Assembly: GCA_028284885.1 (NCBI GenBank)
Contig: JANQQW010000169.1
Span: 1-37,655 of the forward strand
From: Planctomycetaceae bacterium
GTDB taxonomy: Bacteria > Planctomycetota > Planctomycetia > Planctomycetales > Planctomycetaceae
DNA length: 37,655 nucleotides
Direction: 5' to 3'
Below are positions 1-37,655 of the stretch, one piece after another. Numbering within the stretch: position 1 is the stretch's first letter; each line of letters starts with the position of its first letter. Below the pieces are notes generated by a model. The model did not search any database. It saw only the letters and a program-made list of their open reading frames with translations, and was not told the DNA's origin. The position numbers were made by a program, and so were the translations under genes.

Positions 1-825
1 GTCGGGCACGTCCTCCCAGATCCTCGCCACGCCGGTGCGACCGCGAGCCGCATGGGCCTGGTCGAGCAACTGCACGCGGCCGGTTCCGGCCCGGTCCTCG
101 CCCCCGACGTCGAGCGGTTCGCCGAAACGCTACGCGCGGTCCCCGACGTCGACGTCGTCGTGAACACGGAGGGCACTGTGCACCACGGTGCGGGCGACGC
201 CTACGCCCGTTGCGTGCGGCTCGCCAAAGAGGACGGCCGACACGTCCGGGTGACGAACGCCGTCCTTCAGGGACTCACTGAAGGGCAGGTTCGCGACCTC
301 GCGTTCGCCGACGTCATCGAGGTTCGCGAGACGGGCAGCTTGCGGGAGTGTCGCAAGGTGGGCCTCGAGGCGACGCTCGTTCCCGACTCGATCCACGCCG
401 CGACCTGGGCGAAGCCGACGCACTACACGCGGCGGCTCGACGGCTGCGTCGTCATCGGATGCGGGCACGAGCACGTCGTCGGCCGTACGTTCGAGCGGCT
501 CCACGAGCGGATTCCCGGTTCGGCCCGGTACACGATGACTGAGGCCGCGCCCGAGTGGCGGCACCTCGTGCCGAATCTCCGCCGGTGCCGGCTCTACGTG
601 ACGGGTCGCTACCACGCGCTCCTGGCGTGCTGGATCGCCGGCTGTCCCGTCGTCGTCTTGAACGGGGCCAACACGTCGAAGCTGCACGACCAGCTCGAGA
701 CGGTCGGCAGCCGGTGCCGCGTCTATGAGCTCGACGAGGCGCTCGCGGCCGTCGAGGCCGGGGTCAGCGCGGCTTGGGCCGAGTGGTGTCGTGCGGACGC
801 TGCCCGCTGGCTGGCTGCCACCTGA
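1..825 (+). CDS. Polysaccharide pyruvyl transferase-like protein, 5' end cut by the window
   Basis: The frame is open from the first base, so the gene begins upstream; the first internal ATG is at 52. The visible 274 residues carry a stretch with NTEGTVHHGAGDAY followed by a conserved 'TNAVLQ' strand, and near the C terminus TGRYHALLACWIAGCP. This pair resembles the 'NGEG..H' and '(S)R.H....A...G.P' motifs of polysaccharide pyruvyl transferases (CsaB/WcaK type), which attach pyruvate ketals to surface sugars using phosphoenolpyruvate. The histidine in GRYHA corresponds to the conserved functional histidine of the family (inference). It converges on the next gene with only four bases between the stops. 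It may be core genome next to the island or part of it; the left island end is not visible. An alternative is a GT-B-like glycosyltransferase relative. Confidence 0.7.
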   Translation, partial: VGHVLPDPRHAGATASRMGLVEQLHAAGSGPVLAPDVERFAETLRAVPDVDVVVNTEGTVHHGAGDAYARCVRLAKEDGRHVRVTNAVLQGLTEGQVRDLAFADVIEVRETGSLRECRKVGLEATLVPDSIHAATWAKPTHYTRRLDGCVVIGCGHEHVVGRTFERLHERIPGSARYTMTEAAPEWRHLVPNLRRCRLYVTGRYHALLACWIAGCPVVVLNGANTSKLHDQLETVGSRCRVYELDEALAAVEAGVSAAWAEWCRADAARWLAAT

Positions 826-829
826 GCTC

Positions 830-1309
830 TCACTTCCGCTTGCCGATCCATACTTGCCCCGGCTTCCGAAACCACGCGAAGTCGGTCCCGCGAATGACGA
901 CGACGCCGACTGGGTTCGCGCCCGACTCGATCCGACCGCGCATCTGTACCACCCCTGGGGCGACGACGGTGTAGCCGTGAGGCCGACTGTCCGAGCCGGC
1001 CGGCATCCACGATCTCGCTGTGAATCGAACACCTGCGGTGCGATCGCCATCGCGGTACGCCCACTCTGTCCCGATCAGCATTCTGCGGAAGTCGGCGATC
1101 GAGACCTTCGCAGTACCCAGTTCTCTCTGAACGGCCCTCGCTCCGTCCAAGTCTCCGGCCATCGTCTCCTCGCGGAGGATCGTCTCCAACGCTTCCGCGT
1201 ACTCGCGTCGTGCGGCTTCGACGGCGTCGGCGTAGTTCGCCTTCGCGACCTCGGCCTTTCGAGGAAGGTCTGCGCCGAATGCGACGAGGGCGATTAGGGC
1301 AGCTGGCAT
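830..1309 (-). CDS. Small exported coiled-coil protein with LIGTEW domain, unknown function
   Basis: A 159-residue protein. I start it at the ATG whose product begins with a short hydrophobic stretch (MPAALIALVAFGADLP), which reads as a signal peptide; the frame stays open upstream to about 1801, but that part has no protein-like character. After the signal, residues 15-65 are Ala/Glu/Arg-rich and helical (YADAVEAARREYAEALE), probably a coiled coil. Residues about 75-159 form a small beta-rich domain opening with LIGTEWAYRD and ending in WFRKPGQVWIGKRK. Small proteins with signal, helix and L-x-GT-x-W module are familiar as hypothetical proteins in planctomycetes, without a known role. It converges on the pyruvyl transferase-like gene and lies at the edge of the lower-G+C accessory region. 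Confidence 0.6.
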   Translation of the reverse strand: MPAALIALVAFGADLPRKAEVAKANYADAVEAARREYAEALETILREETMAGDLDGARAVQRELGTAKVSIADFRRMLIGTEWAYRDGDRTAGVRFTARSWMPAGSDSRPHGYTVVAPGVVQMRGRIESGANPVGVVVIRGTDFAWFRKPGQVWIGKRK

Positions 1310-1740
1310 GCGATCGACTCCGATTCGAATGGCGGCACATGTTCTGCTACAGCCTACCCAGTCCCGCTGATGGGGATCCATGTTCTGCAGACCCCGCCTG
1401 CGGCGTAGCCACCGCAACCGGCGACGATCGGGCTGATGGCCGACAAGACGTGCAGACGTCTGCGGGACCTGCACTCCCGTGTGTGGTGGATCTCTGCACC
1501 GCCTGCGGTGAGAATCAGGTACGGACAAATCGACACTGACGGTGCCGGGGGGGCGAGTCGGCGTGGGGCCCTCCAGCCCCGACTGCGCGTGGCACGAGCT
1601 CGGCACGATGGACGTTCTCATCTCCAAACTCGCTCCAAAGGCTCGACTGCAATCCACAGTCGCCAGAGACGGTCGAGACCGCAATCGCCAGAGTCTCAGT
1701 CTTGTACGCACAACTGTGACCCAGCAATAGAGGGCGCTCC
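1310..1740. other. 431-base non-coding stretch left of the DUF2235 gene
   Basis: No convincing gene was found in any frame. It contains a perfect 12-base palindrome, GCAGACGTCTGC, at 1452-1463. Just before the DUF2235 start there is a purine-rich AGAGGG at a plausible ribosome-binding distance from the ATG at 1741. Open frames here have arginine/serine-rich translations without motifs. The promoter of the DUF2235 gene should lie here, but I cannot place it. Confidence 0.4.
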
Positions 1741-3303
1741 ATGGCACTCTACGCATTTGACGGCACCTGGAACGATTCGAGTTCGCCGGGCCGGGACACA
1801 AGCAAGGACACGAACGTGCATCGCTTCCGTGCCCTCTACGAGGGCAACACCTTCTACCTGGACGGTGTCGGAACGCGCTGGGGGATCGTTGGACGACTCA
1901 TCGGAGGGGCGACAGGTGCCGGTGCTTCGAAGCGCGTCCACGAACAGTTCGCGAATCTGCAGCAAGCGTTCAAGTCTGGCGACGAAGTCGTTGACGTGGT
2001 CGGATACAGTCGAGGAGCCACGATCGCACGTCTGTTCGTGCAGCATGTCGAAGAGGCCTTCGACCTGATCGAGCGAGGAGACGGAACTCGACTGCAGGCG
2101 CCGCCGGCAGTGCGATTCCTGGGTCTATTCGACACGGTCGCCTCATTCGGCATTCCGTGGACCGACGACGACGGGTTCCGCAAGGAGATTCCCGACTTCG
2201 TTGAGAGTACCTTCCACGCTATGGCCCTCGACGAAACTCGGGAGACGTTCGGGATCGAACGGTGCCTCGGGAATCGCGCGAGAATCACCGAGGTCTGGTT
2301 CCGGGGAGGACACGGCGACATCGGCGGCAACGGCACGTACGACGATCGGGACAACGAAGAAAAGGCCAACCTGACTCGATCATTCATCGCGCTGAACTGG
2401 ATGGTGGCCAAGGCCAGGGCCTGCAACCTGCCCGTCGGTGAATCGACGAGCCTGCCCGATGCAGTTCCCGAGAACGCGGAAGCCGTGGTGACAACCCGCG
2501 AGGGGAGGATCAGCTTCGGGAACGCTGGAACACTCTCACGGCGCATTCATGTCGGTGACCTCGTACATCACACCGTCGAGCAGACGACACTGACTCACGG
2601 AATGGATGGCCGACTGCTGAGGCGGATCAGCGTGCCAACGAGGATCGAAGACAAGGTTCTGGAGCATGATGCCGAGGGGCTGAACTGGGCTCCGGAGCCA
2701 GGAGTCAGCGCCGGACCCGACAACATAGTGACTGCGGACTCGTACCCCTCTCTGCAGAACCTGAGCACCCGCCGCTATCCATTCGACGTCCTGCCCGCCC
2801 GGACCTGGCGTGCGTGGCTCGAGATCTGGGGATTGGACCAGCTCGACGAACCGGTCATCGAGGACGAACGGCTCGCCGAGTTCTGGTCGCCTTCGGCAGC
2901 AGACCGTGCCCTTGCCTGGGACGTCTACGTCGAACTGATGACCCGGATCACCGTTCAACGACTGAAGGACGATGAGGGGAACAGCAAGACTGCACTGGAG
3001 AGCGTGTACCAGTTGTTCCCGCTCTCCCGCGATGGCATGAAGAGGCACGGCGTCACTTGTGCCAACGCGGCGACGCTGATCACGATCTTTCTGAACACGC
3101 GAATCCGCTGGTTCACCGCCAAGTGGCATCCGCTCGCGGAATTGATCGACGAAGCCTCGGAGAAGTGTGATTCCGCTAAGTGCAGCGATTTCCGCACTGA
3201 GTTGAAGGACAGGATTCAGCCCACACTAAGCCTGCTGGCCGACGCACTCTCTGTCCTCTCCGACGCGAAGCTCTCCTCGACGGACATCGATGGCACAGCG
3301 TAG
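1741..3303 (+). CDS. DUF2235 (Tle1-like) alpha/beta-hydrolase protein
   Basis: A 520-residue protein of the DUF2235 family (T6SS phospholipase effector Tle1-like domain). The N terminus has the family opening FDGTWN, then GVGT (42-45). GYSRG (88-92) supplies the nucleophile elbow with Ser90, FLGLFDTV (126-133) supplies Asp131, and VWFRGGHGDIGG (185-196) supplies His191, so a complete Ser-Asp-His set is visible. Known members hydrolyse phospholipids as type VI effectors; others are of unknown role. No signal peptide is seen. The C-terminal half (about 290-520) is helical and unrecognised. No T6SS gene (VgrG, Hcp, PAAR) is in the window. It sits in an accessory region with two recombinases and upstream of a membrane-anchored LP-repeat protein on the same strand, which may be its partner (inference). 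G+C is lower than in the flanking core genes. Start chosen at the ATG with AGAGGG upstream. Confidence 0.85.
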   Translation: MALYAFDGTWNDSSSPGRDTSKDTNVHRFRALYEGNTFYLDGVGTRWGIVGRLIGGATGAGASKRVHEQFANLQQAFKSGDEVVDVVGYSRGATIARLFVQHVEEAFDLIERGDGTRLQAPPAVRFLGLFDTVASFGIPWTDDDGFRKEIPDFVESTFHAMALDETRETFGIERCLGNRARITEVWFRGGHGDIGGNGTYDDRDNEEKANLTRSFIALNWMVAKARACNLPVGESTSLPDAVPENAEAVVTTREGRISFGNAGTLSRRIHVGDLVHHTVEQTTLTHGMDGRLLRRISVPTRIEDKVLEHDAEGLNWAPEPGVSAGPDNIVTADSYPSLQNLSTRRYPFDVLPARTWRAWLEIWGLDQLDEPVIEDERLAEFWSPSAADRALAWDVYVELMTRITVQRLKDDEGNSKTALESVYQLFPLSRDGMKRHGVTCANAATLITIFLNTRIRWFTAKWHPLAELIDEASEKCDSAKCSDFRTELKDRIQPTLSLLADALSVLSDAKLSSTDIDGTA

Positions 3304-3756
3304 GACCGCCGACGGAGCGCGGAGTTCCACCGGGCACGGTATGCGCGTCACGCAGGACCACCAAGTAGTTGGAACACCGGGATCCACGATCCTCAGGGCA
3401 GTCGAGGAGATGCCCCTTAGGTCAAGAGACCCTGAAGAGATGGTAGGCCTTGCCAATGACCTTGGACTCATGTGTAGTGGGTGGCTGACGACTCCTCGCT
3501 GGACTCCGACCGTGGCTCGAGAAAGACGTCCAGAATCAGATCCGCGCCTGTTTCTGAACGAACCGCCCTTCTTCCGACAGGTTCTTGCGCGAGCACGCCG
3601 GCCAGATCATGGCTGAGCCGCGAATCGCCCTTCTTGAACTCATTGCAAATGCGTACGACGCTTGCGCCACGGAGTCAGCGCAAGCCGCTGCTTCGTAACC
3701 GGCACCCAGGATGGCGTGCACACACTCTTCGGACTCGATCCAAGCAAGCACTAGTT
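3304..3756. other. 453-base gap holding a decayed ATPase fragment
   Basis: Between the DUF2235 gene and the LP-repeat membrane protein there is no intact gene. The frame in which the membrane protein lies is open from 3481, but its translation before 3757 is low-complexity Arg/Ser/Thr. The only protein-like signal is the GHKL ATPase remnant at 3558-3698, listed separately. Confidence 0.5.
3558..3698 (+). pseudogene. Remnant of a GHKL-type (HATPase_c) ATPase gene
   Basis: In the frame of position 3558 the translation includes RFLREHAG and then ALLELIANAYDACAT before a stop at 3696-3698. The latter is a near-canonical N-box of the GHKL/HATPase_c superfamily (Hsp90, MutL, and ATP-binding proteins common in islands), where E-L-x-x-N-A-x-D-A binds Mg-ATP. 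The upstream frame is closed by a stop at 3555 and nothing matching the following G1 box (D-x-G-x-G) is found in the next 60 bases in any frame. It is therefore a truncated 5' fragment of a larger gene, probably left by deletion or by insertion of the downstream membrane-protein gene. The motif is seen; the family assignment is recognition; the history is inference. Confidence 0.5.
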
Positions 3757-4752
3757 ATGCCACTAGAACTGGACGCCATGACTGACGATGAACTCAAGAA
3801 GTCGTTCGAGGAACTCAGAGACCGCATCGAAGACCTGGAGAAGAATCGGTTCAGGCAGGGCGTGTACGCTGGTGCTGTTGGGCTGATCCTTGTTGCCACT
3901 CTTGGAATTACGTTCGTCCAATTGCCCGGCAAGGCAAGAGAAGCGGCCAATGCCCAGTTGCCCGACCTGGTCACCAAGGAGGCACAGAATACGCTACCCA
4001 ACTTGGTGTCCAAGGAAGCTGAGAATCGACTGCCGAAACTCGTCGACACAGAAGCCAAGGAACAGTTGCCGAAGTTGCTTGACTCGCAGGTCCCACCTGT
4101 CATCGACAGAATCGTCAAGGAGCGAACAGCGGATTTTGAAGGTCTTCGGCAGACCCTGCTGCGAGAGTTGATTTCCGTCTCACAACGAACGGCCACCGTC
4201 GAAGTGACAATCGACAGGCTTGAGTCACAGGCTCAAGCAATCGAGGACCAGACCAATGCCCTTGCAGCCAACCTTAAGGATGCACAGGACACGGACTATG
4301 CGAAGATTGCCGGCGTGATAGGAGAGCTGAAGAAGGCCCCCAAGGTCGAGGACTTGTTGCAAACTCAAAGAGATCACGGCGAATCTCTTAAGAGCCTCGA
4401 GGCAGCCGCGAGTCGTCACGCGATGCGGTTTATCATAGGCCACGTTAGGGTGACAGATGTCCCGAATGCTGATTCTGGTGGTTATCGCATTGATGAGCTT
4501 GAAGGAGACGTCTACAAGATTACCTTCGACAAGCCATTTGCTTCGCGGCCTGCAGTCTGTGTTACCGTCGCCCGTAATGATCAAAGCAGTTCGGCCGGTG
4601 CCGACAATACGGTCCGCGTCGATACGTTCTCCGATCACTGCTTGGTCTATCTCAGGGATCTCACGTTGAGTCGGAGGAGGGATGGGCAGCTCTTTATTGA
4701 CTCTCAGGGCGAGACTGCGGACTTCGGGTTCTTTGTGGCAGGCAGGGACTAA
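3757..4752 (+). CDS. Single-pass membrane protein with LP-repeats, coiled coil and lectin-like C-terminal domain
   Basis: A 331-residue protein if started at the ATG at 3757; an ATG at 3778 is an equal alternative. Residues 8-33 are a charged amphipathic helix (DELKKSFEELRDRIEDLEK). Residues about 35-54 are a transmembrane segment (GAVGLILVATLGITF). Residues 65-112 are four 12-residue repeats of the form x-x-LP-x-L-(V/L)-x-x-E/Q-A-x, followed by a long helical region (120-220) with heptad character. The last ~100 residues are beta-rich, with ITFDKPFASRPAVCVTVAR and a terminal GFFVAG, resembling H-type lectin and phage tail-fibre C-terminal domains. That suggests a surface or adhesive head on an extracytoplasmic stalk (inference). 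No known family is recognised for the whole. It follows the DUF2235 gene on the same strand and has similarly low G+C. Confidence 0.7.
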   Translation: MPLELDAMTDDELKKSFEELRDRIEDLEKNRFRQGVYAGAVGLILVATLGITFVQLPGKAREAANAQLPDLVTKEAQNTLPNLVSKEAENRLPKLVDTEAKEQLPKLLDSQVPPVIDRIVKERTADFEGLRQTLLRELISVSQRTATVEVTIDRLESQAQAIEDQTNALAANLKDAQDTDYAKIAGVIGELKKAPKVEDLLQTQRDHGESLKSLEAAASRHAMRFIIGHVRVTDVPNADSGGYRIDELEGDVYKITFDKPFASRPAVCVTVARNDQSSSAGADNTVRVDTFSDHCLVYLRDLTLSRRRDGQLFIDSQGETADFGFFVAGRD

Positions 4753-4790
4753 GGGCGGCAAATCGAGCGGTTGCACTCGAGCGGCGGTCG

Positions 4791-4837
4791 CCGCAGAGTG
4801 GGCCGGGGGCGCACCCGGGATGCACCCTCCTCTGCGG
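4791..4837 (+). terminator. Nested inverted repeat after the LP-repeat gene, possible terminator
   Basis: CCGCAGAG at 4791-4798 is matched by CTCTGCGG at 4830-4837, with an inner CCGGG (4803-4807) / CCCGG (4814-4818) pair. It lies 38 bases after the stop at 4752. There is no T-run, so it may be a transcript end structure rather than a classical intrinsic terminator. Confidence 0.3.
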
Positions 4838-4992
4838 GTTGGGCGTGCCAGGGTCATCATGTTCTTGGAGAAGCTGGATCCGGTCAGCAGCTGTCATCAA
4901 GTGCTCGCGACTCGATCGCGGCGAAGACACCGGATCGTGATCCCGCCGCCTCCGGTACGCACGCACTGACTGGTGGTTGCCGAACGCCTTGG

Positions 4993-5109
4993 TCAGTCTC
5001 TCTTGCCTGCCAGGTTCCTGATCAGCAATACGACTGCGCCGATGACCCCTCCAATAACTGCCGCAACCAGCACTCGATACCAGTCGAATTGCATGACAAG
5101 CTCGCTCAT
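4993..5109 (-). CDS. 38-residue single-pass membrane peptide
   Basis: A short open frame on the minus strand begins MSELVMQFDWYR and continues with a clean transmembrane helix at residues 12-30, rich in Ala, Val, Ile, Leu and Gly, then a basic tail RNLAGKRD. The order (acidic/polar N terminus, hydrophobic core, positive C terminus) is what a real small membrane protein looks like. It is too short to assign to a family. It is isolated: the nearest genes on either side are on the opposite strand. In an island context it could be a small toxin, a holin-like peptide or a regulator; the sequence does not decide. Confidence 0.4.
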   Translation of the reverse strand: MSELVMQFDWYRVLVAAVIGGVIGAVVLLIRNLAGKRD

Positions 5110-5306
5110 TCCGTGTCGAGACCGTCGACAAGCACTGTTTCCCAATCGGCCGCAGGCCGTCGCCGACTGAGACGCTATCGCCGCCCGCGTGGCGACGCAA
5201 GAAGAGAGTCACTAGTGTCGGCCGGGTAGGAAGCCTCACCACCGTTCCACACGGGACGCGGAGCCCGTTGCTGTTTGGTATTGCCGTTGCAGCATCGTCG
5301 GTCGTC

Positions 5307-6440
5307 ATGGACTCGACCGATCTCACAGCGATCCTCACAGACGCGGGCGGCCGCGACGGTCGTTCTGAGTTCGAAGTGCCGGCCGACCGTCGGGAGGAGG
5401 TCCGCTCCTCCCGAACCCTCGCCCAGTGCTATCGCGAGTTCGTCGAGCCACACCGGCTCCGGCTGTCCGAGACGAAGGGGAAGCCGACCGCGTCCACGTT
5501 GGCGAAGGAACGCCAGGCGGTCCGTCGCTGGGAACGCTGGGACCTCGAGCAGCGGCCCGAACGACTTCCCGCCGGCGTCGAGTGGTACGGACTCCCGATC
5601 CGGTACGTGACGGGCGAGTACGTCGAACGCTGGGTCTCCGACACCGTCGACCAGGGCGGCTTGTCCCGGGCAACGATCGCCTCGACGTGGAACCACCTTC
5701 GTGTCGTCCTGAACTGGCTCCAGTCCCGCTCACGCCTCCTCGAGACCCAGCCGACGCCCGACGTACCAGGAACCCTCGACCGGCTCTGTGAGGACCACGG
5801 GGCCGCCCTCGTGCACGCCACCTACTCGCTCGAGGACCTCGGCGCCGTGCACCACGAAATCGGCCGGCTCGACGTCCCCGCGTCCGTGGCAAACCAGCTC
5901 CAAGCCGCGTGGGTTCTCTCAACGTGCTGTGGGCCCCGGACCGCCGATCTCTTTGGGCTTCGATGGGGCGAAGACGTCCGGCTGGACGGTGACGAGCCCG
6001 AGATCACCTACAAGGCCCGTAAGACGGGCAAGAGGCACTGGTGCCCGCTGCCCACCTGCGTCGTGACGCACCTCCGGAACATCTCCGTCACCACGCCACG
6101 CAGAGCGGGGCGGTCGGTTTTCACGCTCGGGGAACGCCGCCGAAACGCCCTGATCAAGGACGTGATACGAGCGATCGACTCGGAGCGGTTCGACGTCGAC
6201 GATCGCCGTTCGGACTTCTGCAAGCCATGGCAGGTGGGGCGAGCCACGGCGTACACCAGGGCGGACGCCGTCGTCGACGGGGCCGGCCGCTACCTCTGCC
6301 ACCCGCCGCACTCGCCGAAGGTGAAGCAGTCGGCCGACGTCCGGGCGAACTACCTCGACTGGCGGCCGCGGCTCCGCGAGGCGATGGTCGGCATGGAGCA
6401 ACCCGCCGAGTTCCTCGGCCGGTTGAGCCGTGCCGCCTGA
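5307..6440 (+). CDS. Tyrosine recombinase-like protein with non-canonical C-terminal half
   Basis: A 377-residue protein from the ATG at 5307 (a TTG at 5268 would add 13 residues). Residues 35-145 look like a SAM-like core-binding domain: TLAQCYREFVEPHR, then a helical stretch ending in HLRVVLNWL. Residues 200-222 give the box I signature, STCCGPRTADLFGLRWGED, with Arg211 as the first catalytic arginine. TGKRHWCPLP (240-249) matches the beta-hairpin lysine region. The expected HxxR box is not found; in its place is PWQVGRATAYTRAD (307-320). Further on are HPPHS (332-336) and a Tyr349 in ANYLDW that could be the nucleophile. It is therefore either a divergent recombinase, as in some planctomycete-specific families, or an inactive one. 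It lies in the island left of the complete integrase. Confidence 0.7.
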   Translation: MDSTDLTAILTDAGGRDGRSEFEVPADRREEVRSSRTLAQCYREFVEPHRLRLSETKGKPTASTLAKERQAVRRWERWDLEQRPERLPAGVEWYGLPIRYVTGEYVERWVSDTVDQGGLSRATIASTWNHLRVVLNWLQSRSRLLETQPTPDVPGTLDRLCEDHGAALVHATYSLEDLGAVHHEIGRLDVPASVANQLQAAWVLSTCCGPRTADLFGLRWGEDVRLDGDEPEITYKARKTGKRHWCPLPTCVVTHLRNISVTTPRRAGRSVFTLGERRRNALIKDVIRAIDSERFDVDDRRSDFCKPWQVGRATAYTRADAVVDGAGRYLCHPPHSPKVKQSADVRANYLDWRPRLREAMVGMEQPAEFLGRLSRAA

Positions 6441-7373
6441 GACCTACGCGGCCTCGTCGAGTCCGCGATCACTCCACGCGCCACGAAAGAGGATCAGCAG
6501 TGTGACACCTACGAGGCACTGGAACATCGGTTCTCGGGACCCTCTGAACGGCTTTTGAACAACCTTCGGCGAACAGTGTAATTTGTACAGTTCCCAGTTG
6601 CCTTCGGATCGTGGCGGATTCAAGATGCCCGCCATGCAACCGGCCGCCAACATCCGATGGCAAGCTGACCCGACCGAGTGCCGTGGTCTCGCCATGCTCG
6701 CGCTGCACGGGGACGCCCTTCGATCGCACGCTCTCGCGGTCTCGCACGGCTGACGCTCCGGGCGGCTCTCTCTCATCCGTCCGTCGACCTTCGTCTCTCT
6801 CCCTCCCCACCTGACGGTCGCTTGCGTCACGGCATCATCTGATGCACCGACGCAAGTGTCGCTCGAGGTGTGCCCGCGGACTGGCTCGCCCAGCGTCGTC
6901 ACGCTCATCGCCCCGGAGCTCATCCGCGGCGAGCTCGATCGAAGGAACAAAGGGCACGGATGCTGCCCACACCACGTCCGGCTGGGCCGGGCGCACGCCC
7001 CTCGCTGTAGGTAGGGGCGCTCACTCACGATGATGAGACCGCCAAGCGGCTACTTGACCACCGACGACCAGCAACCGTACAAACCACGGCGTCTGCCGGG
7101 TGCTACCAACACCACGGCAGCAAACCCTCCCTCACTTCGCATGAGGTCGAGACCGCCGTGGATCGGTGGCAGCACGGACGCACGCGCTTTGCCCCTCGCG
7201 CGAGGGGACCCCCGCGAACAAGGACTGCGCTCCCGTTCCGTGCCGCGCAAACAAAAAACCGCGAGAGGTTGCAGCCCCTCGCGGCAAATCACCACCTGTT
7301 TGTTGCGGCTCAACCCCAGCTACCACACCGAGAATTTCGCCTACAGGCGTGATTTGAAGGACTCTACGCGCCC
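6441..7373. other. 930-base stretch between the two recombinase genes, no supported gene
   Basis: No convincing protein gene was found. A 42-codon frame at 6625-6753 (plus) has G/C-rich third positions but no recognised motif. An imperfect dyad lies at 6571-6593 (GAACaGTgtA / TgtACagTTC) and could be an operator. At 7249-7284 there is a strong minus-strand intrinsic terminator, listed separately. The stretch probably holds regulatory DNA and attachment or arm-type sites of the integrase next to it (inference). Confidence 0.4.
7249..7284 (-). terminator. Rho-independent terminator reading away from the integrase gene
   Basis: A 10-base stem (7259-7268 with 7275-7284, one mismatch) closes a 6-base loop. 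On the minus strand it is followed by TTTTTTGTTT. On the plus strand no T-run follows, so direction is clear. No minus-strand protein gene is visible to its right before the integrase, so it ends an unannotated transcript antisense to the excisionase/integrase leader. Confidence 0.75.
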
Positions 7374-7625
7374 ATGTCAACGCAATTCCATTCGGTCCTC
7401 GCGATGCATTGTCTTGCCTGCAGAGAGCCGTTCGTGTTCGACCGAGGCACCTACTGGTACTCGAAGACGGTCCTCGCCCACTCAATCGGCGTCGAGCCGA
7501 AGACACTGAGCAACCGGGGATTCCGGTGGACCGAACTCGAGGAGCACCCCATCGGGGGTCTCTATCGCTACTCCGACTTCGTTGAGGAACTTCGTGGCCC
7601 GGCCCCGCAAGCGAAAGCGAGCTAA
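7374..7625 (+). CDS. Small putative excisionase / DNA-binding protein upstream of the integrase
   Basis: An 83-residue protein overlapping the integrase start (GTG 7594) by 32 bases. A second ATG at 7404 would give 73 residues beginning MHCLACREPF. The middle carries YSKTVLAHSIGVEPKTLSNR, which reads as a helix-turn-helix, and WTELEEHPIGGLYRYSDF, like the wing of an excisionase-type (MerR-like) domain. The C terminus is short and basic. Position and overlap with an integrase gene are typical of recombination directionality factors (Xis). The assignment rests on context and a weak helix-turn-helix reading; it could instead be another small DNA-binding regulator of the element. Confidence 0.5.
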   Translation: MSTQFHSVLAMHCLACREPFVFDRGTYWYSKTVLAHSIGVEPKTLSNRGFRWTELEEHPIGGLYRYSDFVEELRGPAPQAKAS

Positions 7626-8688
7626 CGGAAAGGGGACCGTCTACCGCACGTCGGACGGCCGCTACCGAGCCGAGATTGTCATCGGCTGGGTCGGCGGCCG
7701 CCGGCGCCGGAAGGTCCGTACCTGTCGAACGCGGAAAGAGGCGTACGACGCGCTGGACGAGCTGCTCGCGCGTCAGGAGCAGGCTCCTGACAAGGGGCTC
7801 GACGACTTCCTGCGTGGCTGGTTGGCGATCGTCAAACGTGACCGCGCGCCGAGCACCCATCTGAACTACAGCCTGTCCGTGAAGAACTGGGTCGCTCCCG
7901 GCCTTGGACACCTGAAGGTCGGTGAGTTGACGGCTCTCGAAATCGATCAGTGGCTGTCGGGCATCGAGAACGCCCCAACTCGACGGGCGGCCTACCTCAC
8001 CCTCAGTGCCTCGCTCGGGTACGCGGTGCGGATGGGGGTGATTCTGTCCAACCCCTGCTCGCTGCTCAACGCACCGCGGGCGAAGCGGAAGGAGATCAAC
8101 CCGTTCTCCGAGAGCGAGGTGACGTCCATCCTGGTTGAGACCGAGCAACACCGGCTGCACGCGGCGTTCGTTCTCGCATTCGCGTTCGGTCTTCGCAGCG
8201 GCGAACTGTGGGGGCTGCACTGGGCGGACATCGACTTCAAAGCCGAGACCCTCGCGGTTCGAAGGCAGGCGTGCGAGGTTGCCGGCCGAGTCCACTTGAA
8301 GGACCTGAAGAACGCCAAGACGGCGCGGACGATCCACCTGACTGGGCGATGCCTCGAAGCCCTGTACGAGCGTCGGAAGGCCGCGGTGGTCGACCTCTTC
8401 TCCGCCGACGAGCCCGTTTTCACCACGGGGGCTGGCTACGTCCTGCGGTCCAACTTCTCGAACCGCACCTGGAAGCCGTTGCTGAAGAGGCTGAGCATCG
8501 CCCACCGGGGCTTTCACCACACGCGGCACACAGCGGCGAAGATGCTGCTGGCGGATGGCGTTCCGCTGAACGAGGTGTCGTTCATTCTCGGCCATTCAAA
8601 CCCCAGCACGACCTCGGACGTGTACGGCGAGTTCGTTCCGGGAATGGCCGGACAGGCCACCGAAGCGGTGCGAAAACGGCTCGGGTAG
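7594..8688 (+). CDS. Tyrosine-type site-specific integrase
   Basis: A 364-residue phage/island integrase starting at GTG 7594 (MARPRKRKRANGKGTVY); a TTG at 7582 is possible but adds only four residues. Residues 1-55 form an arm-binding domain (GTVYRTSDGRYRAEIVIGW, then GGRRRRKVRTCRTRKEA). Residues 68-160 are the core-binding domain. The catalytic domain has Arg201 in FGLRSGELWGLHW, a lysine in LKNAKTART (about 242), H308-x-x-R311 in FHHTRHT, His334 in ILGHSN and Tyr344 in SDVYGEF, so the full active set is present. The gene ends 46 bases before the 3' end of a tRNA-Pro gene, which is probably the attachment target. It is probably expressed with the overlapping small gene before it. Confidence 0.93.
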   Translation: MARPRKRKRANGKGTVYRTSDGRYRAEIVIGWVGGRRRRKVRTCRTRKEAYDALDELLARQEQAPDKGLDDFLRGWLAIVKRDRAPSTHLNYSLSVKNWVAPGLGHLKVGELTALEIDQWLSGIENAPTRRAAYLTLSASLGYAVRMGVILSNPCSLLNAPRAKRKEINPFSESEVTSILVETEQHRLHAAFVLAFAFGLRSGELWGLHWADIDFKAETLAVRRQACEVAGRVHLKDLKNAKTARTIHLTGRCLEALYERRKAAVVDLFSADEPVFTTGAGYVLRSNFSNRTWKPLLKRLSIAHRGFHHTRHTAAKMLLADGVPLNEVSFILGHSNPSTTSDVYGEFVPGMAGQATEAVRKRLG

Positions 8689-8734
8689 TCACCCAGTGAC
8701 CACCCAAGCCGAGTGCAATTCGCCGTAAGTCGAG

Positions 8735-8808
<74 letters not shown>

Positions 8809-8917
8809 ATGTCAGGCGGCCATTCTAGTGAAGCCCCGGCGGCGGTCAACGTCGCGGGGGCACCTCGGTGCAACCTCTCGACACCGCCGTGACGGTTCGG
8901 TTCGCCGGAAACCCGGC

Positions 8918-10750
8918 CTACTTGGTCCTCGACGCGAGGCGGCGGGCGATGTAGCCGCGGACGACTGGCAGCTTGCACTCCCGCAGGGCCTTCGTCGCCC
9001 ACGCCGGATCCTCGGCGACGACCGGCTCGATGCCGTACCAGATCATCAGCGGGATGTTCGGGTCGTCGGCGTCCTCGGCCCGCGAGAGGAGGGCCATCGC
9101 GATCGGCTTGCGCTCGTCGAGTTCCAGACGCTGCAGCAGCGACGCGAACGTCAGCCGGGCGAACGGGTCCTTCTCGTCGGCGGCCGCTCGGGCGAGCCCC
9201 TCGGCCGACTTGCCCCCTTGCACGATCTCCTCGACGAGCAGTCGTTGTGCGAAGGTCCGCACCTCGAGGCGTTCGTGGCCGAGATAGCCGAGTGCACCAA
9301 CGCCGCCGATGCCGGACTGCATCACGACGGTGAGTGCACGCTGGCGGGCCAAGGCGGTGCGTCCGTTCTCGACGAGTTCCTCGACCGCCCCCGCGACCTC
9401 GACCGCGATCTCCGATTCGTCGTCCCGGACCCGTTCGAGGAACGCCAGTTGGGCGCGGCGGCCGAACCACTCGTTCTCGTGGTCGAACAGCCTGACGAGT
9501 TCGAGCAGCGAGAGCTTCGCGAGATCCCCCTTCCACGGCTTCGTCTTGCCGTAGGTGATCTTGTGGATGCGGCCGTTCGAGCGGTCGCAGTGGTCGTAGT
9601 CGTGGCACTCGCCGGTGTCGGACCAGTCGGTCATGAAGACGCCGCCGTCGGGTCCGTACTTCAGTTCGAGGCCGCGGAACCAGGGGTCGTTGGCCTTGAG
9701 GAAGTCGGGTTCGCGCTTCGAGCGGTAGCCCGACTTGAAGCGGTGCAGCGAGTCGACGTTGACGCGTCGGCCGTGCAGGTTACAGGTGTAGAGTTTGCCG
9801 CGGTACTCCACGGGCCAGTTGTCGCCGCGGTAGATCATGCAGCCGACGTGGGCGTGTCCGCCGCCGGCCGCGTCGTGAATGCCCTGTCCGCCGCGGGAGG
9901 TCGTCCACTTGCCGCCGCCCCAGTGGATGTAGTCCGCGCAGCTGGGCATCAGGCCGTACACGTTCTCCGTCAGATCCTCGCCGTACATCCGCTCGTAGTG
10001 GCCGCCGGGGACCACGTGGAAGAGGTGCTTGATGACGCAGTTCGTGACGAAGATCTCGCCGCGGTCGTCGAACTCGAGTCCCCACGGGTTCGTGAAGCCT
10101 CGGGCGACGACGTCGAACACGTGCTTCGTGGGGTGGTACCGCCAGACGCCGCACCGCATGGGGGTGCGGTCCTCCTCCGGCGTGCCCGGCTTGCCGACCA
10201 TCGACGTCGCGAGGATGCCGTTGCAGCCGTAGAGCCACCCGTCGGGCCCCCACGTCAGCCCGTTGAAGACGTTGTGCTTGCAGTCGAGGGACCAGCCGTC
10301 GAGCAGAACCTCGGGCGGCCCGTCCGGCTCGTCGTCGCCGTCCGCGTCGGGGACGAACAGGAAGTTCGGCAGCGAGCAGAGCCAGACGCCGCCGTAGCCG
10401 ACGGCGATGCCGGAGAGGTTGCTGCCGTTCTCCAGGAAGACGGTCTTCTCGTCGAATCGGCCGTCGCCGTCGGTGTCCTCGAAGACCGAGACGCGGTCGT
10501 TGCCGGTGCCGTCGTCGCTCCACTTCGGGTAGCTGAGGCACTCGACGACCCACAGCCGGCCGCGGTGGTCGAAGGTGAACGCGATCGGCTGCACGACGTC
10601 CGGTTCGCCGGCGAACAGCGTCACCTCGAAACCCTCCGGCACGGACATCCGGCCGGGCGCCTCGGTCGGCGGGACCGGGGCCGCAGGCTCGTCTGCGAGA
10701 ACGAGAGAGGCCGGCTGGAACAGGAGGGCCGCGGCGAGCAGACGAGTCAT
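8918..10750 (-). CDS. PVC-type membrane-bound dehydrogenase-like protein (beta-propeller plus HEAT repeats)
   Basis: A 610-residue exported protein. Residues 1-19 are a signal peptide (MTRLLAAALLFQPASLVLA). From about 33 comes a six-bladed beta-propeller of the PVC 'membrane-bound dehydrogenase' type, with SVPEGFEVTLFAGEP, HRGRLWVVE, DGDGRFDEKTVF, NGLTWGPDGWLYG, RGFTNPWGLEFDDRGE and DGGVFMTDWSDTGEC as blade motifs. Residues about 440-605 are helical repeats of the HEAT kind. Many planctomycete relatives also carry a C-terminal cytochrome c domain (CxxCH); here the chain ends after the repeats and no CxxCH is seen. Substrate is unknown; the family is thought to act on sugars or alcohols in the periplasm. 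It is 70 bases downstream of the asparagine synthase gene on the same strand; a TACAAT box lies in that gap, so it may have its own promoter. Confidence 0.88.
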   Translation of the reverse strand: MTRLLAAALLFQPASLVLADEPAAPVPPTEAPGRMSVPEGFEVTLFAGEPDVVQPIAFTFDHRGRLWVVECLSYPKWSDDGTGNDRVSVFEDTDGDGRFDEKTVFLENGSNLSGIAVGYGGVWLCSLPNFLFVPDADGDDEPDGPPEVLLDGWSLDCKHNVFNGLTWGPDGWLYGCNGILATSMVGKPGTPEEDRTPMRCGVWRYHPTKHVFDVVARGFTNPWGLEFDDRGEIFVTNCVIKHLFHVVPGGHYERMYGEDLTENVYGLMPSCADYIHWGGGKWTTSRGGQGIHDAAGGGHAHVGCMIYRGDNWPVEYRGKLYTCNLHGRRVNVDSLHRFKSGYRSKREPDFLKANDPWFRGLELKYGPDGGVFMTDWSDTGECHDYDHCDRSNGRIHKITYGKTKPWKGDLAKLSLLELVRLFDHENEWFGRRAQLAFLERVRDDESEIAVEVAGAVEELVENGRTALARQRALTVVMQSGIGGVGALGYLGHERLEVRTFAQRLLVEEIVQGGKSAEGLARAAADEKDPFARLTFASLLQRLELDERKPIAMALLSRAEDADDPNIPLMIWYGIEPVVAEDPAWATKALRECKLPVVRGYIARRLASRTK

Positions 10751-10778
10751 GGTGTACCTCGATGGAACGGTCCCGCGG

Positions 10779-10784
10779 ATTGTA
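10779..10784 (-). promoter_or_regulatory. Possible -10 box (TACAAT) of the PVC dehydrogenase-like gene
   Basis: On the minus strand TACAAT lies 28 bases before the ATG at 10750, in the 70-base gap after the asparagine synthase gene. No good -35 is visible. The same hexamer precedes the cupredoxin-like gene. Confidence 0.3.
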
Positions 10785-10820
10785 GCCGGACCAACCGCGA
10801 CGGATCGAGGACTCGACGCG

Positions 10821-12785
10821 TCAGACGACCGCCTTCGGACCGTCCGGGACCTCGCCGTCGATCCACGTCCGGTGCCAGCACTCCAGCACGAGCAACGACC
10901 ACAACCGGGCCCCGTGGTCGAACCGGTGTTCGGAGTGATCCTTGAGGAGTCGGCGGATCTCGGACTCGACGAAGTAGCCGCGTTCCAGGCTGCGGCGGTC
11001 GAGTAGGCAACCCTGCACGAACTCTCGCAGCTCGTTGCGGAACCAGTGGCCGAGCGGCACGCCGAACCCCATTTTCGGCCGGTTCCTGACCGAAGGGGGC
11101 AGCAGCTCGGAGAAGGTCTGCGTCAGCACGTGCTTGCCGCGTCGCCCCCTCAGCTTCAGTTCGACCGGCATCTTGGCGGCGAGTTCGACGACGTGATGGT
11201 CGAGGAACGGACTGCGGCACTCGAGGCCGTGGGCCATGGTGGCGACATCGACCTTCCTCAGGATGTCGCACGGCAGGTAGGTCAGCACGTCGGCGCAGGT
11301 CGTCCGAGTGACGAAGTCGCGTCCCGGACAGGTCTGGAAGGCGTTCTGCAGGAAGTCGGCCGGATCCCGTTCGCCGATCGCCGCCTTCATCTCGGGCGAC
11401 AGCAACCCGCCCCACACCTCCGGGTCGAAGATCGCAATCCAGTTGAGGTACCGCCGCTCCGGGGGTTGGTCGACCACCTTCAGGAACCGCTGGGCTCGCC
11501 GCAGGTACGACCCCTGCTCGCTCGGCGTCGGCAGCTTCTGCCACAGGTCCCAGCCGAAGACCGATCGGGCGAACCTCGGCAGGGCGTCGATCATCCCGGC
11601 GAGTCGCACGGCCTGGTAACGGTTGTAGCCGCCGAACAGCTCGTCGCCGCCGTCGCCGGAGAGGGCGACCGTCACGTCCGACCGCGTCGTCTCGGCGAGC
11701 GCCATCGTCGGGATCGCGGAGCTGTCGGCGAACGGCACGTCGTAGTGCCACGCGAGCTTCGGCAACACCTTGACCGCCGCGGCCTCGACGACCCGCTCGT
11801 GGTGCTGGGAACCGATCGTCGAGGCGACCTCGCGGGCGTAGTCACGTTCGTCGAAGCTCGCCTCGGAGAAGCCGATCGAGAACGTGTGGATCGGCGACCC
11901 GCTCAGCCGTTGCATCAACCCGGCGACGATCGACGAGTCGATGCCGCCCGAGAGAAACGCCCCGATCGGCACGTCGCTCCGCATCCGCAAGCGGACCGAC
12001 TCCGTCAGTCGGTCGTGCAGTTCGCGGCTCCAGCGGTCCGGCGACCAGCCGGACGTGTCTTCCGGGACGGTGTCCTCCTCCTCGCGGCCGGGCTCGTAGG
12101 GTGGCGTCCAGTAGCGACGGACGTCGAGCTTGCCCTTCTCGAAGACAGCAAGATGCGCCGGTGGGATCTCGCGGTAGCCCTTCAGGATCGAGGTCGAGTG
12201 CGGCACGTACTGGTAGACGAGGTACTGCCACAACGCGAAGCGGTCGATCTCCCGCGGCGCTCCGGGCACCTGCAGCAGGGCCTTCATCTCGCTGGCGAAG
12301 TAGAGGTGCCGGCCGTCGCGACGAACGAACAGCGGCTTCTGTCCGAGCCGGTCGCGAACCAGCACGAGCCGGCCCTTCCCGGCGTCCCACAGGGCGAACG
12401 CGAACATGCCGCGGAGCCGCTCGACGAGACCGAAGCCGTACTCCTCGTACGCGTGGACGAGGACCTCGGTGTCCCCGTCGGTCCGGAACCGGTGTCCGCG
12501 GCTCTGCAGTTCCTCGCGCAGCTCCAGGTAGTTGTAGATCTCGCCGTTGAAGGAGACCCAGACGGTCTCGTCCTCGTTCGCCATCGGCTGTGGGCTGCCT
12601 TCGACGTCGATGATCGACAGCCGCCGGTGCCCGAGTGCGGCCCCGGCTCGGTCGTCACGGGCGTCGAGGTGGAAGCCGTCGGCGTCGGGTCCGCGGTGGG
12701 CGAGGACGCGGGTCATCCGCTCGAGGACCTCGCGCTGCAGAGGCCGCGCCCCCTTCTCCCAGGCCGCCCCGGCGATGCCGCACAC
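10821..12785 (-). CDS. asnB: Asparagine synthase (glutamine-hydrolysing)
   Basis: A 654-residue class II (Ntn) glutamine amidotransferase-type asparagine synthetase. I start it at GTG 12785 because Cys2 in MCGIAGA must be the N-terminal nucleophile after Met removal, and because GAGGAGG lies 6 bases upstream, a strong ribosome-binding site for this window. The glutaminase domain (1-210) shows LAHRGPDADG, GHRRLSIID, SFNGEIYNY and RDRLGQKPLF. The synthetase domain shows the ATP-pyrophosphatase loop LSGGIDSS (278-285) and SGDGGDELFGGY. It makes asparagine from aspartate, glutamine and ATP. Being 11 bases downstream of a glycosyltransferase, it may instead belong to a surface-polysaccharide pathway, where AsnB-like enzymes amidate sugar acids or peptide parts (inference). 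The frame stays open upstream, but that part overlaps the glycosyltransferase gene. Confidence 0.95.
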   Translation of the reverse strand: MCGIAGAAWEKGARPLQREVLERMTRVLAHRGPDADGFHLDARDDRAGAALGHRRLSIIDVEGSPQPMANEDETVWVSFNGEIYNYLELREELQSRGHRFRTDGDTEVLVHAYEEYGFGLVERLRGMFAFALWDAGKGRLVLVRDRLGQKPLFVRRDGRHLYFASEMKALLQVPGAPREIDRFALWQYLVYQYVPHSTSILKGYREIPPAHLAVFEKGKLDVRRYWTPPYEPGREEEDTVPEDTSGWSPDRWSRELHDRLTESVRLRMRSDVPIGAFLSGGIDSSIVAGLMQRLSGSPIHTFSIGFSEASFDERDYAREVASTIGSQHHERVVEAAAVKVLPKLAWHYDVPFADSSAIPTMALAETTRSDVTVALSGDGGDELFGGYNRYQAVRLAGMIDALPRFARSVFGWDLWQKLPTPSEQGSYLRRAQRFLKVVDQPPERRYLNWIAIFDPEVWGGLLSPEMKAAIGERDPADFLQNAFQTCPGRDFVTRTTCADVLTYLPCDILRKVDVATMAHGLECRSPFLDHHVVELAAKMPVELKLRGRRGKHVLTQTFSELLPPSVRNRPKMGFGVPLGHWFRNELREFVQGCLLDRRSLERGYFVESEIRRLLKDHSEHRFDHGARLWSLLVLECWHRTWIDGEVPDGPKAVV

Positions 12786-12796
12786 GTCGATCCTCC

Positions 12797-13912
12797 TCAG
12801 TTCGCGAGTACGCGACGGTACACGTCGACGTGGCCGGCGACCATCGCCTCGACCGAGAAGTCCGACCGCATCCGCTCTCGACCGGCCTCGCCCATCCGCC
12901 TTGCCGCCTCCGGGTCGGCGAGCAGGCGGTCGGTCCACTGGGCGAAGGCGGTCGCGTCGCCGACCGGCACGAGGTAGCCGGTCTCGCCGTCGACGACGAG
13001 TTCGCGATTCGCCGGGATTTCGCTCGCCACGACCGGCTTCCCCGCCGCCATCGCCTCCATCACGGCGTTCGACTGCCCCTCGAAGTCGCTCGCGATCCAG
13101 AACACGTCCGTCGTCGCCAGCAACTCCGGCACGTCCTCGCGATGGCCAGCGAAGTGCACGAGGTGCGCACACTCGAACTCCCGCGCCAGGTCCCCGACCT
13201 TTCGTCGTTCTGGACCTTCTCCGACGACCAACAGGTGCACGTCGTCCGTCAGCTGCCGGAGGATCTGCATGGCCCACACGAGGTCGAAGACACGTTTCTG
13301 GCGGGCGAGACGCCCCACGGTGACAACGACGCGAGCGGACTCGGGGATCTCGAACTCGGCCCGCAATCCGGCGTCCGAGCGAGGAGTCGGGGAATCGTCG
13401 TCGATGACAATGCCGTTCGGCACCACGCTGATCCGCTCGGCCGGGTAGCCGAGTTCTCCGTAGAAGTCGGCGACGGGCGGGGAGTTCGCGACCAGCCAAG
13501 CCGTCCGGTCGATCTGGCGACGATCGAGCCAGCGCTGCCAGCCGGCCTTCCACGAGTCGACGCACCGCTCCGAGACGACGACTCGCGGCCCCCCTGCCCC
13601 GCCGGTCACGAGTCGCGTGTACGCGTTCGCCGTGAACATCCAGGAGTTGACAACGTCCGGCTGCCAGTCCCGGATTCGCGACCTCAGCCGCCACAGCGTC
13701 GCCGGGTCGAACTTCCACCGCTTGCCGAGCACCTCGACCGGCACGCCGGCCGCCTCGATCCGCTCTGCGTAGGGGCCGCCGCGGACGAGGGCGACCACCC
13801 GCACGTCGAACTCGTCGCGAGGCAGTTGCTCGGCGAGCAGTGTCAACTGCTTCTCCGCACCGGAGCGGTCGAGCGTCGGGATGACGAGCAGCAGTTTGAT
13901 CATCGAATTCAC
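12797..13912 (-). CDS. GT4-family glycosyltransferase
   Basis: A 371-residue GT-B glycosyltransferase of the GT4 group (RfaB/WcaL-like). The N-terminal Rossmann domain begins IKLLLVIPTLDRSGAEKQ, with the glycine-rich acceptor loop. The second domain opens at ISVVPNGI (about 162-169) and RVVVTVGRLARQKRV. The donor-binding E-x7-E motif is visible in FEGQSNAVMEAMAAGKP. It transfers a sugar from an activated donor to a lipid- or cell-surface acceptor in the cytoplasm. ATG 13912 is taken as the start; a second Met three codons on is an equal option. The stop overlaps the ribosome-binding site of asnB, so the two are translated from one message. Confidence 0.9.
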   Translation of the reverse strand: MNSMIKLLLVIPTLDRSGAEKQLTLLAEQLPRDEFDVRVVALVRGGPYAERIEAAGVPVEVLGKRWKFDPATLWRLRSRIRDWQPDVVNSWMFTANAYTRLVTGGAGGPRVVVSERCVDSWKAGWQRWLDRRQIDRTAWLVANSPPVADFYGELGYPAERISVVPNGIVIDDDSPTPRSDAGLRAEFEIPESARVVVTVGRLARQKRVFDLVWAMQILRQLTDDVHLLVVGEGPERRKVGDLAREFECAHLVHFAGHREDVPELLATTDVFWIASDFEGQSNAVMEAMAAGKPVVASEIPANRELVVDGETGYLVPVGDATAFAQWTDRLLADPEAARRMGEAGRERMRSDFSVEAMVAGHVDVYRRVLAN

Positions 13913-13983
13913 GGGCAGGTGGGGTTGCGAGGGAGGTTAGACGACTCGGCCCTTTCCGTCATCAGCGACTGACGAAACGCCGC

Positions 13984-14013
13984 TTGGTCGTGCCCCGCGC
14001 CGGCCGATACCAT
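13984..14013 (+). promoter_or_regulatory. Possible sigma70-type promoter of the macrodomain gene
   Basis: TTGGTC at 13984-13989 and TACCAT at 14008-14013 are separated by 18 bases, 33 bases before the GTG start at 14047. It lies in the 134-base divergent gap between the glycosyltransferase and macrodomain genes. Confidence 0.4.
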
Positions 14014-14046
14014 GAAAGTCGAGCGCATAGAAAAGGGACGAGAGCC

Positions 14047-14586
14047 GTGCACGCCGTCGTCGGCAACTGCCACATCGAACTCGCGGAAGGCGACGTCACC
14101 AAGCAGTCCGTCGACGCGATCGTGAACGCCGCAAACGCCCGGCTGGCCGGGGGTGGCGGCGTCGACGGGGCGATCCACCGAGCGGGCGGCCCGTCGTTGA
14201 TGCAGGAGACGCGCGAGAAGTTCCCCGACGGCTGCTCCACCGGCAGCGCCGTTCCCACGTCCGCGGGCGACCTGCCGGCGAGGTTCGTCTTCCACGCCGT
14301 CGGCCCCGTCTGGCGAGGCGGCCGGACCGACGAGCCCGCCAAGCTCGCCTCGGCACACACGCGGTGCCTCGAGCTCGCCGTCGAACACGACTGCGACAGC
14401 ATCGCCTTCCCGGCCCTCAGCACCGGAGCGTACGGCTACCCGCTCGACCAGGCGGCCGAGGTCGCGTTGACGACGGTTCGCGACTTCCTCGCCGAGCACG
14501 ACCGCCCCTCCCTCGTGCGGTTCGTCCTGTTCGACGCCGGAAGCTACGGCGCCTTCGCCCGCGTGCTGGAGGAGATGAGCACGTGA
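14047..14586 (+). CDS. Macrodomain (MacroD-type) ADP-ribosyl hydrolase
   Basis: A 179-residue single macrodomain. GTG 14047 is used as start; the open frame extends to 13984, but the added part is basic and unconserved. Key motifs are GDVTKQSVDAIVNAAN (15-30) with the NAAN that contacts the distal ribose, GGGGVDGAIHRAGG (35-48) with the Asp of the MacroD catalytic loop (Asp40), and ALSTGAYGYP, the phosphate-binding loop. MacroD-type enzymes remove mono-ADP-ribose from proteins and deacetylate O-acetyl-ADP-ribose. All active-site positions look intact. Its stop codon overlaps the start of the next gene (GTGA), so translation is coupled with the alpha/beta hydrolase. Confidence 0.92.
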   Translation: MHAVVGNCHIELAEGDVTKQSVDAIVNAANARLAGGGGVDGAIHRAGGPSLMQETREKFPDGCSTGSAVPTSAGDLPARFVFHAVGPVWRGGRTDEPAKLASAHTRCLELAVEHDCDSIAFPALSTGAYGYPLDQAAEVALTTVRDFLAEHDRPSLVRFVLFDAGSYGAFARVLEEMST

Positions 14587-15467
14587 GCGTGGCCGCTGCC
14601 GTCGAACCGGTCGTCTGCGAGTACACCGCCTCGGACGGCTACGTCTTCAAGTACCGCCTGTGGCGAACCGCGGGCGAACCGCGGGGGTACGTCGTCGCGC
14701 TCCACGGCATTCAGAGCCACCCGGGCTGGTACGAGTACTCGACCCGCACGCTCTGCGAGTCCGGCTACGAGATCCGCTTCCTCGACCGCCGCGGGGCGGG
14801 GCTCAACGAGGTCGAACGCGGGCACGGCATGCCGGCCGCGCGGCTCGTCGCCGACGTCACGCAGGTCCTCCGGGACGTGCGCCATCTCCGCGACGCCGCC
14901 GAACTGCAGGTCCCGGTCGTGCTGATGGCCGTCAGCTGGGGGGGCAAGCTCGCGAACGCCGTCTGCGGCACGCGGCCCGATCTCGTCGACGCCCTCGCCC
15001 TGCAGTACCCCGGCATCAAACCGCTCATCCGGCCGACGTGGTGGCAGGACTTCAAGCTTCGGTACGCGACGAAGCGAGGCTGGGTGAACTACCGCGTTCC
15101 CATCCCGCTCGACGACCCGGAGCTGTTCACCGACGAGCCGGACTGGCAGACGTTCATCGCCGAAGATCCGCTGGCCCTGCACGAGGCCTCCGTCGGGTTC
15201 CTGGCCGCCAGCCGAGGGCTCGACAGGATCAACGACCGCGTGCCGCAGCAGATCACGCAACCGGTGCTTCTCCAACTCGCCGGCCGCGACCGGATCATCG
15301 ACAACGTCGCGACCAAGAAGCACTTCGACCGCCTCGGCTCGAAGGACAAGGAACTGGTCGAGTACCCGAACGCCCGGCACACGCTCGAGTTCGAACCGAA
15401 CCGCGACGAGGTGATCGGCGACCTGCTGGAGTGGCTCGGCCGCCTGCCCGACCGTCGATCCCCTTGA
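14583..15467 (+). CDS. Alpha/beta hydrolase (lysophospholipase-like)
   Basis: A 294-residue serine hydrolase. GTG 14583 overlaps the macrodomain stop by four bases; nothing upstream in the frame is conserved. The oxyanion-hole motif is VVALHGIQSHPGWY (37-50). The nucleophile elbow is MAVSWGG with Ser118 (A-x-S-x-G rather than G-x-S-x-G). The acid is in LAGRDRIID and the histidine in ARHTLEFE near the C terminus, so the triad is complete. The layout matches monoacylglycerol lipase/lysophospholipase (Hydrolase_4) proteins. There is no signal peptide, so it acts in the cytoplasm. The substrate is unknown; coupling to an ADP-ribosyl hydrolase hints at ester or acyl-ADP-ribose chemistry but does not prove it. 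Confidence 0.88.
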   Translation: MSVAAAVEPVVCEYTASDGYVFKYRLWRTAGEPRGYVVALHGIQSHPGWYEYSTRTLCESGYEIRFLDRRGAGLNEVERGHGMPAARLVADVTQVLRDVRHLRDAAELQVPVVLMAVSWGGKLANAVCGTRPDLVDALALQYPGIKPLIRPTWWQDFKLRYATKRGWVNYRVPIPLDDPELFTDEPDWQTFIAEDPLALHEASVGFLAASRGLDRINDRVPQQITQPVLLQLAGRDRIIDNVATKKHFDRLGSKDKELVEYPNARHTLEFEPNRDEVIGDLLEWLGRLPDRRSP

Positions 15468-15536
15468 ATCCGGATGAGAGTTCCGGGCCTCTTTGATATC
15501 CTCGACAGCACGACTTTCAGCCACCGGAGACCAACC

Positions 15537-16811
15537 GTGACGAACCGCTCGACTCGCCGTCAGTTCCTGAAGACCACGTCCGTGGCCGCGGCCACCATCG
15601 CGACCCCGCTCATCCTGCCGAAGAACGTCTTCGGGGCGAACGAGCGGATCGTCACCGGACACATCGGCGTCGGCCGGCAGGGGAGCGGCCTGCTCGGGCG
15701 GTTCATGGGGATCGCCACCGCGGCGGCGGTCTGCGACGTCGACACCGGACACGCCGCCAAGGCGGCCGGTCGCGTCGAGAAGGCGAACGGCAAGTGCGAG
15801 GTCTTCGGCGACTACCGGAAGCTGCTGGAGCGGAAGGACGTCGACGCGGTCGTCATCGCCACGCCGGACCACTGGCACGCCCTGCCGACGATCGACGCCT
15901 GCGACGCCGGCAAGCACGTCTACGTCGAGAAGCCGCTGTCGCTGACGGTCGCCGAGGGCCGGGCGATGGTGAACGCCGCCCGCCGCAACAAGACGACCGT
16001 CCAGACCGGCAGCATGCAGCGGTCGGCCGAGAACTTCCGTCGCGGCTGCGAGTACGTCCGCAACGGCCGGCTCGGCGAGCTCAAGGAGGTCCACGTCGGC
16101 ATCCCCGGACCGAACCACCCCGGCAAGCTCGGCCCGAACACCGACCCGCCCAAGGAACTCGACTACGAGACGTGGATCGGCCCGGCCCCGATGAAGCCCT
16201 ACAACTCCAAGCGGGTCCACTACAACTTCCGCTTCTGGTGGGACTACTCCGGCGGCCAGATGACCAACTGGGGCGCCCACCACATCGACATCGCCCACTG
16301 GGGCATGGGCATGGACGACTCCGGCCCCGTCGCCGTCGAGGGAACCGCCACCTTCCACCCGCAGAACTACCACGAGGTGACCGAGACCTGCCGCATCACC
16401 TACACCTACGAGAACGGCGTGAAGATGATCCTCGGCCAGAAGCAGAAGGACATCCCCACCGGGACGACCTTCATCGGCACCGAGGGCACGCTGTACGTCA
16501 ACCGCGGCAAGATCAAGAGCGACCCGATCCAGATCCTGCTGGAACAGCTCGGCAAGGACGACGTCCGCCTGTACGACTCGCGGAACCACTACAAGGACTT
16601 CCTCGACTGCATCAAGTCGGGCGAGAAGCCGATCTGCGACGTCGAGATCGGCCACCGCACGGCCACCGCCTGCCACCTCGGCAACATCTGCGTCCGCCTC
16701 GGCGGCGAGAAGATCACCTGGGACCCGGTCGCCGAGGAGATCACCAACAGCCCCGACGCCCAGGCAATGATCGACAAGCCGTATCGGGATCCGTGGAAGC
16801 TCCCGGCTTGA
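15537..16811 (+). CDS. Tat-exported Gfo/Idh/MocA family oxidoreductase
   Basis: A 424-residue secreted oxidoreductase. GTG 15537 places a twin-arginine signal at the N terminus (STRRQFLKTTSVAAA). The Rossmann domain follows with GHIGVGRQGSG. DAVVIATPDHWHA and KHVYVEKPLSLT carry the EKP motif of the family. The C-terminal substrate domain has FRFWWDYSGGQMTNWGAHHIDIAHW, in which the His pair is the usual catalytic position (only part is quoted as residues 238-257). Such proteins are abundant in planctomycetes and use NAD(P) to oxidise sugars or cyclitols; Tat export implies folding with the cofactor before translocation. A palindrome with GGACGGA arms lies 10 bases after the stop. Confidence 0.92.
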   Translation: MTNRSTRRQFLKTTSVAAATIATPLILPKNVFGANERIVTGHIGVGRQGSGLLGRFMGIATAAAVCDVDTGHAAKAAGRVEKANGKCEVFGDYRKLLERKDVDAVVIATPDHWHALPTIDACDAGKHVYVEKPLSLTVAEGRAMVNAARRNKTTVQTGSMQRSAENFRRGCEYVRNGRLGELKEVHVGIPGPNHPGKLGPNTDPPKELDYETWIGPAPMKPYNSKRVHYNFRFWWDYSGGQMTNWGAHHIDIAHWGMGMDDSGPVAVEGTATFHPQNYHEVTETCRITYTYENGVKMILGQKQKDIPTGTTFIGTEGTLYVNRGKIKSDPIQILLEQLGKDDVRLYDSRNHYKDFLDCIKSGEKPICDVEIGHRTATACHLGNICVRLGGEKITWDPVAEEITNSPDAQAMIDKPYRDPWKLPA

Positions 16812-16817
16812 GTGTCC

Positions 16818-16894
16818 GTGGGACGGATTTCCAGTCCGTCCGGCCGAATCGCGATTCCAAAATGGGGCGTGGGGCGGGAACCTTCCTGTCCCAC
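16818..16894. repeat. Intergenic palindrome after the oxidoreductase gene
   Basis: GGACGGA (16821-16827) and TCCGTCC (16835-16841) form a perfect 7-base hairpin with a 7-base loop. A wider pair, GTGGGAC (16818-16824) and GTCCCAC (16888-16894), can form an alternative stem. The core resembles the GACGG palindromes at 19800 and 20373, so it may be one of a family of dispersed repeats as well as a transcript end. Confidence 0.5.
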
Positions 16895-16944
16895 GCAGCT
16901 GCGTGTGGCGGACGCTTCCCGCCCGCTCCAGAAGGAGGACTCTC

Positions 16945-17586
16945 GTGAAGTCGCGGACGCGACAACGAGTGGTGACCATCGTCGTCGCCGTGGTCTCGGC
17001 CGTCTCCTTGCGAATCGTGATCCTGACGAACTGCGTCGCCGAGGGCCGGCCCGTTCTCGCATGGGAGCAGCCCGACCCGTTGCCCGCTTGGAACCCCGAC
17101 GTCCTCTCGCTGGAAGCGAACCCGGCCGGCCCGGAGTGGCCGCAACCGCGACAACCGGCTCGCAATTTCCAACACGAGCGGGACGCCTTCAGACGGGCGC
17201 TGGAGACATGGGAAGCCGCGAGTCTTCGCGACTACAGTTTCGTGTTGGAGCACTCCTGTTTCTGCGGGCCGGAGACGACCCAACCTCGACGGGTCGTCGT
17301 GCGAGACGGTCGGGTCAGCTTCGTTGAGTACGTTGAACTCGAGGGCTGGGAGCCACCCAACAGGCCGTCCGAGGGCATGACCGTCGACGAGGCGTTCGAC
17401 TTGGTTCGGACCACTCAGCACCGGGGCGTCTACAGACTCTCCGCAACCTTCGATGCAAGGCTCGGCTATCCCACGTCGTTGTCCGTCGACGGAGAGTGGG
17501 GCGTGAGCGACGACGAGTGGTCCATGTCGATCCGCGACTTCCGCGTGCTCGAAGCCGATCTCCGGGTCGATCGAGCGAACCGGTAG
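16945..17586 (+). CDS. DUF6174-like exported or membrane-anchored protein, copy 1
   Basis: A 213-residue protein. GTG 16945 has AAGGAGG 6 bases upstream, one of the best ribosome-binding sites in the window. A hydrophobic segment at residues 8-24 (VVTIVVAVVSAVSLRIVIL) is a signal or anchor. The main domain (about 65-205) has W-x-A-x8-DYSFVLEHSCFC, then VVVRDGRV, TVDEAFDLV and GYPTSLSVDG, with DDEWSMSI near the end. This is the pattern of DUF6174, whose members have a conserved C-x-C and a GYPT-like strand; function is unknown. It is a clear paralogue of the gene at 18245, sharing LR-x-x-ILT-x-C, SCFCGPE and the terminal DRA. A HEAT-repeat gene separates them. Confidence 0.75.
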   Translation: MKSRTRQRVVTIVVAVVSAVSLRIVILTNCVAEGRPVLAWEQPDPLPAWNPDVLSLEANPAGPEWPQPRQPARNFQHERDAFRRALETWEAASLRDYSFVLEHSCFCGPETTQPRRVVVRDGRVSFVEYVELEGWEPPNRPSEGMTVDEAFDLVRTTQHRGVYRLSATFDARLGYPTSLSVDGEWGVSDDEWSMSIRDFRVLEADLRVDRANR

Positions 17587-17645
17587 TTCGCTCTGTCGCC
17601 CTCACACGTCCCGAAAGAACTCCGCCACCGGCGGCATGAAGCTGG

Positions 17646-17670
17646 GCCCGGCTTCCCGGAGAAGCCGGGC
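17646..17670 (+). terminator. Perfect 10-base hairpin between the DUF6174 and HEAT genes
   Basis: GCCCGGCTTC (17646-17655) and GAAGCCGGGC (17661-17670) form a perfect stem over a 5-base loop, 60 bases after the DUF6174 stop. No U-run follows, so termination efficiency is uncertain. Hairpins with this sequence are common between genes in high-G+C bacteria. Confidence 0.5.
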
Positions 17671-17695
17671 TTCGTCGCCATTCGAGTGCCGTAAC

Positions 17696-18193
17696 ATGCC
17701 CGACGCTCTTCGCACGATCATCCGTCGCCTTGCGAGAAAGGATGCCGACGTGCGGGCCGAGGCGGCGGAGGTTCTGGCCGGGCTGGGGAGCGACGCGGCC
17801 CCGGCGGCCGTGGCACTCGTGAAGGCGTCGGCCGACGAGGACGAACTCGTAAGGGACTGGGCATCGGAGGCGATCCAGCATCTGGGGCCGCCGCCGGCGA
17901 ACGCGGCCGGGCGGCTCGTTCCGTTGCTCGCTCACCCCGATGCGAATGCCGGATTCTGGGCGGCAACGCTCATCGGGCGGCTCGGCGAAGCCGCCCGCCG
18001 TCGGGGCGAGGCGTTGCTGGCCCATGCGGAGGACGAGTCCCTCACGATGGCGGTCCGCGAGCGCTGCCTCCTGTCCCTCGACGAGGTCGGTCCAAGGCCG
18101 GCGATGAAGCCCCGACTGCAACGGCTCGCCGAAGACTCCCGTCGGCGACTCGCCAAGGCCGCGAAGATCCCGCTCGCGAGTCTCGGTGACTGA
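17696..18193 (+). CDS. HEAT-repeat protein
   Basis: A 165-residue all-helical protein starting at ATG 17696; the frame is open upstream, but that part contains the hairpin. It reads as four to five HEAT/PBS-lyase-like repeats: LRTIIRRLARKDADVRAEAA, then VLAGLGSDAAPAAVALVKA, DWASEAIQHLGPP and AATLIGRLGEAA. No enzymatic residues are apparent. HEAT proteins act as protein-binding scaffolds. It lies between two DUF6174-like paralogues, which may be partners or simply part of a local duplication. No signal peptide. Confidence 0.75.
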   Translation: MPDALRTIIRRLARKDADVRAEAAEVLAGLGSDAAPAAVALVKASADEDELVRDWASEAIQHLGPPPANAAGRLVPLLAHPDANAGFWAATLIGRLGEAARRRGEALLAHAEDESLTMAVRERCLLSLDEVGPRPAMKPRLQRLAEDSRRRLAKAAKIPLASLGD

Positions 18194-18244
18194 CACCGGA
18201 CTGTAGAATGACGGCGGGCCGCCGAGGTCGTTCGGTTCCGAGTC

Positions 18245-18997
18245 GTGAAGGCCGACATGCGAACGAGTCCGAGGCAACGACTCACGGTCGCGGGCGTCGC
18301 ACTGACGTGGGCATTGTTCCTGCGCCTCACCATTCTGACCTACTGCGGCGGCGAAGGACGGCCGCGGTTCTTCTGGGAGCCGGAGCCACCGGTGTACGAG
18401 TGGGTGCCGGACGTCGTACTCGACCCGGACCTCTCCAAGACCGACCCGGTCCTCGTCCGGCTACGACTGGACTTCGAGGCGGCGAGGGCGAAGTGGGACG
18501 AGGTCGGCCCGAGCGACTACGTCGTCGTGATCGAGTACTCCTGCTTCTGTGGTCCCGAGGACGTCCACCCGCGGCGCATCGTCGTCCGTGACGGCGATGT
18601 CGCCGAGGTGGCGTACGTCGAGGTCGCTGGGCGAGAGACGCCGGACCTCAACCCGCGGGGAACGACGATCGACGAACTCTTCGACCGCGTCCTCGACCTC
18701 CGCAGGCGACGGCCCGCTCGTCTGGAAGTCCGGTACGACCCACTTCGTGGCTTCCCGACCGACATCGTCTACGACGCGACGCGACAGGGGATCGACGACG
18801 AGTGGTCGCTGACGGTCCGGGAGTTCGAGGCACTCGAAGACGACCGACACGTCGATCGGGCCCACCAGCAGACGAATGGCGGGACGGGCAAGCGTCCGGA
18901 CCGGACGCACGGCATCCCCAACCGCCAACGAGAAACGCCCCGGTCGGGCGGGACCGGGGCGCCGCTCGTGTTGTCGGAGGTTTCACCGTCAACCTAG
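18245..18997 (+). CDS. DUF6174-like exported or membrane-anchored protein, copy 2, with extended C terminus
   Basis: A 250-residue paralogue of the gene at 16945. GTG 18245 is the first start; ATG 18257 is an alternative. Residues about 13-30 are a hydrophobic signal or anchor (LTVAGVALTWALFLRLTIL). The conserved domain has SDYVVVIEYSCFCGPE, RRIVVRDGDV, TIDELFDRV and GFPTDIVYDA, ending at DDRHVDRAHQ, which aligns with the C terminus of copy 1 (DLRVDRANR, stop). Copy 2 runs about 40 residues further, through a low-complexity tail that overlaps a hairpin and the end of the opposing gene. The tail is therefore probably unselected read-through after loss of the original stop. It overlaps the convergent cupredoxin-like gene by four bases. 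Confidence 0.75.
   Translation: MKADMRTSPRQRLTVAGVALTWALFLRLTILTYCGGEGRPRFFWEPEPPVYEWVPDVVLDPDLSKTDPVLVRLRLDFEAARAKWDEVGPSDYVVVIEYSCFCGPEDVHPRRIVVRDGDVAEVAYVEVAGRETPDLNPRGTTIDELFDRVLDLRRRRPARLEVRYDPLRGFPTDIVYDATRQGIDDEWSLTVREFEALEDDRHVDRAHQQTNGGTGKRPDRTHGIPNRQRETPRSGGTGAPLVLSEVSPST
18936..18961 (-). terminator. Strong hairpin ending the cupredoxin-like transcript
   Basis: CGCCCCGGTC (18936-18945) and GACCGGGGCG (18952-18961) form a perfect 10-base stem over a 6-base loop. On the minus strand it is followed by TTTCTCG, 33 bases after the stop of the cupredoxin-like gene. It lies inside the extended tail of the DUF6174-like copy 2. Confidence 0.6.
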
Positions 18998-19758
18998 TCG
19001 AATTCCTTCGCCGGGAACGTCGTCTCCTTCACGTCGATCGTGGTGGTCTTGCCGTCCTCGATGGTCACCTTCAGGCTCCGCTCGAGGTAGCCGGCCCGTT
19101 CGTGCCAGACGCGGAACGAGTGCTCGCCGGCCGGCAGGTTCTCGATTCGGAACTTGCCGTCCGCGGCACTGATCGTGGCGTACGGGTGGTCGAGGATGAG
19201 CCAGTAGGCGGACATCCACGGGTGAATGTCGCACTTCACCTGGATCGGCAGAATCTCGGAGGCCTTCGTGTTCCTCGCGGGAATGATCTCCGGCTTGGGC
19301 GGCTTCGGCTGCAGGAGGAAGTTCACCGCGTCGTTCTTGATCGGGTAGGTGTGCGTGTTGTGGGCACACGCGTCCTGCGAGTAGACCGCGACCTCTTGGC
19401 CGCTGCGGACGAACAAGGCGTGCGGCTCGAAAGAGCATCCCTTCTGGTCGAACACGGCCGGCTTGGCCGGCACCGGGGCGAGCTTGGGGTGGACGTTCTC
19501 CGGGGCGGACCGCAGGTAGACGAACACGTTGGCCACGCCGTTCGTCTTCGGATCGACGAGCAGACTGTTGTCCGGGACCGGGTTCGCCGCGCAGATGGCG
19601 GCGTCCTTGACCTGGGCCCCCATGGCGACCAGCGGCGGCAGGTTCGGGGCGTTGCCCGCGAAGACGATCTGCCCTTCGAGGTGGCCGTAGCCTCCTTGGG
19701 CGAAGAGAGGGCTCGCCGAGAGGGCGAGGACGAGAAACGCGGGAAGGCAACGTGACAT
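18994..19758 (-). CDS. Exported cupredoxin-like protein (methylamine utilisation-like)
   Basis: A 254-residue secreted protein with signal peptide at 1-21 (ending SASPLFAQ). Residues 25-170 form a beta-sandwich typical of planctomycete proteins annotated as methylamine utilisation or plastocyanin-like: GHLEGQIVFAG, NVFVYLRSAP, SGQEVAVYSQDACAHNTHTYP. The second half has IQVKCDIHPWMSAYWLI. His in NTHT, Cys in KCDIHPWM and the following His and Met match a type-1 copper site order (H...C...H...M). Residues about 190-250 are a carboxypeptidase-regulatory-like beta domain: ADGKFRIENLPAGEHSFRVWH. It may carry electrons or bind copper in the periplasm. It stands alone, divergent from rpmA. Confidence 0.78.
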   Translation of the reverse strand: MSRCLPAFLVLALSASPLFAQGGYGHLEGQIVFAGNAPNLPPLVAMGAQVKDAAICAANPVPDNSLLVDPKTNGVANVFVYLRSAPENVHPKLAPVPAKPAVFDQKGCSFEPHALFVRSGQEVAVYSQDACAHNTHTYPIKNDAVNFLLQPKPPKPEIIPARNTKASEILPIQVKCDIHPWMSAYWLILDHPYATISAADGKFRIENLPAGEHSFRVWHERAGYLERSLKVTIEDGKTTTIDVKETTFPAKEFD

Positions 19759-20067
19759 CGAGGTTCTCCCTGAGGAATGGGCGTCGGTGTGGTGAGGCGG
19801 ACGGCAGTCCTGCCGTCGCGTCGGCGACGCCGTCTCGTGGCGTTCGGCGGGAATTGTAGGCTAACCGAACGAATCGGCGAACGCGACCGTGACTGGGTGT
19901 GTCTGCCGGCCGATGAATCCAACGAACCGAGACCGGGCCGGCAACAGGACAGCCGGGATTCGCTTGCAACAGGGCGGCGAATCACTCATCATTCCGGGCT
20001 CGACGAATCGCACCTGAAATCCCGCGAGCCGCCCAGCGAGTTCGCCCCGACGCACGAGGAACCGGTC
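19759..20067. other. 309-base divergent gap between cupredoxin-like gene and rpmA
   Basis: It contains the palindrome at 19800-19817 and, on the minus strand, a TACAAT -10-like box at 19853-19858, 95 bases before the cupredoxin-like start. No clear rpmA promoter can be fixed, and no protein gene is seen. Confidence 0.4.
19800..19817. repeat. GACGGCA palindrome
   Basis: GACGGCA and TGCCGTC form a perfect 7-base stem over GTCC. It shares its core with the palindromes at 20373-20392 and 20427-20446 and resembles the one at 16821. Confidence 0.5.
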
Positions 20068-20313
20068 ATGGCTCACAAGAAGGGACAAGGCTCCAGCCGC
20101 AACGGTCGTGACTCGAAGGCCAAGCGTCGTGGTATCAAAAAGTTCGGTGGCGAGTCCGTGATCGCCGGGAACATCATTGCCCGGCAGTGCGGGACGAAGT
20201 GGCACCCCGGCGAGAACGTCGGCATGGGCCGCGACTACACGCTGTTCGCGCTCTGCGAGGGGAAGATCTTCTTCGACCGCGACGGCCGCCGCGTGAACGT
20301 GCAGCCCGCCTGA
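20068..20313 (+). CDS. rpmA: Ribosomal protein bL27
   Basis: An 81-residue protein with the bL27 signature: [20 protein letters not shown] at the N terminus, then [34 protein letters not shown] and [11 protein letters not shown]. The N-terminal tail reaches the peptidyl transferase centre of the 50S subunit. It begins directly with [10 protein letters not shown], so no N-terminal propeptide is needed. GAGGA lies upstream of the ATG. In most bacteria rpmA follows rplU (bL21) and often precedes obg; neither is next to it here, where a cupredoxin-like gene is divergent and a GH38-like gene convergent. Confidence 0.97.
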
Positions 20314-20368
20314 CGTTCTTCTGCGAAGGCGAGCTCGGTAGCTCTCTCAGACTCTGTCCGAGAAGTCC

Positions 20369-20450
20369 GTACGACGGGCACTCCTGCCCGTCGCCAAGGC
20401 GTTTCGGCCGCGAAACGGACGGCGTGGACGGGCAAGAGTGCCCGTCCTAC
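20369..20450. repeat. 82-base compound palindrome after rpmA
   Basis: Two 24-base arms (20369-20392 and 20427-20450) are near-perfect reverse complements of each other, and each contains its own smaller palindrome (GACGGGCA...TGCCCGTC). Between them lies another perfect stem, CGTTTCG-GCCG-CGAAACG, at 20400-20417. It sits in the 166-base gap between the convergent rpmA and GH38-like genes. This is a REP/MITE-like nested structure and may also end both transcripts. Confidence 0.7.
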
Positions 20451-20479
20451 CACACTCCGGCGACCTTACAGACAGGCTC

Positions 20480-23377
20480 TCAGTCGAACCGGAGTTCGAC
20501 GTCCGCGATCTCGTACGGCGTGACGTTGACGATCACCGCGTCGTCCTGGATCGGCAGTGTGCCGATGGTCCGGCCCTCGAAGTCCCGTTGCCGTGCGTAG
20601 CTCGGCGTTCGGAACAGCCGGAGCTTCACCTCGCGACGTCGCCCCTCGGTCTCGACGAGCCGAACTGCGAAGCCGTTGCCGGCTGGCACCTCGTCGCGGG
20701 TTCCCTCGTCGTCCGGTCGGACGGCGACGGGGTCCGGATCCAGCAGCGGCAGGACCGCGGTGAGCTGCACGTTCTTCGCCGAGAGGTGGAAGAACCAGCC
20801 GGTCGCCCCGGAGTTCGGCCGGCCGCCGTTCGTCGGGAGGACGACCGGCGGGACGAGCGCGTCGAGCGCCGCCTGCATGGGGTACGGGTCGTCCACGGTG
20901 ATCGCGAAACGGAAGTGCCGCTGCTCCTCCCCCTCGACGACCATCAGCGAGTCGATCATGCGGTCGCCCGACTTGCGGTGGAAAGGCAGGCCGAACGGGA
21001 CGATCGTGGTGCGCTCGTCGCCCGTGTTGGCGATCTCGACGAAGTGCAGGCTCTCGATCCGCTCCCCGCTGGAGAGGTGGGCCTGACCGAGGACCGAGCG
21101 GCCGACGGCGGCCGTCGTCTCGTTCCACGCGAACCGCGAGGCGACGTACTCGTTCCACGGGCTCCCCTCGGGCATCCGCTTCACGTCGAGCACGACGGCG
21201 ACGTCGAGCGTCCGCCGTCCCCGCCACAGGCGGAACCGCTGCGAGAACCGTGCGAGCACGCTGCCGTCGGACGGGTCGAGCAGGTTGCCCCGCGTGACGA
21301 CCTCGGCGAAGGCCGGGCCGGTCGAGGTGACGTCGGTCCCCGTGCACTCCATCGACGAGTAGAACGTCCGGGTGGGCTCGCCCCCTCCCTCCGGGGCGGG
21401 GATCGTCTTCTCGTGGGCGAACCGCATGGCGAGCTGCTGGCTGAGCCGGTTCGGCTTCCGCCCGAACTCCTTGATCGTGTGGATGCCTCCGGTCGTCGGG
21501 CTGACGTGCACCTCGAAGAACTCGTTCCGCATCACGAGTTCCTCCTCGTCGACGAGGCTCTCGTGCTCCCCGTCCGGTCCCGACGTCGACTCGCCGACCG
21601 GGAACCAGGCGAACCCGCAGGCGGGCACCTCCACGAGAGCGGCCAGGCTGTCGCCGTCCTTCTGGGCGACCTTCACCGGTCCGGCGAGATCGACCGCCTC
21701 GACCGCGGGCAGATCACAGGCGACGCGGCGCTGGAAGGAGAGCGGGTTGAAGACGAGTCGCCCGGGCGGGGCGTCGCCCGGGGTCAGAACGAGTTCGGCG
21801 AGTTGTCCGGCGGAGGACTGCATCCAGCCGTACACGCTCGCGTCGAGGTCGGCCGGGGCGGCGTCGTTCGGATCGGGGCCGCCGGACTCCACGGCCTCGG
21901 ACCACTCCGTTTGCAAGTCGGTCTGCGGCGGGCGGCCGAGTAGTGCCGCGGCCGTGTTCCGCAGCCAAGAGCCGGCCTCGTGGTACGTGCGGCGAGTCAG
22001 ATGCGATGCATATCGGCCGAGCGGCGAGGACTCCTTCCGGGCGACGGCCTGTACCAAGAACGGTGACAGGTACTCGCTCTCGCGGTAGGTCGAGAGCCGG
22101 CCGGGCATCTCCGTTCGCTCGGAGAAGGTCTCGAAGGTGACGAACTCGCCGAGGACCGGGGCGTACTTCGACATGCGGACGAGGTCGTCGAGCCACGGGG
22201 TCTTCACCTCCGGCCAGCGGGCGAAGACGACGGCCGCCACCTGGTCCATGTCCATCGCCTCCGCCATTCTCTGCGAGAAGCGGAGGAAGCTGACGGCCGA
22301 GTCGCCGGCGAGCGGGATGCGGGAGACGGCGTCGACCACGGAGCCGTCGCACCCTTCCCACCGCTCCTTGCTCCCCTCGGCGTCCGGGTAGAAGCCGTCG
22401 TCGAGGATGACGTGCAGGGCGGTGTGGTAGCCGGACCGGGTGAGAATCTGCGGGAGCAGCGTACTGAGGCCGAAGCGTCGCCGTCCCCACGTTCGCGGCG
22501 GCTTGCCGAACCGTTCGCGGAAGACCGCCCGGCCACTCTCGAACTCGTGCAGCAGCGAGCCGAGCGGCAGCAGCGTGGTGGGCCGTTCCCGGTACTCCCC
22601 GCCGACGACGTCGAGCGTTCCCCGCTCGTGGGCGGCCCGGACCGCCTCGAGTGCCTCGGCGGACTCGCGGGCGATCTCGTCGAGGTCGGTCCCGCAGACG
22701 AGCAGGTTCTTCGGCTGGTCCGTTCCGGCCGTCCGCACGAGGTGGTCGTCGGCCAGTTCGGGAATCAGGAGGCAGAGGTCGAGCAGGTAGCAGTCGACCG
22801 GGTAGAACCGCTCGCGGGCCTCGTGGAGCGCCTCGAAGCAGCGGCGGAGGTGGGCGCGAGTCGCCTCGGCGTCGCCGGCGACCGCGGACTCGGCGGCCGC
22901 AATCCCCTCCCGCTGCAGCTGGGCGTCGTCGAGGTTGCTGAAGTGGTGCATGTGCCGCGTGAGCAACTCGATCTGCAGCCAGCAGCTGCCCAGGGCGTGG
23001 AAGTCGGCGACGAGTTCGGCATCGACCTCCGGCACGTCCTGCAGGCCGGACAACGCTTTCGCGACCACGTCGGCACGTTCTTCGACGCTGCGGACGACCG
23101 TGGCCCCCTCGCTCTCGGCACGCGTTGCCCAGCCGCCCGGCAGCCACTCCTCCGCAGGTTCGGGAACGAAGACGACGCGGGTGCCGATGTCGCTCGGCGG
23201 CTCGTCGGCCCGTTCCCAGGTGGGAATCGACTTCTTCGCGGCGACCAAGGCGGGATGCCAGGCGGCGGCGAAGGCGTTCAGCAGGCTGCTGGCCGGGCCC
23301 TCCCCCAGTTCCGTGGGGAAGTCCTCCAAGCCGTGGCTGGGGATCAGGACGACGATGTCCTCGCGGCTCTCCGACAC
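20480..23377 (-). CDS. Large GH38-like (alpha-mannosidase-related) protein lacking the expected catalytic Asp
   Basis: A 965-residue protein, started at GTG 23377 with GAGGGA just upstream. No signal peptide is seen. The layout follows glycoside hydrolase family 38: an N-terminal alpha/beta region opening VVLIPSHGLEDFP, a helical middle, and from about 560 a beta-rich C-terminal region (PPGRLVFNPLSFQRRV, NEFFEVHVSPTTGGIHTI, RFSQRFRLWRG). The stretch GRAVFRERFGKPPRTW then GRRRFGLSTLLPQIL aligns with the GH38 'fG...W.pDtFG.s..lPqil' block, but the nucleophile Asp is replaced by Arg. The HxD metal motif also appears as HGLED. It may thus be a non-catalytic relative or use another mechanism. Gene is alone on its strand; function unknown. 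Confidence 0.6.
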   Translation of the reverse strand: MSESREDIVVLIPSHGLEDFPTELGEGPASSLLNAFAAAWHPALVAAKKSIPTWERADEPPSDIGTRVVFVPEPAEEWLPGGWATRAESEGATVVRSVEERADVVAKALSGLQDVPEVDAELVADFHALGSCWLQIELLTRHMHHFSNLDDAQLQREGIAAAESAVAGDAEATRAHLRRCFEALHEARERFYPVDCYLLDLCLLIPELADDHLVRTAGTDQPKNLLVCGTDLDEIARESAEALEAVRAAHERGTLDVVGGEYRERPTTLLPLGSLLHEFESGRAVFRERFGKPPRTWGRRRFGLSTLLPQILTRSGYHTALHVILDDGFYPDAEGSKERWEGCDGSVVDAVSRIPLAGDSAVSFLRFSQRMAEAMDMDQVAAVVFARWPEVKTPWLDDLVRMSKYAPVLGEFVTFETFSERTEMPGRLSTYRESEYLSPFLVQAVARKESSPLGRYASHLTRRTYHEAGSWLRNTAAALLGRPPQTDLQTEWSEAVESGGPDPNDAAPADLDASVYGWMQSSAGQLAELVLTPGDAPPGRLVFNPLSFQRRVACDLPAVEAVDLAGPVKVAQKDGDSLAALVEVPACGFAWFPVGESTSGPDGEHESLVDEEELVMRNEFFEVHVSPTTGGIHTIKEFGRKPNRLSQQLAMRFAHEKTIPAPEGGGEPTRTFYSSMECTGTDVTSTGPAFAEVVTRGNLLDPSDGSVLARFSQRFRLWRGRRTLDVAVVLDVKRMPEGSPWNEYVASRFAWNETTAAVGRSVLGQAHLSSGERIESLHFVEIANTGDERTTIVPFGLPFHRKSGDRMIDSLMVVEGEEQRHFRFAITVDDPYPMQAALDALVPPVVLPTNGGRPNSGATGWFFHLSAKNVQLTAVLPLLDPDPVAVRPDDEGTRDEVPAGNGFAVRLVETEGRRREVKLRLFRTPSYARQRDFEGRTIGTLPIQDDAVIVNVTPYEIADVELRFD

Positions 23378-23775
23378 GTTTCCCTCGCGATGAAGACTGG
23401 GAACCGCCGATCATACCGCTCCGCGGCCCACTTCTCACGCCGCGGGAGCAGACTTCGACGACGGACGGCGTCCAACGGGAATTCCCCGGAATTCGTAGGA
23501 AACCTTGGAACGCGACGAGAGTGCCACGCGTCCAAGGGGATGTCGAATTCACGGGTTCTCTTCCATTCCTTTTCCCGGCGTTCGGCAGACGACCCCTCGC
23601 GTTTTCTCGGGGGGAGCGCTCGTCCTTCTCCGCGGGCCTGCGGAACCACCTCTCGTCATCCAGATCGAATCCGCCACCCGTGATGGTGCGTTCGTCGCGG
23701 AACTCCAGTTCCGGGAAGAGGATCGGCACGACCCGACCCCTCCTCGACGAAGTTCCGGACGGCCGTTGGCCCTCA
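23378..23775. other. Non-coding stretch between the GH38-like gene and the pilM-type promoter
   Basis: About 400 bases with somewhat lower G+C and pyrimidine-rich runs around 23560-23600. Minus-strand frames are open but without recognised motifs, and I assign no gene. It holds the divergent leader regions of the GH38-like gene and the pilM-type operon. Confidence 0.4.
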
Positions 23776-23805
23776 TTGACTGTGGCAAAACCCGCGTGCT
23801 AGGCT
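23776..23805 (+). promoter_or_regulatory. Sigma70-type promoter of the pilM-type operon
   Basis: TTGACT (23776-23781) and TAGGCT (23800-23805) are separated by 18 bases and lie 84 bases before the ATG at 23890. This is the best -35/-10 pair seen in the window. Confidence 0.55.
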
Positions 23806-23889
23806 GAATTTACGTTTCAATCCGTCTCTCGGGCGGCCGGTGCTCTCCGGGCGTTCGGGGCAGCGGTTTCGACAATCGGAGGGTCCTCC

Positions 23890-26091
23890 ATGCCGGAATC
23901 CCGTGGTGTCTGGGGAATCGAGATCGGCCAAGCCGGTCTGAAGGCCATTCGGCTGCGGTACGCCGAGGCTGCCAAGCAGGTGATCGCGGTCGCGTTCGAC
24001 TACGTCCCGCACCCCAAGATTCTGAGCCAGCCGGACGCCATTCCGGAGGAACTGGTCCCCAAGGCCCTCGAGACGTTCCTGTCCCGGAACTCGATCGCGG
24101 GCGACAAGGTCTGCATCGGCGTCCCCGGTCAGTCGGCCCTCACACGGTTCATCCAGTTGCCGCCGGTCGAGTCGAACCGCGTCGCGGAAATCGTGAAGTA
24201 CGAGGCGCGGCAGCAGATCCCATTCGACCTCGAGGACGTGATCTGGGACTACCAACGCGTCGGCGGCGGCATGGAGGAGAGCGGGTTCCTGCTCGAGGCC
24301 GAGGTCGGCCTGTTCGCCATGAAGAAGGAACAGGTCCACGCGGCCCTGCAGCCGTTCGTCGACCAGAAGGTCGAAGTGGACGTGATCCAGGTCGCGCCGC
24401 TCGCCCTGTACAACATGCTCTCGTACGACCAGCTCGGCATCCGCATCGAGGAGGAAGGGCAGATTCCCGACGGCGAGGACGAGCACACCATCGTCGTCGA
24501 CATGGGAGCCGACAACTCCACGCTGCTCGTCTCCAACGGCGAGAAGATCTGGATTCGCAACGTCCCGGTGGGGGGCAACCACTTCACCCGGGCCCTCACC
24601 AAGGAGATGAAGCTCACCTTCGCCAAGGCCGAGCACCTCAAGTGCAACGCTACCAAGGCCCCGGATCCGCGAGCCGTCTTCCAGGCGCTCCGCCCGGTCT
24701 TCAACGACTACGTCTCCGAGATCCAGCGGTCGATCGGCTACTTCTCCAGCGTCAACCGCGAGGCGTCGATCAAGCGGGTCCTCGGCGTCGGCAACGGCTT
24801 CAAGCTGGCCGGCCTGCAGAAGTTCCTGCAGCAGAACCTGCAGTACGAGGTCGAGCGGATCGACACGTTCAAGGGGCTCGTGGGGGACAACGTCCTGGGC
24901 GACCCGGTCTTCCAGGAGAACGTGCTCGGCTTCGCCGTGCCGTACGGGATGGCCCTCCAGGCACTCGGCGTGACGCCGATCCACACGTCGCTGCTCCCGC
25001 CGGAGATCACCCGCGCCCGAGCCATCCGCAAGAAGAAGCCGTGGGCCGTGGCGACGGCGGCCACACTGCTGTTCGGACTGGCCACGTCGGTGGCGGTCGG
25101 CGCAGGGGCGCTGATGAGCGTCGAGAACGAGGACTGGGAGAAGGCGAAGAAGGCCGCTCTCGACCTGAAGGGAGCCGTCGACGCGGACCGGACGGCCTAC
25201 AACAAGGCGACCGAGGAGAGCAAGCAGATCGACCAGAAGATCGGTCGGCTCGTCGAGCCGTTCGAGGACCGGTTCAAGTGGCCGGAACTCTACAAGGCCG
25301 TCTACGACTGCATGCCCCACACGCCACCCGGCGTGGTGGAGGAGCAGGGGGTCGAGAAGCTGTCCGAGCAGGAGCGGATGAAGCTCGTCTCGCTGCGGGC
25401 GGTCGAGGTTCCGGACCTCGCCAAGTGGTGGGACGCCCGTGTGAACGACCCGCAGAGCAGCACGCTGGGCAAGGCCCCCGCCGACATCGCCAACCCGCCG
25501 TCCGGCCCCGGCTACGTCGTGGAGCTGAAGGGCCAGCACTACCACCACGTGCCGGAGAAGCAGAACGACGTCGGCGTGCAGTACGTCATCACCAGGCTGC
25601 TGGCCAACCTGCACCAGTGGGAGGTCAAGAACCCGAACACCAACCTGATGACGCCCGTCCGCGACGCCGGCATCAGCCACGCCTTCGTGGTCTCCTTCGT
25701 CACGCCGCAGGAAGTGCGGATCCTGAAGAACCAGGACGAGGGAGGTGACGTCGCCGCCCGGGCTCGGGCGGCCGTCGCCGCAGAGGCCGCCAACCGGGAC
25801 ACGCTCGAGGACGAGCTGTACGTCACACTGCGTGAGACGTCCTTCGTCGTCGAGTTCGCCTGGCAGCCGTTCACCCGGACCGAGCGTCTGAAGTTCACCG
25901 CCCTGCGGCCGTTGTTCGCCCAGAGCCAGAACGCGGCCGCCGTCACGCTGCCCGAGGCCCAGGCCGTGCTGACGAACTCCACGAACCTCGAGGTTCGCGG
26001 TCTGGGCCTGACGACCGAGGAACTCGAACGATTCAAGGCGTGGTACGCCGCCGGGCAGGTGCCCGCGACCCCGACCGGAACCACCAACTAG
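23890..26091 (+). CDS. pilM: PilM-type ATPase fused to a membrane segment and large extracytoplasmic region
   Basis: A 733-residue protein. Residues 1-375 are a PilM/FtsA-like actin-fold domain: WGIEIGQAGLKAIRLR (8-23), GVPGQSALTRFIQLP, IVKYEARQQIPFDLEDV (a PilM hallmark), HTIVVDMGADNSTLLV and KRVLGVGNGFKLAGL. Normal PilM ends near 350 residues and is cytoplasmic. Here it continues through KKKPWAVATAATLLFG into a transmembrane helix (about 384-405), then 330 residues that begin with a coiled coil (EDWEKAKKAALDLKGAV). That order matches PilM followed by PilN, so the gene is probably a PilM-PilN fusion extended at the C terminus. PilM binds ATP and links the pilus motor to the inner-membrane PilN-PilO-PilP complex. 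First gene of a three-gene operon behind a good promoter; the next gene starts 30 bases on. Confidence 0.8.
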   Translation: MPESRGVWGIEIGQAGLKAIRLRYAEAAKQVIAVAFDYVPHPKILSQPDAIPEELVPKALETFLSRNSIAGDKVCIGVPGQSALTRFIQLPPVESNRVAEIVKYEARQQIPFDLEDVIWDYQRVGGGMEESGFLLEAEVGLFAMKKEQVHAALQPFVDQKVEVDVIQVAPLALYNMLSYDQLGIRIEEEGQIPDGEDEHTIVVDMGADNSTLLVSNGEKIWIRNVPVGGNHFTRALTKEMKLTFAKAEHLKCNATKAPDPRAVFQALRPVFNDYVSEIQRSIGYFSSVNREASIKRVLGVGNGFKLAGLQKFLQQNLQYEVERIDTFKGLVGDNVLGDPVFQENVLGFAVPYGMALQALGVTPIHTSLLPPEITRARAIRKKKPWAVATAATLLFGLATSVAVGAGALMSVENEDWEKAKKAALDLKGAVDADRTAYNKATEESKQIDQKIGRLVEPFEDRFKWPELYKAVYDCMPHTPPGVVEEQGVEKLSEQERMKLVSLRAVEVPDLAKWWDARVNDPQSSTLGKAPADIANPPSGPGYVVELKGQHYHHVPEKQNDVGVQYVITRLLANLHQWEVKNPNTNLMTPVRDAGISHAFVVSFVTPQEVRILKNQDEGGDVAARARAAVAAEAANRDTLEDELYVTLRETSFVVEFAWQPFTRTERLKFTALRPLFAQSQNAAAVTLPEAQAVLTNSTNLEVRGLGLTTEELERFKAWYAAGQVPATPTGTTN

Positions 26092-26121
26092 GACGTCCCC
26101 GAGGACGACGGAGAACTCGAC

Positions 26122-27801
26122 ATGGAGAAGCTGCAGGCGTTGCTCGTCCACCGCTTCTGGTTGCTGTTCGGTGCCGTGCTGCTCGTCCCCATCGTCGGAT
26201 GGTGGATCGCCAGCGGCAGCCTCTCCTCGAAGACGGCCGCGGCGACCGACGACATCAAGGCCGCCAAGAACGCCCTGCCCGCGGGCGTCGGACTGCCCAA
26301 CTCGAAGTACGTCGAGGGGGCCGAGGGCGTCACCAAGCAGAAGCAGGCGCTCTACGACCAGGAGTTCCAGCGGCTGTGGGACCGCCAGAAGGCACTGATG
26401 ACCTGGCCGGTCGGCATGGAGTCGATGAGCCGGTACGACTTCGAGGCGTCGATCAGCGACGCGGACCGGCTCCAGTACCAACTCCGCTACAACGACGAGG
26501 TCGAGCGGATTCGCGAACTGCTTCCCGAGTACGACCCCCAGACCGAGCAGGGAATCGTGCTGCTCGAGGGGGCGACCCTGCCGTTCGTCGACACGAACCA
26601 GGCTTGGCGTGGCCGGTCGCCCTCGTCTCAACAGGCTTGGGACGCCCAGATGGACAACTGGTTCACGGAGGCGATCTTCAAGGCGATCCGTTCGGTCAAC
26701 GGGACCGTGGAGGGGACCGAGCAGACGATCCGCGACGCAGCCGTCCGCCAGATCACAACCCTGATCTACAAGGGGGGAAGCCGGGGCGGTGACACGGCCG
26801 TGGCGGCGGATCCCGCGAACATGGAGGGGCAACCCGAAGGGGGCCTCGTGCCGGGCGGCGTCAACGCGGCGTTCGACCTGTTCGGTAGCACGACCGGCGG
26901 CGGCGGCGGGCGGAACGAGTCGTTCGGCGGCAGCGGCGGCGGCAACAACGTCGCCAGCCCGTCGAACATCGACGTCGATCCGGCGAAGATCTTCGGCGAC
27001 GCCCGCATCCAGTCGACCACCGACGGCACGCTCTCGGAAGGCAACCAACCGGCCGGCCCCCTCGGAGCATTCGGCGGCAACACCCAGCAGAACGCGGCCG
27101 AACGTCGCTACATCGACGACGACGAGACGCTCCCCTACCGGACCCGCGGCTTCTACCTGCACGTCGTCGTCCGGAACGACGCTGTCCCGGACCTGCTGCT
27201 CGCCTTGTCCAACATGGACTGGCCGACGACAATCGTGCACGTGCACGTGGCCGAGGCCCATCCCGCACGGCTGGAACGTGCCAACGCGGGCGGGGCGTTC
27301 GAGGGTGGCGGAGGCGGCGGCGGCTTCGAACGGCCCGGCGTCGGTGGCTTCCCCCCTCGTGCCGGTCTGGGCGGTCTCGGCGGCGTCCGTCCCCGTCCGG
27401 GCGGAGAAGGAAGCGGCGGGACGTCGGGTGGTCTGCACACCTCCGCGCTCGGGCCGGGCAACGGTCTGGCGCAAGTCGTGATCGCCGGCGTGATGACGAT
27501 CTACAACGAGCCGAAGAAGGAAGAGAACGCCGAGTCGACGGAGTCGTCCGATCCCGGCACGCCAGAGTCGGCCGAGTCCTCCGAGACGACCGAGCCCGAT
27601 GACGAGACGCCCGCGAACGATCCCGACGCGGATCCGGCCGAAACGGACACAACCGACCGTGCCGACGCCACGACACCGGTCGGCACGCCGGCCGACGAAG
27701 CCGATTCCGATCCTGCTGACGCGGGATCGTCGGGAACCGAACCGGCCGACGCGACGTCCAATTCCAGTACCGAAGCCGAGCCGACGGACGGCGGTCGCTG
27801 A
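26122..27801 (+). CDS. Single-pass membrane protein, probable PilO-like partner, with Gly-rich and acidic regions
   Basis: A 559-residue protein with a transmembrane helix at 13-31 (WLLFGAVLLVPIVGWWIAS) after a short basic N terminus. Residues 40-230 are mainly helical (coiled-coil-like). Then come two glycine-rich segments (about 254-276 and 392-433) around a small alpha/beta domain, TRGFYLHVVVRNDAVPDLL followed by NMDWPTTIVHVHVAE (near 341-378), of the ferredoxin-like type found in PilO. The last ~100 residues are low complexity, dominated by Glu, Asp, Ser, Thr and Ala. Placement after the PilM fusion and this domain suggest the PilO role in the inner-membrane pilus platform (inference). 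Unlike PilO (about 200 residues) it is much enlarged. Confidence 0.6.
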   Translation: MEKLQALLVHRFWLLFGAVLLVPIVGWWIASGSLSSKTAAATDDIKAAKNALPAGVGLPNSKYVEGAEGVTKQKQALYDQEFQRLWDRQKALMTWPVGMESMSRYDFEASISDADRLQYQLRYNDEVERIRELLPEYDPQTEQGIVLLEGATLPFVDTNQAWRGRSPSSQQAWDAQMDNWFTEAIFKAIRSVNGTVEGTEQTIRDAAVRQITTLIYKGGSRGGDTAVAADPANMEGQPEGGLVPGGVNAAFDLFGSTTGGGGGRNESFGGSGGGNNVASPSNIDVDPAKIFGDARIQSTTDGTLSEGNQPAGPLGAFGGNTQQNAAERRYIDDDETLPYRTRGFYLHVVVRNDAVPDLLLALSNMDWPTTIVHVHVAEAHPARLERANAGGAFEGGGGGGGFERPGVGGFPPRAGLGGLGGVRPRPGGEGSGGTSGGLHTSALGPGNGLAQVVIAGVMTIYNEPKKEENAESTESSDPGTPESAESSETTEPDDETPANDPDADPAETDTTDRADATTPVGTPADEADSDPADAGSSGTEPADATSNSSTEAEPTDGGR

Positions 27802-27867
27802 GCGACCGTTCCCGAGCGACAACCCCTCTGACCAACGTTGCGGGCAACCCACGCACCGGAGTCGAAC

Positions 27868-30048
27868 ATGAAGAACCTGCTCAGCTCACTCAAGTCGCTG
27901 GACTTCAAGGAGTTCGCCATCCGGCACGGTGAGAAGGTCGCGCTCAGCGTGGTCGGGTTGATCGTGCTGCTCACGCTCGCGTTGGGAACGCAGTGGAGCC
28001 GGTACAACGAGATCGCCCCGGACGAGTTGAGCGAGAAGGCCGCGACGACGGGACAACAAGTCCGGACGTCCGGTTGGCCCGAGACCGAGAAGCTGGCTCT
28101 GGAGGCCTCCACGACGGGACCGGCCCACCCGCAACGCCGCGTGGCCAGCATGCTGGCGGACCAGAACCTCGACGACCCGCGGTTCGACTTCACCATGGGC
28201 CCCGTCATCTGGGAGCCGTTGCCGCGTAGCGTGCCGATCCGCGAGCCGAAGTGGTACCAGCTGATCGAGCCGATCGCGTCGCACGGCCGGATCATTCTCG
28301 ACATTCCGCAACTCGTGGCGGCCGAGGATCCGATGGGGGTCGCCGTCGGCGACGGAGTCGACACCCGGCGCGACGAGGGCGCAATTGTCGCGAGGAAACG
28401 GACGCAGTTCGACCCGCGGCAGGGCGGCGTCGGCGCGGGCGGCGGTGAGAGCTTCGATCCGGGGGCTGGACTGGGCATGCGTCTGCAGGGGTTCGCCCCG
28501 CCCGGATTTGAGTCGCCCGAGGGTCAGCCCGGCGGCTTCGGCGAGTTCGACGGCGAGGTCTCCGGGCCGAGTTCCGGACTGGCGACCCACTTCGTCTCGG
28601 TTCGGATGGTCTTCCCGGCCCGGGCCCAGCTCCAGGCGATTCTGAACGCTCGCGGCATCGGAGCCGTGGCGTCGGCCGACTTGTTCTCGATCCAGGACTT
28701 CGAGATCGAGCGGTCCCAGGCGATCGCAGGCCCCGACGGCGAGATCGAGTGGACGGAGTGGAAGTCGTTCGACCTCGACAAGACGCTCGAACTGCTGGAC
28801 CTCGTGTCCGGCTTCGACACCGAGACCCTGCATCCGCAGGTGATCGACCAGACGATCACGATGCCGCTGCCGATGCCGAAGTACGGGTATTGGCAGGACG
28901 TGCACCACCCGCGTCTCAAGGACGCCGTGCTCAGTGCCGAGCAGCAGCAGCAGTTCGGGCAGTTCGCGGAGGCGATGGCTCAGACCCGCGAACAGTTCAA
29001 CGAGGCCCCCGGGTTCGAGTTCGGGGCCGGCGAGGCGGCCGGCGAGAACGCCGACGTCGAGAAGGGGGGCTGGGCACCGAAGATTCGCGACTTCAAGTCC
29101 GAGGTCTCCGAGGTGGCGGCCGACCAAGAGCGAGCCCGCGCGACTTTCGACGTCATGCGGACGCAGGGGGGGGTCGGCGCTCTCAACCTGCAGACCCTGT
29201 CGGCCACCGGCGAGTACCTGCTGTTCCGGTTCGTCGACTTCGACGTGGAACCCGGTCGGGCCTACCGTTACCGAGCCCGACTGAAGTTCCTCAACCCGAA
29301 CTACGACCTCCCGATCGACCGGGTGCTGCGTCCCAGCGTGGCGGAGGGGCTGTTCCGCCCCAATCCGCTGAACGACCAGGAGATGGAAGCGGCTTGGTCC
29401 GCGTCCACGAACCCGGTCGTCGTTCCGGACGACTTGGAGTACTACGTCGCCGGCGTCACCCGGTCCCTCCGGTCGTCCGAGGCGAACGCCAAGATCCGCG
29501 TCCACGTCTGGAGCGACGTCCTCGGTACGTGGGTCTCCGAAGTGGTCGAGGTCGCTCCTGGTGAGCGTGTCGGCGGCTCCGGACCGGAGAACACCGACGT
29601 GGCCAACCTCGTCGCGGACACCTTCGAGAAGGGGCAGCCGGTCCGGTTCGAGGCCGACGACGTGCTGGCCGACCTCGTCGCCACCCCGGTGCTCGACCTG
29701 AACGACGGCATGCACGCACAGTACCTCGCCGGGCTGGGCGAACCGCGACTCGAAGTGGTCGCACCGGTCGTCGTGCTGAACGAGTACGGTGAGTTGGTCG
29801 AGCACGACCCCGGGGCCAAGTCCGACGCCCGCGACGCGGCTCGCACGCGGTACGAGGACCAGATGACGGCCCTCGAGACGTTGCTCGCACCGCAGGCCGA
29901 CACCGAGGGACTCGGCGGCAACCCGCTGGAGTCCGGCGAGGGCTTCACCGACTTCTACGGCGAGGGGGGCGAAGGAGCCGTCGCGCCTCAGCCGCGGAAG
30001 CGTCGACGAGTCAAGAAGGGGAATCCGCTGCGGATCGGCGGGAACTGA
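27868..30048 (+). CDS. Large single-pass membrane protein of the pilM-type operon, unknown fold
   Basis: A 726-residue protein from the ATG at 27868 (a TTG at 27838 is unlikely). Its transmembrane helix is at 23-40 (KVALSVVGLIVLLTLALG). The long extracytoplasmic part includes a proline/glycine-rich stretch (about 180-230) and a beta-rich domain beginning near 440 with EYLLFRFVDFDVEPGRAYRY and RARLKFLNPNYDLP. The C terminus is strongly basic (RKRRRVKKG). No family is recognised. Operon position suggests a PilP-like or platform role, but the size and lack of a lipobox argue for a planctomycete-specific component. Its stop overlaps the convergent folC gene by 38 bases. Confidence 0.6.
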   Translation: MKNLLSSLKSLDFKEFAIRHGEKVALSVVGLIVLLTLALGTQWSRYNEIAPDELSEKAATTGQQVRTSGWPETEKLALEASTTGPAHPQRRVASMLADQNLDDPRFDFTMGPVIWEPLPRSVPIREPKWYQLIEPIASHGRIILDIPQLVAAEDPMGVAVGDGVDTRRDEGAIVARKRTQFDPRQGGVGAGGGESFDPGAGLGMRLQGFAPPGFESPEGQPGGFGEFDGEVSGPSSGLATHFVSVRMVFPARAQLQAILNARGIGAVASADLFSIQDFEIERSQAIAGPDGEIEWTEWKSFDLDKTLELLDLVSGFDTETLHPQVIDQTITMPLPMPKYGYWQDVHHPRLKDAVLSAEQQQQFGQFAEAMAQTREQFNEAPGFEFGAGEAAGENADVEKGGWAPKIRDFKSEVSEVAADQERARATFDVMRTQGGVGALNLQTLSATGEYLLFRFVDFDVEPGRAYRYRARLKFLNPNYDLPIDRVLRPSVAEGLFRPNPLNDQEMEAAWSASTNPVVVPDDLEYYVAGVTRSLRSSEANAKIRVHVWSDVLGTWVSEVVEVAPGERVGGSGPENTDVANLVADTFEKGQPVRFEADDVLADLVATPVLDLNDGMHAQYLAGLGEPRLEVVAPVVVLNEYGELVEHDPGAKSDARDAARTRYEDQMTALETLLAPQADTEGLGGNPLESGEGFTDFYGEGGEGAVAPQPRKRRRVKKGNPLRIGGN

Positions 30049-31450
30049 TCGCGACGGAGGCCTCGGAGCGACCGCTCGGTCCACCGGCCGAGAGCATCCG
30101 TCGGCACTCGGCCGCCAGGAAGAAGGAACCGGTGACGCACACGAGACCCGCGTCGCCGGCTTTGCACGTCGCTGCCGCGAGGGCCTCCGCCGGCGTCTCC
30201 GCGCACTCGAACGACTGATGCCCGGCCGGACCGAGTGCCGAGAGCGACGATGCCAGTTCCGTCGGGGTCACCGCGCGCGGGTTCTCGACGAACCGGGTGA
30301 GCACGACGTGGTCGAACCGACCGACCACCTCCGCCAGCATCGCCGCGTGGTCCTTGTCCGTCGAGGAGGCGAAGACGAGGACTCGCGGCCCGGGAGCTGG
30401 GAAGTCGCGTACCGTGCTGACGACTGCCGCGACCGAGGCCTCGTTGTGTGCCGCGTCGCACACGATCGCCGGACGTTCGCCGACGATCTCGAACCGCAGC
30501 GGCCACTCGAGCCGCTCGATGCCGCGGACCGACCGTTCCGGATCGACGGCCACGACCCCGTTGGTCCGAACGAGTTCCAGAGCCCCCACAGCGAGCGCAG
30601 CGTTCGTCACTTGGTGTCGACCGTCCAGCGGCAGGCCGAGAGCAGGCCACTCCGCGGTCGGCGTCGCGACCTGTATCCGTGGCCGCGAGGGCACGGGATC
30701 CGGCACGTCGCCAATGACCGTCACGCCGACGTCCCGGTCGAGTTCCCACAGCGGGGCACCGTTGCGACGGCAGGTGTCTCGAACGACCTCGCTCGGCTCG
30801 TTGCCGCTCACACCCGTCACGCAGGGAACGCCCGGCTTCACGATGCCCGCCTTCTCACGAGCGATCGCCCCGAGCGTGTCCCCCAGCAGCCGTTCGTGGT
30901 CGCGGCTGACGTTCGTCACCACGGTCACGATCGGCCGGCAGACGTTGGTCGAGTCCAGCCGTCCGCCCATTCCCACCTCCATGACGGCGACCTCGACCTG
31001 CTGCTCCTCGAAGTGCATCCACGCGAGTGCCGTCAACGTCTCGAAGAAGGTCGGTCGGAGATCGAGCCCCTCCAGCAGGTCGGCGAGTCGGGCGACGACC
31101 GCAACGAACGCCTCCTCCGTCGCCTCCAGCCCGTCGACGCGTAACCGCTCCTCCACGCGGTCGACGTGTGGCGACGTGAACAGCCCGGTCCGAACGTCGG
31201 AGCCGACGAGACCGGCGGCGATCATCGCCGAGGTCGACCCCTTCCCCTTGGTGCCGGCGACGTGGACGGCGGGGATCCGGTCCTGCGGGTTCCCGAGCGC
31301 CGCGAGCAGACGACGAATCGTGTCGAGCTTGAAGGCGTCCGGGACCGGGGCGGGGCGGCGTTCGTAGTCGATTCGGTCCAGCAGGAAAGCACGCGCCTCG
31401 TCGGCCGTGCGAACCTTGCGTGGCGAGTGAGAGCGGGGAGTGGTCGTCAC
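30011..31450 (-). CDS. folC: Bifunctional folylpolyglutamate/dihydrofolate synthase
   Basis: A 479-residue Mur-ligase-fold enzyme. Started at GTG 31450. It shows the FolC P-loop HVAGTKGKGSTSAM (63-76), the TSPH motif (92-95), VMEVGMGGRLDSTN (the Mg and folate region), RDHERLLGDTLGAIAREKAGI and, in the C-terminal domain, CDAAHNEAS. It adds glutamate residues to folates, and in many bacteria also makes dihydrofolate from dihydropteroate. Length and motifs are normal. The last 13 codons lie opposite the end of the third gene of the pilM-type operon (convergent overlap). It is divergent from the comB-like gene with a 134-base gap. Confidence 0.94.
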   Translation of the reverse strand: MTTTPRSHSPRKVRTADEARAFLLDRIDYERRPAPVPDAFKLDTIRRLLAALGNPQDRIPAVHVAGTKGKGSTSAMIAAGLVGSDVRTGLFTSPHVDRVEERLRVDGLEATEEAFVAVVARLADLLEGLDLRPTFFETLTALAWMHFEEQQVEVAVMEVGMGGRLDSTNVCRPIVTVVTNVSRDHERLLGDTLGAIAREKAGIVKPGVPCVTGVSGNEPSEVVRDTCRRNGAPLWELDRDVGVTVIGDVPDPVPSRPRIQVATPTAEWPALGLPLDGRHQVTNAALAVGALELVRTNGVVAVDPERSVRGIERLEWPLRFEIVGERPAIVCDAAHNEASVAAVVSTVRDFPAPGPRVLVFASSTDKDHAAMLAEVVGRFDHVVLTRFVENPRAVTPTELASSLSALGPAGHQSFECAETPAEALAAATCKAGDAGLVCVTGSFFLAAECRRMLSAGGPSGRSEASVAISSRRSAADSPS

Positions 31451-31584
31451 GGAGCCGGCAGGTCGAGGCGTCGATCGAGTTTTCGCGTGGCGCTTCGCTT
31501 TCCCGATCCGAGTTCGGACGCGAGTATACCCGTCGCCCGATCAAGGCGGGACCGACCAGACCTCGACGGAGGAGCGAAATCGCG

Positions 31585-32328
31585 ATGCGACCGTTGTTCG
31601 TCCACCTCGTCCCGGCCCTCGTCGATCCCGCCGAACTGCAGGGCGGGACCGCCGTCGTCATCGACGTGCTTCGTGCCTCGACGACCATCTGCCACGCGCT
31701 CGCGGCCAGGGCGAGCCGAGTCCTGCCGGTCGCGTCGATCGAGGACGCTCTCGCACGACGCGACCACGAGCCGACCGTTCTGCTCGGGGGCGAGCGGGGG
31801 GGAAGGCCGATTGACGGGTTCGACCTCGGGAACACGCCGACGGCCTACACGCCGGACACAGTGGCCGGAAGGATGGTCGTCTTCACCACGACGAACGGCA
31901 CCCGAGCCCTGCTGCACAGCCGTCATGCCGACACCTGCGTGGTCGCGTGCTTCGCGAACCTCTCTTCCGTCGTCGATCGCGTGGCGGACGGTTCGAGTCC
32001 CGTGCACCTCGTCTGTGCGGGAACGGACGGGGCCGTCACCATGGAGGACTGCCTCTGCGCCGGTGCGATCGGCCGAGCCCTCTTGGACCGTGGAGAGGCC
32101 GTCGAACTCGCCAACGACTCCGCACGTCTCGCCGTCTCCGCCTACGACGAGACGACGCGGGACGACGCCACAACCGGAGTCCTCAACGGACTCCGATCGA
32201 GCCAGGGCGGCCGAAACCTCGCGGCGATCGGGCTCGCGGCCGACGTCGATGTCTGCGCTCGGATCGACGCGACGACCGTCGTCCCGTCGTTCGACCCGTT
32301 GACCGGCGCGATCACCTCACTCGGCTGA
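31585..32328 (+). CDS. comB: ComB-like 2-phosphosulfolactate phosphatase family protein
   Basis: A 247-residue protein. ATG 31585 is chosen; GGAGGAG lies about 10 bases upstream and the extra open frame to 31420 is unconserved. ComB motifs are visible: VVIDVLRASTTI (24-35), FTTTNGTRALL, VVACFANLSSV and VHLVCAGTDGAVTMEDCLCAG, with a conserved Cys pair. ComB removes phosphate from 2-phosphosulfolactate in coenzyme M synthesis in methanogens; bacterial relatives may make sulfolactate or act on other substrates. No other coenzyme M gene is nearby, so the bacterial role is open. It is divergent from folC, with a TATACC -10-like box at about 31525; it overlaps the next gene (convergent) by 12 bases. 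Confidence 0.85.
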   Translation: MRPLFVHLVPALVDPAELQGGTAVVIDVLRASTTICHALAARASRVLPVASIEDALARRDHEPTVLLGGERGGRPIDGFDLGNTPTAYTPDTVAGRMVVFTTTNGTRALLHSRHADTCVVACFANLSSVVDRVADGSSPVHLVCAGTDGAVTMEDCLCAGAIGRALLDRGEAVELANDSARLAVSAYDETTRDDATTGVLNGLRSSQGGRNLAAIGLAADVDVCARIDATTVVPSFDPLTGAITSLG

Positions 32329-32712
32329 CTCGGCCACGCGTCGCGACTCGGCAAGAAGCTGCTCGAACTCCTCGACGCAGGCGTCGATTGAGATGACCGC
32401 CTGCTCGAAGTTCGTGTGGGTCGAGGCCTCAGCCGCATACCCGCGAAACTCCTCCGCGGCCCGCCGCAACTTGCCGATCTTCTTCGACAACATCCGCAGA
32501 TAACCTCGCGGGTCGCCGACGCGAGTCTCGAGCGCTCGGGCCGTGTCGAAGACGGCCCGGACGACTCCCATCAGGTCCGGGAAGTCCTCCGCCTCCTCGC
32601 TGTGCTTGACGAAGGTCCGCACCATCCACGCGTGGGCGAGGACGATCTGGCAGCGATCGACGATCTCGGCCAGCCCGCGCGGCGGCTTCGCGTTCCCGTG
32701 GTCGGCGGTCAC
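32317..32712 (-). CDS. Small helical protein translationally coupled to a Ser/Thr kinase
   Basis: A 131-residue, predominantly alpha-helical protein starting at GTG 32712, which overlaps the kinase stop by four bases (GTGA). Helical stretches include IVDRCQIVLAHAWMVRTFVK and VFDTARALETRVG. No motif or family is recognised. The overlap indicates it is made together with the kinase at 32709-34385, so it may be a substrate or regulator of it (inference). Its 3' end overlaps the comB-like gene. Confidence 0.65.
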   Translation of the reverse strand: MTADHGNAKPPRGLAEIVDRCQIVLAHAWMVRTFVKHSEEAEDFPDLMGVVRAVFDTARALETRVGDPRGYLRMLSKKIGKLRRAAEEFRGYAAEASTHTNFEQAVISIDACVEEFEQLLAESRRVAESAE

Positions 32713-34385
32713 TCTCCGGACGCCTCCCCGAGTTCACCACGCTGGTCGAGTTCCGCCTCGAACTCGGCGATGCGGGCCAAGGCTGCGGCGTCCTGTTCGT
32801 ACAGCGTCCGGGCGTCGTCGAGCAGCGTGCGGGCCTGGTCCCAGTCGTCGGCCTCGGCCAGCCGCCCCACCTCGGAGAGCGTCGCCTCCAGGAGCGGATC
32901 GCGACGCCCCATCTGTTCCATGCGAACCTCGACGAGCATCCCCTCGACCAGCTTCAACGACTCTGGGTGCTCGCCGGTCGCCGTCAGGAGCCGTTTCGTT
33001 CGGGCCAGCGTCTCGACGGCCGCGGCCAGGTCGCCGACCTCTCGTTGTCGTTGGGCTCGAAGCAGGAACCGCTCGGCGTCGTTCCCCGGCGTGACCCCCG
33101 GCCTCAGCCGTCCGCCGCGCGAGAACCGCTGCTCGAACTCGTAGCGGTCGATGCGGTCGAGCAGCGGCTGCACCCGGTCGCCCCACGCCTCGGCGTCCTT
33201 CTCCAGCAGCGGCAGCAGGTGGTCGTCCCGCGCCTCGAGCCAGTTCGCGCCTCGTGGTTGCCGCAGGATCGACTCGGCAGCGGCGAGGTGCTGTTCCGGC
33301 GTCATCGAACGGCTGCGCCACATCCAGACGGTCACGGCGACGACCACGACCAGCAGGCCGACGAGAACCCAGACGTTGTCCAGAAACCGGCCCAGTGCCG
33401 ACTTTCTCTGCGACTGTTCGACGGCCGACTTTACGTAGTCGCGAACGAACGTCGCCTCGCCTGGCCCCTTCGGGTCGTCCACCTCCCCGGCCACCGCGGT
33501 CGCGTTCTCGGCGGCCCGCGTCGGCGCGGCGGCCGCGGTCTCCCCCAGCGAGGAGGAGTAGTCGATCCGACTGAGGATCGTCTGCAGCGTCCGGGACAGG
33601 ACGTAGGCGTCGGGCGGCCGCTTGTCGGCCTCCTTCTCGAGGAGCTGGCAGACGACGTCGTTCACCTCGTGTGGGAGGTCGGGCACGAATCGCCGTGGCT
33701 CGTCGAAACGGTTGTTTACGTGCTGTTCGATGACGGACCGGGCGGTCTTGCCGGTGAACGGCGGCCGGCCGGTGAGCATCGTGTAGAGAACGGCCCCGAG
33801 GGCGTACAGGTCGCTCTGCCTGGTCACGCGGACGCCGCGAGCCTGTTCGGGCGACATGAACTCGGCGGTCCCGATGACGCCGCCGTCCGCGGTGAGCTGT
33901 GTCCCGGCGAAGACGTGGGCGATGCCGAAGTCGGTCAGCTTGATCGTCCCGTCGTACTCGATCAGCAGGTTCGAGGGCTTGAGGTCCCTGTGGATCACAC
34001 CCGCGTCGTGCGCGGCCTTCAGCGCGCTGCAGATCTGGACGGCGAGTTCCACGGCCTCTCGCCACGGGATGCGTCGCTCGCGGGTCAGCCGGCCGGCCAG
34101 CGTCTCGCCGTCGACGAACTCCATCGCGTAGTAGTGCAGTTCGCCGTCCACGCCGCTCTCGTGCAGCTGCACGATGTGCCGGTTCGCCAACTTCTGCATC
34201 GACGCGATCTCGCGTCGGAACCGTGGGACGAACCCGGGTTCACGGGCGAGGGCGGCCGGCAGGACCTTCACGGCCGCGGCCTCGCCGGTCTGTTCGTGGA
34301 CGGCGTAGTACACCGTCCCCATCCCGCCGGCGCCGAGCCGACGACCGACGACGTAGGGGCCGATCCTCTCGGGTTGCACGTCCAT
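32709..34385 (-). CDS. Hanks-type Ser/Thr protein kinase with transmembrane helix and helical sensor
   Basis: A 558-residue membrane kinase. The catalytic domain (9-285) has LGAGGMGTVYYAV (17-29), Lys40 in AVKVLP, HRDLKPSN (132-139), DFG (152-154) and FMSPEQARG (176-184), so all key residues are present. A transmembrane helix follows at about 340-357 (VLVGLLVVVVAVTVWMW). The remaining ~200 residues are helical with TPR-like or coiled-coil character (EQHLAAAESILRQPRG and similar). Such kinases phosphorylate Ser/Thr on partner proteins and are numerous in planctomycetes. A small helical gene is coupled downstream. It is divergent from a second, polytopic kinase gene with a gap of only 75 bases. 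Confidence 0.94.
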   Translation of the reverse strand: MDVQPERIGPYVVGRRLGAGGMGTVYYAVHEQTGEAAAVKVLPAALAREPGFVPRFRREIASMQKLANRHIVQLHESGVDGELHYYAMEFVDGETLAGRLTRERRIPWREAVELAVQICSALKAAHDAGVIHRDLKPSNLLIEYDGTIKLTDFGIAHVFAGTQLTADGGVIGTAEFMSPEQARGVRVTRQSDLYALGAVLYTMLTGRPPFTGKTARSVIEQHVNNRFDEPRRFVPDLPHEVNDVVCQLLEKEADKRPPDAYVLSRTLQTILSRIDYSSSLGETAAAAPTRAAENATAVAGEVDDPKGPGEATFVRDYVKSAVEQSQRKSALGRFLDNVWVLVGLLVVVVAVTVWMWRSRSMTPEQHLAAAESILRQPRGANWLEARDDHLLPLLEKDAEAWGDRVQPLLDRIDRYEFEQRFSRGGRLRPGVTPGNDAERFLLRAQRQREVGDLAAAVETLARTKRLLTATGEHPESLKLVEGMLVEVRMEQMGRRDPLLEATLSEVGRLAEADDWDQARTLLDDARTLYEQDAAALARIAEFEAELDQRGELGEASGE

Positions 34386-34460
34386 CCAAACCGGATCCCA
34401 TGGGCGAGTGTTTCGAGTTTAGCGCGGAGCGCGGTCGCGCTCAATCGGCCGCGGCCCGCT

Positions 34461-36725
34461 ATGATCGCGGCATCGTTCGAGACCGCCGCGGGCCGAACCG
34501 TGACCGATCCGGCTGCCACAGAACTGCAGGGAACCTCGCCGACGCTGTCGGTGCTCACGCAGAACGTGCAGGCGATCGTCGATGCGTGGGAACAGGGGGA
34601 CGAACCAGTCCTCGCCGACTTCGTCCCGTCCGGCGTCCCGGCGGACGACCGACGACTCACGCTGATCGAGTTGGTGAAGGTCGATCTCGAGTACCGCTGG
34701 GGTTCGCGGAATCTACCGAAGCGGCTGGAGGAGTACTTCGAGGAGTTCCCGGAACTCGACGTCGACGGGTGCCCGCTGGACCTCGTCTACGAGGAGTACC
34801 ACCTGCGACGCAACTGCGGGTTCCCGGTGACGGTCGAGGACTACGTGGAACGGTTTCCCGACCGGGAGCCGGAACTCCGGCGGCTGCTTTCCGAGGAGGG
34901 TGGATACGCTCCGACGTCCATCGTCACGGGGACGGGGCACGGTCGAATCGAGGAGTTCGTCGCGGGCGACCAGATCGACGACTTCGACCTGCTGGCCGTC
35001 CTCGGGCAAGGTGCCTTCGCGAAGGTCTTCCTCGCCCGGCAGATCTCGATGCAGCGGCTCGTCGCGCTCAAGGTCTCGGCGAACACGGGAACCGAACACC
35101 AGCTGCTCGCCCAGTTCGACCACGAGTCGATCGTCCGCGTGTTCGACCAACGAGTGGACGAGGGCCGCGGGTTGCGGCTGCTCTACATGCAGTACGTGCC
35201 GGGCGGCACGCTGCACGACGTCGTCCGCGAACTGCAGGCGACACCGGTGGCGGAGCGGTCGGGACGCGTGCTGCTGCGGGCCGTGGCCGCGGCGCTCGAC
35301 AAGCGGGGGGAGACGCTGGAGGCGTCGTCGATCACCCGCGAGGTCGAGGCGATGACCTGGCCGGAGACCGTCTGCTGGATCGGAGCGAAGCTCGCCCGCG
35401 CTCTCGAGTACGCCCACTCCCGCGGCGTGCTGCACCGGGACGTGAAACCGGCGAACGTGCTGGTCTCGAAAGAGGGCGTGCCGAAGCTGGCCGACTTCAA
35501 CATCGGGTTCTCGTCGAAGCAGGCCGGCGTCTCCCCGGCGGCCTACTTCGGCGGCAGCCTCGCCTACATGTCGCCCGAGCAACTCGAGGCGTGCAGCCCG
35601 GCCTGCGACCGGACGCCGGACGACCTCGACGGCCGCAGCGACCTGTTCACCTTGGGCGTCGTGCTGTGGGAACTGCTGACCGGCGAACGCCCCTTCCGCG
35701 ACGGGCCCACCCCCAACGACTGGACGCGGGCCGTCGCCGAGATGGCCGGCCGCCGACAGCAGGGCGTCCCGCCGGAGGCGCTCGACGACGTCCCCGAGGA
35801 GGCGCCGAAGAGCCTGGTCCGCACGTTGGTCCGCACGCTCTCGCCGGACCGCGAAGAACGCTGGTCGTCGGGAACGGATCTCGCCCGGCACCTCGACCAC
35901 TGCCGCAACCACCGCATGCAGGAGTTCCTCGACCCGCCCGAGCCGAGCTGGGCGAGTCGGGCCCGCCGGTTCCCGGTCTCGCTGATCCTCGTGGCCGCCC
36001 TGCTGCCCAACGTGCTCGCCGGGATCTTCAACTTTGCCTACAACGACCGCGAGATCGTCGGGCGGCTGGGGCCGGAGTCGCGGGACACGTTTCTCCGCAT
36101 CCAAGCCGTCGTCAACGGCATCCTGTACCCGCTCGGGCTCGGGCTGTGCCTGTTCCTCGCGGAGAGCGTTCGGCGGGTCGTGGTGGCCCGGGAACGTGGC
36201 GACCCGGTCGAGCCGACGACCTGGCGGCGGATGAGACGCCGATGCCTCGACCTAGGCCACGTCGTCGCGATCGTCTGCACGGCCGAGTGGATGCTCGCTG
36301 GGTTCGTCTACCCGATCGCGATGCACTTCGCGCGGGCGGAGCTCAGCATCGAGGACTACGTGCACTTCTGGGCGTCACTTGCGCTCTGCGGGCTGATCGC
36401 GGCCGCGTATCCCTTCTTCGGCGTGACGTTCGTCGCCGTGCGGGGGCTGTACGCCCGACTCGCCGGTTCCGACCTCCCGGCCGACGACGTGCACCTGCTC
36501 GAACGACTCGCGACGCGGTGCTGGTTCTACCTCGCGATCGCCGTCACCGTGCCGTTCGCCAGCATGCTCGTGCTGTCGCTGATCGAGAGCCAGTTCCGTC
36601 TGGCGCTCGTCGTCCTCAGCGGCGGGGCGATGGTCGGCTTCGGGATCGTGTACTGGTTGTTCCGCGAGGTGCAGCGAGACGTGACGACCCTGCTGGACGC
36701 CCTCGGCACCGACCACGAGACGTGA
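34461..36725 (+). CDS. Polytopic Ser/Thr protein kinase-like protein with DFN instead of DFG
   Basis: A 754-residue protein from ATG 34461; GTG 34500 is a serious alternative, because the ATG lies inside a TATGAT that could be the promoter -10 box. Residues about 20-165 are an N-terminal helical region (LDLVYEEYHLRR). The kinase domain follows with LGQGAFAKVFLA (about 180-191), VALKVSAN, HRDVKPANVL (about 326-335), then ADFNIGFSS: the DFG motif is DFN. YMSPEQLEA and RSDLFTLGVVLWELLTGERP are normal. After about 500 there are six hydrophobic helices, beginning VSLILVAALLPNVLAGIF. Loss of the DFG glycine can reduce or alter activation-loop dynamics but the metal-binding Asp is kept. Membrane location and N-terminal extension are typical of a planctomycete-specific kinase group. 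Confidence 0.88.
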   Translation: MIAASFETAAGRTVTDPAATELQGTSPTLSVLTQNVQAIVDAWEQGDEPVLADFVPSGVPADDRRLTLIELVKVDLEYRWGSRNLPKRLEEYFEEFPELDVDGCPLDLVYEEYHLRRNCGFPVTVEDYVERFPDREPELRRLLSEEGGYAPTSIVTGTGHGRIEEFVAGDQIDDFDLLAVLGQGAFAKVFLARQISMQRLVALKVSANTGTEHQLLAQFDHESIVRVFDQRVDEGRGLRLLYMQYVPGGTLHDVVRELQATPVAERSGRVLLRAVAAALDKRGETLEASSITREVEAMTWPETVCWIGAKLARALEYAHSRGVLHRDVKPANVLVSKEGVPKLADFNIGFSSKQAGVSPAAYFGGSLAYMSPEQLEACSPACDRTPDDLDGRSDLFTLGVVLWELLTGERPFRDGPTPNDWTRAVAEMAGRRQQGVPPEALDDVPEEAPKSLVRTLVRTLSPDREERWSSGTDLARHLDHCRNHRMQEFLDPPEPSWASRARRFPVSLILVAALLPNVLAGIFNFAYNDREIVGRLGPESRDTFLRIQAVVNGILYPLGLGLCLFLAESVRRVVVARERGDPVEPTTWRRMRRRCLDLGHVVAIVCTAEWMLAGFVYPIAMHFARAELSIEDYVHFWASLALCGLIAAAYPFFGVTFVAVRGLYARLAGSDLPADDVHLLERLATRCWFYLAIAVTVPFASMLVLSLIESQFRLALVVLSGGAMVGFGIVYWLFREVQRDVTTLLDALGTDHET

Positions 36726-36731
36726 GTCGCC

Positions 36732-37655
36732 TCAGTACGACTCGTCGGAACGGAACAACTCCTCGATCCCGTCCTCGACCTTCGTGCTCGGGTCGTTCTG
36801 ATTGCGACGAATCGTCTCCTGCACCAGCTGCTGCATCTCCGGGACGAGCAGCTCGCGGTTCCGCCGGAGCTCCGACTCGACGATCTTCTGCGAGTCGCCG
36901 TGGTCACCGCGGAGAGACTCCACGGCCGCGAGCCCGGCGAGGGCGTTCGCCCTCAGCTCGGCGTCGTTCTCGAACCGCGTTCGGACCTCGTCGAACAACT
37001 GCTCTGCGTCGTCGACGCGACGTTCCGCGAGTGCGAACAGCCCGAGATGGAGCTTCGCCGTCGCGACGTCGCGGTCGGCCTCGGGGAAGTAGTCGACGAC
37101 GGCCTGCCAAGCTTCCGCCGTGCCGAGCCGCCACGCGGTGAAGACCTGCTCGCCACTCGTCGGCTGCCGGGCGACTCGCTGTGGAGCGGGCGGCGCGTCG
37201 AGCGGGCTGCCGGGCCGCGTCCACCACCCGAGAGCGGCCGAGACGACGAAGACCACGGCCGCCGCCGCCGCGAACGTGCCGAGCCGTGCGGGCCAGTTCG
37301 AGGGCCCCTTGCGGCTGGCGATCCGGCTCCAGGACCGGGTCGCCGACTCGTCGCCGTTCAGCGACTTGCCGATCTCCCGAAGCTCATCGAGAACCTCGCC
37401 GGCGTTCTGTGGTCGGTCGGCGGGAGCCTTCGCCATCAACCGGTGGACGAGGTCACACAAGGCCGGGGGCAGGTCGGGACGGTGCTCCTCCAGCGGCACC
37501 GGCGTGTCGTTCAGATGCTTGACTGCGATGGCGAGCGCCGTCTCCCCGCGGAACGGCGGGTCTCCGGCGAGCAGGTGGTACAGGGTGACCCCGAACGAGT
37601 AGAGGTCGCTGCGGGCGTCGACCGGCTTGCCGTTCACCTGCTCGGGACTCATGTA
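36732..37655 (-). CDS. Ser/Thr protein kinase, N-terminal part beyond the window
   Basis: The C-terminal 307 residues of a third kinase; the frame is open to the window edge, where it reads YMSPEQVNG, the region just after the activation loop. [20 protein letters not shown] and [10 protein letters not shown] continue the C lobe. A transmembrane helix is seen at about residues 126-144 of the visible part ([18 protein letters not shown]). The rest is helical, with TPR-like [20 protein letters not shown] and similar repeats, presumably an extracytoplasmic sensor. Catalytic HRD and DFG cannot be checked because they lie outside. It converges on the polytopic kinase gene with six bases between stops. 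Confidence 0.9.

Follow-up and report, generated by a model that had tools for sequence, protein, structure and literature searches.

The window analysed here, a stretch of 37,655 nucleotides forming contig JANQQW010000169.1 of a Planctomycetaceae bacterium, encodes on its minus strand a 965-residue protein, a class-wide variant of the GH38 fold with divergent catalytic residues. The nucleophile Asp and the His of the HxD motif are both replaced, and since these two tested features define GH38, the protein ought not to be classified among the GH38 enzymes. No signal peptide was seen by eye, the N-terminus being a short polar stretch that leads into a predicted strand; the protein is probably cytoplasmic, with another job than cutting sugars. 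The gene and its parts are located as follows.

20480–23377, minus strand: GH38-like gene, 965 aa, GTG start (ORF list, Pfam GH38N, relatives, hhalign over residues 147–963)
23030–23374, minus strand: N-terminal alpha/beta segment, about residues 2–116 with an approximate boundary (high AlphaFold2 pLDDT, outside the GH38 alignment)
22766–22789, minus strand: equivalent of the GH38 HxD motif, YLLDLCLL, residues 197–204, with Leu198 for the His and D200 for the Asp (MAFFT, hhalign, family alignment)
22466–22489, minus strand: nucleophile block WGRRRFGL, residues 297–304, with R300 (codon 22478–22480) in the Asp column (phmmer, MAFFT, hhalign, family alignment)

GH38 homology and the catalytic positions

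The window protein matches the GH38 N-domain above the Pfam cut-off at residues 234–321 (27.6 vs 25 bits, E 2.4e-6), while the GH38 C-terminal domain leaves only a trace below cut-off and the GH57 catalytic domain also stays below it (13.3 vs 21.2 bits, E 0.051); the NCBIfam models gave zero matches. The GH38N domain is also found in 16 of 26 diverse family members, with E values up to 0.01. By sequence, the best match among solved structures is the GH38 alpha-mannosidase 7uft (phmmer, E 7e-4), and the rows for CDK2 (E 1.2–1.4) were taken as chance. When a profile of 67 family members was compared by hhalign with 15 canonical GH38s of the phylum, residues 147–963 were aligned over 747 columns, with an E value of 1.9e-32 that holds for this one comparison.

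The full-length protein was modelled with AlphaFold2 from 16 input sequences (mean pLDDT 61.8, pTM 0.53), and the first 39 Foldseek rows for this model are all GH38 (E 6.5e-16 to 9.8e-10), with Ams1 as the best, to which VIA aligned 482 residues with a Z of 18.2 and an rmsd of 5.9. A model of the N-domain (residues 2–484), also built from 16 sequences and with a mean pLDDT of 58.1, had a GH38 at E 1.6e-3 as its best Foldseek match, so that none reached 0.001, and its Z in VIA was at most 5.4. Residues 2–116 were left with no fold assignment by these searches, which need not mean a new fold. The active-site stretch, residues 295–355, has a pLDDT below 50 in the full-length model and is no better in the N-domain model. 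The protein is homologous to GH38, and the structural part of this assignment is that of a predicted model; the doubt that the structure might not be GH38, left standing by the first-pass annotation, is answered over most of the length as far as so weak a model allows.

Compared with GH38 enzymes of the Ams1 and Bl_Man38 kind (PDB 7vqo, 6lz1, 7ufr–7uft), the protein shares the predicted fold over about residues 118–964 including the C-terminal beta domains, the W...FG....PQI block, and the GG and W.G.DG motifs. It differs in that the nucleophile Asp and the HxD His are replaced in the whole family, that the 'GDGGGGP' and 'HRGTYT' blocks are not preserved, the alignment being loose there, and that its N-terminal segment is unaligned, the local hhalign alignment beginning at residue 147 and that of VIA at about 116. 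This segment has a near-invariant H41-P42 pair (H41 in 63 of 65 and P42 in 65 of 65 readable rows). Golgi alpha-mannosidase II (dGMII) is matched with a Foldseek E of 3e-12 and weaker and a VIA Z of about 12; the catalytic residues of GMII, as given in PMC13204073, are the Zn ligands His90, Asp92 and His471, the nucleophile Asp204 and the acid/base Asp341, and the window protein has no equivalents of Asp204 and His90. The CE4-family pseudoenzyme BA3943 (PDB 7bkf) is, by the title of its entry, likewise a carbohydrate-active-enzyme fold without activity; it belongs to another family with another chemistry, and its weak VIA match to residues 208–294 (Z 3.1) may be merely a common arrangement.

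In the phmmer alignment to 7uft, 'WLPDSFG' stands opposite 'WGRRRFG' in a gapless block, so that the Asp falls on R300, counting the initial Met as residue 1, and MAFFT and hhalign give the same column. The Asp that defines the GH38 [PIV]DxFG block (Asp204 of dGMII) is absent from the window protein, just as had been read from the sequence at the outset. The family alignment has 67 rows, to which 54 genomes of the relatives search (all 59 except G005, G008, G019, G035 and G049) and 13 further loci contributed; 11 of these loci are 71–95% alike, so the residue counts are not independent. One row is too short at the nucleophile column, and in the other 66 Asp is never found: the letters are R in 50, Q in 6, K in 5, Y in 2, and H, A and T in one each. 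Homologues carrying the Asp, which would have made this a single decayed copy, were accordingly not among them. Conservation of the Arg across species had been named as a check, and here only the loss of Asp holds throughout; Arg is the commonest letter, and with Gln, Lys, Tyr and others in the column it is 'not Asp' rather than 'Arg' that is conserved.

For comparison, 21 canonical candidates were fetched, of which L090–L092, failing to match the family profile at E 1e-3, stayed unaligned. The remaining 18 were aligned together with the family by MAFFT, and Asp is present in the nucleophile column in 15, the canonical GH38s of the phylum (15 of 15), and missing in L125, L132 and L133. L132 and L133 are GH38-like proteins of members of the phylum that have an EEEF-like sequence in the nucleophile block instead of DxFG.

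The metal-binding motif had been placed at HGLED, which was wrong: HGLED is residues 15–19, within the N-terminal segment and outside the GH38 alignment, and the canonical HxD (for example AHIDTAWLW) aligns by MAFFT and hhalign to YLLDLCLL, with LLD at residues 198–200. The His column has L in 54, W in 6, F in 3 and other residues in 3 of the 66 readable rows, and D200 is kept in 63 of 66, so that of the His and Asp pair of Zn ligands that defines GH38 (His90 and Asp92) the Asp alone is retained. The 'HRGTYT' block of canonical bacterial GH38s, presumably the site of the Zn ligand His471, faces 'SEYLSP' at residues 434–439 in a gapped and loose alignment. Around the general acid/base Asp341 the alignment of the family to the canonical enzymes is too loose for a column to be assigned.

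Other residues are well kept. Across members that are 24–54% identical to the window protein, the family retains H41-P42, R188, D200, G260, W340, R353, N544, G630, R748, D809 and E909-T910. Several charged residues in the barrel half recur in 83–95% of the readable rows, in members down to 24% identity (R299 in 58 of 66, H322 in 58 of 67, D326 and R353 in 63 of 67 each), and E264 is a further conserved acid in this half. To judge from the alignment, D200, E264, R299, H322, D326 and R353 would be expected in a site that still works, less so in a dead pocket.

Distribution and selection

The gene is found in all 59 genomes of the relatives search, that of the window included, and, at E ≤1e-20, in 282 of the 297 genomes sampled within the class, which we take to be Planctomycetia. 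A single odd genome as the source of the Asp loss was rejected on these two counts and on the dN/dS values given below. Of the 15 class genomes with no match, among which misses are possible since two first-look candidates were scored per genome, eight belong to family f88, where the gene is found at E 1e-20 in only 4 of 12 genomes; this gap may reflect lineage-specific loss or fast divergence. In a draw of 199 genomes from the phylum, 12 genomes had a full-length match above 1000 bits, all of them of the same family or class, and the next best match had 113 bits (in G200). The other 46 matching genomes gave partial matches, and those that were fetched and aligned are mostly ordinary GH38s. 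No relative of the protein was found on viral contigs.

A quick tree of 40 sequences, with SH-aLRT support only, places 22 family members in one group (98) and the 15 canonical enzymes apart from them (99). The conserved scaffold without the expected catalysis that the first-pass annotation had described is supported: the family forms a single clade, occurs in nearly all of the class and lacks the Asp in every readable row. The nearest relative outside the family is L125 (G200; 179–2710, plus strand), an 844-aa GH38-like protein from another class in which the nucleophile Asp and the His of the HxD motif are likewise missing and the HxD Asp is kept. Unlike the family members it is not a full-length orthologue (113 bits), and it stands beside the family on a long branch (1.98), which makes its placement unsure; it may be a second loss, either independent or sister to the first. 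The other GH38N match in the genome of the window, L046 (contig C210, 1–2019, minus strand), is a GH57 alpha-amylase/4-alpha-glucanotransferase (Pfam 4.7e-40 and 4.8e-54), and adjoins an ORF that by eye resembles galT, which is ordinary.

The gene is under purifying selection in the one subclade analysed, with dN/dS (NG86) of 0.07–0.17 in 55 pairs among 11 sequences. No match in the 59 genomes has an internal stop, although some end at contig ends. A decaying relic or a frame mis-called in high-GC DNA might have been suspected from the lost catalytic residues and the many antisense ORFs of the region, but both are refuted, the relic by the intact frames, the low dN/dS and the near-universal presence in the class, and the mis-called frame by the relatives, the class-wide presence and the dN/dS; hardly any weight is left to either.

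Gene neighbourhood

Upstream, the GH38-like gene faces a type IV pilus assembly gene, pilM, and the following features make up this side of the locus.

23378–23889, no strand: upstream region shared by the GH38-like gene and pilM (gap between matches 297–1157 bp in 26 genomes)
23890–26091, plus strand: pilM (type IV pilus assembly PilM), head-to-head neighbour (Pfam PilM_2 1.6e-30, TIGR01175)
26122–27801, plus strand: second gene of the pilM side, no Pfam match (a relative follows pilM in other loci)

Both models match the window pilM above their cut-offs (PilM_2 106.7 vs 27 bits, TIGR01175 160.2 vs 133). Its product is a long PilM resembling Amuc_1101 (NF045709, E 1e-61, below cut-off) and has a long C-terminal part past the PilM domain. 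The head-to-head arrangement is present in 26 of the 59 genomes, with 297–1157 bp between the matches, and is distributed by family: 21 of 37 genomes in f1, 4 of 4 in f5 and 1 of 1 in f6 have it, as against 0 of 7 in f2, 0 of 6 in f3, 0 of 3 in f4 and 0 of 1 in f7. These counts may be too low, since some genomes are fragmented and two have no pilM match. In the neighbour search pilM and a relative of the second gene occur together at 18 loci.

On the other side, a gene on the same strand starts at most 240 bp away or overlaps at 15 of 44 loci. This gene is a cytidylate kinase (cmk), as found by scanning the copy at L038 (Pfam 2.7e-68), and all 15 sequences are alike. In the window the GH38-like gene is not followed by it, the downstream neighbour being instead the convergent rpmA. 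In families f2, f3 and f4 the neighbour search found no conserved neighbour of the GH38-like gene, and the clusters other than pilM, its follower and cmk were dismissed as opposite-strand ORFs of the same genes, protein kinases and noise. The order of a divergent pilM followed by the GH38-like gene and cmk may be ancestral. The head-to-head arrangement with pilM and the downstream cytidylate kinase are described here as new.

Elsewhere in the window, 1741–3303 on the plus strand encodes a Tle1-like phospholipase catalytic domain (PF09994, 1.9e-33), and an asparagine synthase ORF of 965 aa occupies 10821–13718 on the minus strand. The glutaminase domain of the latter begins only near residue 356, and its true start is probably further downstream.

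Possible functions

Our leading explanation, tentatively held, is that of a vertically inherited cytoplasmic protein of the GH38 fold that has lost the alpha-mannosidase machinery and now works by binding. It is of GH38 descent, the clade as a whole has neither the nucleophile Asp nor the His of the HxD motif, and the gene is retained in nearly all of the class under purifying selection. The rebuilt catalytic pocket, which keeps D200 and has R299, R300, H322, D326 and R353, would bind a ligand; to go by the types of these residues, this putative ligand may be an anionic or phosphorylated sugar, or a sugar-nucleotide. The protein would then have the part of a sensor, a carrier or a scaffold, not that of a hydrolase. 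In the weakest step of the scheme, its conserved position with the pilM operon on one side and cmk on the other points to a housekeeping or envelope- or pilus-related role. Several observations weigh against parts of this explanation. The conserved charged residues would suit a new active site equally well, and with a pLDDT below 50 over residues 295–355 their sharing of one pocket is putative; pilM is non-adjacent in 33 of the 59 genomes, including all 16 of f2, f3 and f4, and the window gene itself is followed by the convergent rpmA in place of cmk.

The main rival is a new enzyme on the GH38 fold, a possibility that we rank nearly as likely as binding. Its rebuilt pocket (D200, E264, R299, H322, D326 and R353) would act on a putative substrate such as a phosphorylated sugar or a sugar nucleotide by a mechanism other than the metal and Asp of GH38. 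The retention of the charged residues in distant members and the strong purifying selection speak for it, but no clear sugar-pathway gene adjoins the GH38-like gene in the window or in the neighbour search. It is improbable that the protein is still a glycosidase of the GH38 type whose nucleophile or metal ligand has migrated to a neighbouring acid: D200 is kept and the acids D326 and E264 are conserved, but the fixed spacing from the W to the FG gives a shift no space, the HxD motif has lost its His as well, and in the loose alignment there the 'HRGTYT' block is not conserved. The arrangement with pilM in 26 genomes from three families would also fit an accessory protein of type IV pili that works with PilM/PilN in the cytoplasm and in which the GH38 fold is a mere scaffold for protein-protein contacts. 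We hold this to be rather unlikely, as the gene is unlinked to pilM in 33 of the 59 genomes, f7 being wholly unlinked as well as f2, f3 and f4, the gene order may be plain inheritance, and cmk, a housekeeping gene, is as closely linked on the other side; a pilus role is a lead from gene order only.

A more far-reaching scenario, which we regard as doubtful, starts with the recruitment of a GH38-fold protein at the base of Planctomycetia. This protein would have lost its glycosidase chemistry once and gained a new arginine-rich site and the N-terminal segment, and would now be a cytoplasmic component of nearly all members, with a new activity or a sensing function connected with their envelope or pilus.

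In a literature search that had most subscription papers and preprints outside its reach, no paper on this family was found. Among the essential proteins of Planctopirus limnophila, PMC10632474 reports 108 phylum-specific ones of unknown function, and the main text of that paper makes no mention of mannosidase, glycosid or pilM; the main text of PMC11131199 makes no mention of 'GH38', and none of the terms sought are present in PMC12283558. Counts of CAZymes made with GH38 models may score this protein as an alpha-mannosidase in Planctomycetes in spite of its missing catalytic residues. Maintained by purifying selection in about 95% of a class whose cell biology is unusual, and with the enzyme chemistry removed, the gene is a concrete candidate for biology specific to that class.

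Follow-up and report, generated by a model that had tools for sequence, protein, structure and literature searches.

A PilM-fusion operon of the Planctomycetia as the probable inner half of an enlarged type IV pilus-like envelope machine

Which machine employs a PilM protein that continues through the membrane, when two large membrane proteins follow it and neither pilus motor nor secretin genes lie nearby? The question is raised by a three-gene operon in the window, meaning here the whole stretch of 37,655 nucleotides analyzed, from a Planctomycetaceae bacterium (assembly GCA_028284885.1, contig JANQQW010000169.1). A sequence-only reading had seen in these genes the PilMNOP alignment complex rebuilt with fused and enlarged parts, perhaps for a system special to the planctomycete envelope. 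We find that genes 1-3 probably encode those parts of a type IV pilus-like trans-envelope machine of the PVC superphylum that sit in the inner membrane and periplasm, its secretin being encoded elsewhere in the genome. The set would be a divergent and enlarged relative of the pilus-like cluster of the gut bacterium Akkermansia, with Amuc_1101 as counterpart of the PilM fusion, Amuc_1100 of the PilO-like protein and, by position, Amuc_1099 of gene 3; a secretin broadly like Amuc_1098 would also belong to it. The three open reading frames are as originally described: they lie on a single strand with intergenic gaps of 30 and 66 bases, genes 2 and 3 encoding single-pass proteins of 559 and 726 residues with one N-terminal helix each.

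Gene 1 (23890..26091, +; 733 aa) starts at an ATG with a GGAGGG motif about 7 bases 5' of it. Its actin-like PilM domain (residues 9-357; 23914..24960, +) is recognized by Pfam PilM_2 (1.6e-30, 106.7 bits for a cut-off of 27) and by TIGR01175 pilM, where it exceeds the cut-off of 133 (6.4e-47, 160.2 bits), and a profile search of the PDB retrieves PilM chains (3jc8, 2ych, 5eou). Hydropathy places one hydrophobic helix (residues ~385-411; 25042..25122, +) between this domain and a conserved outer part (residues 412-733; 25123..26088, +), in which W464, P476, G541, F652 and W658 stand out as conserved columns. The top NCBIfam match is Amuc_1101_fam (1e-61, 209.6 bits versus a cut-off of 650), and it covers residues 57-477, extending beyond the membrane helix. 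The proposed succession of PilM domain, helix and outer part is therefore borne out, but not the PilN-like character of the tail: gene 1 gives no match to Pfam PilN, whose hits across the phylum genomes never fall, by their listed coordinates, on fused-PilM loci. Upstream, a glycosyl hydrolase 38-like protein (20480-23377, -; Pfam 2.4e-6) is encoded divergently from gene 1, and 17 of 35 loci have a homologue next to the operon.

Gene 2 (26122..27801, +) escapes sequence comparison: searches of Pfam (PilO included), NCBIfam and the PDB, by sequence and by profile, gave nothing credible, and profile comparison of gene 1 or gene 3 against it gave no meaningful match. An AlphaFold2 model built from 54 sequences (mean pLDDT 69) nevertheless predicts an N-terminal helix (residues ~4-34), long helices and a beta, beta-alpha-beta, beta core, broken by glycine-rich inserts at ~224-322 and 390-445 where pLDDT falls below 50. 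For this model the best solved fold is that of Akkermansia Amuc_1100, matched by VIA-align in three crystal structures (6lad, 6kny, 6laf) over residues 64-466 (26311..27519, +) with Z 11.7-12.6; Pseudomonas PilO comes second at Z 7.9 and unrelated folds score around 5. Foldseek is suggestive at most (best E 0.0076). A sequence match to Amuc_1100 comes only through the distant orthologue at locus L219, whose gene 2 matches the NCBIfam Amuc_1100 family at 1.5e-4, below cut-off. Gene 2 is thus predicted to have an Amuc_1100/PilO-like fold. Within a conserved operon running from PilM to secretin, the Amuc_1100 fold would then be the PilO-like part and carry an N-terminal membrane helix.

Gene 3 (27868..30048, +; 726 aa from its ATG) is a single-pass protein, modeled as mostly beta (pLDDT 75) behind one membrane helix (~20-44). 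Sequence and profile searches of Pfam, NCBIfam and the PDB returned nothing credible, and no convincing fold relative was found among solved structures: fibronectin-III sandwiches come top with a Z of 7.1, which the tool itself rates as common. We do not retain a fibronectin-III assignment, given this Z and a Pfam fn3 match in one relative at E 0.11, below cut-off. Gene 3 occupies the place of Amuc_1099 or PilP by position, not by homology. The idea of a rebuilt PilMNOP complex therefore holds for the PilM domain and, as modeled, for the PilO-like fold, but the fold search lends no support to a PilP in gene 3. A FolC gene (30011-31450, -) converges on gene 3, the two listed reading frames overlapping by 38 bases.

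The gene order is strongly conserved. Gene 1 fusions were matched in 39 of 40 relatives' genomes, in single copy in nearly every relative. Over 115 loci (35 from the relatives' genomes and 80 Planctomycetaceae records, with genomes partly shared), gene 2 follows the PilM fusion wherever enough sequence is available (105/105) and gene 3 comes next in 84 of 85 testable loci, the sole exception being a short contig on which gene 2 is split into two open reading frames. Clustering of the reading frames over the 35 loci retained just genes 1-3 in nearly all of them. The sequence-only reading had proposed to check this order across planctomycetes, and would have fallen with a broken order or with unrelated folds in genes 2 and 3; the order is kept and gene 2 appears Amuc_1100/PilO-like. 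Across the phylum, the gene 1 profile at 1e-30 matches 226 of the 294 genomes drawn, an upper figure for the fusion at that threshold because the weaker matches include unfused, ordinary PilM proteins (371-390 aa) with Pfam PilO nearby (G052, G055, G090).

Where, then, is the secretin? Outside the class, it is found directly 3' of the operon on the same strand in 12 of 25 loci (L209, L210, L213, L215, L216, L217, L219 and L220-L224) and, within the class, a same-strand secretin stands behind gene 3 in G034, G025, G037 and G038. Two of the outside loci bridge the smaller and enlarged versions of the operon: window-family profiles still recognize genes 2 and 3 at L219 (1.1e-3 and 3.7e-6) and at L221 (7.9e-13 and 4.7e-4). 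The top family for the L215 secretin and for the first of two L219 secretins is Amuc_1098 (1e-34 and 5e-32, below cut-off); MshL or PilQ outscore Amuc_1098 for the other L219 secretin and the L220 one, and none reaches its cut-off. A profile built from 13 operon secretins matches all 40 relatives, including contig C319 of the source genome, which carries a giant secretin of at least 1784 residues (G000:C319:3-5354, -; L286) in a frame open to the contig end. About six tandem repeats, each of roughly 80 residues, lie in its N-terminal half, with long glycine-rich stretches close to the break, and it is probably the repeats that cut the contig short at this point. Since this giant secretin sits on C319, the source genome has lost the linkage and not the gene, and its homology together with the linkage in sister families makes it the candidate partner. 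The initial remark that neither motor nor secretin lies nearby is accurate for the window but does not extend to the genome, which encodes both elsewhere, the secretin being adjacent to the operon in sister families. A PilQ-like secretin on C103 was rejected as the conserved partner, as even weak matches to it occur in just 24 of 40 relatives. At L209 (5935-11680, -), PilM fusion, gene 2 and secretin occur with no gene 3 in between. At L222 (2261-8042, -), several prepilin-like genes come after the secretin, the clearest pilus link that we have seen.

What distinguishes the operon in the class Planctomycetia is size. When the class is compared with the 12 outside loci that have a linked secretin, median lengths are 768 versus 616 aa for the PilM fusion, 578 versus 309 aa for gene 2, 739 versus 351 aa for gene 3 and 1503 versus 896 aa for the secretin, values that are approximate because starts were assigned by program and contig ends truncate a few frames. 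The corresponding p-values (~1e-6) ignore shared ancestry, and the class may have undergone enlargement just once. The class-specific trait is that all four parts are enlarged; the machine itself is carried by most planctomycetes, and a smaller form of it occurs across the phylum. The suggestion of a system special to the planctomycete envelope is thus not upheld in kind, given the phylum-wide smaller form and the matches to Akkermansia families, but it survives as this enlargement. Large extensions and insertions probably enlarge a periplasmic cage, and the enlarged parts perhaps span a wide periplasm. Lengths of the four parts do not increase jointly among members of the class (gene 2 and secretin correlate negatively, rho -0.56), which speaks against a finely tuned length ruler.

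Among the closest known systems, the Amuc_1098-Amuc_1102 cluster of Akkermansia muciniphila comes with an Amuc_1101-family PilM-like fusion, an Amuc_1100-like fold, a further membrane protein and, as in relatives of the window, a TPR-bearing secretin; the synteny is known from papers and family names. The cluster products are abundant in the Akkermansia cell envelope (PMC5332112, PMC4960237). The window parts differ in scoring below the equivalog cut-offs, in being much larger with glycine-rich inserts, and in that the secretin is unlinked in the window's family. The type IVa PilMNOP/PilQ system shares the PilM domain, the PilO-like fold and, in relatives, the order PilM, PilO-like protein, one gene, secretin; however, the window PilM continues into a fused outer part, Pfam PilN and PilO give no match, and a conventional PilB-PilC-PilO cluster stands apart in the same genome. 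In established type IV pilus biology, PilM links the motor in the cytoplasm to a cage in the inner membrane that is aligned with the secretin. By analogy, the PilM domain here would form a cytoplasmic ring and connect to a motor of the PilB/PilT type, and a periplasmic cage built by the tail of gene 1 together with genes 2 and 3 would reach the N-terminal helical repeats of the secretin, which would itself act as exit pore for a filament or pseudopilin.

The genome encodes other machines as well. On C304 (G000:C304:82786-88891, +; L228), PilB-type and PilC-type genes accompany a Pfam-recognized PilO, behind which a 192-aa protein looks by eye like PilP/GspC, and C305 carries T2SSE, T2SSF and pseudopilin-like genes with a 1232-aa GspD (2e-100). 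Because this conventional PilB-PilC-PilO cluster is separate, and because the listed coordinates of Pfam PilN and PilO hits fall outside fused-PilM loci, the window set is an additional machine. A second PilM (G000:C20:11904-13028, +; L230 3904-5028) is unfused, 374 aa long, and has no evident PilN or PilO behind it.

A fused actin-like domain, helix and outer part is also the layout of GspL. The genes could accordingly be read as a type II secretion platform, gene 1 acting as GspL, gene 2 as GspM and gene 3 as GspC, with a GspD-like secretin exporting folded proteins. The shared layout of gene 1 and the secretin partner fit this reading, as do weak matches to T2SSL and GspL in one relative (3.7e-4 and 4.1e-5) and to GspM among gene 2 relatives (0.056). 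We nevertheless consider it unlikely: PilM models far outscore GspL, which is not listed for the window gene 1 up to E 0.1 and reaches 22.8 bits in one relative for a cut-off of 65; the gene 2 model is closest to Amuc_1100 and PilO; and the T2SS-like cluster on C305 is separate, with its own T2SSE, T2SSF and GspD. Alternatively, the PilM fusion and its partners might form a static envelope-spanning scaffold, anchoring the giant secretin as a pore or spacing column with no motor at all. Clustering of reading frames over the 35 loci revealed no motor gene linked to the operon within the class, and both the single copy kept in nearly every relative and the long helical repeats of the secretin would suit such a column. 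However, PilT is present in 291 of 294 phylum genomes, the source genome has PilB/PilC-type genes, and prepilin-like genes are linked at L222, making a motorless scaffold the least probable reading, and very improbable in itself.

If the operon does specify the inner half of a type IV pilus-like machine, as we favor, what would it handle? Planctomycetes have an enlarged periplasm and crateriform outer-membrane structures, and tubule- or fiber-like structures, likened to type IV pili, reach into the periplasm (PMC8303584, PMC11131199). Planctomycetales also have at least 41 prepilin-motif proteins per genome, most with an SBP_bac_10 domain (PMC8567305). Consistent with this expansion, SBP_bac_10 (PF07596) has at least 46 matches in the source genome and at least 47 in G034, nearly all full length, whereas each of 40 genomes sampled outside the class has no more than eight matches, and only partial ones. 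Because of these two coincidences, in envelope structures and in SBP_bac_10 expansion, we would guess that the substrate is surface fibers or the expanded SBP_bac_10 pseudopilins, bearing in mind that the correlations stand at the level of one class. A fuller scenario, in which an ancestral PVC complex was enlarged as a whole in Planctomycetia, with a giant secretin able to carry a helical-repeat array, so as to bridge the enlarged periplasm, and stands behind crateriform structures and fibers or SBP_bac_10 pseudopilin export, is tentative and on balance doubtful. The literature that we found on planctomycete envelope structures names no genes for them; the main texts of studies of essential genes in Planctopirus limnophila and Verrucomicrobium spinosum mention neither pili nor secretins, and no paper was found combining planctomycetes, GspD and PilQ. 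The operon and its secretin provide four named genes, conserved in most of the phylum, as a candidate for structures spanning the planctomycete envelope. Elsewhere in the window, a protein with a T6SS Tle1-like phospholipase domain is encoded at 1741-3303 (+; Pfam 1.9e-33).
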